From contig NZ_BMXA01000010.1 of the NCBI RefSeq assembly GCF_014651515.1, positions 1 to 64,000 on the forward strand: a DNA stretch of 64,000 bases, given 5' to 3'. The position numbers and the translations under genes were made by a program. The stretch comes from Arenicella chitinivorans. GTDB lineage: Bacteria > Pseudomonadota > Gammaproteobacteria > Arenicellales > Arenicellaceae. Position 1 is the stretch's first letter. Each line of letters starts with the position of its first letter. Below are positions 1-64,000 of this stretch, in pieces. The notes under the pieces were generated by a model. That model had not been told where the DNA came from. It saw only the letters and a list, made by a program, of their open reading frames with translations, and ran no database searches.

Positions 1-550
1 GTACTTGGCGAATCAATTTGTCGAGCTGCTTATCGAGTGTTTGAATCTCTTTCTGAACGGCTTTCAGTACACGACGTATTGGCGCGTGTGTCGGTTTTGG
101 CATGCGAGATAAGCGATTCTTTTGCTGTGTTCTGATGGTTAGTAGTTGTGTTCTCAGTGTGATTAAGTCACTGATTTGTTGTAGTTTTTCGGATTTCAAC
201 TGCGTTAAAGCAGGTTTAACCGCTTCGCCATAATGAGCGATGATGAAAGCATCGAGCTTGTCGGTCTTGGCAAGTTGCCCGGTGGCTTTAGCAAAGCTGT
301 GAACGTGCCATGCATTGCAGATAACGATGGGTAACCCAGCATTAAACGCGGCACAGGCGAAGGGCAGTTCGAGTCGCCCTGTCGCCTCAATCAGGATACG
401 ATCGGGCTGAACGAGCGCAAGGCGTTCGATGGCGATTTTGATGCCATGCGGGTTGTTATCGACTGAGAAAAAGTCGCCAGTAGGTCGGATGGCGATGTCC
501 AATCGATCTTTGGAAGTGTCGATGCCGACATTGATTTCAGTTTGGTTCAT
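1..550 (-). CDS. IS110-family transposase, N-terminal part (cut by window edge)
   Basis: The reverse strand is open without a stop from an ATG at 550 to the window edge, giving 183 residues. The RuvC-like DEDD domain of IS110 transposases is visible: Asp11 in GIDTSKDRLDIA, Glu55 in LIEATGRLELP, and Asp97 and Asp100 in FAKATGQLAKTDKLDA. The second half, which in this family holds the serine-containing C-terminal domain, lies outside the window, so intactness cannot be judged. IS110 elements transpose by site-specific recombination. The IS1111-attC subgroup is known to target integron attC sites, which fits the cassette-like DNA beginning about 150 bp upstream of this gene. Subgroup assignment is not possible from this half. 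The family call is secure. Confidence 0.9.
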   Translation of the reverse strand, partial: MNQTEINVGIDTSKDRLDIAIRPTGDFFSVDNNPHGIKIAIERLALVQPDRILIEATGRLELPFACAAFNAGLPIVICNAWHVHSFAKATGQLAKTDKLDAFIIAHYGEAVKPALTQLKSEKLQQISDLITLRTQLLTIRTQQKNRLSRMPKPTHAPIRRVLKAVQKEIQTLDKQLDKLIRQV

Positions 551-705
551 GCTAAGCTACCTCTTGCTTGTTATACGGGCTTGAGTGCTGCGCACCGCGA
601 CGCCACCAGGGCCACATCCCAAAAGACTATTCGAAGTTAAACTTGAGAGATTGCTAGCGCTCCTTCTTGTTATCGGTTTTTAAAACCCGTCGCAAATCGA
701 GCTAC
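551..705. mobile_element. Probable non-coding end of the IS110-family element
   Basis: This stretch between the transposase start and the first attC-like palindrome has no credible ORF. In the IS110 group the non-coding end upstream of the transposase holds the element terminus and encodes the guide (bridge) RNA. In the IS1111 group that RNA lies downstream instead. The exact terminus cannot be placed without a second copy. The assignment rests on position only. Confidence 0.4.
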
Positions 706-727
706 TAACAATGGCCTTCGGCCGTTA
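706..727. repeat. Short palindrome, possible attC remnant
   Basis: TAAC at 706-709 and GTTA at 724-727 flank the inner stem GGCC-TTC-GGCC, so the outer arms correspond to the AAC/GTT ends of an integron attC simple site. At 22 bp it is much shorter than a functional attC (about 57-141 bp). It could be the footprint left where the IS inserted into a cassette boundary. Confidence 0.35.
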
Positions 728-794
728 CCGAAGGTGGGTCTCAATTTACCCGTAAGACGAACATGGAGAAAGGATATTTATGTGTCGGAATCAA

Positions 795-880
795 CCCTAC
801 AAGTTTGCAAAATTTGCTACGTTCGTTTCACTCTTTGCGCGGGACGCGTTTTCAACGCGCCCATTGCAAAGGCGTTAATT
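795..880 (+). repeat. attC-like cassette recombination site
   Basis: A long imperfect hairpin runs from CTTTGC at 833 to GCAAAG at 871, with the perfect inner stem ACGCGTT-TTC-AACGCG (844-859). It is followed by GGCGTTAATT at 871-880 in the place of the R' site (consensus GTTRRRY). The opposite arm probably starts near CCTACAAG at 795. The core GGGACGCGTTTT...GCGCC recurs near 3270-3290 and 4425-4445. Conserved folding with poor sequence conservation is typical of attC sites. The R'' arm is degenerate. Confidence 0.5.
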
Positions 881-895
881 ACACAGGAGGTATCA

Positions 896-1237
896 ATGAA
901 AATCGCATCTTTAATTCTTATTGTTTTATTACTTTGTGGCTGTGCAACGAGTTCTGGCGTTCTCAATCTTGGGCCAGACACATTTTCCGTCTCAATGCAT
1001 GCTGCACCTGCGAGGGGCGGTACGGTCGGCGCTAAGAAGCTTGCTCTTCAAGAAGCAAATAATCATTGCAAAACCATTAGCAAGTATATTTTGGTAACCA
1101 ACATAAATACTTACCCTTCATCACATTTGCCGGGTGGTACTGCAGATATTACTTTTCGCTGTCTCGCAGAGGGCGATCCAGATTTAAAGCGTCCAACTTA
1201 TGAAAAACCAGCCGATATTAAATTTGAAACAAACTAA
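896..1237 (+). CDS. Small lipoprotein in a cassette-like unit
   Basis: The ATG at 896 is chosen because AGGAGG lies at 885-890 just upstream. The reading frame is open further upstream to 734, but that part crosses the attC-like hairpin and lacks a ribosome site. The 113-residue product begins MKIASLILIVLLLCGC, a lipoprotein signal with the lipobox LLCGC, so it is probably anchored in the inner or outer membrane. The mature part carries the pattern PARGGTVGAKKLALQEANNHC, then ILVTN and PGGTADITFRCL. This resembles a family of small proteobacterial lipoproteins of unknown role often seen in accessory DNA. It sits alone between two attC-like repeats, as a single-gene cassette would. No function can be assigned. 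Confidence 0.8.
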   Translation: MKIASLILIVLLLCGCATSSGVLNLGPDTFSVSMHAAPARGGTVGAKKLALQEANNHCKTISKYILVTNINTYPSSHLPGGTADITFRCLAEGDPDLKRPTYEKPADIKFETN

Positions 1238-1250
1238 ATGAATAAGGTAA

Positions 1251-1330
1251 TTAACAAGTTCAAAAACGAAACTGTCAGCGATGCTGGCGGCGACGCCGCT
1301 TAAACGCGGCGCCTGTTTTAAAGGCGTTAC
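1251..1330 (+). repeat. attC-like cassette recombination site
   Basis: The site starts with TTAACAAG at 1251-1258, close to the R'' consensus RYYYAAC, and ends with GGCGTTAC at 1323-1330, close to GTTRRRY. Between them is the strong stem GACGCCGC-TTAAAC-GCGGCG, the usual central hairpin of proteobacterial attC sites. The 80-bp length is within the normal range. It lies directly downstream of the lipoprotein stop and upstream of the next same-strand ORF, the position expected for the attC of the lipoprotein cassette. Confidence 0.6.
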
Positions 1331-1341
1331 ATGTATCCGCA

Positions 1342-1662
1342 ATGAGGGTTCCTACCATTTCATATTATCGCGTACTGTTTGTTGGCTTGATGCTTATGCA
1401 TCTAGCATTATTTATTTGGTTCGCTCTTTCAGAAAGTCTTCAGCCGATGCCTATGCTTGGAAGTATCATAAATTTCGTAGGTGCTATTGGCGTACTATTC
1501 GTTTTCATGACTATTTACGAAATTTTCCTAGAAGACGGAGCGTTTTTTGGTTTAGTTAGCTTTTTCGCAATACCTATACCTATTGTCGGATCAGTGCTTC
1601 TTTTTAAATTCTTAATTAAAATGATTAGAAAGGAGAGTCGTGAAAAGCGTAAAAGCATTTAA
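1342..1662 (+). CDS. Small membrane protein of unknown function
   Basis: This 106-residue ORF starts with ATG at 1342, only 12 bp after the end of the preceding attC-like site, as is usual in gene cassettes that lack long leaders. Three hydrophobic stretches are visible at roughly residues 10-28, 42-62 and 70-93. A strongly basic tail (KMIRKESREKRKS) follows and would face the cytoplasm. There is no clear Shine-Dalgarno sequence, and expression may depend on readthrough from upstream. I recognise no family. It could be a genuine cassette-encoded inner-membrane protein. The hydrophobic pattern and basic end argue against a chance ORF. Confidence 0.6.
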   Translation: MRVPTISYYRVLFVGLMLMHLALFIWFALSESLQPMPMLGSIINFVGAIGVLFVFMTIYEIFLEDGAFFGLVSFFAIPIPIVGSVLLFKFLIKMIRKESREKRKSI

Positions 1663-1752
1663 CAAAGCTCAAAACAATACGAACAACAGTACTATGAGAT
1701 GCGCGCCTAATCTGGTGTCTACTTCTCGTGGGTAGGACCAGCCACTAGACAA
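1658..1752 (+). repeat. Possible degenerate attC-like site
   Basis: TTTAACAAAG at 1658-1667 overlaps the end of the membrane protein gene and resembles an R'' arm. A stem CTGGT-CTAC...GTAG-ACCAG lies at 1712-1741. No good R' arm is visible, so this is a weak call based on its position between two cassette-like genes. Confidence 0.35.
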
Positions 1753-1764
1753 CGAATTGAGCCA

Positions 1765-2382
1765 ATGGAAACAGAAAAAAGTACAGCTCGCAAGAGAGCA
1801 GATGAAATAAAGGATTATCGCTGTAAAAATCTTATAGCTGTAATCGAAGAGCCGAATGACATTCGCAATATTGGAACAGTTATTCGTAATGTGAATGCTC
1901 TCGGTGTAGAGAAAACCTATATAGTAGATAGTCGCAAGGCACTACCTGATGGCTGGGAAGAGATGAGAGAAAGAAAGTCTCTCACAAAGCCCTCGGTGTC
2001 CGCTATAAAATGGAGCTTCGTAAAGCGATTCGATAGCACTGAAGACTGCCTTGATCATTTGCAGAAGAACAGGTTCGCTTCAGTGGTTACATCGCCACAC
2101 GTAAAAGGCAAAGACAATCGAATTTTGCATGAAACTGATTACACAACTTACACCAAGCTTGCAGTTTGGTTCGGTAACGAATCCAGAGGAATTAGTGATA
2201 TTGCCGTAGATCGTAGTGAGTTCTGTGTATCAATTCCAATGTTTGGAATGATTGAAAGCCTAAATCTTGGCACTACGAGTGGTATTGTCCTCTATGAAAT
2301 CACTAAGCAGAGGCGTGCTTATCAAATGAAGTACAAACGTGCCAATCGTGGGCCTAACAAATCAAGCAGCGCCGGTTCTTGA
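1765..2382 (+). CDS. SpoU/TrmH-family RNA 2'-O-methyltransferase in a cassette
   Basis: The 205-residue protein carries the SpoU (SPOUT knot) signatures: EEPNDIRNIGTVIRNVNALG at about residues 28-47 (motif 1), WFGNESRG at about 137-144 (motif 2) and SIPMFGMIESLNLGTTSGI near residues 159-178 (motif 3). Such enzymes methylate ribose 2'-OH groups in tRNA or rRNA using S-adenosylmethionine through a trefoil-knot dimer. The N-terminus lacks the extra substrate-binding domain found in RlmB-type members, so the target RNA is unknown. The gene lies alone between attC-like sites and its last codons are part of one, so the gene is probably cassette-borne. A separate chromosomal rlmB is present at 47208-47966. 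Confidence 0.85.
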   Translation: METEKSTARKRADEIKDYRCKNLIAVIEEPNDIRNIGTVIRNVNALGVEKTYIVDSRKALPDGWEEMRERKSLTKPSVSAIKWSFVKRFDSTEDCLDHLQKNRFASVVTSPHVKGKDNRILHETDYTTYTKLAVWFGNESRGISDIAVDRSEFCVSIPMFGMIESLNLGTTSGIVLYEITKQRRAYQMKYKRANRGPNKSSSAGS

Positions 2383-2392
2383 GGCGTTAGGT
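2352..2392 (+). repeat. attC site with perfect simple-site consensus
   Basis: GCCTAAC at 2352-2358 matches RYYYAAC and GTTAGGT at 2386-2392 matches GTTRRRY, and the two are inverted relative to each other. The inner part (ATCAAG...CTTGAG) is also complementary. At 41 bp it is shorter than usual, so the central arm may be deleted. The stop codon of the TrmH gene (2380-2382) lies inside it, a common cassette configuration. Confidence 0.6.
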
Positions 2393-2405
2393 TGCGGGCC
2401 TGCGC

Positions 2406-2757
2406 ATGGTCAGTGACTACACGCTTGCTCATGAGCTTTACTGTTTCATGGTTTCGGTGCCTGAACTATGGACTTGGACGCAGCTTCAAGGATTGAAAGA
2501 GTCGGGGGGAGACACATAAGGAGTACCGAGGTCCAGATTCCGAGTTAATCTTCAGTCTGAGCGTTCTAGATTCAGGAACTGAGAACGGAAAAGAGTACTT
2601 ACAAGTTTTTGTGAATGTGAGCGAAGTAAATCGCGGCATGTCTCATGGAAGTAGCTATAAGCCACTAGGCACATGCTACATACATATTAAAAATGGCGAG
2701 TTGGATATGCCCACAGCTAAGGATATATTCAATGATCTCCAAAAATACGCCACCTAA
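2406..2757 (+). pseudogene. Frameshifted cassette gene of unknown function
   Basis: An ATG at 2406, 13 bp after the preceding attC, opens a frame that stops at 2517-2519 after 37 residues (begins MVSDYTLAHELY). The +1 frame is open from 2506 and continues as a protein-like sequence (HKEYRGPDSELIFSLS... to IFNDLQKYAT) until TAA at 2755-2757. The switch lies at a run of six G at 2504-2509. Removing one G joins the frames into one product of about 116 residues. The stop codon overlaps the next attC-like R'' arm (ACCTAAC), as in intact cassettes. The gene may be a real pseudogene, a sequencing error in a homopolymer, or a slippage-expressed gene. The family is unknown. Confidence 0.55.
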
Positions 2758-2832
2758 CAAGCGGACAATCTGGTTGGTGCTCTATTTTGTGTATGGCTTC
2801 GCCATGTTACATAAAGCGCTACACCAACCAAA
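2752..2832 (+). repeat. attC-like nested hairpin
   Basis: ACCTAAC at 2752-2758 fits R'' (RYYYAAC). TGGTTGGTG at 2771-2779 pairs exactly with CACCAACCA at 2822-2830. An inner stem ATGGC-TTC-GCCAT sits at 2793-2805, extended by TGT/ACA. The 80-bp nested fold is like larger attC sites, but no clean GTTRRRY arm is present, so it is probably inactive. Confidence 0.5.
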
Positions 2833-3243
2833 ATGCAGCTACACTCTGCTTTAATTTTACAAATGCTTGAGCCCGATTACTCAAAGTATTCATATTCAGA
2901 GTTGCTTGATGTTTTAGAGCATATAGATCGAGAGACACACCCTGATAGGTACGAAAATGCCAGAATAAATTTGGAAGGGGCTGAACCTACAGAGGCAAAA
3001 CCTAATGAACGAAAACGCTCAAAACGGTTTGCAAATAGGATTGCTGGAACTTTCTTGGCTATCTATTCAGTTTATATTGCCGCTATGATTATTTTTACTG
3101 GATACCCAGGTTATCGAAGCTATCTGCATGAATGGTCGTATTTCTTTATAGAGTCCAGTCAATTGCGTCAGACAGTTTCTTTCTGCGTGCTTATTATTGG
3201 CTTCATGCTTACTTACAAATTATGGAAAAAGAAAGATGACTAA
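2833..3243 (+). CDS. Small membrane protein with N-terminal YSELLDVLEHIDRE-type motif
   Basis: The 136-residue ORF begins at ATG 2833, directly after the attC-like hairpin. A second ATG at 2863 (MLEPDYSKY) may be the true start, because the recognisable part begins there. Residues about 14-45 contain SELLDVLEHIDRETHPDRYE, a short helical motif found at the N-terminus of many uncharacterised membrane proteins. A basic linker (NERKRSKRFANR) precedes two hydrophobic segments at about residues 70-90 and 112-130, and the protein ends KLWKKKDD. The topology is therefore N-in with two membrane spans. The function is unknown. It is a single gene between attC-like repeats on the same strand as its neighbours. 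Confidence 0.65.
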   Translation: MQLHSALILQMLEPDYSKYSYSELLDVLEHIDRETHPDRYENARINLEGAEPTEAKPNERKRSKRFANRIAGTFLAIYSVYIAAMIIFTGYPGYRSYLHEWSYFFIESSQLRQTVSFCVLIIGFMLTYKLWKKKDD

Positions 3244-3312
3244 TAAATCTCAAAACAAGCGTCTTCGGCTCGGATGCGTTTTTAATGCGCCCCTTGCAAA
3301 GACGCTGGCCCT
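3238..3312 (+). repeat. Degenerate attC-like site
   Basis: AGCGTCTT at 3258-3265 pairs with AAGACGCT at 3299-3306, enclosing the stem ATGCGTT-TTT-AATGCGC that is almost the same as the cores at 840-860 and 4427-4445. The outer arms (ACTAATA on the left, GACGCTGG on the right) have lost the AAC and GTT triplets, so recombination competence is doubtful. Confidence 0.45.
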
Positions 3313-3336
3313 CAAGAATTAAGGAGAAACAATCAA

Positions 3337-4197
3337 ATGCAGAATATTACGAACATTGGCGTACCGCCCTGGACTCGTTCTGAAATTATTTCCCATCTCG
3401 ATGAATTTGAAGCAATCTATGCAGAGCGTCCTATCAAAGATAATCAAGGAGGTATGAAAGCCCCGCATATGTTTGCTGTTTGGTTCATGGCAAAACAATT
3501 ATCCCCGGATATCATCGTTGAAAGCGGTATATGGAAAGGGCAGAGCACCTGGCTGCTAGAGACAGCATGCCCTGACGCCAAGTTGTTTTCAATTGACTTA
3601 AATCTAGGCTATCGGCAATATATTTCCGACCGTGCTATATATTTAGATAAGGATTTTGCTGAACAGGATTGGTCTGGAATAAGTGATCGTTCGCTCGTAT
3701 TCTTCGATGATCACCAAAACGCCTACAAACGACTACAGCAGTGTAATTGGTTTGGGTTTAAACATATTATATTCGAAGACAACTACCCAGTGACACAAGG
3801 CGATTGTTATAGTCTTAAAAAGGCATTTTCTAATGCGGGTTTTGAACATGTTTACTCTGCATCAAGAACCCTTGGCAATAGTATCGTTGCTAAAGCAGCA
3901 AGACGAGTTGTTGCTCGGCTAGCTGGACTTAATCCAATTGCGCTAACCCCTCAGTATGAAACCGAAAAAATTCCTCCGAACGATGTGGATTCGAGGATGC
4001 TGAAAAAGAATCTTGATGTTTACTACGAATTCCCCCCAGTTTTCAGGACCAGCAAGACCCGCTGGGGCGACGAGTGGGATGATATGACATACCCGACCCC
4101 AAAGCCGTTAATCGAGCAGTCGGGCGAACTATCTCATAAGCTATTTTTAGATGAGGCAGTATTTTATACCTGGATATGTTACGCAAAACTGAAGTAA
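3337..4197 (+). CDS. Class I methyltransferase-like (cephalosporin hydroxylase/TylF-like fold) protein
   Basis: The 286-residue protein starts at ATG 3337 with AAGGAG at 3321-3326. Residues 59-90 read as a Rossmann motif I: a strand (DIIVES), the loop GIWKGQST, and LFSIDL carrying the acidic residue that would bind the cofactor ribose. The later segment SLVFFDDHQNAYKRL (about 125-139) and HIIFEDN (about 148-154) resemble the metal-binding acidic region of TylF/cephalosporin-hydroxylase-like methyltransferases. The substrate is unknown. The last part, from about residue 215, is not recognisable. It is the last large + strand gene of the cassette-like region. The low-G+C codon use is like its neighbours and unlike the housekeeping genes further right. 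Confidence 0.6.
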   Translation: MQNITNIGVPPWTRSEIISHLDEFEAIYAERPIKDNQGGMKAPHMFAVWFMAKQLSPDIIVESGIWKGQSTWLLETACPDAKLFSIDLNLGYRQYISDRAIYLDKDFAEQDWSGISDRSLVFFDDHQNAYKRLQQCNWFGFKHIIFEDNYPVTQGDCYSLKKAFSNAGFEHVYSASRTLGNSIVAKAARRVVARLAGLNPIALTPQYETEKIPPNDVDSRMLKKNLDVYYEFPPVFRTSKTRWGDEWDDMTYPTPKPLIEQSGELSHKLFLDEAVFYTWICYAKLK

Positions 4198-4202
4198 CGA
4201 GT

Positions 4203-4314
4203 GGCTAACAAGGCGCTACACCGGACGGTAATTACGCTGCCCTCGATTGTCGCGGGTGAGATTGGGTGTTATGACTTGTGCGAGCACTATTAGGATTTGT
4301 CTTAGAGATTTATC
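4203..4314. other. Gap after last large cassette gene, possible attC arm
   Basis: GGCTAACAAGGCGC at 4203-4216 resembles the left arm of an attC, but no matching right arm is found within 100 bp. I see no gene in this short stretch. Confidence 0.25.
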
Positions 4315-4452
4315 ATGTTCAAAAAACAACAAACAGAACATGCCAATATAAATACTAAGCACCTTGTCCGCTCGAATGAGCTTGAATCATACAAACACTT
4401 TAAATATCCCTCCCGTGGTCGGGCGGGACGCGTTTTTAATGCGCCTCGGTAA
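4315..4452 (+). CDS. Possible 45-residue ORF running into an attC-like hairpin
   Basis: ATG at 4315 opens a 45-residue frame (begins MFKKQQTEHANINTKHL) that stops at 4450-4452 inside the downstream hairpin. Its last residues (GRAGRVFNAPR) are encoded by the attC-like core, and the same GRVFNAP reading occurs in the frame through the hairpin near 840-860. It may be a truncated cassette gene or a chance ORF. There is no clear ribosome site. Confidence 0.25.
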   Translation: MFKKQQTEHANINTKHLVRSNELESYKHFKYPSRGRAGRVFNAPR

Positions 4453-4462
4453 GTGGGCGTCA
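4420..4462 (+). repeat. attC-like core hairpin, last copy of the array
   Basis: The core GGGACGCGTT-TTT-AATGCGCC at 4425-4445 repeats those near 842 and 3272, followed by GTGGGCGTCAT. It lies just before the convergent gene at 4536 and marks the last cassette-type repeat I can see. Confidence 0.4.
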
Positions 4463-4535
4463 TCTGTGTTGGCAGTACTATGAGAGTCTGTCAGGCGGTA
4501 TGTATCCATATATGCCCATTAAAACGTTTAACCTG

Positions 4536-7500
4536 CTAGAAATCGGCGGGTGAAGAGAGGAATTGTTGAAACTGTCTGTAAAGCACTGTGACGGGATAAA
4601 CGGATAGCGCGAAATTGTTGTCCTTGCTCATTTCCTTAATATGGTTGTCAGGATCAATTTCCACGAATACAGGGATATATCCCATGGTTTCTAGGGCTGA
4701 TGAAATTTCATTTGTGTACTCCAAATCGATGCTTAGATCTTGGGAATCTCTCGGGTGCAGGATATCTATTTGCTTATCACCTACTATAGTTAATTTTTCC
4801 TTGTTATTGACATCAAAAGTAGATGTTAATATTTTTTCTTCACTATAGTAGAATCTTACTGTCACATTTTTAGCACGTTTCAACGACCAGTTGCGGACAG
4901 TGGAGGTAATCCGCAGCTTTCTGTCTTCTTCTATTAATTCTGTTTTTATATCAAGCGACAATAGCTTGAGTGAACTTTTTTTAAGGCCAAGATACGGTAT
5001 AACCATCCCTAAGTCAGGGTGCTCGTAATACTGCTGCCAATAAGTAGGGAGTACTTTGTTAACAGGGACCCTCACTGCATAGCTAAGACGAATCATATTA
5101 GCTTGGTCGATGTAAAAGTATGGATGGATCTTGAAATCTTTGATGTCCTGATCAGGTGGGGGTAACCTAGGCAAGTTAAGTTCCAGACTAAACGTATTTT
5201 CAATGGTATAACTCGATAACTCCAACTGATGATAAGATTCTTCTAAATTTGACTCAATTTCTGTAGACAGACTGACAATTGCTGGAAACTCTACACCGAT
5301 TGAAACTGATCCAGACACCGTTGTTGTCGCAGAAATTGATGTGCTATTCGTCTCATTATTCAAATCCTTGAATTCGATTTTGTAGGTACGATGCATATTC
5401 GGATTAACACTAATCTCTTTTCCCCATAGAAGTCGCTGAATATCCTCAGGTTCTCTAGGCGGGTAAGATAAAAGGTTTCCGGCCTGATGCGAGGCTCTTC
5501 TAAATAAATTACGTCCTAGCTCTGAAAGCTTCATAGGTTGAGATGATGGCCTAACAAATAAAAAACGCCCGGATGGCTCGTCTCCGATAAAAACAGGGTA
5601 TTCGTATACTTCGTAGTTGATCCCCACGTACAACACCACGTCCTGCTTATCAACCTCAATGATTTCACTTTGAATAACTTCTTTTGTGCTCGTGTATGCG
5701 TTTTCGGTTGATTTGTCAAACCTGCTAGAAACTACTGCGTTGATCTTAGTGCCGAAAATATCGCCAATAGAGTTGAAGGAAGTTTCCAACTTTTTCGATT
5801 TTGACTGGCTTGTTTTGAACACGATATTCCTCTTTTCCTGTTTAGAACTTTGAGACGTGAAGGTGAGTGTCGGAATTTCGCCATCTGCGTAGTCAATCAA
5901 TGAGGAAAATGGGATTGCGTCCAGTACCGCCAAGGGCTGTAGCCTATGCGTGATTGTATAGTTCCTTGGGTCTCTTGTACTAATTTCTTTATTTGAAAAT
6001 GCTACTGCCGAGGGCCATATCTGAAAATCTTTGGAATCTCTCTTGTACCCCTTATCAACAATTTCAAATTGTCTATCATCTTTGTTTAGCTTAAAAATAC
6101 GCTTGGTGACTTTGACATTGCTTATCCCTGCGGATGATGGTGATAGTTTAGAGCAATCTTGAACTATATATAGCTGTTCTCCTATATGAGTCCCTCTTGA
6201 ATAATTCCAGAAATCACCTTCGTCCGATTCGAAAGCACGCCGCATTTCTTCATCTCTATTCAAAGTTCCATTGCTTTTCTGGGAAAATATCTCTAAGCAC
6301 TGGTGTTGATTTTCTGAATATAAAAAATAAATAACATTACCGATATTATGAAGCATTGTAGTTTGGGTCATCCAAACCCAATCCTGCAAATTTGCAATTG
6401 CTACAGGATACTTTTTATCCCATATTTGGATATATTCTAATCCGGTCCATTTGTACCCCACTAAATTGTTGCTATGAAATTTGTGCAGATTCAAATACAC
6501 AAATCCATTTAAGCAGATAACGCTTGGGTTGAGTGAGCCAAGAAATCTTACATTTTCGTATGACTGGACTGAAATCAGGCATTGAACTTTGTTTAACCTG
6601 ATTTGCTTGGAGGGGATGTTAATAGTCAGCCGAATTATACTAGTAACAAGCTTCCCATCATTTGTAAAACCGCTTAACACAATCACCAAAATGATCGCAT
6701 CTTTCGTTTGATTTTGTTCCGTAGAAATGTCTAAACCGCAAATGGAATCTTGTGCTATCCCCATATTGTGTTTAGTGACTGGTAGTTTTCCCCATACACT
6801 TTTCCCCCCTTTGGAAAAGGAGTAAATATCTACTTTAAACTGAGTTTCATCTACCGATACTGTTATGATCTGCTCTTTCCTCGGTACCCCTAGGACATCA
6901 CAGGCGGCTGATTTAGTGTAATAGTTGGTGTGTTCTTTGTATAATTCCTGGTATCTGGAAAGCGAATTAAGATCTACTTGTGCCAAAGTGATCTCTGTAT
7001 TTTTTTGAGAGAGCATTTGCAGCCCATTGGATTCTGTATCAAAACTTCCAATAAGAGCGTCAACTTTTGAAAGGTTCGCCACCTCCCGAGTACTCGAATT
7101 CCTTTCTTCGGCGAATTCTTCAGGAGTTATTCTTGAATCAACAATCAGCGCAGCCGATGTTGAGATAGACGTTCTACTAAATTCGCCAGTCGTTTCGGTA
7201 ATCGATCGGATATAGCCCATCGGGAGCGTGAATTTCCAGCTATCACTGGACGTCTCATCCATTGGCCTACCAGATTGAACAGATTGATGTTTTTCCCGTT
7301 GTGAGGGAGGTTCTTTAAACTCTAGTTGATCTGAAATAGGTGATTCTGATTCTTTAAGAGACATTGTTTCTGCCCAGCTAGCGAATTGTAAGATTTCCGC
7401 TTGCCAGTTTGGCCTCTCCTTGAATGCATGATGCACTTGTCGATCTAGTTCGTGATCACCAGCCTCCAGTTTTTTCAGTGAAAGACCGGAGATGTCGTTG

Positions 7501-7580
7501 TCGTATCTTTGCACAAAGGAATAAGCTAGCTGGCTCTTGTGCGCCAGCTCCTGCATTATTGATTGGAGGCTTTTTTTCAT
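4536..7580 (-). CDS. Large protein of unknown function with beta-rich centre and CARDB-like C-terminus
   Basis: The product has 1014 residues and starts at ATG 7580. No signal peptide or membrane span is visible, so it is probably cytosolic or released by another route. Residues about 200-640 are beta-rich with repeated hydrophobic/aromatic strands, compatible with a beta-propeller. Residues about 735-800 alternate Ser/Thr with hydrophobic residues (NSTSISATTTVSGSVSIG), the amphipathic pattern of aerolysin/ETX-MTX2 insertion hairpins. Residues about 885-990 resemble a CARDB/Ig-like domain (VTVRFYYSEEK and VFVEIDPDNHIKEMSKDNN). These are visual impressions, not homology results. The gene is A+T-rich, convergent with the cassette array, and preceded 3 bp upstream by a truncated ORF. 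No function is assigned. Confidence 0.65.
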   Translation of the reverse strand: MKKSLQSIMQELAHKSQLAYSFVQRYDNDISGLSLKKLEAGDHELDRQVHHAFKERPNWQAEILQFASWAETMSLKESESPISDQLEFKEPPSQREKHQSVQSGRPMDETSSDSWKFTLPMGYIRSITETTGEFSRTSISTSAALIVDSRITPEEFAEERNSSTREVANLSKVDALIGSFDTESNGLQMLSQKNTEITLAQVDLNSLSRYQELYKEHTNYYTKSAACDVLGVPRKEQIITVSVDETQFKVDIYSFSKGGKSVWGKLPVTKHNMGIAQDSICGLDISTEQNQTKDAIILVIVLSGFTNDGKLVTSIIRLTINIPSKQIRLNKVQCLISVQSYENVRFLGSLNPSVICLNGFVYLNLHKFHSNNLVGYKWTGLEYIQIWDKKYPVAIANLQDWVWMTQTTMLHNIGNVIYFLYSENQHQCLEIFSQKSNGTLNRDEEMRRAFESDEGDFWNYSRGTHIGEQLYIVQDCSKLSPSSAGISNVKVTKRIFKLNKDDRQFEIVDKGYKRDSKDFQIWPSAVAFSNKEISTRDPRNYTITHRLQPLAVLDAIPFSSLIDYADGEIPTLTFTSQSSKQEKRNIVFKTSQSKSKKLETSFNSIGDIFGTKINAVVSSRFDKSTENAYTSTKEVIQSEIIEVDKQDVVLYVGINYEVYEYPVFIGDEPSGRFLFVRPSSQPMKLSELGRNLFRRASHQAGNLLSYPPREPEDIQRLLWGKEISVNPNMHRTYKIEFKDLNNETNSTSISATTTVSGSVSIGVEFPAIVSLSTEIESNLEESYHQLELSSYTIENTFSLELNLPRLPPPDQDIKDFKIHPYFYIDQANMIRLSYAVRVPVNKVLPTYWQQYYEHPDLGMVIPYLGLKKSSLKLLSLDIKTELIEEDRKLRITSTVRNWSLKRAKNVTVRFYYSEEKILTSTFDVNNKEKLTIVGDKQIDILHPRDSQDLSIDLEYTNEISSALETMGYIPVFVEIDPDNHIKEMSKDNNFALSVYPVTVLYRQFQQFLSSPADF

Positions 7581-7583
7581 GAT

Positions 7584-7760
7584 TTATTTTTGAGAGTCAA
7601 ATAAGTTGGGTGTACGCTCTTTTGTTTTCATGCTTATGTTAATTTTTGACGCTTCTTCGTAAATTTTGATTTTTAATAAATCGTAAAAGTCAGCCTGTCC
7701 CAAATGATCGGCGTGATTGTCTCTTAGCCGTTCCAATTCACGGTAACTTTTACTATCGGT
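7584..7760 (-). pseudogene. Beheaded ORF directly upstream of the 1014-residue gene
   Basis: On the minus strand a protein-like frame of 58 codons (SYRELERLRDNHADHLGQ... NLFDSQK) ends at TAA 7584-7586, 3 bp before the ATG of the large gene. It is closed upstream by TGA at 7761-7763. Its only ATG is 15 codons from the end. A TTG start at 7736 is possible but has no ribosome site. The tight spacing suggests it was once the preceding gene of an operon and lost its 5' end by deletion or rearrangement near 7761. Confidence 0.45.
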
Positions 7761-8287
7761 TCATGACAAGTACGAGTGCAGTTGTTTTAGAGATATGTGG
7801 GCCATATGGTGAGGCTCTGAAAATATATGGTGACGAACCACCCCGACTCGGATCTATGGAATATGGATTGAGAGTTTCCAAAGCATACCGAATTCGTTCG
7901 CCCGTCATGTGCGTACACATCCGACATTGCAATCAGTAACACGAATACCATCAGCAGCCTCCTATTCTTCTCATTAGAACGAACGCCAGATGTTAAGTGT
8001 AGCCAAAGGATGCTATGTGAGAAAAGCGACGTTAGTCTAGTTTTTATGTGGCCAAAGGTGTATCTAATCTATGATCTTGAGGTGAGTGGCGGCGTTCCTA
8101 ACCCAATATACGTAGGTTATTTAATTATCTATCGCGCATGATTTCAGCAGCAGGTGCGAGCGATATACGGTGGGTCATACGAAGTAATTTCACTTTCCCG
8201 ACTCCAAACTGATACTTCAGCGTATCTCGCTAGTATTAAGTCGAAAAATACCCTGCCTACAACAACGCTGAATTCAATTCAGCACCG
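7761..8287. other. Non-coding or decayed stretch with only small ORFs
   Basis: A 58-residue frame (7763-7939, + strand, starts MTSTSAVVLEI) and an unstarted + strand frame from about 7870 to 8142 (ends PIYVGYLIIYRA) are open, but neither has a ribosome site or a family resemblance. The stretch may be remnants of accessory genes. I see no RNA gene or clear terminator here. Confidence 0.4.
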
Positions 8288-8500
8288 ACTCTAAACCCGA
8301 TAACTACGCTCAATATACTCACGCGTGACCACGCCATAGATGCGTTCTCGGCTCGGGCCGTGTGCACCGGTAATGTACAAAACGTTGCATTGCTCAGAGA
8401 GTATTTTTTCGTGGGCTGCTTGGCGTGTTGCCACGATCGCAATGGCGGCGGTGTCGCGTCGTTTGGCTGGGATTTTATATCGCTCCAACATGATTTGAGG
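8288..8500 (-). pseudogene. Detached 3' end of a clcA-like gene (CBS tail)
   Basis: About 210 bp closely match 14681-14890, the last 70 codons and stop of the intact ClC channel gene, on the same strand. Both copies share ITGAHGPSRERIYGVVTRE and the C-terminal SSYRV/RSYRV, with scattered substitutions. Similarity stops abruptly just after the TAG stop (left side, CTCTAAACCCG) and again near 8500. An ORF of 71 codons with a chance ATG at 8506 remains open but lacks the whole channel domain, so it cannot make a channel. The copies flank the ABC/TonB module as direct repeats. Confidence 0.8.
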
Positions 8501-8526
8501 GTCCATGAATTGAGAGGCAATACTCG

Positions 8527-8558
8527 AAAAAGCGGGCTAGTCTGGCAGTCAAGCCCGC
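8527..8558 (-). terminator. Rho-independent terminator of the ABC transporter operon
   Basis: Read on the minus strand, GCGGGCT and AGCCCGC form a 7-bp G+C-rich stem (8532-8558) followed directly by TTTTT (8531-8527). It lies 30 bp after the stop of the last permease gene, the right place to end the TonB/ABC operon before the clcA fragment. Confidence 0.8.
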
Positions 8559-8588
8559 GATTCAACAGTTGCTAGATCGTATTCGAAC

Positions 8589-9836
8589 CTACTTTGATGG
8601 CGCAAATTTTGGAATGGTGCTCATGGCTTTCTCTGTGTCAAACTTTTCAGCTTGGAACAGCTTCGGGTAATACCATGCGCGCAGATCAGCGTGGAAGTTT
8701 CTGACTTGTTGATCGAATTCTAATGCTGAACGAACGTCTGTATTTGCAAGCGCCTCTAATTGTCTCTGAAGTAGGGTGGCAGGTGAAATTAAGCCTAGCC
8801 AGTTTGCGAGCTCGTCTCTTCTTGCTTGACCTTGTCGGTAAGCTAGACTGCGGGACTCAACCTTCTGGTCACCAACCTGCTGAAAGGCGTAATACCATTT
8901 CCATTCGAAACCGTCTTCATCGTTCCAGGCTGTGTGCTCGCGCCATTCTGGGTGCTGTACAAGGAAAGCCGCATACGTGGCGTGTTTGGGCAGGTCCCAT
9001 GCATCATTGACTGCTTCCCGTTGGGTTAACACGATTTCGCCACCATCGATCATCGGGACAGTTTTGTCTATGACTTGCGTGAGTGTGGCTGGGACGATAA
9101 CGCAGAATAAAAGCCATACACCAAGTAGGATAGTAAGATTGTAAGACCCCGTTCGATTGGCGGTTGCTAGCCACAACGAGATCGCCATCCAGAAAATAAG
9201 GTAGAGGAAAACCGCGAAGACGCAGAGTGCGAGTGTCGATGGGGCGGTTCCAGCGACAAGCCCTCCGATCACGACTGGCAGACAGAGCGCAGTGGTTAAC
9301 GCTAAAATACGCAGTATTGAACGTTGCCACCAAAGCTTTCGTGTGCTGCCAACGCTCGCCTCAATTAGGTTTAACCGTCCAGCCACATGCTCACCCGAAC
9401 GAAGGTCAAACAATAATAAGACGACTAGCAGTGGGGCAATTAGGCTTGCTACGAAGACAAAGTCAAATCGTCCGATCAGTGCAAAATCTGGGTTATTGGC
9501 ATCTGTTTCGTAGATTTGACCTTCCAAGGCAAGCATACGAATGCGATGCTTCCAAGGGCTTACATCGCGTTGACCGAGAGCCGCATAAGCAAAGTTCGAG
9601 GGTGGATCAAAGGCTAAATGAAACGTGTAGTAGGCAGCTGACCCCCAATCGGACTGTTTTGAGAGAGTCACCTGTCGTTCAATTTGATCCAATTGCTGTA
9701 ACTCGGCGATTTCCAAATGCTGTTGGCGTACTTCAATTGTTCCTAACACCACCGCAGATGCCGAAAAGGTAAGTGCCAGTAAACACCATACCCATACCGC
9801 CTTGTCGTGGAGCATAAATTTCAGTTCACGCATCAT
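8589..9836 (-). CDS. ABC-2 type permease with DUF3526-like domain
   Basis: The 415-residue integral membrane protein has an N-terminal membrane span (about 13-33), a long extracytoplasmic stretch, then a cluster of spans between about 125 and 260 (LIAPLLVVLLLF, LCVFAVFLYLIFWMAISLWL, ILLGVWLLFCVIVPATL). This is the layout of DUF3526/ABC-2 permeases. Its start overlaps the stop of the upstream permease (ATGA at 9833-9836), so the two are translationally coupled and probably form a heterodimeric channel driven by the ATPase at 11270-11986. ABC-2 systems of this type usually export. The substrate is unknown, but the upstream TonB receptor and Zur box suggest a role in metal or metallophore handling. 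A terminator follows. Confidence 0.85.
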   Translation of the reverse strand: MMRELKFMLHDKAVWVWCLLALTFSASAVVLGTIEVRQQHLEIAELQQLDQIERQVTLSKQSDWGSAAYYTFHLAFDPPSNFAYAALGQRDVSPWKHRIRMLALEGQIYETDANNPDFALIGRFDFVFVASLIAPLLVVLLLFDLRSGEHVAGRLNLIEASVGSTRKLWWQRSILRILALTTALCLPVVIGGLVAGTAPSTLALCVFAVFLYLIFWMAISLWLATANRTGSYNLTILLGVWLLFCVIVPATLTQVIDKTVPMIDGGEIVLTQREAVNDAWDLPKHATYAAFLVQHPEWREHTAWNDEDGFEWKWYYAFQQVGDQKVESRSLAYRQGQARRDELANWLGLISPATLLQRQLEALANTDVRSALEFDQQVRNFHADLRAWYYPKLFQAEKFDTEKAMSTIPKFAPSK

Positions 9837-11269
9837 GGTTTCAGCCTCCTAGCGGTGATCATGCCGAGGCCGAGTATGACGACAAGCCAAATCAAGAGTG
9901 CCCCTAGCTTAGGTGTCGCGCGACCTACTCGTTCCATTGCGGGGTCAGGTGTAAACCTGAATTCTTTCAACACGCGCCAGTTGTCAGAATCGACACGTGC
10001 TCGCTTCCAGCCTTCTTCTCCTTTGTTGCGATTGATGTCATCGAGATACGACAGCTTTTCAATGTGCGCTTGATTTAAACCCTGGACGAAATCGTATCGC
10101 AATGACTCGGCTTCTCTTAAAAAGCGGTGATGCGTCTCAAGGTCAGTGCCCGCTAAGTTGCGAGATGCTCCGCTAATCGCGAGATAAGGTGATAACCATT
10201 TAAAGTTCGATAAATGGTTGGCTTGATCAAGCTCTCGTTGCATACGTTTTTCCGCATAGAGGTTTAGCGTTTTAGTTAACTCAGCTTCACTTCTTGAAGC
10301 GACCATTCCACGGAAATTCAGCGGCAGTTCCTCAACACTCTTGACGTTATATTGAGATAGTAGGGATACGCGAAACTGAGCAAACGCGGGATCAGCGGCA
10401 TTGTGGCCGTCGCCCAGCTTTCGTAAATCTTCATTCATACGCATATCGGTCAATATCTTTCCTTCCGATGGTAGGTTGGCGCTGGCCGAGGTGACGCCAA
10501 TGCGTGGAATAACCAGCACGCTGAGAACCCAAATCGTGGACAAAACTCCCAAGGCGACGGCACGAGAGCGCGTCGTGATCGAAACTAGCAGCGTTAACAC
10601 GGCCCAAATGCACAGGTAGAGTAGGTTTCCGACATAGAGCGTCAGGCTGGTGAGGAAACTTTCGCCATAAAAGCTCGAAGTTACTGAGGAAAAAAGCGCC
10701 GGCAAAGAAAGTAAGCCAATCAATGCGCCCATGGCGACTAGCTTTCCTTGGTATAGAGAGATGCCAGTAACACCTTGAGATAACAGTGGCCCCAGTGTGC
10801 GCGCCTCTCGCTCTCGTAAAATGACGCCATGTCCTAGCGCAATAATCAAAAGCGGCAGAAACAAATGATAGAGCTTCGCTGGCGTCAGCTTGCCGAATCC
10901 ACCCGTGCGGGCTTGCGCGCGCGCATCGGCAAACATGGCAGAGTTTTGACGATGCCCCTCTAAAAACATCGATTGCCCAGTAACCGCATCCACACCGGAA
11001 TCAAACATGGCGAGCGGCGGTGGAGCACGAAAGACATAGTGGCCATAATGCACCATGCGATGGGGATGGCGATTGGGTTGGTTTAAAAAGGTCTCTTCAG
11101 CTTGTTGCTGTTGATGGAGGCGTTGATGCTGAGCTTCGCGTAACTCCAATGTATTGAGCACTGTTGTGAACAATAGTAAGGCGGAAAACACAATCAAGCA
11201 GAGGACGGTCAACTTAGAGCGCGACCACTGCCTCCATTCCTCTCTAGCTATTCGGACTATACTATTCAT
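9833..11269 (-). CDS. ABC-2 type permease with DUF3526-like domain (partner subunit)
   Basis: The 478-residue protein has the same plan as its downstream partner: an N-terminal span (about 20-40, LTVLCLIVFSALLLF), a long soluble loop, a span cluster from about 135 to 270, and a last span at about 455-472 before a basic end. The fragment VILREREARTLGPLLSQGVTG (cut here into VILREREARTLGPLLS) is the conserved segment that follows the first transmembrane pair in ABC-2 permeases. The ATG at 11269 abuts the stop codon of the ATPase gene, and the gene overlaps the next by 4 bp, so all three are one transcript. It most likely forms half of the exporter channel. Confidence 0.85.
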   Translation of the reverse strand: MNSIVRIAREEWRQWSRSKLTVLCLIVFSALLLFTTVLNTLELREAQHQRLHQQQQAEETFLNQPNRHPHRMVHYGHYVFRAPPPLAMFDSGVDAVTGQSMFLEGHRQNSAMFADARAQARTGGFGKLTPAKLYHLFLPLLIIALGHGVILREREARTLGPLLSQGVTGISLYQGKLVAMGALIGLLSLPALFSSVTSSFYGESFLTSLTLYVGNLLYLCIWAVLTLLVSITTRSRAVALGVLSTIWVLSVLVIPRIGVTSASANLPSEGKILTDMRMNEDLRKLGDGHNAADPAFAQFRVSLLSQYNVKSVEELPLNFRGMVASRSEAELTKTLNLYAEKRMQRELDQANHLSNFKWLSPYLAISGASRNLAGTDLETHHRFLREAESLRYDFVQGLNQAHIEKLSYLDDINRNKGEEGWKRARVDSDNWRVLKEFRFTPDPAMERVGRATPKLGALLIWLVVILGLGMITARRLKP

Positions 11270-11986
11270 TTAGGAATTCGCTCGCTCAGCAAAGTTTGCG
11301 TGTACAACTTGAGTGTCTATTTTTTGTCCATTCATGGCGTCGAAACTTCCGACCAGTTCACCTCGACGTAGTAGACCAATGCGGTCAGCGACTTGGCATG
11401 CTCCATAGACATCATGGGTCACCATCAAAATCGTTTTACCTCGCTCCGCAAGTGTGCGCACAAGCAAATTGAACTCGTCAATTGCGATCGGGTCGAGGCC
11501 TGATGTCGGTTCATCCAGCAAGAGAATCGGTGTTTCCCGCAGGATCGCGAGAGCGATAGCGACTTTTTGACGCATGCCTTTCGAGTAACTCTCCATGTGC
11601 TTCTTCCGTGACTCAGGCTGAAGGCCAACTTCATCTAGGGCGCTGTCTAGCGCTACGTGAGGTATTTTTTTTCCGGCTAAATCTAAGAAGTACGCAAGAT
11701 TTTCATATGCATTGAGGTGCGGGTACAGTGTCGCCGCTTCCGGTAAATACGCGATTTGCTTGCGAAGCTCTCTAGTTTGCTTCGTCACATCGCTATTCAA
11801 AACTGAGGCTGAGCCTTTGTCGGGGCTCAAAAAACCTAATAGTGTTAATAGTGTTGTGGATTTTCCTGCGCCGTTGCCACCAAGTAAGGCGTAGACACTG
11901 CCGGCTTCGACGTCAAAGGAAACACCTTGAAGTACCTCTGTACCGTTTCGGCTAACAAACAAATCGCTGACTGCTATGGCTGTCAT
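11270..11986 (-). CDS. ABC transporter ATP-binding protein
   Basis: The 238-residue nucleotide-binding subunit shows all motifs: Walker A GGNGAGKSTT (about 35-44), Q-loop region IAYLPE, signature YSKGMRQKVAIA, Walker B ILLLDEPTSGLD and switch His in MVTHD. The YSKGM form of the signature is typical of NatA/bacteriocin-export/ABC-2-type ATPases. It powers the two permeases encoded directly downstream. A ribosome site TAGGAGC precedes the ATG. The 88-bp gap to the TonB receptor gene contains no terminator, so it is probably transcribed from the receptor promoter. Confidence 0.9.
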   Translation of the reverse strand: MTAIAVSDLFVSRNGTEVLQGVSFDVEAGSVYALLGGNGAGKSTTLLTLLGFLSPDKGSASVLNSDVTKQTRELRKQIAYLPEAATLYPHLNAYENLAYFLDLAGKKIPHVALDSALDEVGLQPESRKKHMESYSKGMRQKVAIALAILRETPILLLDEPTSGLDPIAIDEFNLLVRTLAERGKTILMVTHDVYGACQVADRIGLLRRGELVGSFDAMNGQKIDTQVVHANFAERANS

Positions 11987-12074
11987 GCAAAAGCTCCTAA
12001 TGAATTTTAGTTTGAGTACACAATCTCACTCATGGCCCGGATAGTGGGCGCATGTTGAGTACCAGTTAGAGTTG

Positions 12075-14270
12075 CTAGAAAGAATAGGTCATGGTCATTC
12101 TCCATCGACGCGGCGCGCCAGGCCCTACCCATACGTCAGCATAAGAGTTGGTATAGAATGTCTCGTCTAATACGTTATCTACGTCCAAACGCAAAGACAG
12201 GCTATTGACCGGTTTGATCTCTGCAAACATCCTGAAGGTTGTGTAGTCCGGCAAGGTGAAGTCAGACCCGACAAACCCGTTACGCTCGCCGGTGTAGAGA
12301 ACCCCACCACCGAGACGAAAGGGCAGTTCCTGAATCGTCAACTCTTTGCTGGTCTGGATGTTCAATTGATGTTCTGGCGAGTTGATGACAGGGTCTCCGG
12401 CATCAATAGAGAATCCAAATCCATCAGCATCAGCAAAACTATTCGTGAACTTTGCGTCAGTGTATGCGTACGAGGTCCAAACACTAAGACCGTTATCCCA
12501 CTTTAAATAGGCGTCAAGTTCTAGGCCGGTGCTCTCAGCTTTACCCGCTGGAATTGAGAAAAATCCGACCGCAGTCGCCGCCGGCCGATCATCATTGACT
12601 AAAAAGTTGCTCTGCTCGATCTGGAACAAAGCCATTGTAAACGAACCTTCGATTGTGTCGGCCATTTCGCCAAGATCAACTTTTAAACCAATCTCAGCCG
12701 ACTCCGTTATGTTCGGATCAAATTGATTGCCTTGAAAGTCCTGTCCGGTTTGTTGCCGATACCCTTCTCCGTAAGAGGCATACAGGCTTAACCCGTCGCT
12801 CACTCGATACACTGCACCGACTTGTGGGGAAAAGCGATCATCTGACGAAGTGATGGTTGTTGGCGTAGATGCCAGTCGATTAGTTAAGTCCTGTTCAAAG
12901 TCGTCAAATCGCGCACCAAGTCGGATTTGTAGCTTCTCGTTAAGATCAATTTGGTCCTGAATATAAATCCCGTAGCCTTTGAGAACCTCATTTCGATTGG
13001 TGTTCGCGCCCGCGAGCGGATTAAGGTTTGCACCGTAAACAGGGTTATCGATTTCAAGGATCAAATCGTTAGCGAGATCCGCTGATGTCAATGCATTAAT
13101 ATCGCCACTGAATCTCGAACGATATCGATCGATAACCAATGTGTTGTCAAATTTATCGTAGTCGATCCCGAAAATGACTCGATGCCGCAGTTCGCCTGTG
13201 TTGAACTCACCAGCTAGCTCGCCCCTGAGTACAAAATACTCAGAATCAAAGTCACGGGAGCGGAAGAAACGTGAGATGGTCTGACCGTTTTGGAAATAAG
13301 TTTGGCGTGAACCGAACTGAGGTTCGAACGCATCCCCATTAAGACTGGTTTCGCGGAAACCGACACCGCCTAAGAAACTCCAGTTATCGCTTAAGTTATT
13401 CTGAAATTCAAATTGATGTCCGACCACTTCAGTTTCGATGGGGACATTCTCGCCGACAAAAACGTCTCGCGGAGAGAATCCGAATTCCTCGGCGTAAACA
13501 ACACCACGATCAAATGGCAGTTCCTGCGTGGTGTACTCTAAATCATAGGTTAGGCTAGTTTGGTCTGACATTTTCCAGTTCAAAGAGGGGTAAAACCCTA
13601 CCTTTTCGGATTCTGCCGGTTCACGAAAGCTATCACTGTCTTCGTAGAACCCAACCAGGCGGAGACCAAGGTTTTCGCTCTCGCCTAACACCGTCTGGTA
13701 GTCTCCCTCAACACGGCGGTGGTTCCACTCGCCGACGCTGCCACGGAGATAACCGCCAGTTTCAAAGTTTGGACGTTTTGTTACTAGATTAATAGTGCCA
13801 CCAGGTTCACCGCGCCCGAAGAGGGCTGAGCGAGGGCCTTTTAATACTTCGACAGACGCAATGCCGACTAAGTCACGTGGGCCACCGAATCCTCGGCCTG
13901 CGTTAAATCCATTCACCAGAAAACCACTGGGCAAATTGATGTCTCCAGAGAATCCGCGAATTGAAAAACTGTTCCACATTCCACCGAAATTATTTTGTCG
14001 AGCCACAGAAGCTGATAGGTCAAGCGCTTCATCTAAATTGATGGAGCCGGCATCCCGTAGCAGTTCTTCATTCATGAATTGGTCCGCTGTTGGACTCTCT
14101 AAAGCATCAAAGTTGCCCTGGTAAGCACGACGTTCTCCAAGCACAAACAGCTCTTCAATTTTTGCCGTCTCAGGTGCATTCGGTGTTGGTTCGTCCTCGG
14201 CATGCGCATTGGTGAGCCCAAGGGTTAGGCCGAGGAGCAATGTTACGGGTTTAAGCTTGTGATTGTTCAT
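12075..14270 (-). CDS. TonB-dependent outer-membrane receptor (siderophore-receptor type), probably Zur-regulated
   Basis: The 731-residue protein starts with a signal peptide (MNNHKLKPVTLLLG... ending NAHA). A plug domain follows from about 35 to 170 (LDEALDLSASVARQNNFGG, SIRGF, VEVLKGPRSALFGRGEPGG, INLVTKRP). The remainder is a 22-strand-type barrel ending in the outer-membrane signature ...TMTYSF with terminal Phe. It resembles FhuA/FoxA-type siderophore receptors. However, a near-perfect Zur box lies about 130 bp upstream and no Fur-type box is evident, so the ligand may be a zinc complex rather than ferric siderophore. It heads an apparent operon with the ABC exporter. The substrate assignment is inference. 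The family is certain. Confidence 0.92.
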   Translation of the reverse strand: MNNHKLKPVTLLLGLTLGLTNAHAEDEPTPNAPETAKIEELFVLGERRAYQGNFDALESPTADQFMNEELLRDAGSINLDEALDLSASVARQNNFGGMWNSFSIRGFSGDINLPSGFLVNGFNAGRGFGGPRDLVGIASVEVLKGPRSALFGRGEPGGTINLVTKRPNFETGGYLRGSVGEWNHRRVEGDYQTVLGESENLGLRLVGFYEDSDSFREPAESEKVGFYPSLNWKMSDQTSLTYDLEYTTQELPFDRGVVYAEEFGFSPRDVFVGENVPIETEVVGHQFEFQNNLSDNWSFLGGVGFRETSLNGDAFEPQFGSRQTYFQNGQTISRFFRSRDFDSEYFVLRGELAGEFNTGELRHRVIFGIDYDKFDNTLVIDRYRSRFSGDINALTSADLANDLILEIDNPVYGANLNPLAGANTNRNEVLKGYGIYIQDQIDLNEKLQIRLGARFDDFEQDLTNRLASTPTTITSSDDRFSPQVGAVYRVSDGLSLYASYGEGYRQQTGQDFQGNQFDPNITESAEIGLKVDLGEMADTIEGSFTMALFQIEQSNFLVNDDRPAATAVGFFSIPAGKAESTGLELDAYLKWDNGLSVWTSYAYTDAKFTNSFADADGFGFSIDAGDPVINSPEHQLNIQTSKELTIQELPFRLGGGVLYTGERNGFVGSDFTLPDYTTFRMFAEIKPVNSLSLRLDVDNVLDETFYTNSYADVWVGPGAPRRWRMTMTYSF

Positions 14271-14397
14271 AGTGGATCTGTTCAGGGTTGGGTATAGAGG
14301 TAAAATTGGATGTTTGATTCGTTAACAGCAGCTCGGGGGCGGTTGGGGCACAATGGTCGAGAGTGACTTGGGCATGAGACTGGGCTGAGTATGTGTT

Positions 14398-14418
14398 GAA
14401 AGGTAATAATATAACATT
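14398..14418 (-). promoter_or_regulatory. Zur-type operator upstream of the TonB receptor
   Basis: On the minus strand the site reads AATGTTATATTAT followed by TACCTTTC. Against the enterobacterial Zur consensus AATGTTATAnTATAACATTTC it differs at 2 of 20 defined positions. It overlaps a plausible promoter (TTGTTA, 16 bp, TATATT). The rest of the 412-bp gap between the receptor and clcA (14271-14682) holds no gene I can support. Confidence 0.7.
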
Positions 14419-14680
14419 ACTGTTTGAGGTAACAAACGGATTTTTAGGTCATGAGAGAGAATTAGGGTTAGAGGGAATTGCTGGCTGATTCGCCTCAACA
14501 GGATTGCCGCATTTTTTCGAGATTCGTGCTGGGCACGCACGGACATGTTAATTTTTTTAATCAGTCACGCATATTCTAAGAATAGGGAGGCGAGTAAGAT
14601 TGGGCCAGAGACTAAACGCATCTGAGCTACTTCGACTCGAGCAATGATGAGGGCTTTATCTATCCTGGCAGGCCCGGCCA

Positions 14681-14890
14681 CTCTAAACCCGATAACTACT
14701 CTCAATATGCTCACGCGTGACCACGCCATAGATGCGTTCTCTGCTCGGGCCGTGTGCACCGGTGATGTACAAAACGTCGCATTGCTCAGAGAGCATTTTT
14801 TCGTGGGCTTCTTGGAGTGTTGCCACGATCGTAATGGCGGCGGTGTCGAGTCGTTTGGCCGGTATTTTGTATAAATCCAGTATCATTTCT
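14681..14890 (-). repeat. Intact copy of the duplicated clcA 3' end
   Basis: This is the 3' end of the ClC gene, which recurs in diverged form at 8288-8500 in the same orientation. The two copies bracket about 6.2 kb containing only the TonB receptor and ABC genes. The boundary at the stop codon side (CTCTAAACCCG) is sharp in both. Confidence 0.8.
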
Positions 14891-16482
14891 TCGGGGTTGG
14901 GTACTGGTTTAGCGTGCTGTAACTCATTCAGGTGACGAGCTAGGTCGGTGGCCGGTAGAACGCTGTTCTTGCGGCTTCCTTTGGCGTCTCTGAGCAGAAT
15001 CCAACGTGGTTCCTTGCTTAACAGTGTTTCAGCGTCGAGCGCGCTCATAATTCGCTCTTGCTGCAATATTTCACGGTCCATCACACTCGCGACGCCAATT
15101 CGTCTCAACGCTTTTGATAGCGGACTGTTGCGGTAGTCGAGGCCACGACTCAGCATCAAATGTCGATAGATGGATGATTTACCAAACACCACTCTGGTGA
15201 CCAGTGATGCCGTGATGACTGCGGTCATGCCCGGTAGAATGATGGCCTCACTGGTGGTCAGCTCGAGCAGGTAGATCAAGGCTGCCAGTGGCGCTTGTAA
15301 GGTTGCTGCCATCATCGCCGCCATGCCCAAGATGGTATAAAACCCAGCTTCAGCCGTGCCCCAGCCAAGCGAATTCATGATGACGCCGATCGCCGCGCCA
15401 GCGGATGCGCCGATGAGTAGGATGGGTCCAATTAGCCCGGCTGGCATTCCCAGGCCAATAGACAAGGACGTGGCGGTAAACTTAGCCGCCAGCAGAATCA
15501 GAATAAACCCAAGTGACAGTTCTGCCAGCAGTAGGGCATCGATACTGGTGTAACCTGTGCCCATGATATGTGGAACCCAGAACGCGATCAGCCCGGTTAG
15601 CAATCCGGCTAACAGCATGCGTCGCCAAATGGGCTGACGCGTGAACAAACTATTGGTAAACAGTGTCAGGTGCGTGAACGCGGCGGCCAGGCAGCCGACA
15701 AGCGCGCCCAGTAGCGCGACAACCGGTAATTCAATTAAGGCGGCGGTTGCCATGCCTGGAACCGAAAACGCGGTGTCATCGCCAAATATGACGCGCGTGA
15801 GCGTGGCAGAACTTACCGCGGCGAGGATGACGGGCGTAAAGCCGATCACGGTGTACTCCATGATCACCACTTCCATCGCAAAAATAACGCCAGCTAACGG
15901 TGTGTTGAACGCAGCAGATATCGCCGCGGCAACCCCGCAGCCAACAAGAATGCGTACGCCATTATTGGGAATGCGCAACATGCGCCCGAGTACGCTCCCG
16001 CCGGTGGCACCTAAATGCACGCTGGGGCCTTCGCGGCCAACAGACTGCCCGGAAACCAGCGCAATGGCACCTACCACAAACTGCACAATGGCATTACGAA
16101 TGGGTAAGTGCCCTTGATGGTAGTCAAGTCGCTCAAGTACGTGTACCACGCCAACATCACGCGCTCGCGCCTTTAATAATTGCAGTACTACACCGACGAT
16201 TAGGCCGCCCGCCAAACATAACAGCAGGCGTGTAGTGCCCGACAAAGAATCGAAGCCTTCCGGCGTACCACTGGGCAATAGTGACGCACTGCTGCTGTCG
16301 ACCGCTAGTCGAAACAGGATGATGATACCGCCGCTGATGAGGCCGCACACCAGGCCCAGCAGGGCGAGCATCGGCAGGCCTTCTACCTGACTGGCGAGAC
16401 GGACTTGCTGGGCTTCCAGAAAACGCTGGTAACCGAGGCGCAGGAAACCAGGTATTAGCTCAGCGAAACCTGGTTTGCGCAT
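14683..16482 (-). CDS. clcA: ClC-family chloride channel/transporter with CBS domains
   Basis: The 599-residue protein has the ClC signature GREGPSVHLGATGG (about 168-181), the later selectivity-filter-type segment GMPAGLIGPIL (about 345-355) and ten or more hydrophobic helices up to about residue 440. A cytoplasmic C-terminus with two CBS-like units follows (about 460-599), including VASVMDREILQQERIMSALD and YITGAHGPSRERIYGVVTRE. ClC proteins move chloride through the inner membrane as channels or Cl-/H+ exchangers, and CBS domains usually sense nucleotides. The start lies 10 bp after the phosphomannomutase stop, so the two are probably cotranscribed. Its 3' end is duplicated at 8288-8500. 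The gene symbol is by family, as subtype cannot be settled. Confidence 0.9.
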   Translation of the reverse strand: MRKPGFAELIPGFLRLGYQRFLEAQQVRLASQVEGLPMLALLGLVCGLISGGIIILFRLAVDSSSASLLPSGTPEGFDSLSGTTRLLLCLAGGLIVGVVLQLLKARARDVGVVHVLERLDYHQGHLPIRNAIVQFVVGAIALVSGQSVGREGPSVHLGATGGSVLGRMLRIPNNGVRILVGCGVAAAISAAFNTPLAGVIFAMEVVIMEYTVIGFTPVILAAVSSATLTRVIFGDDTAFSVPGMATAALIELPVVALLGALVGCLAAAFTHLTLFTNSLFTRQPIWRRMLLAGLLTGLIAFWVPHIMGTGYTSIDALLLAELSLGFILILLAAKFTATSLSIGLGMPAGLIGPILLIGASAGAAIGVIMNSLGWGTAEAGFYTILGMAAMMAATLQAPLAALIYLLELTTSEAIILPGMTAVITASLVTRVVFGKSSIYRHLMLSRGLDYRNSPLSKALRRIGVASVMDREILQQERIMSALDAETLLSKEPRWILLRDAKGSRKNSVLPATDLARHLNELQHAKPVPNPEEMILDLYKIPAKRLDTAAITIVATLQEAHEKMLSEQCDVLYITGAHGPSRERIYGVVTREHIESSYRV

Positions 16483-16492
16483 CGGTGAACTC

Positions 16493-17866
16493 CTAGAACG
16501 GTGTGTTGACCGCCGGGTCTATTTGTTGGATAAGCGCCTTAAATTCAGACTGGATTCGGCTCAGTGCGGCGTTTGAATCGGCTTCGAATCGCAGCACCAG
16601 AATCGGTGTGGTGTTCGATGGTCGAATCAGGCCAAACCCGTCTTGGTAATCGACGCGTAAACCATCAATTTTACTGACTTCGGCGTCTTTGAAGTCGGCG
16701 GACTGTTTAAGTTTATCCATAAACGCGTAATGCTCACCTTCGGCGAACTCAATGCGCAGTTCAGGCGTATTGATACTGTTTGGTAACGCGTCGAAGATTT
16801 CTTGTGGTGTCTGCGGTAATTTTGCAAGCAGTTCGATCAGTCGAGCGCCAGCGTAGACACCATCATCAAACCCATACCAACGTTCTTTAAAGAAAATATG
16901 GCCACTCATCTCACCTGCGAGCGCTGCACCAGTTTCCTTGAGCTTGGCTTTGATAAACGAGTGTCCGGTGCGCCACATGGTTGGCTGGCCACCAGCGGCC
17001 TCGATTTCAACCGGCAGATTGCGCGAACACTTGACGTCGTAGATGATTTCGCTGCCCGGATTACGCTGCAAGATGTCGCGTGCAAACAAAATCATTTGAC
17101 GGTCGGGCCAGACGATCTCGCCTTTGGCGGTGACCACGCCTAAGCGGTCGCCATCACCATCAAACGCGAGACCTAATTCAGCGTTTTCTGCTTTTACAGT
17201 GCGAATCAAGTCTTGCAGGTTTTCGATCTGGCTAGGATCTGGGTGATGATTAGGGAAGGTGCCATCCACTTCGCTAAACAGTTCGATAACGTCGCAGCCA
17301 ATCGCTTTAAACACCTGAGGCGCTGTGGCACCGGCGACACCGTTGCCGCAGTCAATGACAATCTTCATTGGTCTGGCGGCTTGTACGTCGTCGGTAATGC
17401 GTTTGATGTAGTCGTCGATGATCGGCTGAGACTCATAACCGCCGTTGCCGCTTTCAAAGTCTTGTTCCAGAATGCGTCGCTTTAAATCCTGAATGCGTTC
17501 AGCGGACAGGGTAGTACCCTCGACCACCATTTTAAATCCGTTGTAATTCGGTGGATTATGGCTGCCGGTGATGGCGATACAGGACGGAATGTCTTTCGAG
17601 TAGCTGGAGTAATAAACCACCGGAGAGGGCGCTACCCCAACGTCAATCACGTCAACGCCGCTGGCACGCAGTCCGTCTGCTAACGCTTCGGACAGCATAG
17701 GCCCAGATAACCTGCCATCACGCCCGATAACGATGCTTTTGCCACCATTTTTAATTACTTCACTACCGACCGCCTGGCCAATTTTTTTGGTAATGTCGAC
17801 GGTGAGCGTGTCATCCACAATGCCGCGGATGTCGTAAGCTTTAAAAATAGAATGCGGAAAGGTCAT
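16493..17866 (-). CDS. Phosphomannomutase/phosphoglucomutase
   Basis: The 457-residue alpha-D-phosphohexomutase begins FKAYDIRGIVDD, with the phosphoserine loop CIAITGSHNPPNYNGFK at about residues 96-112, the metal loop FDGDGDRLG at about 238-246 and the sugar-binding GEMSGH at about 318-323. The C-terminal phosphate-binding domain contains RPSNTTPILVLRFE. This is the AlgC-like enzyme that interconverts mannose-6-P/mannose-1-P and glucose-6-P/glucose-1-P for exopolysaccharide and LPS precursors. Length and motif order match the Pseudomonas AlgC catalytic domain. The start ATG at 17866 is preceded by GAAGGAGG. It lies 10 bp upstream of the ClC gene and downstream of two tandem hairpins that separate it from lpd. 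Confidence 0.92.
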   Translation of the reverse strand: MTFPHSIFKAYDIRGIVDDTLTVDITKKIGQAVGSEVIKNGGKSIVIGRDGRLSGPMLSEALADGLRASGVDVIDVGVAPSPVVYYSSYSKDIPSCIAITGSHNPPNYNGFKMVVEGTTLSAERIQDLKRRILEQDFESGNGGYESQPIIDDYIKRITDDVQAARPMKIVIDCGNGVAGATAPQVFKAIGCDVIELFSEVDGTFPNHHPDPSQIENLQDLIRTVKAENAELGLAFDGDGDRLGVVTAKGEIVWPDRQMILFARDILQRNPGSEIIYDVKCSRNLPVEIEAAGGQPTMWRTGHSFIKAKLKETGAALAGEMSGHIFFKERWYGFDDGVYAGARLIELLAKLPQTPQEIFDALPNSINTPELRIEFAEGEHYAFMDKLKQSADFKDAEVSKIDGLRVDYQDGFGLIRPSNTTPILVLRFEADSNAALSRIQSEFKALIQQIDPAVNTPF

Positions 17867-17912
17867 ATCGATTGAAGGAGGTTGGTTTACTAAGGGGCCG
17901 AGATTTGGGACC

Positions 17913-17980
17913 GAATCCGACTATCATCAGTGATACGCGGATTCGATCACCAGCCTGACTGCGGCAACCCGTCGTCAGGC
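17913..17980 (-). other. Two tandem hairpins between lpd and the phosphomannomutase gene
   Basis: The first is GAATCCG-(ac)-TATCA-TCAG-TGATA-(cg)-CGGATTC (17913-17944), an almost continuous 12-bp stem. The second is GCCTGAC...GTCAGGC (17953-17980). Neither is followed by a T-run on the minus strand, so they are more likely mRNA-stabilising or attenuating structures at the end of the sucAB-lpd transcript than classic terminators. Confidence 0.6.
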
Positions 17981-17993
17981 GTTCAGGGATTGA

Positions 17994-19442
<1,449 letters not shown>

Positions 19443-19449
19443 CTAATTA

Positions 19450-20670
19450 TTACAACTCGAGGAGCAAACGGGCAGGGTCTTCCAAGCACTCTTTGATGGT
19501 GCGTAGGAATAACACGGACTCTTTGCCGTCAATAATGCGGTGGTCATACGTCAATGCCAGGTACATCATCGGGCGAATCACGACCTGACCGTTCTCGGCA
19601 ACAGGACGCTCTTCAATACGGTGCATACCCAGAATAGCGCTTTGCGGTGGATTGACGATCGGCGTTGACAGCATGGAGCCGAACACACCACCGTTGGACA
19701 CCGTGAAGGTACCACCAACCAAGTCTTCCATAGTCAGCTTGCCGTCTTTGGCTTTTTGGCCGTATTCGCCAATGTTTTTCTCAACATCCGCAAAGCTCAT
19801 CTGATCCACATCACGCAGGACCGGTACCACTAGGCCACGCGGTGACGACGCTGCGATACCAACATCGTAGTAATCGTGATACACAATGTCGTTACCGTCA
19901 ATGGAAGCATTTACTGCCGGGAAGCGTTTCAGCGCTTCAATGGCGGCTTTCACAAAGAAAGACATAAAGCCCAAACGGGTACCATGTTTTTTCTCAAACA
20001 GCTCTTTGTATTGACTACGCAGATCAATCACCGCTTGCAAGTTGACGTCGTTAAAGGTCGTCAGCATGGCCTGCGTGTCTTGCGCTTCTTTTAAGCGACG
20101 AGCAATGGTTGCACGTAAACGTGTCATTGGTACGCGTCGCTCGTTGCGTTCACCAGCTTGCGGTGTTTTTGCCGGTGCGGCGGATTTGCTGCTGGCAGCG
20201 GGCGCGCTGGATGCGTTCTCGAGGTGGGCAAGCACGTCCTCTTTCAATATACGACCATTTTTACCAGTGCCTTTAATCGCCGAGGCAGACAGATTGTTCT
20301 CAGCCAGCATTTTGCGTACAGCTGGGCTCAACTTGTCGGCATCTTCAGAATTGGTTTCTGCAGGTGCTTCTGATTTGGCAGCTGGCTCTGGGGCTTTTTC
20401 TTCCGCTTTTTCAGCTGGTGCAGCGGCGCTGGCACCTTCTTCAACGATCGCGATGACATCTTGCTCACCTACCGTTGCACCTTCTTCAACGAGTAATTCT
20501 TTGATTACACCGTTAACAGTACTTGGAACTTCCAAAACCACTTTTTCGGTCTCGATATCCACGATATTTTCGTCGATGCTGACGGCGTCGCCGACTTGCT
20601 TGTGCCAGGTGGCAACGGTGGCTTCTGACACCGATTCTGGAAGGATGGGAACTTTGATTTCAACTGACAT
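19450..20670 (-). CDS. sucB: Dihydrolipoyllysine succinyltransferase (E2 of 2-oxoglutarate dehydrogenase)
   Basis: The 406-residue E2 has one lipoyl domain (residues 1-80, lipoyl lysine in [12 protein letters not shown]) and an Ala/Pro-rich linker (about 80-110). A peripheral-subunit-binding domain follows ([13 protein letters not shown] to GRILKEDV, about 115-148), then the catalytic core ending with [17 protein letters not shown], whose His and Asp are catalytic. It transfers succinyl groups to CoA in the TCA cycle. It lies 80 bp after sucA and 31 bp before lpd on the same strand, the usual order. Length equals that of the E. coli enzyme. Confidence 0.96.
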
Positions 20671-20750
20671 GGTGCTTGCTCCTGCAATAAATTAGGTTCA
20701 GCTGTTTCTTTAAAAACGTTTCGGTTAATTAGGTACGTAGGCGCTGGCAA

Positions 20751-23543
20751 TTACACCAGCGCTTCGACTCGGTACGTGTCTTGTTCGTCAATCGGCGCCA
20801 GTGCCGCGTGAACCAATCGCGTTTGCTGTTCACGGTGGACCGCCAGATACCCCGCAGCCGGTGATGCAGAGGCTTCACGACCAGCATACAAAACCGTGTG
20901 TCGGTCTTCAACACAGGCACGGAAGTGATGCATGATCTGATACCAGGCGCCTTGGTTCTTTGGCTCTTCCTGACACCATACCACTTCGTTGGCATTCGGG
21001 TAGCGCTTCAACTCGGTAATGACCTCGTTACGCGGGAATGGGTATAGTTGTTCGACGCGAACAATCGCAATGTCATCAATTTTGTCAGCGCGGCGCTGCT
21101 CCAGCAGGTCAAAGTAAACTTTACCGGTGCAGAACACCACGCGATGTACTTTGTCGTCGCTCAGCTTATCGATCTCTGGAATCACGTTTTGGAACTGACC
21201 GCTGTGCAGTTCTTCCATCGTTGAGGTCGACAGTTTGTGTCGCAGTAAGCTCTTCGGTGTCATGACAATCAATGGCTTACGGTATGGACGCACCATCTGA
21301 CGGCGGATCATGTGGAACATCTGTGCTGGCGTACTTGGGTAGCACACTTGCATATTGTGTTGTGCACACAGTTGCAGATAACGCTCTAGTCGCGCCGATG
21401 AATGCTCTGGACCTTGACCTTCGTAGCCATGCGGCAGGAACATCGTCAAACCACTGAGGCGGCCCCACTTAGACTCACCGCTGGAGATAAATTGGTCAAT
21501 CACCACCTGAGCGCCATTGGCGAAGTCACCAAACTGCGCTTCCCAGATCACCATGGTTTTTGGATCTGAACAGGCGTATCCATATTCAAACGCCAGTACC
21601 GCTTCCTCGGATAACAAAGAATTGATCACCAAGAAGTCCGGCTGTTTATCTTTGATATTGCGCAGTGGTACATGTACTTCTTTGTTTTGCGTGTTGTGCA
21701 AGGTGGCATGACGGTGGAAAAATGTGCCGCGTCCGCTGTCTTGCCCGGAAATACGGACTGCGAAGTTTTCATCCAGCAGGGTCGCGTAGGCCAAGTTCTC
21801 AGCCATACCCCAGTCCAGCGCTAACTCACCGTTTCTCATTTTAACGCGGTCCTGCATGATTTTTTTGGTGCGGGCATGCAGTTGAAAGCCTTCTGGAATA
21901 TCCAAAATTCGCGCGGCTAAAAAGTCCAAGCGTTTGGCATTGAAGCTGGTGTCGGTTTTTTGATCCCAAGGAATGTTGAAGTAGGGCGTCCAGTCAACCG
22001 TATGGTCACCTTGTTGTACTTCAACAAATTCCGGTACCACGCGCTCGCCAGCCACCATCGACTCGCGGTAGCCTTCGATGGCGCGCTTTTCGTCGTCAGC
22101 AGTGATCACACCGGCGTCGATAAGCTTTTGTGCGTACAAGCGTCGGGTGGTGTCCAGCGCCTTGATGTTTTTGTACATCACGGGCTGGGTTACTGATGGC
22201 TCATCGGACTCGTTGTGGCCATGACGTCGGTAACACACCAGATCGATCACCACGTCTTTGTGGAACTTCATACGGAAGTCCAGCGCGATTTGTGTTGCAA
22301 AGATGACCGCTTCCGGGTCGTCACCATTCACGTGGAAGATCGGTGCACCAACCATTTTCGCGATTTCTGTACAGTATGGTGTTGACCGTGCATCTTTAGG
22401 GTGACTGGTGGTGAAGCCAATTTGGTTGTTCACCACTATATGCACTGTGCCGCCGGTTCGATAGCCACGACACTCGGACATCTGGAACGTTTCCATGACC
22501 ACGCCTTGGCCCGCGAACGCGGCATCGCCGTGGATTGAAATTGGTAGAACTGTGTTACCTTCATGGTCGTCGCGGCGTTGTTGGCGTGCACGCACCGAGC
22601 CTACAACCACGGGGCTCACGATCTCGAGATGCGAAGGGTTGAACGCCAGTGATAAGTGCACGGGTCCGCCTGAGGTTTGAATGTCAGACGAAAAACCTTG
22701 GTGGTATTTCACATCGCCGCTGGCAGCAAGTTCATTAATGTCGTGCTTGCCTTCAAACTCTGAAAACAATGTGCGCGGTGCTTTACCTAAAATGTTGACT
22801 AAGACGTTTAGGCGGCCTCGGTGGGCCATCCCAATCACGACTTCTTTGACACCTTCCGCGCCGCCCTGATGAATGATGTGATCCAGCATCGGGATCAGAC
22901 TCTCACCGCCTTCAAGCGAAAACCGCTTTTGGCCGACATACTTGGTATGCAGATACCGTTCCATCCCTTCGGCCGCAGTGAGGCGGTTCAAAATATGTTT
23001 CTTTTGTTTGGCATCAAACGGGTCGTGACCGACGGGTTGTTCCAGCCGCGTGCGCAACCAACGGCGTTGCTGTGCGCTTGCCATGTGACCGTATTCGTAA
23101 CCGATAGAGCCACAGTAGTTGGCCTTTAGGATCGCGACGATATCACGCAAGGGCAGACGATCGGGTGCGCGCAGAGGGCCGGTGTCGAACACGGTGTCTA
23201 AGTCGGCCGCGGACAAACCGTGATACTCAAGCGCCAATTCAGAAGCGTCTTGGGCTTCCATCTCATTAATGGGATCAATTTTTGCCAGCTTGTGGCCCAT
23301 CGCACGATAGGTGCTGATCAGGCGTGACACTGAACCCTGCTTGGTGGCCATGGCGGCATCCAGACTTGAGCCGGATGACGTGCTGGTCGCCATAGGGGAT
23401 TCCATCGACGACAGACTTGAGAAATACTGTTGCCATTCGGTCGGTACCGAGTTGGGGTCTTCCTGATATTGTTCGTAGACGTCTTCCAGGAAAGCTATAT
23501 TTTGCCCATTGAGTAGGCTGCGCGGATCAGCAGGAGAGCTCAT
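20751..23543 (-). CDS. sucA: 2-oxoglutarate dehydrogenase E1
   Basis: The 930-residue thiamine-diphosphate enzyme has the N-terminal signature NGQNIAFLEDVYEQYQEDP, a catalytic His region VVIGMAHRGRLNVLVNILGK (about 232-251), the ThDP/Mg site GDAAFAGQGVV (about 337-347) with NNQIGFTT, and the C-terminal transketolase-like half (LPHGYEGQGPEHSSARLERY). It decarboxylates 2-oxoglutarate and transfers the succinyl unit to SucB lipoate. In Gammaproteobacteria sdhCDAB usually lies between gltA and sucA. Here only about 390 bp separate sucA from gltA. Length fits the family. Confidence 0.96.
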   Translation of the reverse strand: MSSPADPRSLLNGQNIAFLEDVYEQYQEDPNSVPTEWQQYFSSLSSMESPMATSTSSGSSLDAAMATKQGSVSRLISTYRAMGHKLAKIDPINEMEAQDASELALEYHGLSAADLDTVFDTGPLRAPDRLPLRDIVAILKANYCGSIGYEYGHMASAQQRRWLRTRLEQPVGHDPFDAKQKKHILNRLTAAEGMERYLHTKYVGQKRFSLEGGESLIPMLDHIIHQGGAEGVKEVVIGMAHRGRLNVLVNILGKAPRTLFSEFEGKHDINELAASGDVKYHQGFSSDIQTSGGPVHLSLAFNPSHLEIVSPVVVGSVRARQQRRDDHEGNTVLPISIHGDAAFAGQGVVMETFQMSECRGYRTGGTVHIVVNNQIGFTTSHPKDARSTPYCTEIAKMVGAPIFHVNGDDPEAVIFATQIALDFRMKFHKDVVIDLVCYRRHGHNESDEPSVTQPVMYKNIKALDTTRRLYAQKLIDAGVITADDEKRAIEGYRESMVAGERVVPEFVEVQQGDHTVDWTPYFNIPWDQKTDTSFNAKRLDFLAARILDIPEGFQLHARTKKIMQDRVKMRNGELALDWGMAENLAYATLLDENFAVRISGQDSGRGTFFHRHATLHNTQNKEVHVPLRNIKDKQPDFLVINSLLSEEAVLAFEYGYACSDPKTMVIWEAQFGDFANGAQVVIDQFISSGESKWGRLSGLTMFLPHGYEGQGPEHSSARLERYLQLCAQHNMQVCYPSTPAQMFHMIRRQMVRPYRKPLIVMTPKSLLRHKLSTSTMEELHSGQFQNVIPEIDKLSDDKVHRVVFCTGKVYFDLLEQRRADKIDDIAIVRVEQLYPFPRNEVITELKRYPNANEVVWCQEEPKNQGAWYQIMHHFRACVEDRHTVLYAGREASASPAAGYLAVHREQQTRLVHAALAPIDEQDTYRVEALV

Positions 23544-23882
23544 GATTTTCAGTAATCGTATATGAATGGTTTTTTAATTTGGATTGTACAAGCTGCGTCG
23601 GCGTTGTTCAGATCTCAAGACGCGAAATAAAAGCGTCGAGGTAAACTGAGTTGCGCGCGATTCCCAAGTAAACCAGGTAGCGGTCGGATGATACCCAAAT
23701 CTGTTGCCAGTGGGGAGTCATACGCTGTTTTTTTGTCTTAATATTTCGTCAGTGTTAGCGATTTCATGCTTCTGAGGCCCGGTCAGGGCGTAAGACCCCA
23801 AGTATGCCACTATCCGGTGAGTAATTGGTCACAAAACGAGGAGTTTCCACACCATGTTCGCCAAAAGTATTAGGCTGAAATA
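23544..23882. other. Intergenic region between gltA terminator and sucA
   Basis: The region is about 340 bp long. It probably carries the sucA promoter and leader, since a strong terminator ends gltA just upstream. The small ORFs in it have no ribosome sites. I see no sdh remnants by eye. Confidence 0.4.
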
Positions 23883-23910
23883 AGAAAAGCCACCGAATGG
23901 TGGCTTTTCT
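23883..23910 (-). terminator. Rho-independent terminator after gltA
   Basis: A perfect 12-bp inverted repeat AGAAAAGCCACC-GAAT-GGTGGCTTTTCT ends in a T-rich tail (TTTTCT, then TTATTTC on the minus strand). It begins 24 bp after the gltA stop and uncouples gltA from sucA. Confidence 0.88.
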
Positions 23911-23933
23911 GGATTGAATGATGAACGCGGCGA

Positions 23934-25217
23934 TTAGGCGCGATAATCGTTCGGAATATTGCGCTCGCCATAACCTTGGTAGTTTTGTCGTGGACGCGTG
24001 ATACGGAATTCTGGATCTTCCATCAATTCCATCCATTGGGCCAACCAACCAGCGGTACGTGGAATCGCGAACAACACGGTGAACGCTTCCATTGGGAAGC
24101 CCATCGCTTCGTAGATCAAACCAGAGTAGAAATCCACATTTGGATACAAGTTGCGTGATACGAAGTACTCGTCTTCCAGTGCGATGCGCTCGAGTTCCAT
24201 GGCGACATCGATCAATGGATTGCGGCCAGTAACTTCGAACACTTCGTCGGCAGTTTGTTTCACGATGCGTGCGCGTGGATCATAATTTTTGTACACGCGG
24301 TGGCCGAAGCCCATCAAACGAATTTCGCCGCTCTTACAACGCTTCACGTAATCGGCAACTTTGTCTTTGGTGCCAATTTCACGCAGCATGTTCAATACTG
24401 CTTCGTTGGCACCGCCGTGTGACGGGCCGTACAGTGCTGCCGCCGCTCCGGCAACCGACACAAATGGGTCAGCTTTGGAGCTGGCAATATTGCGCATCGC
24501 GCTGGTGGAACAGTTTTGCTCGTGGTCGGCGTGCAGAATGAACAGGACATCCAGAGCGCGTTCTAAAGCAGGGTGCGCTTGGTAACGTGGCTCAACCATG
24601 CGGTACATCATGTTCAGGAAGTTGCCGGTGTAGCTCAGTTCATTGTCTGGGTAAATGTACGGCAGGCCTCGGCTGTTGCGATAGGCATAGGAGGCGATGG
24701 TCGGTGTTTTACCGATCAAGCGGCATGCCTGCAACATGCGTGTTTCAGGGTCGTTGACGTCTTTCGCATCTGGGTAAAAGGTAGATAACGCAGCCACCGT
24801 TGAGATGAACACGCCCATTGGGTGTGCGTCATAGTTAAAACCGCCCATCAAACGTTTGGTTTTTTCATGCAGCATGGTGTGGTGCGTGATGCGCTGTTCC
24901 CAGTCTGTCGACTGCTGCGCGTTGGGCAGTTCGCCATTGAATAACAGATATACGACGTCTAGAAAGGTGCTGCGTTCCGCCAATTGCTCTATTGGGTAGC
25001 CGCGATAGCGCAAAATGCCTTTAGCACCGTCGAGATCGGTGATGCGGCTGGTGCAACTCGCGGTATTCAAATACCCGGGATCGTAGCTCATCATTCCAAA
25101 ATCGTCGGCTTGAACTTTTATTTGGCGAAGTTGGGTGGCGCTGATGTTGCCGTCTACGATATCGATCTCGTACTCTTTCCCAGTGCGATTGTCTTTAATT
25201 GACAGGGTATCTGACAT
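23934..25217 (-). CDS. gltA: Citrate synthase
   Basis: The start is placed at ATG 25217 (MSDTLSIKDNRTGKEYEID, 427 residues) with AATGAGGAAA just upstream. The frame is open for 22 further codons, but that part lacks a ribosome site. Active-site segments of type II hexameric citrate synthase are present: His in YGPSHGGANEAVL, His in GFGHRVYKNYDPRA and Asp in NVDFYSGLIYEAMGFP. It condenses oxaloacetate and acetyl-CoA in the TCA cycle. The N-terminal domain (residues 1-45) is the one associated with NADH-sensitive Gram-negative enzymes. A terminator follows directly. Confidence 0.95.
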   Translation of the reverse strand: MSDTLSIKDNRTGKEYEIDIVDGNISATQLRQIKVQADDFGMMSYDPGYLNTASCTSRITDLDGAKGILRYRGYPIEQLAERSTFLDVVYLLFNGELPNAQQSTDWEQRITHHTMLHEKTKRLMGGFNYDAHPMGVFISTVAALSTFYPDAKDVNDPETRMLQACRLIGKTPTIASYAYRNSRGLPYIYPDNELSYTGNFLNMMYRMVEPRYQAHPALERALDVLFILHADHEQNCSTSAMRNIASSKADPFVSVAGAAAALYGPSHGGANEAVLNMLREIGTKDKVADYVKRCKSGEIRLMGFGHRVYKNYDPRARIVKQTADEVFEVTGRNPLIDVAMELERIALEDEYFVSRNLYPNVDFYSGLIYEAMGFPMEAFTVLFAIPRTAGWLAQWMELMEDPEFRITRPRQNYQGYGERNIPNDYRA

Positions 25218-25480
25218 GATTTCCTCATTAATAAAACGTTGTGGACTGCTTACACACGGCACCGCCAAAGGTAGATAACCCATGGTGTGCGGAGCACTGC
25301 CCGTTTCGAGAATTGGATTAGTCTGGTTGGTGATGCTTGTGCCCGGATGAAGCTCCGATTTTGCACATCCATCAGAATTGCGGTGCGCAGTATACCAAAA
25401 GCGCGGCCAAAAAATAATAAGTGCAGTGATCTATGTGGTAAATGATAGATATATGGTGAAAAAATACGCGCTATAACGCC

Positions 25481-25939
25481 TTATTTTACGCCAGTATGGC
25501 CGAATCCACCGGCTGCCCGAGCGGATGAATCGAAGTCTTCGACAATTTCGAAACTGGCTTGAACGATCGGAACAAAGACCATTTGCGCGATGCGGTCCCC
25601 AGGTTCGATGGTAAAACTGGCTTGGCCTCGATTCCAAAGTGACACCATTAACGGGCCCTGGTAGTCGGAATCAATCAGCCCGGTCAGGTTTCCGAGCACG
25701 ATGCCGTGTTTGTGGCCGAGGCCTGAGCGCGGCAACAGCACGGCGGCAAGGCTTGGGTCTGCAATGTAAATCGACATGCCAGTCGGAATCAGGTTGGTAA
25801 CGCCGGGCGCGAGTTCCAGCGGGGCATCAATGCAGGCTCGTAAGTCCATTCCGGCCGCGCCTTGGGTGGCGTAGTCCGGTAGGTCGAAGTCAGTGCCGAG
25901 GCGTGGATCAAGGATTTTTAACTGGATGGCTTGAGTCAT
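25481..25939 (-). CDS. dut: dUTP diphosphatase (dUTPase)
   Basis: The 152-residue trimeric dUTPase shows its five motifs, including GAAGMDLRA (motif 1), [11 protein letters not shown] (motif 2), [10 protein letters not shown] (motif 3), [12 protein letters not shown] (motif 4) and the C-terminal GGFGHTG (motif 5). It hydrolyses dUTP to dUMP, protecting DNA from uracil and supplying dTMP synthesis. It lies 27 bp downstream of coaBC on the same strand, the classical coaBC-dut (dfp-dut) pair with radC divergent upstream. Length equals that of the E. coli enzyme. Confidence 0.96.
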
Positions 25940-25966
25940 AAGGTAAAAGAGTAAGTTGCTTTAAAT

Positions 25967-27172
25967 TTAGGCGTTTTTCGTTTGGTAGTGCTTGGCGATT
26001 TCCGCGATTAGTTGGCGGGCAAGCGCGTATTTATTCTGCTTTGGTAACGGGGTTGCCGCTTCGGCGCTGATCAAGGTGATTGCGTTGTCGGGTACGCCAA
26101 AACCGGTCTGCTCACCACCGACGTGATTGGCGGCGATTAGATCCAGCTTTTTACGCTCAAGTTTGCCGCGAGCGTACGCCTCGACATCATTGGTTTCGGC
26201 CGCAAAACCAACGCAAAAGGGCGCCGGGTTGCGCGCGGCGACATCAGCCAAAATGTCTGGGTTTTTGACCATCGTAATGGTCATTTCATCCTGTGATTTT
26301 TTAATTTTCTGCCCTTGTTGGTCGACCGGTCGGTAATCGGCGACCGCGGCTACGCCGATAAATATATGCTTATCTTGAATGTCCTGCATAACGGCTGCAT
26401 GCATATCCAGCGCAGACACCACATTGACGACTTTGGCGCGTTCCGGTGGCGTCAACGCAGTTGGGCCGGAGACCAGTGTAACTTGCGCGCCGGCTTCGAT
26501 GGCTGCCTGCGCCAGCGCGTACCCCATCATGCCAGAACTGTGATTGGTGATACCGCGTACTGGATCCAAAGCTTCCCAGGTGGGACCAGCAGTAATCATG
26601 ATCTGTGTGCCGCTTAAGCTTTCAGTTTTGAACAATTTGCCAATTTCTGCTGCCAGATCCACCGGTTGCAGCATGCGGCCCGGACCGACTTCACCACAAG
26701 CTTGTTCTCCAGAGTCGGGCCCCAGAACGGCGACCTTGCGATGACGCAGGGTGTCAATATTGGCGATGGTGGCGGGATTTTGCCACATCTGTTGGTTCAT
26801 CGCGGGCGCCACAGCAATCGGTGCTTCAGTGGCAACACACACGGTGGTTAATAATTCATCTGCGTTGCCTTGGCATAGCCGTGCGATGAAATTGGCCGTT
26901 GCTGGTGCGATTAATACGATGTCGGCCCAGCGAGCTAAGTCGATGTGACCCATGCCGGATTCACTTTCGGCAGTCATAGCATAGTTGTGTACGGCATGAC
27001 CACTGACTGCTTGTAAAGCGAGCGGGGCAACAAATTGTTCAGCGTTCCGACTCAGAATAACTTGTACTTCGGCACCGAGTTCAATTAGTTTTCGCACTAG
27101 ATCAGGCGACTTATAGGCGGCAATGCCAGCGGTAACGCCGAGTAGTACGCGTTTATTGGTTAATGGTTTCAC
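25967..27172 (-). CDS. coaBC: Bifunctional phosphopantothenoylcysteine decarboxylase/phosphopantothenate-cysteine ligase
   Basis: CoaBC makes 4'-phosphopantetheine for coenzyme A in two steps. The N-terminal flavoprotein half has RVLLGVTAGIAAYKSPDLV, the ATANFIARL segment (PASANH-type), APAMNQQMWQNP and the catalytic Cys in SGEQACGEVGPGRM. The C-terminal ligase half begins near SLSGTQIMITAGPTWEALDPVR and includes the nucleotide-binding GFAAETND and AANHVGG. I place the start at GTG 27172, giving about 401 residues. An in-frame ATG at 27247 would add 25 unconserved residues. It is divergent from radC and 27 bp upstream of dut. Confidence 0.95.
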   Translation of the reverse strand: MKPLTNKRVLLGVTAGIAAYKSPDLVRKLIELGAEVQVILSRNAEQFVAPLALQAVSGHAVHNYAMTAESESGMGHIDLARWADIVLIAPATANFIARLCQGNADELLTTVCVATEAPIAVAPAMNQQMWQNPATIANIDTLRHRKVAVLGPDSGEQACGEVGPGRMLQPVDLAAEIGKLFKTESLSGTQIMITAGPTWEALDPVRGITNHSSGMMGYALAQAAIEAGAQVTLVSGPTALTPPERAKVVNVVSALDMHAAVMQDIQDKHIFIGVAAVADYRPVDQQGQKIKKSQDEMTITMVKNPDILADVAARNPAPFCVGFAAETNDVEAYARGKLERKKLDLIAANHVGGEQTGFGVPDNAITLISAEAATPLPKQNKYALARQLIAEIAKHYQTKNA

Positions 27173-27391
27173 GTTACATGCAGGGAAGTTTCGGTTAAGG
27201 CAATTGGTCTGCCGAATTATCCATGATAACCGATTTGTGCGTGACATGGTTTTATCGGTAGCTGATTTTGTGGTCTAATAAATCACACAGTGTGCGTCTG
27301 AATCAACGCAGGCTGGGTGTTGCTAAGGAAAGCACGTCAATCGTGGGTCGCGTTGTCAATGCGGCGAACTCAAAACCATACGGAGAGTGAT

Positions 27392-28129
27392 ATGAAACGT
27401 AATTCGAGCACCATTGCAGGTGTGAAATCCATCAATAAAGACTCACTAAGCTTATTGCCGATCAAGGAATGGCCGGAAGCTGAGCGCCCCAGAGAAAAAT
27501 TGTTGCAGGGTGGGGCCGAGCGACTGTCAGATGCTGAACTGTTAGCGATTTTCTTGCGTACTGGGCTGCCTGGCCGCTCAGCGGTAGACTTGGCGCGAGA
27601 TGCGCTGTTGCGGGCGGGCGGGTTACGTGCTTTGCTTAATTTATCGCTGTCTGAGTTATGTGTCTTGAAAGGCATCGGAGAGGCAAAGTACGTACAATTT
27701 CAAGCAGCGTTGGAACTTGGGCGCCGCTACTTGATGGAAAGGCTTGAAAAAGGTGAAGCCATGACCAGCCCGCAAGCCAGTCGTGATTATTTGAGTCTGG
27801 TATTGCGTGATAAGCAGTATGAGTCATTTTTTGCTATGTTTTTAGACAGCAAGCACCGCGTGATTCATCATACCGAAATGTTTCGTGGAACCATCGATAA
27901 TGCTTCTGTGCCAATACGCGAAGTCGTAAAAGCTGCACTGAAACACAATGCAGCAGCGATGATTGTGGCGCACAATCATCCGTCCGGTGTGGCCGAGCCG
28001 AGTGCTGCGGATAAAGCCTTAACGGAGTCGCTGGACTTGGCGCTGGCAATGGTTGGTGTGAAGTTATTGGACCATTTTGTTGTCGGTGACGCTGAGGTTG
28101 TTTCATTTGCCGAAATCGGTGCGTTGTAA
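27392..28129 (+). CDS. radC: RadC/YicR family JAB1-type metalloprotein
   Basis: The start at ATG 27392 has GGAGAG 8-10 bp upstream. An ORF extension to 27317 has none. The 245-residue product begins the conserved region at [18 protein letters not shown], then has a helix-hairpin-helix-like part ([20 protein letters not shown]) and the MPN+/JAMM zinc motif [14 protein letters not shown] near residue 190. The biochemical role of RadC is unresolved, and it is not a proven repair enzyme. It lies between divergent coaBC and rpmB, as in E. coli. Confidence 0.93.
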
Positions 28130-28387
28130 AACCTTCAGCCAGCTGAGCTCTGGTGCTAAAAAGTGCTGGATAATTTGTTCGAATTGGTTTTATTTTCAAT
28201 GGCTTTCTGGTATAAATCGCCCCCTAGATTGGACAGTGGGCACAGAATCGTCTTGCTGCCCTGAAAAAACAAACACTTACAGCGCCTCGAATATAATCAG
28301 TCGTGACATCCGGTTTCGGGTTGGAGCGACTGTGGTCGAGGTTGTTTAAGTACAGCACGCAGATTAAAAAAGAAAAGGTTTAGTACG

Positions 28388-28624
28388 ATGTCTAGAATAT
28401 GTCAGGTCACCGGAAAAGGTACGACGTTTGGTAACAACGTGTCACATGCGAAAAATCGCACTCGTCGCACATTCATGCCAAACTTGCACTACCGTAAGTT
28501 TTGGGTAGAAAGCGAGAATCGCTGGGTTCGTTTGCGAGTGTCTTCTAAAGGCATCCGCATTATCGATAAGAAAGGTATCGATACTGTATTGAAAGACTTG
28601 CGCGCTAGTGGCGTAAAAGTATAA
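28388..28624 (+). CDS. rpmB: 50S ribosomal protein L28
   Basis: The 78-residue protein begins [24 protein letters not shown] (cut here as [17 protein letters not shown]), the standard L28 N-terminus, and ends with [13 protein letters not shown]. Length equals that of E. coli L28. The single Cys in ICQVTGK is of the non-zinc form. It is followed 31 bp later by rpmG on the same strand, the conserved pair. The 258-bp gap before it (28130-28387) presumably holds its promoter. I see no gene there. Confidence 0.97.
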
Positions 28625-28655
28625 CTGCACCTAATTACGCTACAGGAGTCCTGTC

Positions 28656-28811
28656 ATGAGAGATAAAATCAAGTTGGTTTCGAGTGCCAATACCGGTCAT
28701 TTCTACACCACTACTAAAAACAAACGCACCATGACCGAGAAAATGGTCATCAAAAAGTTTGACCCAGTTGTGCGTAAGCACGTTGAGTACAAAGAAGCAA
28801 AAATTAAGTAA
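28656..28811 (+). CDS. rpmG: 50S ribosomal protein L33
   Basis: This 51-codon gene starts at ATG 28656 with CAGGAG at 28643-28648 and stops at 28809-28811. The product reads [19 protein letters not shown], then [18 protein letters not shown], typical of L33. It has no cysteines, so it is the zinc-independent C-minus form. It is cotranscribed with rpmB and ends in a strong terminator at 28925-28954. Confidence 0.97.
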
Positions 28812-28924
28812 GTCGATTACTTGACCGTTTGGTTAGATTTCGTACTTAAGTGGCGCTCTGTGCTTTGAGTTCGATTCCCAAACACTCTGCGTGCCACAGA
28901 TGATTCTGTCTGTGCCAGCCTTTT

Positions 28925-28954
28925 AAAAAAGCCAGCGATAATGCTGGCTTTTTT
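28925..28954 (+). terminator. Rho-independent terminator after rpmG
   Basis: A perfect stem AAAAAAGCCAGC-GATAAT-GCTGGCTTTTTT is followed by GTTTTTG. The A-run on the left suggests it can also act in the opposite direction for the convergent endonuclease gene at 29044. Confidence 0.92.
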
Positions 28955-29043
28955 GTTTTTGTCCCGAGTAAGCCAGTGCGATGAACAAACGATGTCATCG
29001 TCCACCGCACTGGTTGGTGAATTGTCAGGTTTGAGAGTTGGGC

Positions 29044-30666
29044 TTAGTTGCCCCAAATCATAGTGACGAATTCGGGATGGTCAACAAACGGATTTCGATT
29101 ACCCTGATACGTATGGGCCGCGGCATTGCGGTCAATCTCCTTCTGGCTCACCGGGTCCTGCTGATGCCAGGCTTTCAACATCGCGAGGTACCAAGGTTCA
29201 AAGGCGCTGGTATTGGTGCCATTCAACACTGCATCTGAGCTACTGTTGTTATTTTCCCAGTTTGCAACCAGGTTTTGATAGCGGGTCGCCATGTAAAATT
29301 GCGCGCGCGCGACATCGCCTTTGAATTCATCTATCGGCTCAAATACGTCACCAGAGTACCCCAGACCGGATGCACCACTTCCGGCTTTGGAACCGTTGTT
29401 GGACACGAAGCTCGCGCTGCCCACTTCGCCATACGGGAAACTTCCGCGTTTGGAATTGACATAACCATCCGACGCAAAAATATGATGGATGTCAGAATTC
29501 ATCGGCTCGATAGCGCCGCCGAACCAGCTACGTGGAAACGAGTGTTCACGGTTGTAGCAATCAGCTTCGCTATTGTAGGTGCCGCATTGGTCCGAAATCA
29601 CGGTGTAAGTATACGCGTCGCCGCCAGTCGGGTTCTCTGAATAGATATCCAGAATGCTGCCGTCGTTATCGTAATAAGTGTCGATTTCATGACTGCTGTA
29701 AAAGCCCCAGATTGCGCCATACCCTTGTGCTGCATGAGTTTTGATGATGTCGTGCAATTCGGTTTTTAGCGCGTAGCCAGTCAAACCTTCTGCGCTGGCG
29801 TAGTATTCACCAAGATCCGGGTTGCCGCCGCCGCTGGTATCACCGAGTGTGAAGTTGTGCATTTCGCTGCTGCCAAACTGGCCACCGCTAAACAGTACCT
29901 GGCCGTCGACTTCGAGCATGTAGCTGCCATTACCATACTGGCAACAGATGCCGTCGCCGTAGCTGTCGGTGATGGTGAACGTGTAGTTGCCGTCTAAGAG
30001 GCACGCCTGTTCGGAATGACTGGTGTTATTGGCCAGACTGCCGTTGCTGAGCACCACTTGATTGCCGCTGTCACGGATTTCCCAGCTGGTCTCAGACGCA
30101 TAATTGTCGGTGTTTAATGTCACGGTGGTGGCGTGATCATTGCAAGTGCCCGGTCCTGGGTTTGGTGGTGTGCTGTGGGTGGGTTGGAAGTGATCGACAT
30201 AGACCACTTCGGAGCCATCAAAACCTGAGACATCGTAAAACCGTAAACCAACTTCGATGGTTTCAGCCTGCGATGCCGTGTAGCTAAATTGGATTTGTTG
30301 CCATTGATTGATGAGATTGGGGTCGGAGTAACCTTGGTATCCATTCACGTAAATCCGCGCCCGTACGCCACCTTCGGTGTGGTAAACCGAGGTCGAAAAT
30401 ACATAGGTTTGATTGGCGTCTAGAGAAACGGACTGGCGCAGGTCAGTGGCACTTTGACTGGTTGTGGTAACAGTGACTCGGGCGGCCAGACTGCCGTTGC
30501 TGACTGGGGAGCTGACCGGGTCTAGGTAAATACCGCTGTCGATGGTGGTCCAGCTGTCGGGCGTGCTGCTTTGCCAGGATTCAAAATCTCCATTGGCGAC
30601 TTGCGCCGAAGACAGCGATGCTGCGAGTAGTAAGGTGGCAGCGAGAGTGGCTTGTTTTAAGTACAT
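29044..30666 (-). CDS. Secreted endonuclease I family nuclease with two N-terminal beta domains
   Basis: The 540-residue protein has a Sec signal peptide (MYLKQATLAATLLLAASLSSA). Residues about 22-165 form a CBM-like beta-sandwich. Residues about 172-275 form a domain with NYTFTITDSYGDGICCQYG and LEVDGQVL...GG, a unit common in secreted proteins of marine bacteria. The C-terminal endonuclease I domain (about 288-540) has the catalytic motif YNREHSFPRSWF and MNSDIHHIFASDGYVNSKRG, as in EndA/NucM/Vvn. Such enzymes cut extracellular or periplasmic DNA and RNA nonspecifically. E. coli EndA is only about 235 residues, so the binding domains are extra and suggest attachment to a surface or polymer. 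Confidence 0.9.
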   Translation of the reverse strand: MYLKQATLAATLLLAASLSSAQVANGDFESWQSSTPDSWTTIDSGIYLDPVSSPVSNGSLAARVTVTTTSQSATDLRQSVSLDANQTYVFSTSVYHTEGGVRARIYVNGYQGYSDPNLINQWQQIQFSYTASQAETIEVGLRFYDVSGFDGSEVVYVDHFQPTHSTPPNPGPGTCNDHATTVTLNTDNYASETSWEIRDSGNQVVLSNGSLANNTSHSEQACLLDGNYTFTITDSYGDGICCQYGNGSYMLEVDGQVLFSGGQFGSSEMHNFTLGDTSGGGNPDLGEYYASAEGLTGYALKTELHDIIKTHAAQGYGAIWGFYSSHEIDTYYDNDGSILDIYSENPTGGDAYTYTVISDQCGTYNSEADCYNREHSFPRSWFGGAIEPMNSDIHHIFASDGYVNSKRGSFPYGEVGSASFVSNNGSKAGSGASGLGYSGDVFEPIDEFKGDVARAQFYMATRYQNLVANWENNNSSSDAVLNGTNTSAFEPWYLAMLKAWHQQDPVSQKEIDRNAAAHTYQGNRNPFVDHPEFVTMIWGN

Positions 30667-30847
30667 TTAGAGTTACCTCATCATGGTTGGTAGAGCACGC
30701 AGTCCAGCCGCCCCGGCGATGCTGTAATGACCAGCGGGTAGGTTTGCTGGCGCGAGTGGATGCGCAACGTAGGAATTTGAGTGAGTTGATAACTACCATG
30801 ACGAGTTTGTATTACGGCTTGATGAACATGGTAATCCGTGGTCTGTC

Positions 30848-31951
30848 TCAGACTTGGTGCTGGTCCAGTGCCCAGTCGATATGTTCGCGCACCATATCGT
30901 CGACGTATGGTCTGCGGTCTTTGAGGGCTGAGATGATGGCCGCGCGTTCTGCGTCATCCGCCGGGTTGGCATTGCCGAGCGCAACGGCAATATTACGTTG
31001 CCAGCTGGCGTGTCCGATGCGGCGAATCGCAGAGCCTTCGGTGTGTTTTAAAAATTCTTCCTCTGACCAGTCGAACAACGCCAGTAACCGGCGGTCGGTA
31101 ATCGCAGTGCGCGGGGAGAAATCAGGCTCTTTGGTGGTGCGCGCAAATTTATTCCAAGGGCAAACAAACTGACAGTCATCGCACCCGTAGATACGGTTGC
31201 CGAGTTTGCTGCGCAATGGCACTGGAATAGGGCCGCGCAGTTCAATGGTCAAGTAGGAAATGCACAGTCTTGCGTCGACCTGATAAGGGCCTATAATGGC
31301 ACCCGTCGGGCACAGGTCGATGCAGCGGGAGCAGGTGCCACAATGGTTGGTTGCGGCGGTATCGACGGGCAATGGCAGGTCAATATACAGTTCGCCGAGG
31401 AAGAACCAGGAACCAGTTTTTGAGTCCAGCAAATTGCTGTGTTTACCGATCCAGCCAAGACCCGCTTTTTCCGCCAGTGCTTTTTCCATCACTGGCGCGC
31501 TATCGGTGAAGACGCGATAGCCAAATTCACCGATTTCTTGGTTGATTCTTTGTGCCAATTGTTTGAGCCGAGCACGCAACACTTTATGATAATCTCGACC
31601 CAGTGCGTAGCGCGAGACATAGCCCAACTCTGTTTGTTGCAATTTTTCTTCTGCTTGTTGGATATCTGGGGGTGCATAATCCATGCGTACTGAAATAACG
31701 CGTCGTGTGCCCGCAACCAGTTCGGCTGGACGTGTCCGCTTGGTGCCATGTTTGTGCATGTAGTCCATGTCACCGTGCATCCCTTTCGCCAGCCAGTTTT
31801 GTAAGTGTACTTCGTGTTCCTGCAAGTCCAGATCAGCAATACCAACGGCATCGAATCCCAGCTGCTTGCCCCAGTCTTTTATTTGTGCGGCTAGCTGAGC
31901 TAAGTCTTCGGGTGGCGTGGTGGCAGTGTTTTTAGAAAGTGGCGCACTCAT
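30848..31951 (-). CDS. queG: Epoxyqueuosine reductase
   Basis: The 367-residue cobalamin-dependent iron-sulfur enzyme has the N-terminal region GFDAVGIADLDL, RRVISVRMDY, GLGWIGKHSNLL, and two [4Fe-4S] ferredoxin motifs: CGTCSRCIDLCPTGAI (about 200-215) and CDDCQFVCPWN (about 254-264). It catalyses the last step of queuosine formation in tRNA. The C-terminal HEAT-like part contains RRIGHASWQRNIAVALGNA. In many Gammaproteobacteria queG is next to nnr and tsaE. Here it is on the opposite strand, separated from tsaE by the merC/COG0523 pair, and nnr is absent. Confidence 0.95.
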   Translation of the reverse strand: MSAPLSKNTATTPPEDLAQLAAQIKDWGKQLGFDAVGIADLDLQEHEVHLQNWLAKGMHGDMDYMHKHGTKRTRPAELVAGTRRVISVRMDYAPPDIQQAEEKLQQTELGYVSRYALGRDYHKVLRARLKQLAQRINQEIGEFGYRVFTDSAPVMEKALAEKAGLGWIGKHSNLLDSKTGSWFFLGELYIDLPLPVDTAATNHCGTCSRCIDLCPTGAIIGPYQVDARLCISYLTIELRGPIPVPLRSKLGNRIYGCDDCQFVCPWNKFARTTKEPDFSPRTAITDRRLLALFDWSEEEFLKHTEGSAIRRIGHASWQRNIAVALGNANPADDAERAAIISALKDRRPYVDDMVREHIDWALDQHQV

Positions 31952-32064
31952 AATGCCTGATTTTACCTGATTCGCGCGCGAAATCGCACAATTGTGCGTT
32001 ATTGCCAGGGTGTACTGACGCGGGGTGTGCCCAAGACAGCGTTCTTAGCTACTGACTTTACACG

Positions 32065-32511
32065 TTAGAGTGTTTGATCGTAATCTGAGTGTGAGCTGGT
32101 GCACGCTAACCATCGACAGAGTCGGAAGTTGCAAAAATGCGCGGCGGATATGAGTAGCGACCCGAGTAGCGTGATCGATGACTCCCAGTGTGGGGCAATA
32201 TCCACCCGTTCCAGATTCAGAGCGAAAACCAGCATAGATAAGCCCGCAATACCCAGGAGTGCGACCCAAATTCGTTGGTGACGCTTGCACCCTAAGCCAA
32301 GGGAAAAACAACTCGCGGGTACGACACCAACAACAAGGTAGAAATGTAATTCTTCGCCAGCAAAAAAAGTGGTGCCTAGTGCCGGTACGAGAACTAACAG
32401 TAGTGGGGTGGCTAAACAATGCACAACGCAGAGGGTTGAAAGACCGATGGAGATTCGATCGAGCCACGGTAGAGTTTCATTAATCCAGCGTTGTTGTGTG
32501 AAATACTTCAT
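32065..32511 (-). CDS. MerC-domain membrane protein, probably Zur-regulated
   Basis: The 148-residue protein has four hydrophobic segments (about 22-42, 50-70, 78-98, 103-122). The first contains [15 protein letters not shown], the conserved CxxxHC motif of the MerC/MerT-like family, and Cys residues recur near the C-terminus (CNFRLC). Family members are known in mercury uptake. Chromosomal ones near Zur boxes are thought to be involved in metal transport. Its ATG overlaps the stop of the upstream COG0523 fragment (ATGA at 32508-32511), so translation is coupled and both fall under the Zur-box promoter at 32822-32850. The metal is therefore likely zinc, by inference. Confidence 0.85.
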
Positions 32512-32795
32512 GTCGAAGGTTTGGCGCAGAGTGCATCGATGGCGTCAGACAGGGGAGCGTTGCCAGGCGCTTTGGGGTGCTGATAGTCGTAGCTAACTGT
32601 GACTTCGTTTTGAACAATGGCCGAATCGACATTAACCTCGCTCATGTCGTTAACGATCACAGCAACACGTTTATTTTGGCGGTTATTCAATATATGGCTT
32701 AGCACTGTGGACTTGCCAGCACCGAGAAAGCCGGACAAGACGGTAACGGGCAACTTGGGACGCCCGGTCGATGACGTTGGTGTATTCTGGTTCAT
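32508..32795 (-). CDS. COG0523 (CobW/ZigA-type) GTPase, internally deleted
   Basis: The 95-residue product begins like a COG0523 metallochaperone: [20 protein letters not shown] with Walker A and [19 protein letters not shown]. It then runs at once into a short tail ([21 protein letters not shown]). Full-length members have about 320-400 residues with a metal-binding GCICC/CxCC motif shortly after the NDMSEVN segment, and that motif and the whole remainder are missing. An in-frame internal deletion is likely. Promoter and start are intact, so a P-loop micro-protein could still be made and would keep merC translation coupled. The ATG lies 31 bp after a perfect Zur box. Confidence 0.75.
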
Positions 32796-32821
32796 GCGTG
32801 AGCTGTTTATGGACGGCTATT

Positions 32822-32850
32822 TGTATAATGTTATAATATAACATTTGCAA
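32822..32850 (-). promoter_or_regulatory. Sigma70-type promoter with embedded perfect Zur box
   Basis: Read on the minus strand, TTGCAA (32850-32845) and TATACA (32827-32822) are separated by 17 bp. The spacer and both edges form the palindrome AATGTTATAATATAACATT (32827-32845 on + strand), identical to the Zur consensus core. Bound Zur-Zn would occlude both hexamers. It lies 27 bp before the COG0523 start codon. The remainder up to tsaE (32851-33022) shows no gene. Confidence 0.85.
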
Positions 32851-33022
32851 TGAAGTTAACACAACAGGTTGCCTGGCTACGTTTTCGATCTGGAATTCGT
32901 GATGTTGGTGGCCGCGGACGGTCAATGCGGTTTCTTGGCCTAACTTGAGTTAGGCATCCATAACTCAAACTGTCATAATCATCACAACTTTAGATCTGCT
33001 TTTGTCTACACGTTCCAACACC

Positions 33023-33454
33023 ATGCAAAAACTGTTTGAAAGTCATAGCCTCGGCGATACGATAAAAATCGGCGAGATGATTGCATCCAACTTAGATGCG
33101 CCGGCGTCGGTCTACCTCAACGGCAGTATGGGGGCTGGCAAAACAACCTTGATTAGGGCGATCCTAGCTGGGTTGGGGTACACTGCACCGGTGACCAGCC
33201 CAACCTACAATCTAATTCATGAATACCCATTGCCGAGCATGACGGTTTACCATATGGATTTGTATCGACTTGAGGATCCGCAAGAGCTGGAATACTTAGC
33301 GATTGAAGATCTCTGGCGGGAAGATAGTCTGTTTTTGATCGAATGGCCTGAGCGTGGGGCAGGATGGTTGCCCAAAGCCACTGCTACGGTGCAGATTTCA
33401 CCGCATGAAAACCAACAAAGTGAATCTCGAATGATTGCCTTTGAGCGTTTGTAA
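33023..33454 (+). CDS. tsaE: tRNA threonylcarbamoyladenosine biosynthesis ATPase
   Basis: I start at ATG 33023 (MQKLFESHSLGDT, 143 residues). A frame extension to 33002 adds seven unconserved residues. The P-loop LNGSMGAGKTTLIRAIL (about 34-50), switch region VTSPTYNLIHEY, and HMDLYRLEDPQELEYLAIED match TsaE, with the Trp-Pro-Glu in LIEWPERG. TsaE helps the TsaBCD complex make t6A37 in tRNAs. It opens the conserved run tsaE-amiB-mutL-miaA-hfq-hflX-hflKC. The upstream nnr (NAD(P)HX hydratase) gene common at this place is missing. Confidence 0.93.
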   Translation: MQKLFESHSLGDTIKIGEMIASNLDAPASVYLNGSMGAGKTTLIRAILAGLGYTAPVTSPTYNLIHEYPLPSMTVYHMDLYRLEDPQELEYLAIEDLWREDSLFLIEWPERGAGWLPKATATVQISPHENQQSESRMIAFERL

Positions 33455-33602
33455 CGTTTGATCAGCATGGCATGAGTTATCGCCTAATGACACCTTTGTT
33501 ATAGTGCTCGATTCAGGTCGCAAAAGCTGGTGTAATTAGCGTATGGCCGTCGAGTGTGTGCGGCAAGTATTTAGATGCTGTTTTTTTTAACCACCAGAAC
33601 CC

Positions 33603-35420
33603 GTGAGTCGCTTGATTAAAATTACCTACACAGCTGTTTTTGTTTGGGTTTTTCTACTCTTAGGCGTGGTCCCTATGGCGACGGCTCAGACCGATGCCGC
33701 CAGTGAACTGAAGCAAGTTCACAATATTCGACTGTGGCACGCGCCTGATAAGACGCGGCTGGTGTTTGACGTTTCGGCAGACGTTGTGCACCGGGTGTTT
33801 ACCTTGCAAGCCCCCAATCGTGTGGTTATCGATATCGAAAAGGCAAACCTGTCGATGGCACTGCCGGCGCTGGATTCTTCTAACGCGCATGTGAGTAGTA
33901 TCCGATCAGGTCGGCCTCGCAAAGGGGTTTTGCGTATCGTGTTGGATGTAAAAAAGCCATTGGAGCACACCAGTTTTGTGCTGACGCCCAACGAATTGTA
34001 TGGTTACCGTCTGGTGGTGGATCTGTCCGACCCTTCTGTGCCGCAAATAGCAAAGGATTCGACCCATTCGGAGTCCATTAAAGAACCCCGTTTGGACCAA
34101 GCTCAAACAACACAAACGATGACCCCTGAACCCAGCGCCGAAGTACCGACCTTGGAGCCAGTGGTCCTCGAGGCGCAACCGAACCAGCAGTTGGTGGTTG
34201 CGATCGACGCCGGGCATGGTGGTGAAGACCCGGGTGCCATCGGGCATCGTGGCGCACGCGAGAAGCACGTGACGCTCGAGATTGCCAAGCGTTTAAAGAA
34301 AGCGATTGACGATGACCCAAGAATGCAGGCCGTATTGATCCGGACCGGGGATTACTACATCGACTTGCACCGGCGTCGACAGAATGCACGTGCGAAGGGG
34401 GCGGACTTGTTCGTCTCAATTCATGCCGACGCGTTCCACAAAAAATCTGCTAATGGTTTGTCAGTGTTTGCTCTCTCGCAGAGCGGTGCGACCAGTGCGA
34501 TGGCCGGTGCCTTGGCTGCAAAAGAGAATGCGTCGGACTTGATCGGCGGTGTCAGTCTGGCCAATAAAGATCAGGTACTAGCTCAAGTGCTGGTCGATTT
34601 GTCGATGACAAATACGATCAGCGAAAGCGTCAACTTTGGCGGGCGGGTCTTGCAAGAGCTCAGTAAAGTGGGGCGGCTACATAGTAAGCGCGTTGAGCAA
34701 GCGGGTTTTGCCGTGCTTAAGTCACCTGACATGCCCTCCATTCTGGTTGAAACTGGCTTTATAACCAACCCTGGCGAGGAGCGTAAGTTGCGCACCGCAC
34801 GTTATCAGCAGCAAATTGCGGACGCGATTCATACTGCAATCGCCAAATATTACGAGCAGACACCGTACTACAACAATGCCAGTTATGCTGCGCCCAGAGT
34901 CGCCAGTAATTCAGCGTCAAGCTCGCCTGTTTATCACCAGGTGGTGAGAGGTGATACCCTATCGACCATAGCGCAGAAGTATGGGGTATCAGTACGAACG
35001 CTCAAATCTTTAAATGGGTTGAAACGCGATACTGCTGTACTGGGTGCGCGCCTCAAACTGCCTCGAAGTGCCGTAGATACACCGGTGGCGAATAAGCCTT
35101 CACGCTCGGCTAAACCAGCAGTGCATGTGGTGCGTCGGGGAGATTCGCTGTCAAAAATATCCGCCCGATATAATGTCACGATTCGCGCGCTCAAACAGTT
35201 GAATGGCTTGTCGAAGGATACCCTGTACTTGGGGCAGAAACTTCGTTTGCCAGGTGGGCTTGCTGTGCGCGATGTAATCTCGCAACATAAAGTGGTGCGT
35301 GGTGATACTTTGTCTGAGATTGCGCTTAAATACGGTTCGACTGAGAAAAAAATCATGCAGGCCAACAATATGCGCAACCGAACTGTTATGCTCGGTCAGG
35401 TTTTGAAAATCCCTCAGTAG
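33603..35420 (+). CDS. amiB: N-acetylmuramoyl-L-alanine amidase with AMIN and three LysM domains
   Basis: The gene starts with GTG at 33603. The 605-residue product has a signal peptide (about 1-28, ending ATAQ), an AMIN domain (about 38-135), and a zinc Amidase_3 domain (about 198-415) with VVAIDAGHGGEDPGAIG, REKHVTLEIAKRL, VSIHADAF and SILVETGFITNPGEE. Three LysM repeats lie at about 445-490, 510-555 and 561-605, each with VRRGDSLSKI- or VVRGDTLSEI-type starts. It cleaves the peptide stem from muramic acid during cell separation. E. coli AmiB has 445 residues and one LysM, so the three LysM repeats are an extension, though multiple LysM occur in related bacteria. Confidence 0.94.
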   Translation: MSRLIKITYTAVFVWVFLLLGVVPMATAQTDAASELKQVHNIRLWHAPDKTRLVFDVSADVVHRVFTLQAPNRVVIDIEKANLSMALPALDSSNAHVSSIRSGRPRKGVLRIVLDVKKPLEHTSFVLTPNELYGYRLVVDLSDPSVPQIAKDSTHSESIKEPRLDQAQTTQTMTPEPSAEVPTLEPVVLEAQPNQQLVVAIDAGHGGEDPGAIGHRGAREKHVTLEIAKRLKKAIDDDPRMQAVLIRTGDYYIDLHRRRQNARAKGADLFVSIHADAFHKKSANGLSVFALSQSGATSAMAGALAAKENASDLIGGVSLANKDQVLAQVLVDLSMTNTISESVNFGGRVLQELSKVGRLHSKRVEQAGFAVLKSPDMPSILVETGFITNPGEERKLRTARYQQQIADAIHTAIAKYYEQTPYYNNASYAAPRVASNSASSSPVYHQVVRGDTLSTIAQKYGVSVRTLKSLNGLKRDTAVLGARLKLPRSAVDTPVANKPSRSAKPAVHVVRRGDSLSKISARYNVTIRALKQLNGLSKDTLYLGQKLRLPGGLAVRDVISQHKVVRGDTLSEIALKYGSTEKKIMQANNMRNRTVMLGQVLKIPQ

Positions 35421-35441
35421 ATTCTATATTCTCGCCTTACT

Positions 35442-37319
35442 ATGTCTCACACCGATCCGTCTCAGCATCGCATTCATGCGCTGGACCCGCGATTAATTAA
35501 CCAGATCGCAGCCGGCGAAATCATCGAACGGCCCGCCTCGATGTTGAAAGAGTTGATCGAGAACGCGTTGGATGCCGGCGCGACCGCCATCGATGTTGAC
35601 GTAGATAACGCCGGCGTGAAGCGGCTTAAAATATCAGATAACGGTCACGGTATTTTAAGGCAGGACTTGGCTATGGCCTTGTCGCGGCATGCCACCAGTA
35701 AAATTCAAGATCTGCAAGACTTAGAACAGATCGCCACGCTTGGTTTTCGCGGTGAAGCATTGCCGAGTATTGCCTCAGTCACGCGGATGACGATTCAATC
35801 CCGTGAACGCGGTGCTGAGCAGGGCTGGATGGTCTCCAGTGATGGTAACAACCTGACAACGGAGCCGACGCCAGTAGCGCACCCGGTTGGCACGACGATC
35901 GAAACGCGTGATTTGTTTTATAACACGCCAGCACGACGAAAATTTTTACGCACGGACGCCACTGAATTTAAACATTTGGATCAGATCGTACGACGCATGG
36001 CGTTGTCGCGTTTTGATGTGGCTTTCAAGCTGTCGCACAATGGCAAAGTTGTTTTGCACCTGCCATCGGTACCCGCTGATGATCCGCGCCGTCTGAAAAT
36101 GGTCTGCGGTGATAACGTGCCGGAGAACAGTGTTTATTTTACAGAACAACGTGAAGATATGCGGCTTTCGGGTTGGGCCGGTTTGCCGAGTTTTTCTCGC
36201 AGTCAAGCGGACATGCAGTATTTTTTCCTTAACGGACGCCTTATTCGCGATAAAACCATCGTGCACGCCGTGCGTTTGGGTTACCAAGACGTTCTGTTCC
36301 ATGGTCGTCACCCAGTCTACGTTTTGTATCTGGAAATGGATCCGGCTCGCGTGGATGTGAACGTGCATCCAACCAAGCACGAGGTGCGTTTCCGCGAGAG
36401 CGGCGCGGTACACAGTTTTGTGTTTCGCAGTCTGCAGCGAGTGATGAGTAGCAGCGCCGGTGAAGTGGGCAGTTTGCAGGTCGACGCACAACACGGGGCG
36501 GCCAGTCCAAAGCCACAGACTTCCTACACGGCACCGGAGCAAATTACCGAGCAGCGGCCCTTTAACTACGCGCAGGCCCCGGTTTCTCATGCCCAGGCAT
36601 CGGAGCGCATGTCACCGGATGCTGTCCGCGAACAGATCGCCGGTTATCAACAAATTGCGGACTCAGTGTTTCGTCCAGACCCCGGAGTTACGTCACCTGA
36701 GATTCCTAAGGCTGACACCCATGCTGACGGTACCATACCGCCACTGGGCTATGCGTTAGGGCAATTGAAAGGCATCTACATCTTGGCGGAGAATGAAAAA
36801 GGCCTGGTGCTGGTGGATATGCATGCTGCTCATGAGCGAATCACTTACGAGCGCCTCAAGACTGGTATGGAAGGTGCCGCGATACGGCAGCAGCCACTAC
36901 TGGTTCCGGTAACCATTCAAGTCAGCGATAATGAAATCCAGGCATGGAGGTCACAGCAAACACTGTTCGATCAGCTTGGCTTGGAGGTTGAACAAATAGA
37001 CGAAAATGTCCTCGTCGTGCGCAGCGTGCCGGACCTGTTAGCGAAAGCCGATGTGTCGCAGTTGGTGCGCGATGTCTTGTCCGACTTAGTGGCGGACGAG
37101 CACAGTGATCGAATCCAGGAAACTATGCATGAAATCTTGTCGTCGATGGCATGTCACGGTTCAGTGCGTGCGAACCGCCAGTTATCGATACCAGAAATGA
37201 ATGCGTTGCTGCGTGATATGGAAATTACCGAACGCAGTGGACAGTGCAATCATGGGCGGCCGACTTGGGTCCAGATGTCGCTGGGCCAACTCGACAGTTG
37301 GTTCAAGCGAGGGCAGTAA
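35442..37319 (+). CDS. mutL: DNA mismatch repair protein MutL, endonuclease type
   Basis: The 625-residue protein has the N-terminal GHKL ATPase: IAAGEIIERPASMLKELIEN, DNGHGI, RHATSKI and LGFRGEALPSIASV. The C-terminal dimerisation domain, from about residue 430, contains DMHAAHERITYE (about 459-470), which fits the endonuclease motif DQHA(X)2E(X)4E except for Met in place of Gln. It also has ACHGSVRANR and CNHGRPT, which complete the metal site. MutL of E. coli lacks this motif and relies on MutH. This one should nick DNA itself. It overlaps miaA by one base at 37319 and follows amiB by 21 bp. Confidence 0.95.
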   Translation: MSHTDPSQHRIHALDPRLINQIAAGEIIERPASMLKELIENALDAGATAIDVDVDNAGVKRLKISDNGHGILRQDLAMALSRHATSKIQDLQDLEQIATLGFRGEALPSIASVTRMTIQSRERGAEQGWMVSSDGNNLTTEPTPVAHPVGTTIETRDLFYNTPARRKFLRTDATEFKHLDQIVRRMALSRFDVAFKLSHNGKVVLHLPSVPADDPRRLKMVCGDNVPENSVYFTEQREDMRLSGWAGLPSFSRSQADMQYFFLNGRLIRDKTIVHAVRLGYQDVLFHGRHPVYVLYLEMDPARVDVNVHPTKHEVRFRESGAVHSFVFRSLQRVMSSSAGEVGSLQVDAQHGAASPKPQTSYTAPEQITEQRPFNYAQAPVSHAQASERMSPDAVREQIAGYQQIADSVFRPDPGVTSPEIPKADTHADGTIPPLGYALGQLKGIYILAENEKGLVLVDMHAAHERITYERLKTGMEGAAIRQQPLLVPVTIQVSDNEIQAWRSQQTLFDQLGLEVEQIDENVLVVRSVPDLLAKADVSQLVRDVLSDLVADEHSDRIQETMHEILSSMACHGSVRANRQLSIPEMNALLRDMEITERSGQCNHGRPTWVQMSLGQLDSWFKRGQ

Positions 37320-38275
37320 TGCAAAACCACGGGCAGAGTGCGACAGAGATTCCTGTGATCTGTATCATGGGGCCGACCGCGACCGGGAAAACCGATGTGG
37401 CAGCACAACTTTATGATGGGCTTGATTGCGAAATCATCAGCGTCGATTCGTCGTTGGTTTATCGTGAGATGAATATCGGCACTGCCAAGCCCGACGTTGA
37501 TTTTTTACGTCGCTACCCGCACCATCTGGTGGATATTCGTGATCCGAACGACACCTATTCTGTGGCGGATTTCTACACCGATTGTAATCAGTTGATTGAA
37601 TCGATCACAGCCCGCGGTAAGCTGCCAGTGTTGGCTGGTGGCACCATGTTTTACTTCAACGCCTTAGAACAAGGTTTAAGTGATTTGCCCAAAGCGGATC
37701 AAGCACTACGTGATGAAATCACTCAAGGCGCGCAAGCGTCCGGCTGGGTGGTGCAGCATGCGCGACTGGCTGCGCTAGACCCCGAGAGTGCGGCGCGCAT
37801 TGATCCAGCCGATGCTCAACGCATTCAGCGCGCACTCGAGATCGTTCTCACCAGTGGTCGGACCGTAGCGAGCCACAATGCCAGCCGTAAGCCGCCAGTG
37901 CCCAACCCTATGTTGAAGGTCGCGTTAGCGTTTTCCGATCGATCCGTGTTACATCAACGTATTGCTAAGCGGTTCGACATTATGCTGGATCAAGGTTTGC
38001 AGGCAGAGGTTGAAACACTCTTGGCCCGCGGTGTGGACTCAGAATCGACTGCAATGAAAATGATTGGATATCGCCAGATGCTTGAATTTCTGAATGGCGA
38101 CCTTAATTATGACACTATGCGGAGCAAAGGGGTTGCGGCAACGCGGCAGCTGGCAAAACGACAGTTGACTTGGCTGCGCAATCAGCGAAATATGCTTTGG
38201 TGGATCGATACAGGTTTAGAAAATAAGCAATTTCAACCGCTTGTTACGCTTATTCGCTCAATTGTTAGTGTTTAG
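37319..38275 (+). CDS. miaA: tRNA dimethylallyltransferase
   Basis: The start is ATG 37319-37321, overlapping the TAA of mutL by one base. An in-frame extension into mutL (to 37244) is not needed. The 318-residue protein has the P-loop IMGPTATGKTDVAAQL, DSSLVYREMNIGTAKP, YPHHLVDIRDP and VLAGGTMFYFNALEQG, and ends with the KRQLTWLRNQ helix typical of MiaA. It adds the isopentenyl group to A37 of tRNAs reading UNN codons. The mutL-miaA-hfq order is conserved in Gammaproteobacteria. Confidence 0.95.
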   Translation: MQNHGQSATEIPVICIMGPTATGKTDVAAQLYDGLDCEIISVDSSLVYREMNIGTAKPDVDFLRRYPHHLVDIRDPNDTYSVADFYTDCNQLIESITARGKLPVLAGGTMFYFNALEQGLSDLPKADQALRDEITQGAQASGWVVQHARLAALDPESAARIDPADAQRIQRALEIVLTSGRTVASHNASRKPPVPNPMLKVALAFSDRSVLHQRIAKRFDIMLDQGLQAEVETLLARGVDSESTAMKMIGYRQMLEFLNGDLNYDTMRSKGVAATRQLAKRQLTWLRNQRNMLWWIDTGLENKQFQPLVTLIRSIVSV

Positions 38276-38510
38276 CGCGCTAAATTAGAGAAAATTGTCA
38301 TTTAAGTAGAATATAATGAAAACGATCGTGATCTGAATTTGTTAAAGAGTACCCGCATTGGAGCTCATGGAAATTCTTGCAAGCGAATCGTCGGAACGAT
38401 GTTCTTGATAAGAATCCGGTGGTTGAGCATGGTGCGTAGAATTATCAGTATGATCAGTTTACAGCGTTCAAATAAATGATCTAATAAATAGTAAAACGAG
38501 AATAAGAACA

Positions 38511-38747
38511 ATGGCACAGAATAAAGGCACAGCGCTGCAAGACCCTTTCCTAAATGCGCTTAGAAAAGAACGTATTCCGGTTTCGATCTACTTGGTAAAT
38601 GGTATCAAGCTGCAAGGGCAAGTAGAGTCGTTTGATCAGTTCGTTATTGTGCTGCGCAACACGGTAAATCAAATGATTTACAAACATGCTGTTTCTACGG
38701 TGGTACCAGCAAAAGCCGTTAAAATCGATTTTGACGACGAATCGTAA
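38511..38747 (+). CDS. hfq: RNA chaperone Hfq
   Basis: The 78-residue protein carries both Sm motifs: [20 protein letters not shown] with INGIKL-type [18 protein letters not shown] (Sm1) and [16 protein letters not shown] (Sm2). Gln8, Asp9, Lys56 and His57 of the proximal RNA site are conserved. Hfq hexamers pair small RNAs with mRNAs and affect RNA stability. The protein ends shortly after the core (VKIDFDDES), so it lacks the long flexible tail of E. coli Hfq (102 residues) but resembles the Pseudomonas form. The 235-bp gap after miaA suggests its own promoter, though I cannot point to it. Confidence 0.97.
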
Positions 38748-38883
38748 TTTTCAATCAGTGAGTTATTCTCCATTTGAAATGGTTTCTGTTGATCAGAATT
38801 GCGTGCTGGTGGCATTCGCCCGCCAGCATGGGCTAACTGATTAAACGTCTGCTGCGAACTCCGCAGCGAATTAAATTAATACT

Positions 38884-40167
38884 GTGTTTGAACTCGCTGA
38901 AGCTAAATCCCAACCCCGCGCGCTGATCTTATTTCAGCGCGACTCCTCGCACGAAGACTCAGAGATCTTAGAAGAGATCAAGTTGCTGGCTGAGTCCGCC
39001 GGCGCTGAGGTGCTCGACACCATAACCGCATTTCGACGGACGCCTGATCCTTCGACCTACATCGGTAAAGGGAAGTTAGAGGAAGTCCAGCAGCGTGTTG
39101 AGTCCGACAACATAGAACTGGTTATATTGAACCACTCAGTGAGTCCGATTCAGGAACGAAACCTTGAACGTGCGCTCAAAGTCCGTGTGCTGGACCGGAC
39201 TGGTCTAATTTTGGATATCTTTGCCCAGCGTGCCACCAGTCATGAGGGTAAATTGCAAGTCGAGCTTGCACAGTTACAGCATATTTCAACGCGGTTGGTG
39301 CGCGGCTGGACACACTTAGAGCGTCAAAAAGGTGGGATCGGCCTGCGTGGCCCAGGTGAGACGCAGCTTGAAACCGACCGCCGTCTGATCGGACATCGAA
39401 TTAAAGCGCTGAATAAACGTTTGGACACGGTTTCTGCCCAGCGCCAACTCAGACGCAAGTCTCGCGCCAAGGTACCGGTGCCGACCGTGTCATTAGTGGG
39501 TTATACCAATGCCGGTAAATCGTCTTTATTCAATCGGATCACAGACGCTGATGTATTTGCTCAGGATCAGTTGTTCGCGACACTTGACACCACAATGCGT
39601 CGAGTTGAACTTGCGGAATTTGGGACTTCGATTTTATCGGATACCGTTGGGTTTATTCGTGATCTGCCGCACTCGCTGGTCGAGGCCTTTCATTCGACAT
39701 TGGAGGAAGTTGCCAATGCTCAGTTGCTGTTGCACGTGGTGGATGTCGCCAGTGCCCATCGCGAGCAGTGCATCTCAGAGGTTAACAAGGTGCTGGCTGA
39801 AATCGGCGCCAGTGCAATACCGACCATCATGGTCTATAACAAAATCGACCTGACGGGTGCACAACCCAAGGTCAAACGCAATTCGGCTGGCCTGATTGAC
39901 AGTATCTGGTTGTCGGCGCACAGTGGTCACGGCATCGATCTGTTAATGTCAGCGGTGACGGAGCACTTGTCACGCCTGCACACTCGTTGCCGCATTATCT
40001 TACCTGCGAGTGAGGGTAAGCTGCGCGCATCGTTGTATCAGAAAAGTGTGGTGAAGACCGAGACGGTCGCAGACGATGGCTCCTTTGAGCTGGAGTTGGA
40101 AATGTCACCGGCTGATTTTGGTTGGTTGCAGAAGCAATCTGAGATTACTCAGATTGATGCTTTGTAG
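38884..40167 (+). CDS. hflX: Ribosome-associated GTPase HflX
   Basis: The gene starts with GTG at 38884 (FELAEAKSQPRALILFQRD). The 427-residue product has the HflX N-terminal domain (DTITAFRRTPDPSTYIGKGK), the coiled GTP-BP linker (GIGLRGPGETQLETDRR), and the G domain with SLVGYTNAGKSSLFNRIT (G1), DTTMRR, SDTVGFIRDLPH (G3) and MVYNKIDL (G4). HflX binds 50S subunits and splits stalled ribosomes under stress. It is placed between hfq and hflKC as in E. coli. Confidence 0.95.
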   Translation: MFELAEAKSQPRALILFQRDSSHEDSEILEEIKLLAESAGAEVLDTITAFRRTPDPSTYIGKGKLEEVQQRVESDNIELVILNHSVSPIQERNLERALKVRVLDRTGLILDIFAQRATSHEGKLQVELAQLQHISTRLVRGWTHLERQKGGIGLRGPGETQLETDRRLIGHRIKALNKRLDTVSAQRQLRRKSRAKVPVPTVSLVGYTNAGKSSLFNRITDADVFAQDQLFATLDTTMRRVELAEFGTSILSDTVGFIRDLPHSLVEAFHSTLEEVANAQLLLHVVDVASAHREQCISEVNKVLAEIGASAIPTIMVYNKIDLTGAQPKVKRNSAGLIDSIWLSAHSGHGIDLLMSAVTEHLSRLHTRCRIILPASEGKLRASLYQKSVVKTETVADDGSFELELEMSPADFGWLQKQSEITQIDAL

Positions 40168-40233
40168 TCACCGTTATCACTCCGATTTTGGTAGAATTAA
40201 ACGCATAAACCTTCTTATTTGGAGAAATTACGA

Positions 40234-41430
40234 ATGCCTTGGAATGAACCTGGCTCAGGTAACTCGGGAGGCCGTGATCCTTGGGGAAACGGCAACAATC
40301 GAGGTAATCAGAACCCCGATATTGATCAGATTATCGATAACGTACGTAAACGTTTTGGCGGTGGTCGCAATGGTAAAGGTGGTCGAGGCGGTATGTTCGC
40401 CCCGTACCTGTTGGCATTGCTTGTGTTGCTCGGATATTGGGCTACACAGTCGGTCTATCAGGTCGATGAGGGTCACCAAAGTGTCGAGTTACGATTCGGC
40501 AAGTTTAAACAAACGGTCGGCGCAGGCCTGAAGTTTATCGTCTGGCCGATTGAAGAAAAGATTGTGATCGATACCCAGCAGGTTCGTACTGTGGAAGTGG
40601 GCTATCGCGGAAATGCCTCTGAACCAAAAGAGGCCCTGATGCTGACAGAAGACCAAAATATCGTCGACGTGACGATGGCAGTGCAGTACACCATTAAGTC
40701 GATTGAAGATCTTGTATTCAATACCGGAGATCTGACATTGGGGCAACGTTCTGGTATCGGGATTAATGATGTGGTCCGCAGTGCCACCGAGAGTGCGCTA
40801 CGAGAAGTTGTTGGTCGCACCGAGATGGATGAACTGCTCACCACCGGTCGTGCGGTGGTGGACTCAGAAACCGAGTCTCTACTGCAAGTTATTCTGGATC
40901 GCTACAATTACGGAATTCAAATTGAGTCGATTGAAATTCAGGATGCTAAACCGCCAGTACAGGTTCGTGATGCCTTTGACGACGTGGTTAAGGCGGATCA
41001 GGATCGTGAAAAGTTGAAAAACCAAGCGGAAGCTTACGCTAAACAAATTGTGCCTAATGCGCGAGGTGAGGCGGCACGTATTTTGCAGGAAGCCGAAGCG
41101 TACAAAGCGAAAATCGTAGCGGAAGCCACGGGTGAAGCCGAGCGTTTTAGCAAGATTCTTGAGGAATACCAGAAAGCGCCTGCAATTACGCGAAAACGTT
41201 TGTACATCGAAGCCATGGAACAAGTGTTGGCCGACAGCAGCAAAGTTATGATCGACCAGGAATCTGGTAGTGGAAACAGTTTAATGTATTTACCGATCGA
41301 TAAAATTATCGAAAACAAAGGGCAGGTTCGGCCCCGCAACACATCGCGCGAAGATGGCAACTTGATTCCGCAAACCACGACACCGCCGGCGCAAACTACG
41401 TCGTCGACAATTCGTCGAGGAGGTCGCTAA
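40234..41430 (+). CDS. hflK: FtsH protease modulator HflK
   Basis: The start is ATG 40234 (MPWNEPGSGNSGGRDPWGNG), preceded by GGAG at 40220-40223. An upstream TTG at 40219 in the same frame overlaps this ribosome site. The 398-residue protein has a Gly/Asn-rich N-terminus, one membrane span (about 62-80, FAPYLLALLVLLGYWA) and an SPFH/prohibitin domain (about 85-300) with a long coiled-coil-forming region rich in Ala/Glu. With HflC it forms a periplasmic cage around FtsH and modulates proteolysis of membrane proteins. The C-terminal tail (NTSREDGN... TIRRGGR) is low-complexity. The stop abuts the hflC start. Confidence 0.95.
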   Translation: MPWNEPGSGNSGGRDPWGNGNNRGNQNPDIDQIIDNVRKRFGGGRNGKGGRGGMFAPYLLALLVLLGYWATQSVYQVDEGHQSVELRFGKFKQTVGAGLKFIVWPIEEKIVIDTQQVRTVEVGYRGNASEPKEALMLTEDQNIVDVTMAVQYTIKSIEDLVFNTGDLTLGQRSGIGINDVVRSATESALREVVGRTEMDELLTTGRAVVDSETESLLQVILDRYNYGIQIESIEIQDAKPPVQVRDAFDDVVKADQDREKLKNQAEAYAKQIVPNARGEAARILQEAEAYKAKIVAEATGEAERFSKILEEYQKAPAITRKRLYIEAMEQVLADSSKVMIDQESGSGNSLMYLPIDKIIENKGQVRPRNTSREDGNLIPQTTTPPAQTTSSTIRRGGR

Positions 41431-42300
41431 ATGAAATCCGAAAACTTGTTTATTGTGCTGTTGATCTTGCTGGCACTGTTGGCTGCTGTTCTTTCAAGCT
41501 CACTGTTTACAGTCAAAGAATGGGAGCGCGCATTAAAGTTTAAGTTTGGTGAATTCTCGGGTGAGGAAATCCAACCTGGTTTGAACTTCAAGCTGCCATT
41601 GGTTAATACCATTGAGAAATACGATGTGCGAATCCAAACCATGGATCGTCCGCCAGAGCGCTTTATCACCGTCGATAAAGAAGAGTTGTTGGTCGACAGT
41701 TTCGTGAAATGGCGCATCACCGATTTGCAAAAGTACTACAAAACAGTGAAGTTTCGTGCCAACGCCGAGAACCGTCTGGAACAAAAGATCAATAACAGCC
41801 TAAAAGCTCAGATCGCACGACGCAATATTCGTGACGTGGTCGCCGGTGACCGTGGTGAAATTATGAGTATTGTGCAGCAGGCAATTGATGGTGAGGCATC
41901 GGCGATTGGAGTTGAGGTCGTCGACGTGCGCTTGAAACGCGTTGATTTGGCTGATCAAATTCAAGCTAACGTCTTTGAACGTATGCGTTCAGAGCGTCAG
42001 CGAATTGCCAATGAGTATCGCGCAACGGGTAATGAGGTCGCCATTGAAATACGCGCGAATGCAGACCGCACCAAGGTTGAGTTAGTCTCCGAGGCTGAGA
42101 AAAAAGCGCAGTTGACGCGCGGTGACGCCGATGCTACGGCAACAAAAATTTACGCAGATGCGTTCGGTGCTGATGAGGAGTTCTATGAATTTTTCCGTTC
42201 ACTCAACGCCTACAAGTCAACGTTCAACTCGTCGGGTGATTTGATCATCTTGGATTCAAACTCGGAATTCTTTAAGCATTTCAATTCAGCGACTAAATAG
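41431..42300 (+). CDS. hflC: FtsH protease modulator HflC
   Basis: The 289-residue partner of HflK starts at ATG 41431, directly after the hflK stop, so the two are translationally coupled. It has an N-terminal membrane anchor (LFIVLLILLALLAAVLSSSLF), an SPFH domain (WERALKFKFGEFSGEEIQPG; ARRNIRDVVAGDRGEIM) and a C-terminal helical region (FFRSLNAYKSTF). It belongs to the HflKC-FtsH assembly in the inner membrane. Length is slightly below E. coli HflC (334), mainly in the C-terminal coil. A long inverted repeat follows the gene. Confidence 0.95.
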   Translation: MKSENLFIVLLILLALLAAVLSSSLFTVKEWERALKFKFGEFSGEEIQPGLNFKLPLVNTIEKYDVRIQTMDRPPERFITVDKEELLVDSFVKWRITDLQKYYKTVKFRANAENRLEQKINNSLKAQIARRNIRDVVAGDRGEIMSIVQQAIDGEASAIGVEVVDVRLKRVDLADQIQANVFERMRSERQRIANEYRATGNEVAIEIRANADRTKVELVSEAEKKAQLTRGDADATATKIYADAFGADEEFYEFFRSLNAYKSTFNSSGDLIILDSNSEFFKHFNSATK

Positions 42301-42301
42301 T

Positions 42302-42369
42302 TCGACCGATGAAATCGAGCGTCGATGTTCGCATCTATGCGCGACATCGACGCTTTATCGATCGGTCGA
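42302..42369 (+). terminator. Long nested inverted repeat between hflC and hisZ
   Basis: The outer arms TCGACCGAT (42302-42310) and ATCGGTCGA (42361-42369) enclose the inner 11-bp stem AGCGTCGATGT/ACATCGACGCT (42318-42354), which is followed by TTTATCG. The inner hairpin could terminate or attenuate transcription after hflC. The outer arms make the whole element a 68-nt cruciform. Confidence 0.55.
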
Positions 42370-42494
42370 TCGCTACTGCGCCGGATTGCGGCCGATAAAC
42401 CCGTCAGTAATTCTGGCTCAGGGCTATATTCGATCTCGGCTTGCACGTATAATCTGCGCGTAATCAACCCAGACCCTTGTAAAGGCTACTCGCC

Positions 42495-44838
<2,344 letters not shown>

Positions 44839-44871
44839 TCGGTATAGACAGGTCAGGAAAAGATTAGGAAT

Positions 44872-47124
44872 TTGAAAAAGAAAAATAAAACCAAAAATAA
44901 ATCCACACGAAAACATAAACGCTTGAGCACCAGTATTGTGCTTAAGTACCTGTCTCAGCGACGCGAACCAGCCAACACCAAGGCCATCGCTGAGACCTTA
45001 GGACGAGTCGGCAAGGAAGGCCGACAAGAAACCTTTGAGATTCTCGAGCAACTCCGCGACGAAGGTAAAGTATCGCAACTTAGCAAACACCGCTGGGCGA
45101 TGAAACACGCGATCCAGGAACACCGCGGGCGTGTGGTCGGCCACGTTGATGGCCACGGCTACGTTTTGACTGATGAAACGCGCGAGAAAGTGTTCCTGCG
45201 CTCACACGAAATGCGTGAGGTGCTGCACAACGACATCGTCAACGTCCGTATCGTTGGGCGTGACCGCCGACATAAATTGTTTGGTCAGATTGTGGATGTC
45301 ATTGAGCGCGGTAACCTCGAAGTGGTTGGGCGCTACTACAATGAGAATAATCTACACTTTGTGGTACCAGACGATCAGCGTATCGGCCAGGACATTTTTG
45401 TGCTGCCAGAACATACGGCGGGCGCCGAAACCGGTCAAGTTGTGTCGGTTAAAATAACCAAACACCCAACCAAACATTTTCAACCGGTTGGGGAGATTGT
45501 CGACGTGTTGGGTGACTACTTGGCGCCGGGCATGGAGATCGAAATCGCGATCCGCAAGCACCAATTACCGTACGAGTGGCCGGAGGCGGTGGTGCGCCAG
45601 ATCGACGGCTTTTCTGAAACAGTGAGCGAAGCGGATAAACGAGGCCGAACCGATATTCGCGATCTGCCGCTCGTCACCATTGATGGCGAAGACGCGCGCG
45701 ATTTCGATGATGCGGTCTATTGTGAACCGTTGAATGACGGTAAACATCGGTTGGTCGTTGCGATTGCTGATGTGTCTTCCTACGTAAAAGAACACAGTCC
45801 CCTAGATCTGGAAGCTTGGCAACGAGGTACCTCGGTCTATTTTCCGAATAATGTGATCCCCATGTTGCCTGAGATTTTGTCGAATGGGCTGTGCTCTTTG
45901 AAGCCGGAAGTGGATCGCTTATGTTTTGTGTGCGACATGGTTGTTGACCGTGAGGGAGAAATCGAAAGCTATGATTTCTACCAGGCGGTAATGCATTCGC
46001 ATGCGCGCCTTACCTACACCCAGGTCGCAGCATTGGTTGCTGGCGATGCGACTGAATCAAGCATTGCACCAGCGTTGCATGCGCCGATTAAGGCCTTGTA
46101 CGCCTTGTCCAAGCGACTCGGTGCACGACGTCGCGCAATCGGCACGATCGAGTTCGAGATACCCGAACCAATTATCATTTTTGATGATGAACGCAAGATT
46201 GAGCGCGTTGAAGCAAGAGAGCGAAATGATGCTCATCGCTTGATCGAAGAGTGCATGCTAGCGGCAAATATCTGTGCTTCTTTAATGTTGAATGACTCCA
46301 ATGCGGCTGGTATTTATCGCGTCCATGATGCCCCAGATGAGGACAAAATTGCCGACGCCCGTACCTTTCTACGTCAATTCAAATTGTTACTGCCCGGTGG
46401 CGACACACCGGGGCCGCAAGATTTTTCCAAAGTGATGAAGGAAGTAGATGATCCGTTGACCGCCAAGATTGTGCAAACTGCCTTGTTGCGCAGTATGAAG
46501 CAGGCACGCTACGACGTTGAAAATAACGGACACTTCGCACTAAATTTCGATTCCTACACGCATTTCACGTCGCCGATTCGACGGTACCCGGATTTGCTTG
46601 TCCATCGGCAGATACGCCGTTTGCTGACCGACCCTGAGTTACAAGATTCGGACGAAAAGTTCATTGAGGTCGAGAAGACTGCCGAGCAGGCGTCATCCAC
46701 CGAGCGTCGTGCTGAAGCAGCCACGCGTGAGGCTGTGCAGTGGTTAAAATGTGAGTTTATGAGCCATAAAATTGGTGAAAAATTGCATGGTGTGGTGTCC
46801 AGTGTCACTGAGTTTGGTCTGTTCGTGGAACTCGAGGAGTTTTATGTTGATGGGCTGGTGCACATAACGTCACTGGGGCAGGATTATTATCGCTTTGATT
46901 CAGAAACCCGGCGCTTGATCGGCGAACACTCAGGCCGCGTCTACACCACGGGTGATCGCTTGGAGGTACAGGTAGCGCGGGTTGATATGGATCAAGGCAG
47001 GATTGACTTTGCGTTGACCGACATCAAGAACGAAAAGTTTCGTCGCGGTAAGCGATCGAAGAGTAATCAGCAAGTTAGTGGCCACGGCAAACATCACCAT
47101 AAAGGGAGTAAGCACCGACGATAA
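44872..47124 (+). CDS. rnr: Ribonuclease R
   Basis: The gene starts with TTG at 44872 after a weak TTAGGAA site, giving 750 residues with a very basic N-terminus (KKKNKTKNKSTRKHKR). The domains are a winged helix (about 18-75), cold-shock domains (about 85-235) and the RNB catalytic domain with DIRDLPLVTIDGEDARDFDD, whose Asp residues bind Mg. An S1 domain (about 635-720) and a Lys/His-rich tail follow. It is a 3'-5' exoribonuclease that degrades structured RNA and defective rRNA/tRNA. It is followed by rlmB as in E. coli. It is slightly shorter than the E. coli enzyme (813). Confidence 0.95.
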   Translation: MKKKNKTKNKSTRKHKRLSTSIVLKYLSQRREPANTKAIAETLGRVGKEGRQETFEILEQLRDEGKVSQLSKHRWAMKHAIQEHRGRVVGHVDGHGYVLTDETREKVFLRSHEMREVLHNDIVNVRIVGRDRRHKLFGQIVDVIERGNLEVVGRYYNENNLHFVVPDDQRIGQDIFVLPEHTAGAETGQVVSVKITKHPTKHFQPVGEIVDVLGDYLAPGMEIEIAIRKHQLPYEWPEAVVRQIDGFSETVSEADKRGRTDIRDLPLVTIDGEDARDFDDAVYCEPLNDGKHRLVVAIADVSSYVKEHSPLDLEAWQRGTSVYFPNNVIPMLPEILSNGLCSLKPEVDRLCFVCDMVVDREGEIESYDFYQAVMHSHARLTYTQVAALVAGDATESSIAPALHAPIKALYALSKRLGARRRAIGTIEFEIPEPIIIFDDERKIERVEARERNDAHRLIEECMLAANICASLMLNDSNAAGIYRVHDAPDEDKIADARTFLRQFKLLLPGGDTPGPQDFSKVMKEVDDPLTAKIVQTALLRSMKQARYDVENNGHFALNFDSYTHFTSPIRRYPDLLVHRQIRRLLTDPELQDSDEKFIEVEKTAEQASSTERRAEAATREAVQWLKCEFMSHKIGEKLHGVVSSVTEFGLFVELEEFYVDGLVHITSLGQDYYRFDSETRRLIGEHSGRVYTTGDRLEVQVARVDMDQGRIDFALTDIKNEKFRRGKRSKSNQQVSGHGKHHHKGSKHRR

Positions 47125-47137
47125 GTCGCGTTTTCAT

Positions 47138-47171
47138 CCGCGCTTGAGGTAAACTTGCCGCGGTTTTTTTT
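47138..47171 (+). terminator. Possible terminator between rnr and rlmB
   Basis: CCGCG at 47138-47142 can pair with CGCGG at 47159-47163, directly followed by eight T (47164-47171). The stem is only 5 bp with a 16-nt loop, so termination is probably partial, allowing some readthrough into rlmB. Confidence 0.45.
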
Positions 47172-47207
47172 GTAGACGCAGATACATAGCGAATTGGAGC
47201 GATCAAA

Positions 47208-47966
47208 ATGAGTCAACAACAATCCTGGGTGATTGGGCACCATGCTGTCAGTGCTGTGTTACGGGTGAATCCCGAGCGAGCGATTGAGCTCTGGGTGGTG
47301 ATTAATCCCTCGAATCAAGTCCAGGCGGATATTTTGACTCAAGCCAGTACCATCGGCTTGTCGATTCATCCGGTGGATCGTGCCACGCTGGATCGTCGTT
47401 GTGGCAGTCCGCAGCATCAGGGTGTGGCCCTGCTTGCAAGGCCACGTGCAGTTGGCGGTGACAAAGACTTGCGTCATTTTATCGAGCAACAGCCAGCCGC
47501 AAAACCAGCCTTGTTACTGATACTTGATCACGTTCAAGATCCGCATAATTTTGGTGCATGTTTGAGGACTGCCGATGCCGCTGGCGTGGATGCGGTGGTG
47601 GTGGCTAAGGATAACGCTAGCCCGATTACCTCCGTAGTTCAAAAGGTCGCGAGCGGCGCGGCGGAAACCATGCCGATTTTTCGCGTGCCGAACCTGGCCC
47701 GCAGTATGGATATGCTTAAGCGAGCAGGGCTCTGGATGATCGGTACTTCTGACAAAGCCGACCATGATCTATATCAACAAGATTTGACTGGGGCGATTGC
47801 GATCGTTATGGGGGCCGAAGGTAAAGGGTTGCGAAAACTCACGGCCGAGAAGTGTGACTGTCTGGTCAGTTTGCCGATGGCCGGTTCGGTGGTGTCCAGT
47901 CTCAATGTGTCTGTGGCTACCGGTGTTTGTCTGTACGAAGCGGTACGGCAACGCTGTCAGGTCTGA
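47208..47966 (+). CDS. rlmB: 23S rRNA (guanosine-2'-O)-methyltransferase
   Basis: The 252-residue TrmH-family enzyme has an N-terminal L30e-like substrate domain (WVIGHHAVSAVLRVNPERAI, about 6-75) and a SPOUT domain with LDHVQDPHNFGACLRTADAA (motif 1), MGAEGKGLRKL (motif 2) and SLPMAGSVVSSLNVSVA (motif 3). It methylates G2251 in the 23S rRNA P-loop region. The rnr-rlmB pair is conserved. The full N-terminal domain distinguishes it from the shorter cassette SpoU protein at 1765-2382. Confidence 0.94.
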   Translation: MSQQQSWVIGHHAVSAVLRVNPERAIELWVVINPSNQVQADILTQASTIGLSIHPVDRATLDRRCGSPQHQGVALLARPRAVGGDKDLRHFIEQQPAAKPALLLILDHVQDPHNFGACLRTADAAGVDAVVVAKDNASPITSVVQKVASGAAETMPIFRVPNLARSMDMLKRAGLWMIGTSDKADHDLYQQDLTGAIAIVMGAEGKGLRKLTAEKCDCLVSLPMAGSVVSSLNVSVATGVCLYEAVRQRCQV

Positions 47967-48070
47967 ACGGCTTGCTCGAGTTCGAACATTACCGTAACGT
48001 CACAAGTTGATATACGCTGCAAGCTAATCAGCCAAACTTGAGAACTGAAACAATTAATTGGAGTCTGTTT

Positions 48071-48541
48071 ATGAAACTTGTTCGACTAGGAGTACTTGTG
48101 GCATGTTTGCTGCCGTTATCGGCATGTGCAGCGAGTGATGAGAAGCCGAAACTGGACGTGGCGGCCACCAGTGCACCGATTCCGGCTGCGATCGAAGACG
48201 TATACGCAGAGATGGAGCGAATCGTGGGTTCCAGGGTTTGTGAAACAGACGCCGATTGCGCCACGATCCCGCTTGGGCAGCGCGCTTGCGGAGGCCCGAG
48301 TGGTTACATGGCATACTCAAAACTGATCGGCACCGACGCGATTGTCCAGCTGGAGGAGCTGGCCAAGCAATCCGCAGAACTAGCGCACCAGAATAATCTC
48401 AAAAATCAGATGATGTCGACTTGTGATGTCATGCCGCCAGCGGTTGCCGCTTGCGTGGAACAGCGATGCAAAATTACCACGGCTCGAGAGTTGATCCGTT
48501 CCGGTACACCGGTTAATAAAGATGATGGGTTAATTCAATAG
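48071..48541 (+). CDS. Cysteine-rich putative lipoprotein of unknown function
   Basis: The ATG at 48071 is chosen because GGAG lies at 48060-48063 and because the product then begins with a lipoprotein signal (MKLVRLGVLVACLLPLSACA, lipobox LSAC). The 156-residue protein has six further cysteines (CETDADC, RACGGP, TCDVMPP, AACVEQRC), probably paired as disulfides in the periplasm. The pattern DADC-(x)-PLG-(x)-CGGP-(x)-Y resembles a small family of uncharacterised lipoproteins in environmental proteobacteria. There is no operon partner on either side, and no function is proposed. Confidence 0.75.
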   Translation: MKLVRLGVLVACLLPLSACAASDEKPKLDVAATSAPIPAAIEDVYAEMERIVGSRVCETDADCATIPLGQRACGGPSGYMAYSKLIGTDAIVQLEELAKQSAELAHQNNLKNQMMSTCDVMPPAVAACVEQRCKITTARELIRSGTPVNKDDGLIQ

Positions 48542-48618
48542 TACAGGTGAACGTATACACCATGAAAGGAAGTCACATCGCTTAATAGCACGCCGAATAC
48601 GACCAATTCAGTATACCG

Positions 48619-49740
48619 ATGTCGCTGGCTCAAACCGTAATTCTCGTCATCGGCGGGCTACAGGGGCTGTTATTGTTCACGTTGCTCATCACGGACCGAC
48701 GAGTGAACAGTGCTGGTAAAATTCTCGCCGTGCAATGCTTGTTGATTGCCACGATATTCTTCCTGCCGATGATTGTATTTGCTGGCAACAGTGCTTTTTC
48801 TTGGCTTATTGGGGTTCTACTGTTTCTGCCCGCATGTTCGGGTGGACTTACCTATCTGTATTGTCGCACGGCACTCACCGATTCCGGATTAAGGCTAGGC
48901 GATGCCGTGCACTTGCTTCCCTTGCTCCTTTGCTGTCTACTGAACTACGACATTTTGCTCTCGTCCGAGCGTGCACTTGAATTCGTGCGCGTGCCACAAA
49001 CCACGTTACTCCGACACACGCTGACCCAAGTGGTTTTTTACGGCCAGATTGTAGTCTACATCGTATTGCTAGTGCGATTGGTCAGACGTTCACAAGGTCA
49101 AGCACGAAAGACCTTGTCGGCCTATAACCCAGATATTTTTAGTTGGTTGTGGACGCTGATCGGGTTCACCGTGTTGATCTGGGGTCTAAAAGTGCTGTTC
49201 TATTTCCTCATGCGCGAGTCGGTTGCTGTCACATATGCGCCGACGTTTAATATGTTGGCTGATTTTCTGTTGGTTGTGATGGTGTATTTTGTGGCCGTTA
49301 TGCAGTGGCGGAACCCGGCGCTTTTTCACATCACGCAGCTCGAATTACCGTCCGTCACCAGCCTCAGAGTTAAACCAGAGGCCGACGGCGTGCTGGATCG
49401 TGAGACTCGCGCTAAGGTCTTGAATCTGGTGAAGCAACAGGTCGAGACGCAATGCCTGTATCGAGACAGTCAGCTCACTCTGGCAGCGTTGGCGGAGCAG
49501 GTTGGTGTCAGTGTGCATCAGCTTTCCGAAACGCTGAATCAGCATGATGGCAAGAACTTTAATCAGTTCATCAATGAATACCGCGTAGCCGAAGTGTGTG
49601 AGCAACTTGGGCAGCCCGCTGACCGAAAGTTAATTGACCTGGCATTGGATGCCGGATTTTCCTCCAAGAGCAGTTTTAACGCGATCTTTAAAAAAGTAAC
49701 GGGTGTCACACCAACGCAATACCGCACACAACAAATTTAG
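48619..49740 (+). CDS. Membrane-bound AraC-family regulator (seven-span N-terminus)
   Basis: The 373-residue protein has about seven hydrophobic segments between residues 5 and 235, followed by a cytosolic linker and an AraC/XylS DNA-binding domain (about 268-373). The first helix-turn-helix is LTLAALAEQVGVSVHQLSET and the second is the DLALDAGFSSKSSFNAIFKK region, with the usual end VTGVTPTQYR. Such proteins sense a signal at or in the membrane and control adjacent genes. The amidohydrolase 92 bp downstream on the same strand is the likely target or partner. The inducer is unknown. Confidence 0.88.
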   Translation: MSLAQTVILVIGGLQGLLLFTLLITDRRVNSAGKILAVQCLLIATIFFLPMIVFAGNSAFSWLIGVLLFLPACSGGLTYLYCRTALTDSGLRLGDAVHLLPLLLCCLLNYDILLSSERALEFVRVPQTTLLRHTLTQVVFYGQIVVYIVLLVRLVRRSQGQARKTLSAYNPDIFSWLWTLIGFTVLIWGLKVLFYFLMRESVAVTYAPTFNMLADFLLVVMVYFVAVMQWRNPALFHITQLELPSVTSLRVKPEADGVLDRETRAKVLNLVKQQVETQCLYRDSQLTLAALAEQVGVSVHQLSETLNQHDGKNFNQFINEYRVAEVCEQLGQPADRKLIDLALDAGFSSKSSFNAIFKKVTGVTPTQYRTQQI

Positions 49741-49832
49741 GCCGCCGCCCGGCGTCCAATATTATAAACGTGGACGCGATTCGCAATCTGGAATGTTGTA
49801 CTTGCGCCATCAATAACTGATGGAACTTAATT

Positions 49833-51362
49833 ATGCTAAAAACACTCTCTAAATGGCTCTTGGGTCTGTTCGCGATACTGCTGGTACTGGTTTTATGTGT
49901 TTTGCTCTGGTTTACAAATGGTGTTGACGCAATCTACGGCGCGCACACGCAAGAGGTCGATTACACCGCCTTTGCATCGCGTAGTGAATTAGTCGCGATA
50001 AGTAATGTCAATGTGCTGTCTGAAGATGGGCAGTCTATGTTGGCGAATCGCACCGTGGTGGTGGATGGCGGTGAGATAATTTCAATCACGCAAGACGGCG
50101 TAGCCTCACACGATGCAAGACAGATCAACGGTGAAGGCAAGTATCTGATTCCTGGGTTGGTCGATTCACATATGCACTTATTAAAGAGTCCCAATGACCT
50201 GTTGTTGTATGTGGCCAATGGTGTCACGCATGTGCGTGATCTGGGTGGACCGACAGCGCGGTTGAGATGGCGTTCTGAAATCGAGCAGGGCGACCGAATT
50301 GGCCCCAAATTATTCGTGTCTTCACCACCGATCAACACGAAGGACCTGCTCGAGGGGGCATTCTTTGAGTTGATCACGTTCCATAAGACTACGCGTAGTG
50401 TCGAGCAGGCCGAGCGCTTAGTGAAAACCTATGCTGAGCAGGGCTATGATGCGATTAAAACCTACCACCTGGACATGCCGAGCTACCGAGCGGTGAATAA
50501 GCTGGCTTCCGAGTTAGGCGTGCCAACCACGGGTCATTTTCCGTTGATGATGGAATTAAATGAACTCACCGTGACGCAACAAAACGAAGTGGCGCATCTG
50601 GAAGAGATCGTGCGTGTACTGATTCGCGAGTTCGGTTCCATTCATGAGCAAGGTAGTGAAGCCTTTTTCGCTCACGTCGAAGCGCGCAGTGACGCTATTA
50701 TTGATGACCTATTGGCGAACGACATCACAGTGAATTCGGTATTGTGGTTCATGGAAAACATTCATGATCAGTTTAGTGACCTTGAGGCCGCGTTGAAGGA
50801 TGTGGCGATCGAGTATGCGAACCCGGGCCTGGTGGAAGGCACGCAAGATTCTGATCAATACAAAGTTGGTTGGTTGCCGGGCTACAACCAGTTCGAGGCG
50901 GAGGCGGAACCGAATTCAGATGCTTTCCATAAAAATGATGCATTCTGGCGAGCCAGAGAAACCGCGCACCACATTTTGTTACGTGCGATGGTGCGTCGAG
51001 GTGTCAACATTGTCGCTGGCACCGATTCCGGCGGTAACTTGGTGGTGCCTGGGTTCTCTCTGCATGATGAGTTAGTGTCTTTGCAACGAGGTGGCATGAG
51101 TCCCGCACAGGCGCTGGCATCGGCGACACGCGCTCCGGCAGAACTGATGCACAGTGACGCAGGCTGGATCGCACCAGGTCGCCGTGCAGACCTCGTTTTG
51201 CTTGAGCAAAATCCGCTAGATGCGATCGAAAATACCAAGACAATTAATACAGTCATCCTCAACGGGCGCGTATTTGAGCGTGAACAGTTGGACGCGATGT
51301 TAGCCGCAGTCGTCAAGGCCAACGATAACAGTCGAAAAATTAATATCGATCAATACCGATAG
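49833..51362 (+). CDS. Amidohydrolase-superfamily protein (imidazolonepropionase-like), membrane-anchored
   Basis: The 509-residue protein has an N-terminal signal anchor (LLGLFAILLVLVLCVLLWF, about 9-28), so the enzyme domain is probably periplasmic. Metal-site features are GLVDSHMHLLKSPNDLLLY (HxH), the Lys in YDAIKTYH, the His in TTGHFPL and the Asp in VAGTDSGGN. The C-terminal part (MSPAQALASATRAPAELM, GRRADLVLLEQNPL) completes the fold. Imidazolonepropionase-like amidohydrolases often act as dipeptidases or on N-acylated amines, and the substrate here cannot be named. It follows the AraC-type membrane regulator. A long hairpin lies just after the stop. Confidence 0.88.
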   Translation: MLKTLSKWLLGLFAILLVLVLCVLLWFTNGVDAIYGAHTQEVDYTAFASRSELVAISNVNVLSEDGQSMLANRTVVVDGGEIISITQDGVASHDARQINGEGKYLIPGLVDSHMHLLKSPNDLLLYVANGVTHVRDLGGPTARLRWRSEIEQGDRIGPKLFVSSPPINTKDLLEGAFFELITFHKTTRSVEQAERLVKTYAEQGYDAIKTYHLDMPSYRAVNKLASELGVPTTGHFPLMMELNELTVTQQNEVAHLEEIVRVLIREFGSIHEQGSEAFFAHVEARSDAIIDDLLANDITVNSVLWFMENIHDQFSDLEAALKDVAIEYANPGLVEGTQDSDQYKVGWLPGYNQFEAEAEPNSDAFHKNDAFWRARETAHHILLRAMVRRGVNIVAGTDSGGNLVVPGFSLHDELVSLQRGGMSPAQALASATRAPAELMHSDAGWIAPGRRADLVLLEQNPLDAIENTKTINTVILNGRVFEREQLDAMLAAVVKANDNSRKINIDQYR

Positions 51363-51369
51363 CTGAAAG

Positions 51370-51434
51370 TCGGGCGGAAATAGGTTGCTACCTTCGGACA
51401 ATCCTTGGAGCAGGGGTAGCAACCTAAAACCCGA
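51370..51434. terminator. Long hairpin after the amidohydrolase gene
   Basis: TAGGTTGCTACC (51381-51392) pairs perfectly with GGTAGCAACCTA (51415-51426), and TCGGG/CCCGA (51370-51374, 51430-51434) extend the stem outward. The loop is 22 nt and no T-run follows on either strand. The remainder to folE (51435-51602) contains no gene I can support. Confidence 0.5.
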
Positions 51435-51602
51435 ATGCGGTCTCTTATGGTGGGGCCACACTCAATGACAGAGTTGTTCTCCTTGAACCGTTAGCAATAA
51501 CTTACTGACGACACTTCCAGGTGTCCCTGTCGACAACAATAGTATCGACGGTGTCACCCGAGCGCCTCACCCGAGCAGGTGATTTTTCGGTATTTAAAGA
51601 GA

Positions 51603-52145
51603 TCAATTATTGATGAGTGATAAAAACTCAGAGCGCGTCGACTGGTTGTCTCGAAAGATTCCCAACATTGACGATGTTTTCATCGATGAGTTTTGTTTCT
51701 CGACGCCTCGCATCATCATACACATATGCTTGGCTTCAATCACCACGGCTACGCCTTCGGCTTCGGTTACTTGTTGGATGGTCTCGGCGATTTCGGTGGT
51801 CAACTGTTCCTGGATTTGCATCCGGCGAGCGTACATGTCGACGATTCGGGCAATTTTAGACAAACCGAGTACTTTGCCATTGGGAATGTAGGCCACGTGC
51901 GCGCGACCGATGAACGGCAGCAAATGGTGCTCACACATAGAATAGAGTTCAATGTCTTTGACGATCACCATTTCACGAGAGTCGGAAGGGAATAAGGCAT
52001 TGTTAATAACCTCATCCAGCTTTTGCTCGTAGCCACGGGTCAAAAACTGCATGGCTTTGGCAGCACGTTTTGGCGTGTCTACCAGTCCAGGCCGCGTAAG
52101 GTCTTCGCCGCAGGCTTCGATTATCTTTTTGTACGCTTCTTCCAT
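51603..52145 (-). CDS. folE: GTP cyclohydrolase I
   Basis: The 180-residue enzyme has [20 protein letters not shown] (zinc Cys and active-site His), [20 protein letters not shown] and the second zinc Cys in [10 protein letters not shown], followed by [12 protein letters not shown]. It converts GTP to 7,8-dihydroneopterin triphosphate, the entry to tetrahydrofolate. This is the zinc-dependent type I enzyme, not the zinc-sparing FolE2. I see no Zur box in its upstream region. It is monocistronic and divergent from the RND exporter gene. Confidence 0.96.
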
Positions 52146-52289
52146 TTTATTTCTCGATGGTTAATTGGGTGTTTCCGCTGGGTCGGATTATGCCGCAATC
52201 AGAGTGTGGATAAAGTTAAAATATTTGATCCGATTAGTTTTGTCGACATGACTTTATGATATCTTGCGGAGTTCACGGAGAATACTGCC

Positions 52290-54641
52290 TTGCCCAAAAA
52301 CACAATGGAACAAAAATTTACTGAGTTTTTGCTGCGTTGGCGACACTGGCTCGCCATTTTAAGCGTGCTGCTGACCGCTATACTCGGCTTCGGTATCCGG
52401 GATTTATACCTCGAGTCTGACTATAAGATATATTTTGAGGAAGACGAACCCCAATTGGTGGCGCATGAGGCAATCCAAGACACATACACGAGTACCGATA
52501 ACTTAGCCATCTTACTGCGCCCTAAAGAAGGTGATTTGTTTAACTCGCGAGTCCTGACGGCGATCTATGAACTCACCGAACACGCATGGCAGACGCCGTT
52601 CGTGATGCGAGTTGATTCGATTACCAATTTTCAGCACACCGAGGCAAATGGAGACGATCTTTTGGTGGAAGACCTTGTGCTGGCCCCGGCTGACTTGAGC
52701 GCGGACAAAATAGCCAAGGTGAAACGCATTGCGTTAACTGAAAAGCAATTGGTTAATCGCATGGTGTCGGCGGATGGCAAAACCGCACTGGTTAATGTTA
52801 ATTTGGAACTACCGCCAGAGGTGGACAAGACTGCGGATCTGGAAACGCAAAAGGCACAACGGGCTAAACGTGATGCCTCGCATCCGGAGGTAGTGGCGTT
52901 TGGGCGCGCCGCGGTGCGGGAATTTCAAGCGCGGTATCCAGAGTTGGAAATGCATATTGCGGGTGTATCGAAGATCACCAACTCATTTAATGAATCTGCC
53001 CAGCGCGATGCATCATCACTGATCCCGCTCATGTACCTGGTCATCTTGCTGTTGTTGATCTTCTTTTTTCGCTCCATTGGCACAGTGGTGGCTACTTTGT
53101 TAGTGATTGCCTGTGCCAGTATTGCGGCGGTGGGTAGCGCGGGCTGGATCGGGTACCCGATCAACACCGTGAATGTTATGACCCCCACCATAGTACTGAC
53201 CATCGCAGTATGTGATGCGGTACATTTGCTGTCGGTCTATTTGCGTGGTCTAGGTGAGGAGCTGTCGCCGTTGGAGGCCATGGCTGAAAGCTTACGACTC
53301 AACCTACAACCGATTATTCTGACCAGTATCACCACGGCGGTGGGCTTTCTTACGCTGAACTTCTCGATTTCGCCACCGTTTGTGGAATTGGGGAATATGA
53401 CAGCGATCGGCGTGATGTGGGCCATGGTGCTCACTTTTACTCTATTGCCGTCGGTCGTTATGTTACTCACGCGCAAAGGAAACATGGTGGCTGACAAGCA
53501 GCGCTGGATGAGTCGCTATGCGCACTGGGTGGTGGCGAATCGACACAAAGCACTGGTCGTGAGCATACTGAGTGCCGTTTTACTGATCTCTTTTTTACCG
53601 CGCAACCAGTTGGACGACGACCCCATTGCCTACTTTCAACGTGGTGTGCCGTTTCGTGAGTCAATCGAATTCTCAATTAAGTATCTTCCTGGGGTGAAAG
53701 ACATCAATTTTACGCTGAACTGCGGTACGTCCTCGTGTGTCAGTGATCCGGATTTTCTTACAACACTCGACCAGTTTAGTCGGTTTCTGGAAGCCCAGCC
53801 CTATGTGGTGCATGTGGGTTCCTATGTTGATGTGATTAAGCGGCTTAACCGCAGCATGAATGGAGATGATCCGGCGTATTATGCGATTCCAGAGCGAGCT
53901 GATCTGGCGGCGCAATACAATCTCATGTACGAGATGTCGCTGCCGTATGGCTTAGACTTAAATAATCAGCTCAATCTGGATAAGTCCGCTACGAAGATCA
54001 GTGTGATTACGCAAAAGATGACCAATCTTGAGTTGATCGATCTGGCTGAACGTTCGCATCAATGGCTGAAAACAAATTATCAAGCGTCGGTAGAACCCGG
54101 TTCCAGTGTGAGTTTAATGTTTGCACATATTGGTGCCAACAATATTCGCTCTATGTTGTGGGGCGGTCTGTTCGCAATTATTGGTGTTACCATCACCATT
54201 CTGATTGCGTTGCGCTCATTTCGTTATGCTCTGATTAGTATGATTCCGAATGCAATACCCGCTTTCATGGCGTTTGGTTTGTGGGGCCTGTTGGTCGGGC
54301 AGGTGAACATGGCGGTGGCTGCGGTATTCAGTATTTCGTTGGGTATATTGGTCGACGACACAGTGCATTTTATTTCAAAGTACCGCCGTGCTCGCCAGAT
54401 CAAGGGGCTGAGTCCGGAATCGGCTATTCATTACGCGTTTGAAAATGTGGGCTCAGCATTGATTGTGACCACAGTGGTGCTGGCCTGTGGGTTTGGCGTG
54501 CTGACCACCTCGGACTTCAATCTGAATGCGATGTCAGGGGCGCTGACTGCGATCACCATTTTAATTGCACTGATATTTGATTTTTTAATTTTACCGCCGA
54601 TCTTGATGTTGTTCGACCGTGAAGCAACCACACTGAGCTGA
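52290..54641 (+). CDS. RND/MMPL-family exporter (COG1033 type)
   Basis: The 783-residue protein has two homologous halves, each with one N-terminal span, a large periplasmic loop (about 40-235 and 425-610) and five further spans (LIPLMYLVILLLLIFFF, TPTIVLTIAVCDAVHLL in the first half; FAIIGVTITILIAL and VFSISLGILVDDTVHFISKY in the second). The charged residues inside the membrane segments (ILVDDTVH) fit proton-coupled RND transport. Such single-polypeptide exporters are thought to move lipids or hydrophobic compounds without a fusion protein. The start is TTG 52290 after ACGGAG, with an ATG at 52305 as alternative. Its neighbour is an acyl-CoA cluster, compatible with lipid handling. Confidence 0.88.
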   Translation: MPKNTMEQKFTEFLLRWRHWLAILSVLLTAILGFGIRDLYLESDYKIYFEEDEPQLVAHEAIQDTYTSTDNLAILLRPKEGDLFNSRVLTAIYELTEHAWQTPFVMRVDSITNFQHTEANGDDLLVEDLVLAPADLSADKIAKVKRIALTEKQLVNRMVSADGKTALVNVNLELPPEVDKTADLETQKAQRAKRDASHPEVVAFGRAAVREFQARYPELEMHIAGVSKITNSFNESAQRDASSLIPLMYLVILLLLIFFFRSIGTVVATLLVIACASIAAVGSAGWIGYPINTVNVMTPTIVLTIAVCDAVHLLSVYLRGLGEELSPLEAMAESLRLNLQPIILTSITTAVGFLTLNFSISPPFVELGNMTAIGVMWAMVLTFTLLPSVVMLLTRKGNMVADKQRWMSRYAHWVVANRHKALVVSILSAVLLISFLPRNQLDDDPIAYFQRGVPFRESIEFSIKYLPGVKDINFTLNCGTSSCVSDPDFLTTLDQFSRFLEAQPYVVHVGSYVDVIKRLNRSMNGDDPAYYAIPERADLAAQYNLMYEMSLPYGLDLNNQLNLDKSATKISVITQKMTNLELIDLAERSHQWLKTNYQASVEPGSSVSLMFAHIGANNIRSMLWGGLFAIIGVTITILIALRSFRYALISMIPNAIPAFMAFGLWGLLVGQVNMAVAAVFSISLGILVDDTVHFISKYRRARQIKGLSPESAIHYAFENVGSALIVTTVVLACGFGVLTTSDFNLNAMSGALTAITILIALIFDFLILPPILMLFDREATTLS

Positions 54642-54672
54642 TGGCACACTCCATTCCACGAGAAGTTTGATT

Positions 54673-55491
54673 ATGATAAATGACCGTATTAGTTTAGACG
54701 TGAGCAATCATGTTGCTCACGTAAAGTTAAGCCGCCCCGAGAAGATGAACGCGCTTGACCCAGAGATGTTCGCTGCCATTCCTATGCTTGAAGAGCAGTT
54801 GCGCGCTGATAAATCAGTCCGCGTGGTGGTGCTGTCCGGTGCGGGAGACAACTTCTGTGCGGGCCTAGATAAATCGAATTTCAGCGCTATGTTGTCACCG
54901 CAGTCTGGGGATAACGTGCAAACCGCCACCGCAGGTGGGCTTTCAGAGCGAACGCACGGTATCGCCAACGCACCGCAATACGCCGCATGGATGTGGCGCA
55001 AGCTGCCCATGCCAGTGATTGCTGCGATTGATGGCGTGGCATTGGGTGGTGGCTTACAGATTGCGCTCGGCGCAGACTTTCGCTACGCCAGTGCGACCAG
55101 TCGATATTCCATTTTGGAGCTTAAGTGGGGCATCGTTCCAGATATGAGCAGCACGCAAATAATGCGGCACATGGTGCGCGATGACATCATTCGTGAGTTG
55201 ACCTACACAGCAAAAATATTCTCCGCTGAACAGGCCAAAGAGTGGGGGTTTATTACTGATATTGTCGATGACCCGGTAGCGCATGCCATGGACATCGCGG
55301 CGCAGATTGCCGATAAAAACCCAGATGCGATCCGTGCGGCAAAGCAAATCATTGACCGCAGTTATTATCAGTCCGAAGCTGAGGGCCTGATGACGGAGTC
55401 AGCCGCACAGGATCAGATCATCGGCACGCCAAATCAAATTGAGGCGGTGATGGCCGCCATGCAGAATCGTAAGCCGACGTTTAGTGATTAG
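54673..55491 (+). CDS. Crotonase-family protein (enoyl-CoA hydratase/isomerase)
   Basis: The 272-residue product starts at ATG 54673 (a TTG two codons upstream is possible). The crotonase fold is clear: the oxyanion-hole segments FCAGLD and DGVALGGGLQIALGADFRYA, and LKWGIVPDMSSTQIM in the catalytic position. Asp instead of the second hydratase Glu (usually PExG) is found in dienoyl-CoA isomerase-type members, so isomerisation is more likely than hydration. It follows the RND exporter by 31 bp and overlaps the convergent hydrolase gene by 11 bp. Confidence 0.88.
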   Translation: MINDRISLDVSNHVAHVKLSRPEKMNALDPEMFAAIPMLEEQLRADKSVRVVVLSGAGDNFCAGLDKSNFSAMLSPQSGDNVQTATAGGLSERTHGIANAPQYAAWMWRKLPMPVIAAIDGVALGGGLQIALGADFRYASATSRYSILELKWGIVPDMSSTQIMRHMVRDDIIRELTYTAKIFSAEQAKEWGFITDIVDDPVAHAMDIAAQIADKNPDAIRAAKQIIDRSYYQSEAEGLMTESAAQDQIIGTPNQIEAVMAAMQNRKPTFSD

Positions 55492-56584
55492 ACGCTGACT
55501 TCGGTGCTTCGAGTGCCGCCACGGGCACCACCTGATGAATAAATTTTTCAACTTCTCGCCAAGCGTGGTTAGCGGAACCATAGCCGAGGTTGAATAAATG
55601 CCAGTCGTGGATTTGATCTTTCCATACTTGGAGTGTGACGTCTGAGCCCATGGCTTTTGCTCGGTTCGCGTAGCGGATTGCCTCGCCCAACAGCATCTCA
55701 TTGCTGCTGGCATGGATTAGCGTTGGCGGCAGCGAACTCAAATCACCAAACACCGGCGAAGCAAGCGGATTGGCTGGATTCATGCGCAGCGTCACTAACC
55801 CAATCCAAGCACGAGCAACCGCAGGAAGTCGACTGAGGAGACCGAGTCCTTCGCCCAGCATCAGATCCGTGAGTCGATTGGATTTGATGGTTGGTGACAT
55901 CATGGTCATGTCGGTTGATGGCGAGAAGGCGATCACGGCATCCGGTTGTCGCTTAGTGTGTGTTTTACTCCAGCTCGCCAGCATGAGCGCTAAATTGCCG
56001 CCCGCGGAGTCGCCAGCAACCAGCAGTGTATCCAGGGCATGAACACCATCGACATCGTGTTGTAGCAACCATTGATACGCGATTTGCGCATCGATAATAC
56101 TGGCTTTACGGCCATGTTCTGGCATCAGTCGATAATCTACCGATAGAACCGCTGCCTGCGCGAGTTTGGCGAGTTGATCACTCATTTTTCGGTGCCCTAA
56201 TGGGCTGCCGAAGATAAACGCACCGCCGTGTAGAAACAGAATGCGGCGACCAGGACGGCAATTTTGAGGAATCGTCCACTCGGCCTTGACACCATCGCAA
56301 GTGACTTGCTTAAACTCACTGTCTGTCTCTAGGTCTGCAGAGATATTGTCGGCAAATTCACGCACCACGCCCAAAGCTTTCTTAATGGATCGCGTTCCAC
56401 TGGCTTTCGCCCGCGTGTCTTTTAAGACCGTTACCAGTGACTTCACAGCCTGCTCATCTTCAGGGTGATTCTCGAATACATCATCGACCGCTGAGTCAAA
56501 ATTGCGCATGTCCTGGCCGGATAAAACGAACACTGCCACCAGCCAAAGTGTGAGCAGTACGGCGAAGAGAATAATCCACGTCAT
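55481..56584 (-). CDS. Alpha/beta hydrolase of the hormone-sensitive lipase type, membrane-anchored
   Basis: The 367-residue protein has an N-terminal hydrophobic anchor (WIILFAVLLTLWLVAVFVL) followed by an HSL-family hydrolase. It has the oxyanion motif FLHGGAFIFGSP, the nucleophile elbow AGDSAGGNLAL, and the late Asp/His in VWKDQIHDWHLF. Such enzymes cleave short to medium acyl esters. The 3' end overlaps the crotonase gene convergently by 11 bp. It lies 48 bp downstream of the same-strand AraC regulator and could be cotranscribed with it. A second HSL-type hydrolase occurs at 61985-62938. Confidence 0.87.
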   Translation of the reverse strand: MTWIILFAVLLTLWLVAVFVLSGQDMRNFDSAVDDVFENHPEDEQAVKSLVTVLKDTRAKASGTRSIKKALGVVREFADNISADLETDSEFKQVTCDGVKAEWTIPQNCRPGRRILFLHGGAFIFGSPLGHRKMSDQLAKLAQAAVLSVDYRLMPEHGRKASIIDAQIAYQWLLQHDVDGVHALDTLLVAGDSAGGNLALMLASWSKTHTKRQPDAVIAFSPSTDMTMMSPTIKSNRLTDLMLGEGLGLLSRLPAVARAWIGLVTLRMNPANPLASPVFGDLSSLPPTLIHASSNEMLLGEAIRYANRAKAMGSDVTLQVWKDQIHDWHLFNLGYGSANHAWREVEKFIHQVVPVAALEAPKSASNH

Positions 56585-56632
56585 GATTGGTTCCGCAAAG
56601 GCGTTGGGTTGAAATGCTTCAAAGGGCTAACT

Positions 56633-57646
56633 TTACCTATGATTTTGGCGGTATGCCAGCGGTGTATAACCGGTCCAAGCTTTAAAAGCGCGAATAAACG
56701 CGCTGGGTTCAGAAAAGCCAACGCGAGTTGCTATTTCTTCAATCTTCACTTTGTTTTCAAAGATCAACCCAATGGCAATATCGCGCCGGGTCTGCATTTT
56801 TATCTCCTTGAAACTCAGGTCTTCGGCCTGCAGCCGCCGATGCAGTACTTGCTGACTCATTTGAAAATGACTGGCGGCTTCCTTGAGGGTTGCGCGATAA
56901 TTACCTTGTTTGATGTGTCGTTCCAACCATTGTCGAACTTGGTCTCCGATGACGCGATAATTTTTGGGTTGGTATAGGAGGGATAAATTCGTGCCTTTGA
57001 GATAGGTATCCAATGTCTCGGGCGTTTGCACTATTTCGAGTTCCAAGTGCCGTCTGGGGAAACAGATGCGTGAATCTTCCCCTTGGTAGCTGACGGGTGC
57101 GCCGTAAAACAGGGGGCGGTATTGATCGCTGTAGCTTGGTTCTGTGTGTACGAACTGAACCGCGTCAAGCGGTATAAATTGGCCGCCCAGCCAGCAATGA
57201 AAACGATGTACTGATGACAGAATGGCCTCGGCCATATAATTATTGATTGGTTCTTTGCCACTGAGTGGTTGCAGAATGTAGCTGACAGTCTCGTCCTCCA
57301 CCTGAACCTGATGGTGATAGGCATTCTTGAACAGATTCCAAAACTTAGCAGAACGCCGCAGTGATCGGTGAATATTGCGCGCACTAATACTCGCCCGGCA
57401 CATCATATTAAAACTGCCCAGCGGTTGCTTTTGTGACGTGAGTCCTAGGCACTCGTCATCTAACAGTTTCATGACCTCGATGGCAAAGGCTGCGAACGAC
57501 CTTAGTGATACTTGGGTACCCGGTTTGTCCAGCGCCAATCTGGAGATGCCGTTGCGCAAAAGCAATTGATCACATTCCAAACCTTGACGCTGAGCACCTT
57601 CGAGCAGCATGGAAACAAAGCAGGTATCAATGGTTGCGTCTTTCAT
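56633..57646 (-). CDS. AraC-family transcriptional regulator of the acyl-CoA cluster
   Basis: The 337-residue protein has an N-terminal effector domain of the arabinose-binding-like type found in OruR/ArgR-like AraC regulators (LRSFAAFAIEVMKLLDDECLG, about 43-63). The C-terminal double helix-turn-helix (about 235-337) contains TLKEAASHFQMSQQVLHRRL and IEEIATRVGFSEPSAFIRAF with the end TGYTPLAYR. It is divergent from the thiolase operon. The 138 bp between them hold a paired TGTC operator also found twice near 63711-63826. It is the obvious candidate activator of the fatty-acyl cluster. The inducer is unknown. Confidence 0.9.
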   Translation of the reverse strand: MKDATIDTCFVSMLLEGAQRQGLECDQLLLRNGISRLALDKPGTQVSLRSFAAFAIEVMKLLDDECLGLTSQKQPLGSFNMMCRASISARNIHRSLRRSAKFWNLFKNAYHHQVQVEDETVSYILQPLSGKEPINNYMAEAILSSVHRFHCWLGGQFIPLDAVQFVHTEPSYSDQYRPLFYGAPVSYQGEDSRICFPRRHLELEIVQTPETLDTYLKGTNLSLLYQPKNYRVIGDQVRQWLERHIKQGNYRATLKEAASHFQMSQQVLHRRLQAEDLSFKEIKMQTRRDIAIGLIFENKVKIEEIATRVGFSEPSAFIRAFKAWTGYTPLAYRQNHR

Positions 57647-57688
57647 TTGATAATTAAAGCATATTTATGCGCAAAGTTTGATAGAACA

Positions 57689-57719
57689 TGTCCATTTATT
57701 CGATAGCTTCTGTCATTGA
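57689..57719 (+). promoter_or_regulatory. Shared operator, copy 1 (thiolase promoter)
   Basis: ATGTCCAT at 57689-57696 and CTGTCATTG at 57711-57719 form a direct repeat with TGTC half-sites 22 bp apart. It lies 66 bp before the thiolase start and 43 bp from the divergent araC start. Nearly the same element occurs at 63796-63826 and inverted at 63711-63740. Two-turn spaced direct repeats are the usual AraC-family binding pattern. Confidence 0.7.
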
Positions 57720-57784
57720 GTGTCGAGGTCGACACAGTAGAATGGTGTGAGAATCGCGTTAACCCCAACCAAATGAGGAGTATG

Positions 57785-58993
57785 ATGAGCAACACCGCTT
57801 ATATTTATGACGCCGTGCGCACACCGCGTAGCAAAGGCAAGGCGGACGGCAGTCTGCACGAGGTAAAACCAATTGACCTAGGGGCTGGGTTGTTGCGGGC
57901 GTTGCAACAGCGTCAGGATCTCGACACGTCATATGTTGACGATGTGGTCATGGGTTGTGTGTCGCCGGTTGGTGAGCAGGGAAGCGACATTGCCAAGATG
58001 ATTGTTCAAAATGCGGATTGGGATGAATCAGTCGCGGGTGTGCAACTCAATCGGTTCTGCGCCTCGGGTTTGGAAGCAATTAATACTGCGGCGGCGAAAG
58101 TCGCTGCGGGCTGGGATCAATTGGTCGTGGCTGGCGGTATTGAGTGTATGTCACGGGTGCCGATGGGCTCGGACGGCGGTGCCATGGGCATGGATGCGGC
58201 CTTTGCCATTAAAGAGAGTTTTGTACCACAAGGAATTGGTGCTGATACCATTGCCACGATTGACGGTTATTCGCGCGAAGATGTGGATGCCTATGCGTTG
58301 GAATCACAAAAGCGTGCAACGGCGGCGCGGGACAACGGTTGGTTTGATGGTTCAGTGATTCCGGTGACCGATAAAAATGGTGTCACGATTCTCCACCGTG
58401 ACGATTTTATTAAGCCCAATACCACTATGGAAGCGCTTGCTGGGTTGCGCGCGTCGTTTGCTGAAATGGGTAAATATGGATTCGACGACATCGTGATGAA
58501 AAAGTACCCGCAATTGGAAGCGGTTAATCACGTGCACACACCGGGCAATTCGTCGGGCATTGTGGATGGCGCCAGTGCCGTATTGATCGGCTCAAAACAA
58601 GCCGGACAGGATTTGGGCCTGACACCACGTGCACGCGTGGTGGCGACCGCAATTCTCTCGACTGACCCGATTATTATGCTGACAGGCCCTGGACCCGCCG
58701 CCAAGAAAGCGTTGAAAACGGCAGGTATGTCGGCCTCGGACATCGATTTGTGGGAAATCAATGAAGCGTTTGCCTCCGTGGCGTTGCGTTACATGCGTGA
58801 TCTAGGCATTGAGCACGATATTACCAACGTGGTTGGTGGTGCAATCGCGATGGGGCACCCATTGGGTGCGACCGGCGGCTGCATTCTTAGCTCAATGCTC
58901 GACGAACTTGAGCGTCGCGACCTCAATCGCGGCATGTTGTCCTTATGTGTCGGTGGTGGCATGGGCATTTCAACCATAATCGAACGCGTTTAA
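57785..58993 (+). CDS. Acetyl-CoA C-acyltransferase (thiolase)
   Basis: The start is ATG 57785 ([19 protein letters not shown], 402 residues) with GAGGAG at 57775-57780. The frame opens further upstream without support. The thiolase residues are the nucleophilic Cys in [26 protein letters not shown], His in [15 protein letters not shown], and the second Cys in SLCVGGGMG. It cleaves 3-ketoacyl-CoA with CoA, giving acetyl-CoA, as FadA/FadI-type enzymes do. It is the first gene of an operon with the hydratase-dehydrogenase fusion 18 bp downstream, and is preceded by the TGTC operator. Confidence 0.94.
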
Positions 58994-59011
58994 CCAAACA
59001 GGATAAAACTC

Positions 59012-61159
59012 ATGAGTGCATTTAAATACGAAAAAGATAACGACGGCATCGTGGTAGTGACCATGGATATGAGTGGTCCGGTTAACGCGATGAATTCGGA
59101 ATACCACACTGCGATGAATGAAGCCGTGGCCAAGTTGGAAGCCGAAGAGGGCTTAACTGGCGTGGTATTTGCCTCGGCTAAAAAGGTGTTTTTTGCTGGT
59201 GGCGATCTGAACGTACTGTTAGCGGCCAAGCCAGAAGACGCGGAATCATTTTTTGCCGGTGGCGAAGCCATGAAGAACGACTTACGTCGTCTAGAGAAAT
59301 TGCCGGTACCGGTTGTGGCGGCGATTAATGGTCCGGCTCTTGGTGGCGGCTATGAGATCTGTTTGGCGTGCAACCACCGCATTGCCTTCAATCACAAATC
59401 TGTGCAAATCGGTTTGCCGGAGTGTTCACTCGGTTTGTTTCCGGGCGGTGGCGGTGTGGTACGTCTGACGAAGTTGATCGGGGTTGAAAAAGCGCTGCCG
59501 TATATTCTAGAAAGCAAACGCTTGACGCCGGAGAAAGCCCTGGCAAATGGTTTGATTGACGCTACGGTGGACAGTCTCGATGAGCTGGTTCCGGCAGCAA
59601 AGGCACACATTCTAGCCAACAAAGATAAACCCGAAGCAGCGGCTCAACCTTGGGATACCAAGGGTTATCGTGTGCCGGGTGGCGCCGTAAACTCGCCGAA
59701 GAATGCGCAATTGGCGGTGATGGCGCCAACCATGTTGCATCAGAAATCTCGTGGTCTCATGCCGCAGATGACGGCAGCAATGGATGTGGCATTCCAGTCG
59801 ACTATGCTAGACGTGGATACGGCATTGCGGATCGAGGGACGTGAATTTACTAAAATTGCGACCGGCCCAGTAGCTAAGAACATGATCTCGACGTTTTTCT
59901 TTCAGCTCAATAAGATTAATGGCGGTGCCAGTCGACCAGCCAATGTTGAGCCGATGAAAACCCGTAAAGTTGGTATTCTCGGTGCAGGTATGATGGGGCA
60001 GGGTATTGCGTATGTCTCAGCCATGGCTGGTATTGAAGTGGTGCTGAAAGATATTTCGCAGTCGGCAGCAGACAAGGGCAAGGCTTATTCTGAAGCTCTG
60101 TTAAATAAGCGTGTTGCGCGCGGACAAATGGATGAAGCCAAAGCCAAGTCGGTATTAGATTTGATTTTGCCCACCGATAAAAATGAAGACCTGAATGGTT
60201 GCGATCTGATTATCGAAGCCGTGTTTGAGAACATTGCGCTCAAACACAAGATCACACAGGAGCTTGAACCATGTTTGGCGGAAGACGGTTTCTGGGGTTC
60301 GAATACGTCGACTCTGCCGATTACAGAATTGGCGGAAGCCAGCGTTAAACCAGAGAACTTTATTGGGATTCACTTCTTTTCACCGGTCGACAAAATGCCG
60401 TTGGTGGAAATTATTTGTGGCGAGAAGACCAGCGACGAAGCCCTGGCCAAAGCGTTCGATTACACCATGCAAATTCGTAAGACGCCGATTGTGGTGAACG
60501 ATTCATTGGGTTTTTTCACCTCGCGCACGTTTGGTACGTATCTGGATGAAGGCGCACACCTGCTTACTGAAGGCGCACACCCTAAACGTATCGACAACTT
60601 GGGTAAGTCTGTCGGTATGCCGGTCGGCCCGTTACAGGTTCAAGATGAAACCAGTTTGGAATTAACTCGTAAAGCACAGGAAACGTGGGCTGAAATGGGT
60701 GTGACGGACAAATGGAGCAACGGTGATGTGATCCGTCGCGTGATCAAAGATATGATTACCGACCATGGTCGCGGTGGCCGACATCATGGTGGTGGCTATT
60801 ACGAATATCATGAAGATGGCAGTAAGAATATTTGGCCAAAATTGTATGATTTATACTACAAACCAGAGTACAAAATCAGTGACCAAGACATCAAAGACCG
60901 TCTTATGTTCCGCCAAGTGATCGAGACTCTCAAGTGTCTTGAGACTGGCGTGCTTCGCTCAGTGGCGGACGCCAACATTGGTTCAATCTTCGGAATCGGT
61001 GCACCGGCGCACACAGGTGGTTTTATCCAGTTCGTCAACACTTATGGTCTGGATGCGTTCATCCAGCGCTGTGGAGAACTCGAGGCAGCCTTTGGCGAGC
61101 GCTTTGCCTGCCCACAAATAGTGAAAGAGCACGCCAAAAACGGTAAGCTGTTTGCCTAG
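59012..61159 (+). CDS. Fused enoyl-CoA hydratase/3-hydroxyacyl-CoA dehydrogenase (FadJ-like)
   Basis: The 715-residue protein has an N-terminal crotonase domain (about 1-190: VFFAGGDLNVLL, NGPALGGGYEICLACNHRIA, and GLPECSLGLFPGGGG with the catalytic Glu). A linker and an NAD-binding dehydrogenase domain follow (GILGAGMMGQGIAYVSAMAG, about 325-344; FFSPVDKMPLVEII with catalytic His just before), then C-terminal dimerisation halves. It performs hydration and NAD-dependent oxidation in beta-oxidation. Together with the thiolase upstream it forms a complete FadBA-like module. Length matches FadJ (714) and FadB (729). It lies 18 bp after the thiolase and 24 bp before the next crotonase. Confidence 0.94.
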   Translation: MSAFKYEKDNDGIVVVTMDMSGPVNAMNSEYHTAMNEAVAKLEAEEGLTGVVFASAKKVFFAGGDLNVLLAAKPEDAESFFAGGEAMKNDLRRLEKLPVPVVAAINGPALGGGYEICLACNHRIAFNHKSVQIGLPECSLGLFPGGGGVVRLTKLIGVEKALPYILESKRLTPEKALANGLIDATVDSLDELVPAAKAHILANKDKPEAAAQPWDTKGYRVPGGAVNSPKNAQLAVMAPTMLHQKSRGLMPQMTAAMDVAFQSTMLDVDTALRIEGREFTKIATGPVAKNMISTFFFQLNKINGGASRPANVEPMKTRKVGILGAGMMGQGIAYVSAMAGIEVVLKDISQSAADKGKAYSEALLNKRVARGQMDEAKAKSVLDLILPTDKNEDLNGCDLIIEAVFENIALKHKITQELEPCLAEDGFWGSNTSTLPITELAEASVKPENFIGIHFFSPVDKMPLVEIICGEKTSDEALAKAFDYTMQIRKTPIVVNDSLGFFTSRTFGTYLDEGAHLLTEGAHPKRIDNLGKSVGMPVGPLQVQDETSLELTRKAQETWAEMGVTDKWSNGDVIRRVIKDMITDHGRGGRHHGGGYYEYHEDGSKNIWPKLYDLYYKPEYKISDQDIKDRLMFRQVIETLKCLETGVLRSVADANIGSIFGIGAPAHTGGFIQFVNTYGLDAFIQRCGELEAAFGERFACPQIVKEHAKNGKLFA

Positions 61160-61183
61160 TATTCGCATAACGCACGAGGAAGC

Positions 61184-61966
61184 ATGTCAGAATTTAAATT
61201 TATCAATTACTCAGTCACTAACCGAGTAGCCACCATTGCTTTGAATACGCCGGATTCGCTGAACGCGTTTCATCAGGCTATGCGTTTGGAGTTTATTGAT
61301 GCCGTTAAACTGGTGGAGCAAGACGATGATGTGCGGGTAGCCATCCTCACCGGTGAAGGCCGCAGTTTTTCAGCTGGGGCCAACCTGAAAGAAGGTACCA
61401 AAGGCCATGACTCATTTGTTTCGCAATGTGCCGCCGAGTACACGCCCTGGTTGATGGGTATTCATGATTCCAGCAAGCTATATATTGCGGCGGTGAACGG
61501 TGTCGCCGCAGGAATTGGCAGTGCGGCGGTTATGAATTGTGATTTGGTGATGATGGCGGATGACGCGTATTTGTATCAAGCGTTTTCAGCGATTGGTCTC
61601 ATGCCGGACGGCGGTGCTACCTGGTTGTTGTTGCAAAAGCTGGGTTATCAACGCGCGTTGGAAATGGCGGTTGACGCGGGACGACTGACTGCGGATGAGT
61701 GTCTACAATTGGGGGTTGCCAATAAAGTAGTCCCAGCAGCCGAGTTGCGTGAAAAAGCACAAGCTTGGGCCGAGCATCTGGCAGCGGGCGCACCACTGGC
61801 TCAAACAGCTGTGAAGCGTGTCATGCGGCGATCCTTTGAAATGAGCTACGCAGAGGTGATTGACGCCGAAGCAGTAGAACAAACAGCGCTAGGGCAAAGC
61901 GAAGACGCGGCTAACGCTATTCAGGCCTTTTTTGCTAAGACCAAGACGGTGTTCAAGGGTCGATAA
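61184..61966 (+). CDS. Crotonase-family protein, PaaG/isomerase-like active site
   Basis: The 260-residue protein has oxyanion motifs RSFSAGANLKEG and NGVAAGIGSAAVMNCDLVMM, and GLMPDGGATWLL at the catalytic position. The Asp-Gly-Gly form, instead of Glu-x-Gly, is the pattern of PaaG-like isomerases rather than classical hydratases. The enzyme may move double bonds in an unsaturated acyl-CoA so that it can enter the beta-oxidation module upstream. It starts with ATG 61184 after ACGAGGAAG. It is third in the operon and 18 bp before the HSL-type hydrolase. Confidence 0.9.
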   Translation: MSEFKFINYSVTNRVATIALNTPDSLNAFHQAMRLEFIDAVKLVEQDDDVRVAILTGEGRSFSAGANLKEGTKGHDSFVSQCAAEYTPWLMGIHDSSKLYIAAVNGVAAGIGSAAVMNCDLVMMADDAYLYQAFSAIGLMPDGGATWLLLQKLGYQRALEMAVDAGRLTADECLQLGVANKVVPAAELREKAQAWAEHLAAGAPLAQTAVKRVMRRSFEMSYAEVIDAEAVEQTALGQSEDAANAIQAFFAKTKTVFKGR

Positions 61967-61984
61967 TCGACACGAGGTTGCCGC

Positions 61985-62938
61985 ATGAGTCGATTGGTAT
62001 TCAAAGCAGCAAAGTCGATGTGGTTCTCACCGCTGAGAATGCCCGGGCGCTCATGGTCAAGTGAGTTGTGCGCGCGGGCCGTGCGCGAGTTGTTTGTCGC
62101 GGGAAATAAACGCCCCTTGTCTTGGCTCAGGGGGCAGATGAACACCTCGGTGGTGCCCCACCCATCGATGCTGAAAACTCACTTTACACAGCATTCCTTG
62201 GCTGAGGTGCCAGTAATGATGGCCGCGCCCAAGGGGCCTTACTTTCAATCAAAAATTATCCTCTATCTACACGGCGGCGGTTATGTGGCCGGCTCGCCTG
62301 CTAGCCACCGAGCTTTGATCGCACAGCTGGCAATTAATTCAAAGTGCTTGGTGATTGCCCCGGACTATCGATTGGCGCCGGAACATACTTTTCCAACACC
62401 GCAAGATGATTGCTTGGCGGTGGCCCAAGCGGTGGCTGAGATTTATTCTGGTGCCAAACTGATCGTGGCAGGGGATTCGGCTGGCGGTGCGCTGGCGGTG
62501 ACTACTGCGATTGATCTAGCACGATTGCACGAAGCGGGTGAGGCGGCTAATTCGGCCAGCAAGCTGGTGTTGATATCACCTTGGGTCGATCCAACAGATG
62601 ACGCGGGTACAATGCAATCGAATGCGAGCAGCGATGTATTTCGGGCTGAATTCCTGCAGCAGAGCTACCAAGCGTTGATGCAAGGAGATGCGCGCTTGAG
62701 TGCGCGTGTGAAGGTGCTGGACGCGGACTTATATCGCTTGCCTCATACGTTAATACAATGTGGCACTGGGGAGTTGCTTTACGATCAGATCCAAGCCTTC
62801 AATCTGGCCGCCCAGCAGGCTGGCGTGGTGGTGCAACTCGAAAACTACACGGGGCAGTTTCATGATTTTCAAATGTTCTCACCACTATTGGCCGACGCTC
62901 GGCGGGCAATGCAGTCCATCGCCCGCTTTATTGGCTGA
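61985..62938 (+). CDS. Alpha/beta hydrolase of the hormone-sensitive lipase type
   Basis: The 317-residue soluble enzyme has YLHGGGYVAGSPASHR (oxyanion motif HGGG), the DYRLAPEHTFP segment, nucleophile elbow AGDSAGGALAV, an acidic residue in CGTGELLYDQ and the catalytic His in TGQFHDFQ. It hydrolyses short or medium acyl esters and may release the acid that the operon then degrades. It ends the thiolase operon and is convergent with the nitroreductase gene, 8 bp away. Compared with the hydrolase at 55481-56584 it lacks a membrane anchor. Confidence 0.9.
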   Translation: MSRLVFKAAKSMWFSPLRMPGRSWSSELCARAVRELFVAGNKRPLSWLRGQMNTSVVPHPSMLKTHFTQHSLAEVPVMMAAPKGPYFQSKIILYLHGGGYVAGSPASHRALIAQLAINSKCLVIAPDYRLAPEHTFPTPQDDCLAVAQAVAEIYSGAKLIVAGDSAGGALAVTTAIDLARLHEAGEAANSASKLVLISPWVDPTDDAGTMQSNASSDVFRAEFLQQSYQALMQGDARLSARVKVLDADLYRLPHTLIQCGTGELLYDQIQAFNLAAQQAGVVVQLENYTGQFHDFQMFSPLLADARRAMQSIARFIG

Positions 62939-62946
62939 GTATGGCC

Positions 62947-63618
62947 CTAGACTTCTGAGATAAACTCAACCAGATCGTCGACGTTGGCACGTCCGACTTC
63001 AAATTGATTGATTGGGTTCGATTCATCCGCGTACCCAAACGATAAACCAAACATGATGGCGTGATTCTCAGGAATGTTAGCCAACTCCTGAACCTTATCC
63101 GTATACATGGCCAGCGCGCCTTGCGGGCAGCTCGCCAGTCCGTTTGCCGTCATCAATAACATCACCGTTTGCAGATAAATGCCCATGTCAACCGCGTTGA
63201 TCTCGCTCATGGTTTTCGGCATTGAGAAAAAGGCCGCGTGCGGTGCACCAAAAAACTGCCAGTTTCGCAGCATCAACTGCTGACGTTTATCTTTTTCCTC
63301 GTACTTTACGCCGACAGAATCGTAGAGTGAGATTGCACAGTCAATCTGGCGTTTGCGGTACTCATCTTTCAGGTTCTGGTCGCCAGGTGTGAAGTGCGGC
63401 GTCGGAGTTTTGCCGGCCATGATGTCGCTGACCATCGATTGTTCGACAGCGTCACGCGCTGCGCCGGATACCACCACCACGTGCCAAGGTTGGGTGTTGC
63501 AGTTTGATGGTGAATCTTGTGCGTCACTAAAAATTTTACGAATCAACTCCGGATCTACCTGTTTGTCCTGGTACGCTCGAACCGAGCGTCGTTGTTTGAT
63601 AGCGTCATTAAGATTCAT
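62947..63618 (-). CDS. Nitroreductase-family FMN oxidoreductase
   Basis: The 223-residue protein starts MNLNDAIKQRRSVRAYQDK, the FMN-phosphate-binding Arg-Arg-Ser of the family. It continues with DAQDSPSNCNTQPWHVVVV and ends with the second FMN region (GLASCPQGAL, FGLSFGYAD). Such proteins reduce nitroaromatics, quinones or enoate-type substrates with NAD(P)H, and the physiological substrate is unknown. Its promoter region contains an inverted copy of the operator shared with the thiolase and acyl-CoA dehydrogenase genes, which ties it to the acyl-CoA regulon. Confidence 0.9.
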   Translation of the reverse strand: MNLNDAIKQRRSVRAYQDKQVDPELIRKIFSDAQDSPSNCNTQPWHVVVVSGAARDAVEQSMVSDIMAGKTPTPHFTPGDQNLKDEYRKRQIDCAISLYDSVGVKYEEKDKRQQLMLRNWQFFGAPHAAFFSMPKTMSEINAVDMGIYLQTVMLLMTANGLASCPQGALAMYTDKVQELANIPENHAIMFGLSFGYADESNPINQFEVGRANVDDLVEFISEV

Positions 63619-63710
63619 GCGAGTTCTCTCCTGGCGGCACGGCGGGCTAGGCCGCGCATCTAGTTTCGTTAGTATTGATAGCTCTATTCTAGCTGAGTTG
63701 CTCCGTGTAA

Positions 63711-63740
63711 CAATGACATCCCAGAAACTAAAATAGACAT
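63711..63740 (-). promoter_or_regulatory. Shared operator, copy 3 (inverted, nitroreductase promoter)
   Basis: On the minus strand ATGTCTAT...ATGTCATTG spans 63740-63711 with TGTC half-sites 21 bp apart. It faces the nitroreductase gene 93 bp away. Its orientation is opposite to the copy at 63796-63826. Confidence 0.6.
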
Positions 63741-63795
63741 CTCACCTTATCCCGCAATCGCAGCTGAGTCAGTACAATCAAGTGTACGATAAGAT

Positions 63796-63826
63796 ATGTC
63801 TATATTTCTAATGGCTACTGTCATTG
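63796..63826 (+). promoter_or_regulatory. Shared operator, copy 2 (acyl-CoA dehydrogenase promoter)
   Basis: ATGTCTAT at 63796-63803 and CTGTCATTG at 63818-63826 repeat copy 1 with the same 22-bp phase, and the intervening GGCTA/AGCTT is also similar. It lies 62 bp before the acyl-CoA dehydrogenase start, close to the 66 bp seen for thiolase, as expected for an activator site. Confidence 0.7.
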
Positions 63827-63887
63827 TGCAATAGGGCGGAGAACCTAAAATGGATTCATATCACGTACCGACTTGAGAGACCGAATT

Positions 63888-64000
63888 ATGAGAAATTTTA
63901 CCGAAGAACAAACCATGTTCCGCGAGGCGTATCGCAAATTCCTAGAACAACATATTGCGCCCAATATGGCAAAGTGGCGCGAAAACGGCATCGTTGACCG
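63888..64000 (+). CDS. Acyl-CoA dehydrogenase, N-terminal fragment (cut by window edge)
   Basis: ATG 63888 opens a frame that runs off the window after 37 complete codons. The sequence FTEEQTMFREAYRKFLEQHI and APNMAKWRENGIVD is the typical N-terminal helix of acyl-CoA dehydrogenases. These FAD enzymes introduce the first double bond in beta-oxidation, the step missing from the thiolase operon. It shares that operon's operator, so it probably belongs to the same pathway. Confidence 0.85.
   Translation, partial: MRNFTEEQTMFREAYRKFLEQHIAPNMAKWRENGIVD

Follow-up and report, generated by a model that had tools for sequence, protein, structure and literature searches.

A decayed block of integron cassettes, very probably a CALIN, and the IS110-group element inserted in its first attC site in Arenicella chitinivorans

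The window analyzed here is a stretch of 64,000 nucleotides of Arenicella chitinivorans DNA that starts at base 1 of a contig (NZ_BMXA01000010.1, called C10 below). Near its left end, about six gene cassettes and eight attC sites or site remnants form an array of a single orientation, which is very probably a CALIN, that is, a cluster of attC sites without an integron integrase. Short same-strand open reading frames with attC-like repeats between them were present at 795-4466, as a preliminary description of the sequence had noted. The attC identity of the repeats, their common orientation, their degraded boxes, and the presence of an insertion sequence (IS) inside one of them were each observed directly. 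Taken by itself, the array is an ordinary CALIN, and the main interest lies rather in the IS at its left edge, which appears to locate attC sites by means of a guide RNA.

attC sites and cassettes of the array

A covariance model of attC, R1, was built for this work from 16 sites of the same genome, none of them from the window; it is distinct from the model of IntegronFinder, and covariation in the training set supports it. R1 gave six plus-strand matches in the window, three at E ≤ 1e-6, one at E = 0.009, and two weak. Those at E < 0.01 numbered four and fell inside 3.7 kb, all within 795-4466. The preliminary description had called for at least three matches in one orientation from an attC covariance model, and at least four were found, by our own model. 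By its default as given in PMC9024848, IntegronFinder 2 calls a CALIN from two or more attC sites close together, and the array contains such a cluster as judged by R1. The best of the eight other matches listed in the 64 kb reached 10.7 bits, so the sites at 3238-3311 (10.4 bits) and 4203-4263 (9.0 bits) were indistinguishable from chance by score. As a control, R1 was run with default filters at E ≤ 0.1 on DNA of relatives, 16 loci with 248,403 bases in total. It returned 15 matches, all in L092, the sole locus among them with an array, and none in the 228,403 bases of the remaining 15 loci. Rfam returned nothing in either gathering or E-value mode, which carries no weight against attC because, to our knowledge, Rfam contains no attC family.

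All of the sites lie on the plus strand. The top score of the array belonged to site 1 (1249-1333; 40.2 bits, E 2.3e-9). Site 0 (795-881; 35.9 bits, E 4.4e-8) has its R'' box split by the IS, and its positions 799-877 share 96% identity with the uninterrupted attC at C13:4640-4718. Site 3 (2352-2393; 31.4 bits, E 1e-6) is 42 nt long and overlaps the end of gene 3, and on folding its bottom strand forms the R/L hairpin. The bottom strand of site 1 lacked the full hairpin at minimum energy, and in sites 1, 2, and 6 this strand folded no better than shuffles. Three repeats had been credited beforehand with RYYYAAC or GTTRRRY ends. This was borne out at 2352-2393, the only site of the window with both strict boxes, but the ends at 1249-1333 are AATTAAC and GTTACAT, and of the two boxes of the repeat at 2752 the left alone is exact.

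The latter repeat is site 4, a long-type site (2752-2858) that keeps an exact left box, ACCTAAC, and has lost the right one. R1 did not report it in the window, and it was assigned by eye and by comparison, its positions 2760-2853 being 75% identical to an attC of contig C5 that R1 finds and 81% identical to one place in the relative G005. It runs to about 2857, past the end at 2832 first given for it. The remnant of site 2 (about 1656-1766), also recognized by eye and unreported by R1, keeps the left box ATTTAAC and the arms GCTCAA/TTGAGC and has lost the right box. Site 5 (3238-3311; E 2; core repeat family D1) and the terminal remnant, site 7 (4387-4466; 18.2 bits, E 0.0088), both keep the core and have degraded R boxes, and the weak site 6 (4201-4276; E 5.1 for the match at 4203-4263) keeps a left TAACAAG at 4206. 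The shared core of the preliminary description is present, but it reads GACGCGTT..AACGCGCC at 842 and GATGCGTT..AATGCGCC at 3272.

The attC scores of the window were below those of sites on C11 and C13 outside the training set (median 35.9, n = 3, versus 47.4, n = 14; one-sided p 0.016, a small comparison), and R1 also gave scores as low to other attC candidate groups of this genome. A strict RYYYAAC/GTTRRRY scan with at least 30 nt between the boxes gave no plus-strand match in window positions 1-8000.

The cassette genes are likewise all on the plus strand. Gene 1 (896-1237) is a small open reading frame with a lipoprotein-like start by eye and no Pfam or NCBIfam match, while genes 2 (1342-1662, 106 aa) and 5 (2863-3243) have a membrane-bound look by eye and no Pfam match. 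The start of gene 5 was placed at a later ATG than the listed start of its reading frame, 2833, because site 4 extends to about 2857. Gene 3 (1765-2382) encodes a SpoU-family RNA methyltransferase (Pfam PF00588, 92.2 bits), gene 4 (2407-2757) is broken by one in-frame stop, with no Pfam match to its open part (2611-2757), and gene 6 (3337-4197, 286 aa) has no Pfam or NCBIfam match. At E ≤ 1e-10, gene 3 was present in 1 of 18 genomes of the genus and gene 6 in 1 of 369 genomes of the class, in each case its own. The stretch at 4276-4387 held no convincing gene.

Comparison with relatives, as had been proposed, did not show the cassettes in the 17 other genomes of the genus, with DNA of the array (690-4500) giving only attC-sized or IS-end matches there. 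A lack of attC matches combined with a gene order fixed in distant genomes had been named as evidence against an array, and this combination was not observed. A flanking gene of 1014 aa was present in 1 of 18 genomes, its own, and yielded no synteny. No empty site was demonstrable across the genus, because the contig of the closest relative (G006) stops within the CLC gene and the genomes differ in what they carry to the left of CLC.

The integrase and the history of the block

The only gene of the assembly above the TIGR02249 cut-off (396 bits versus 265) is an intact intI at C10:80011-80949, about 76 kb to the right of the window array on the same contig. It heads an array of its own (C10:80-83.5 kb), whose cassettes run away from the window, and it adjoins an error-prone DNA polymerase gene, as does intI at 8 of the 17 intI loci examined, this one included. 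The preliminary description had placed intI, if it survives, to the left of the window beyond the IS110 element; the only gene over the cut-off lies to the right, and the element, rather than lying simply beyond the array, is inserted in the first attC. No intI adjoins the array in the sequence available, which on the left stops at the contig edge, as C10 gives no sequence to the left of window base 1. Since C10 begins inside the IS, an intI could still adjoin it at the left on DNA that the assembly lacks; completeness of the assembly is listed as 99.6%, and contigs C15-C17 read as N. The right end of C4 and the left end of C5 break inside the same IS as the window, with their cassettes pointing outward, and either could join the left edge of the window. 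No gene of either contig exceeds the TIGR02249 cut-off. Of the chromosomal integron first proposed, the decayed cassette array is upheld, with at least four attC matches in one orientation and degraded boxes, but a CALIN fits better than an integron with intI at the left, because the sole intI lies to the right with its own array and C4 and C5 carry no gene over the cut-off. The array probably continues on the other side of the IS110 element, since that element sits inside the first attC.

The IntI recombinase assembles integron cassettes by acting on folded attC strands, and the window cassettes would have been assembled by it in the past. Their separation from the integrase may be the cause of the decay; the block is now without an adjacent integrase and is wearing out, so that damage is seen in most R boxes and in one gene. 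Preservation is best at sites 1 and 3, on which the intact IntI 76 kb away might still act in trans. By sitting in the R'' box of site 0, the IS110-group element should block recombination there, and it separates the window block from any cassettes further left.

Instead of a cassette block that left the platform next to the polymerase gene, the array could represent a second integron platform that lost its own intI in place, a history that we regard as possible but doubtful. Two genes over the intI cut-off in some relatives, such as G005 and G017, and broken ones in several would fit a second platform, as would the set loci away from the platform that CALINs occupy in Xanthomonas by the account of PMC12444791. 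The search for an intI remnant on C10 left, C4, and C5 found none, which speaks against it. A second platform would in any case still be a CALIN; the history of the array would change and its identity would not.

We consider it improbable that the window cassettes belong to the complete integron headed at C10:80-83.5 kb as its far tail, and that nothing but breaks of the assembly at repeated cassettes and IS copies keeps the two apart. The two arrays have the same orientation and both reach contig edges, and C10 and C11 end at their right in the same near-identical cassette, from which it follows that the assembly is broken inside arrays. PMC9024848 also includes a warning that draft assemblies inflate CALIN counts. 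However, a head at the right end and a tail at the left end would force C10 into a circle of its own, and C10 carries the only copy of sucA, plus leuC and leuD, which argues against a separate circle; in the relative G005, sucA and intI are 67 kb apart on a 366-kb contig. Ordinary small genes with terminator hairpins or REP-like repeats between them can hardly account for the array, for although several window sites are weak and a simple text pattern for attC is unspecific (17 matches in the genome versus 11 for the reversed pattern), three sites reach E ≤ 1e-6 with no comparable score elsewhere in the 64 kb, and site 0 is nearly identical to the C13 attC of another array.

The IS110-group element and its predicted guide RNA

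At the left edge of the CALIN, the first 183 codons of an IS110 transposase lie on the minus strand at 1-550, cut by the contig edge. Residues 1-183 are 98% identical to a full copy at C5:220497-221435, which matches the NCBIfam IS110 transposase family NF033542 (193 bits, cut-off 140). The noncoding region upstream of the transposase, the left end of the IS, occupies 253 nt at 551-803 on the minus strand and ends in the attC R'' box. IS copies in C8 and C11 match the window up to 805 and 803, respectively, and then diverge into other attC sites. Insertion in the R'' box, as in the window, was found wherever an end of the IS was seen in this genome, at six right ends and three left ends in all. 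Relatives of the IS in Vibrionaceae and Pseudoalteromonas abut the same box motif (10 of 10 examined), and outgroup elements do so in 0 of 4. The layout is that of the IS110 group: the upstream end of the window copy measures 253 nt, and the downstream end of the copies at C5, C4, and C5-left about 24 nt. The downstream end did not contain the long noncoding region found in IS1111-group attC elements, and no sub-terminal inverted repeats of 7-17 bp were obvious by eye in the IS ends.

The upstream noncoding region folds with covariation across 12 elements, and a bridge or seek RNA is predicted at 548-752 on the minus strand, with a guide-like ATAACAAG at 666-673. In 11 of 11 elements, the loop ATAACAA(G/A) agrees with the junction base. 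The covarying fold and the match of loop to junction together lead us to predict an IS110-group bridge RNA aimed at attC. Another segment of the region, ATTGTTAG, was considered as a second guide and dropped when alignment identified it as a stem strand, and no left target guide was resolved in the noncoding region.

These elements likely form an IS110-group clade in marine gammaproteobacteria, separate from the IS1111-group attC elements, in which the target guide of the bridge RNA (ATAACAAG or ATAACAAA) reads the attC R'' box. Members would insert in arrays, disable attC, and help to freeze arrays or break them into stranded blocks. If so, targeting of integron joining sites by RNA-guided insertion sequences arose along a second route, and the pairing rule can be tested directly through the natural G/A switch that guide and junction share. 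The decaying block and the platform with its intact integrase on one contig also allow the loss of upkeep to be studied with an internal control, which is possible because the genome has many attC groups and one intI.

Comparison with known systems

The window genome resembles those described for CALINs in PMC9024848 in also containing a complete integron; the array differs from the CALINs outlined there in that at the left it breaks off at an IS within an attC and at the edge of the contig, and one site is just 42 nt. The sedentary chromosomal integron at the ilvD platform of Xanthomonas, with its separate CALINs (PMC12444791), offers the likeness of an old platform beside one chromosomal gene, here that of the error-prone DNA polymerase, and of attC groups elsewhere, whereas the window block has no intI of its own and probably no attI.

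For the IS, our literature search found no attC-targeting IS110-group element, which does not establish absence from print; the attC-seeking elements named in the sources found belong to the IS1111 group, namely ISKpn4, ISPst6, and ISPa25 (PMC11187229) and ISPa21 (PMC11616780). By these accounts, they share with the window IS insertion at one end of cassette attC sites and an RNA-guided DEDD transposase family. They differ from it in layout, as the window IS carries its long noncoding region on the upstream side of the transposase and has a downstream end of about 24 nt, in the manner of the IS110 group. The IS is also like IS621, an IS110-group element with a bridge RNA, in having, as described in PMC11208160, a noncoding left end with internal loops, guide-like target and donor segments, and a short right end. 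It differs from IS621 in that its guide-like loop matches the attC R'' box, and its RNA is a predicted one.

attC sites of the array and their decay

The repeats between short open reading frames at 795-4466 of the window, all on the + strand, had been read as a decayed integron cassette array, and this reading proved real and mostly right. The genome comprises 4.03 Mb on 17 contigs; contig C10 has 83,529 bases, of which the window covers positions 1 to 64,000. An in-house attC covariance model, R1, was trained on 16 sites, none in the window and five adjoining the genome's integron integrase. Fourteen came from 17 text-pattern matches, the three left out being without the attC core, and two more were read by eye. 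On the training set, the covariation score was 0.293, a value that none of 500 shuffles reached (their mean was 0.123). Two-sided change was seen in 11 pairs versus 7.5 in shuffles, a count reached by six of 500. The text pattern was weakly enriched in the genome (17 matches versus 11 for the reversed pattern), and therefore the case for attC is carried by R1 and by the neighbourhood of the integrase gene, intI. When R1 was applied to 16 loci of relatives at E<=0.1, all 15 matches fell in the single array-bearing locus.

The 64 kb of the window were scanned with R1, filters off, at E<=10. Fourteen matches were obtained, six in the array, all on the + strand, and eight elsewhere on both strands at no more than 10.7 bits. 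Numbered from left to right, site 1 (1249-1333, 40.2 bits), site 0 (795-881, 35.9 bits, split by an insertion sequence), site 3 (2352-2393, 31.4 bits), and site 7 (4387-4466, 18.2 bits) stand out from this background. Site 5 (3238-3311, 10.4 bits) and site 6 (4203-4263, 9.0 bits) were assigned by position and shared core. A remnant of site 2 (about 1656-1766) was recognized by eye, and one of site 4 (about 2752-2858) by eye and by sequence comparison, its segment 2760-2853 being 75% identical to an R1-detected attC on contig C5 and 81% to one place in relative G005. Site 3 has both strict R boxes within 42 nt and lacks the central stem; it is shorter than attC sites are generally known to be (57 nt upward).

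Both R boxes are lost in sites 5 and 7 and the right box in sites 2 and 4, and a stop codon lies within the reading frame of cassette gene 4. The bottom strand of site 3 forms the R/L hairpin, the minimum-energy structure of site 1 does not show it, and the folding of sites 2 and 6 does not exceed that of shuffles. Of two reference sites taken from the intI array, one likewise had a modest z-score (-1.09). The median R1 score of three window sites was 35.9 bits versus 47.4 bits for 14 sites on C11 and C13 that lay outside the training set (one-sided p 0.016; p 0.0003 with the weaker window sites included). Groups scoring as low occur elsewhere in the genome, for example on C1, C3, C6, and C8, so decay is not peculiar to the window block.

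The integron integrase and the placement of the array

The preliminary description misjudged where intI would lie, expecting it left of the window. The single gene in the assembly above the cut-off of the integron integrase profile TIGR02249 (396 bits versus 265) is on the other side, at C10:80011-80949 on the minus strand. Five attC sites follow it, heading away from the window up to the contig end. Its other neighbor is an error-prone DNA polymerase gene (940 bits, cut-off 939, part on locus L013). This adjacency was seen in eight of 17 intI loci examined, our own included, one of them an uncultured Arenicella contig that is also the nearest named match (64% identity); the polymerase was not found beside intI in the other nine, several of which are short contigs. 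Across the genus, a gene above the integrase cut-off was present in 13 of 18 genomes, and 16 of 18 gave one or more attC matches with R1 at E<=0.01. Relatives G005 (C4/C6) and G017 (C154/C27) each carry two such genes.

With 150 of 1563 first-look candidates scored, the genome itself held at least 65 R1 candidates at E<=1, sorted into 15 groups; the weakest of the 65 listed may be chance matches. Low-scoring groups lie within large contigs, distant from intI, at C1:112268-122965, C3:170043-172116, C4:165956-173341, C8:163400-165805, and C2:14723.

The window array cannot be the tail of the integron at the right end of C10 unless C10 is a circle, and the contig is very probably chromosomal, since it holds the only sucA copy together with leuC and leuD. 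The right end of C4 and the left end of C5 break within the same insertion sequence, cassettes pointing outward, and the left ends of C10 and C11 and the right end of C6 lie within it, cassettes pointing inward. Joining C4 or C5 to the window via this element would be the simplest arrangement, not a proven one. A near-identical cassette lies at the ends of C10 (83.4-83.5 kb) and C11 (26.4-26.5 kb), indicating that it was duplicated within this genome's arrays. The right ends of C8, C13, and C14 share the sequence GGTAAGGCCTGAGTTTCCTAGACACTTTCC..., and a separate repeat is common to C4 left and C5 right; these repeats are probably a different insertion sequence that breaks the assembly.

Of the 17 other genus genomes, 12 showed similarity to array DNA (690-4500), every match being attC-sized or in the end of the insertion sequence and none inside any cassette gene. 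Gene 3, encoding a SpoU-family methyltransferase, was found at E<=1e-10 in one of 18 genus genomes, as was the 1014-aa flanking gene, and gene 6 in one of 369 class genomes, in each case our own; genes 1, 2, 4, and 5 were compared by DNA alone. The right flank is conserved in relatives as sucA, sucB, and lpd, often with PMM and CLC where the contig allows, and the DNA left of CLC varies.

An IS110-group element at the array edge

The element at 1-803, inserted in the R'' box of site 0, is the more interesting part of the locus. Its transposase is on the minus strand with 253 nt of noncoding DNA upstream, and copies showing the other end have about 24 nt downstream. By the layout criteria set out in PMC11208160 and PMC11187229, these lengths place it in the IS110 group. 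Each of the six right ends observed in this genome (C10, C5, C6, C8, C11, and a diverged C1 copy) abuts an R1-reported attC of 23.3-35.9 bits. At each of the three left ends observed (C5 right, C4 right, C5 left), TAACAAG directly precedes the element. Junctions that look alike occur in relatives, at a right end in G010 and at left ends in G011 and G017. Besides the window, IS110-group copies lie on C1, C4, C5, C6, C8, and C11, the ends seen all being in attC R'' boxes.

Fourteen relatives of the element were examined from 25 plasmid records listed. The right tip is TTGTTA, and RTAACAA is present in the upstream region, in all ten elements from Vibrio, Photobacterium, Salinivibrio, and Pseudoalteromonas (46-50% identity); neither was found in the four outgroup elements from Deinococcus, Rhizobium, Martelella, and Gloeocapsopsis (42-45% identity). 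The exact attC right-box motif lies beyond the other side in six of the ten, and also in one of the four outgroups; a complete attC was unseen in four of the ten.

The noncoding region upstream of the transposase covaries and carries ATAACAAG in a loop. Across 12 elements, its consensus fold has 40 pairs with 98.5% of cells paired, the fold being taken from the same alignment used to score covariation. Two-sided change was seen in 28 cells versus a shuffle mean of 6.9 and in 10 pairs versus 5.2; further pair types were not above shuffles (420 of 500). The fold places ATAACAA(G/A) in an internal loop. The final base of this motif is identical to the junction base in all 11 elements compared, five with G and six with A. 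AATAGTC(T/G) agrees with the right tip in nine of 11, one differing and one being without the pattern. ATAACAA occurs twice in the noncoding region of the window element; of 5000 shuffles of this region, 57 contain one or more copies. Judged from sequence, the ATAACAA(G/A) and AATAGTC(T/G) motifs have the features expected of a target and a donor guide, respectively, of a predicted RNA with a predicted guiding action; the upstream region yielded no left target guide.

Comparison with known systems

The array is best called a CALIN, a cluster of attC sites lacking an integron integrase, a common kind of locus (PMC9024848 and PMC12444791). No attC-seeking element of the IS110 group turned up in the literature searched, which did not include ISfinder or the two founding IS1111-attC papers. 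An integron survey in Shewanella (PMC9229058) describes IS110-family elements, none interrupting attC. The attC-seeking elements named in PMC11187229 (ISKpn4, ISPst6, and ISPa25) and PMC11616780 (ISPa21) are of the IS1111 group, and the window element differs from them in belonging to the IS110 group.
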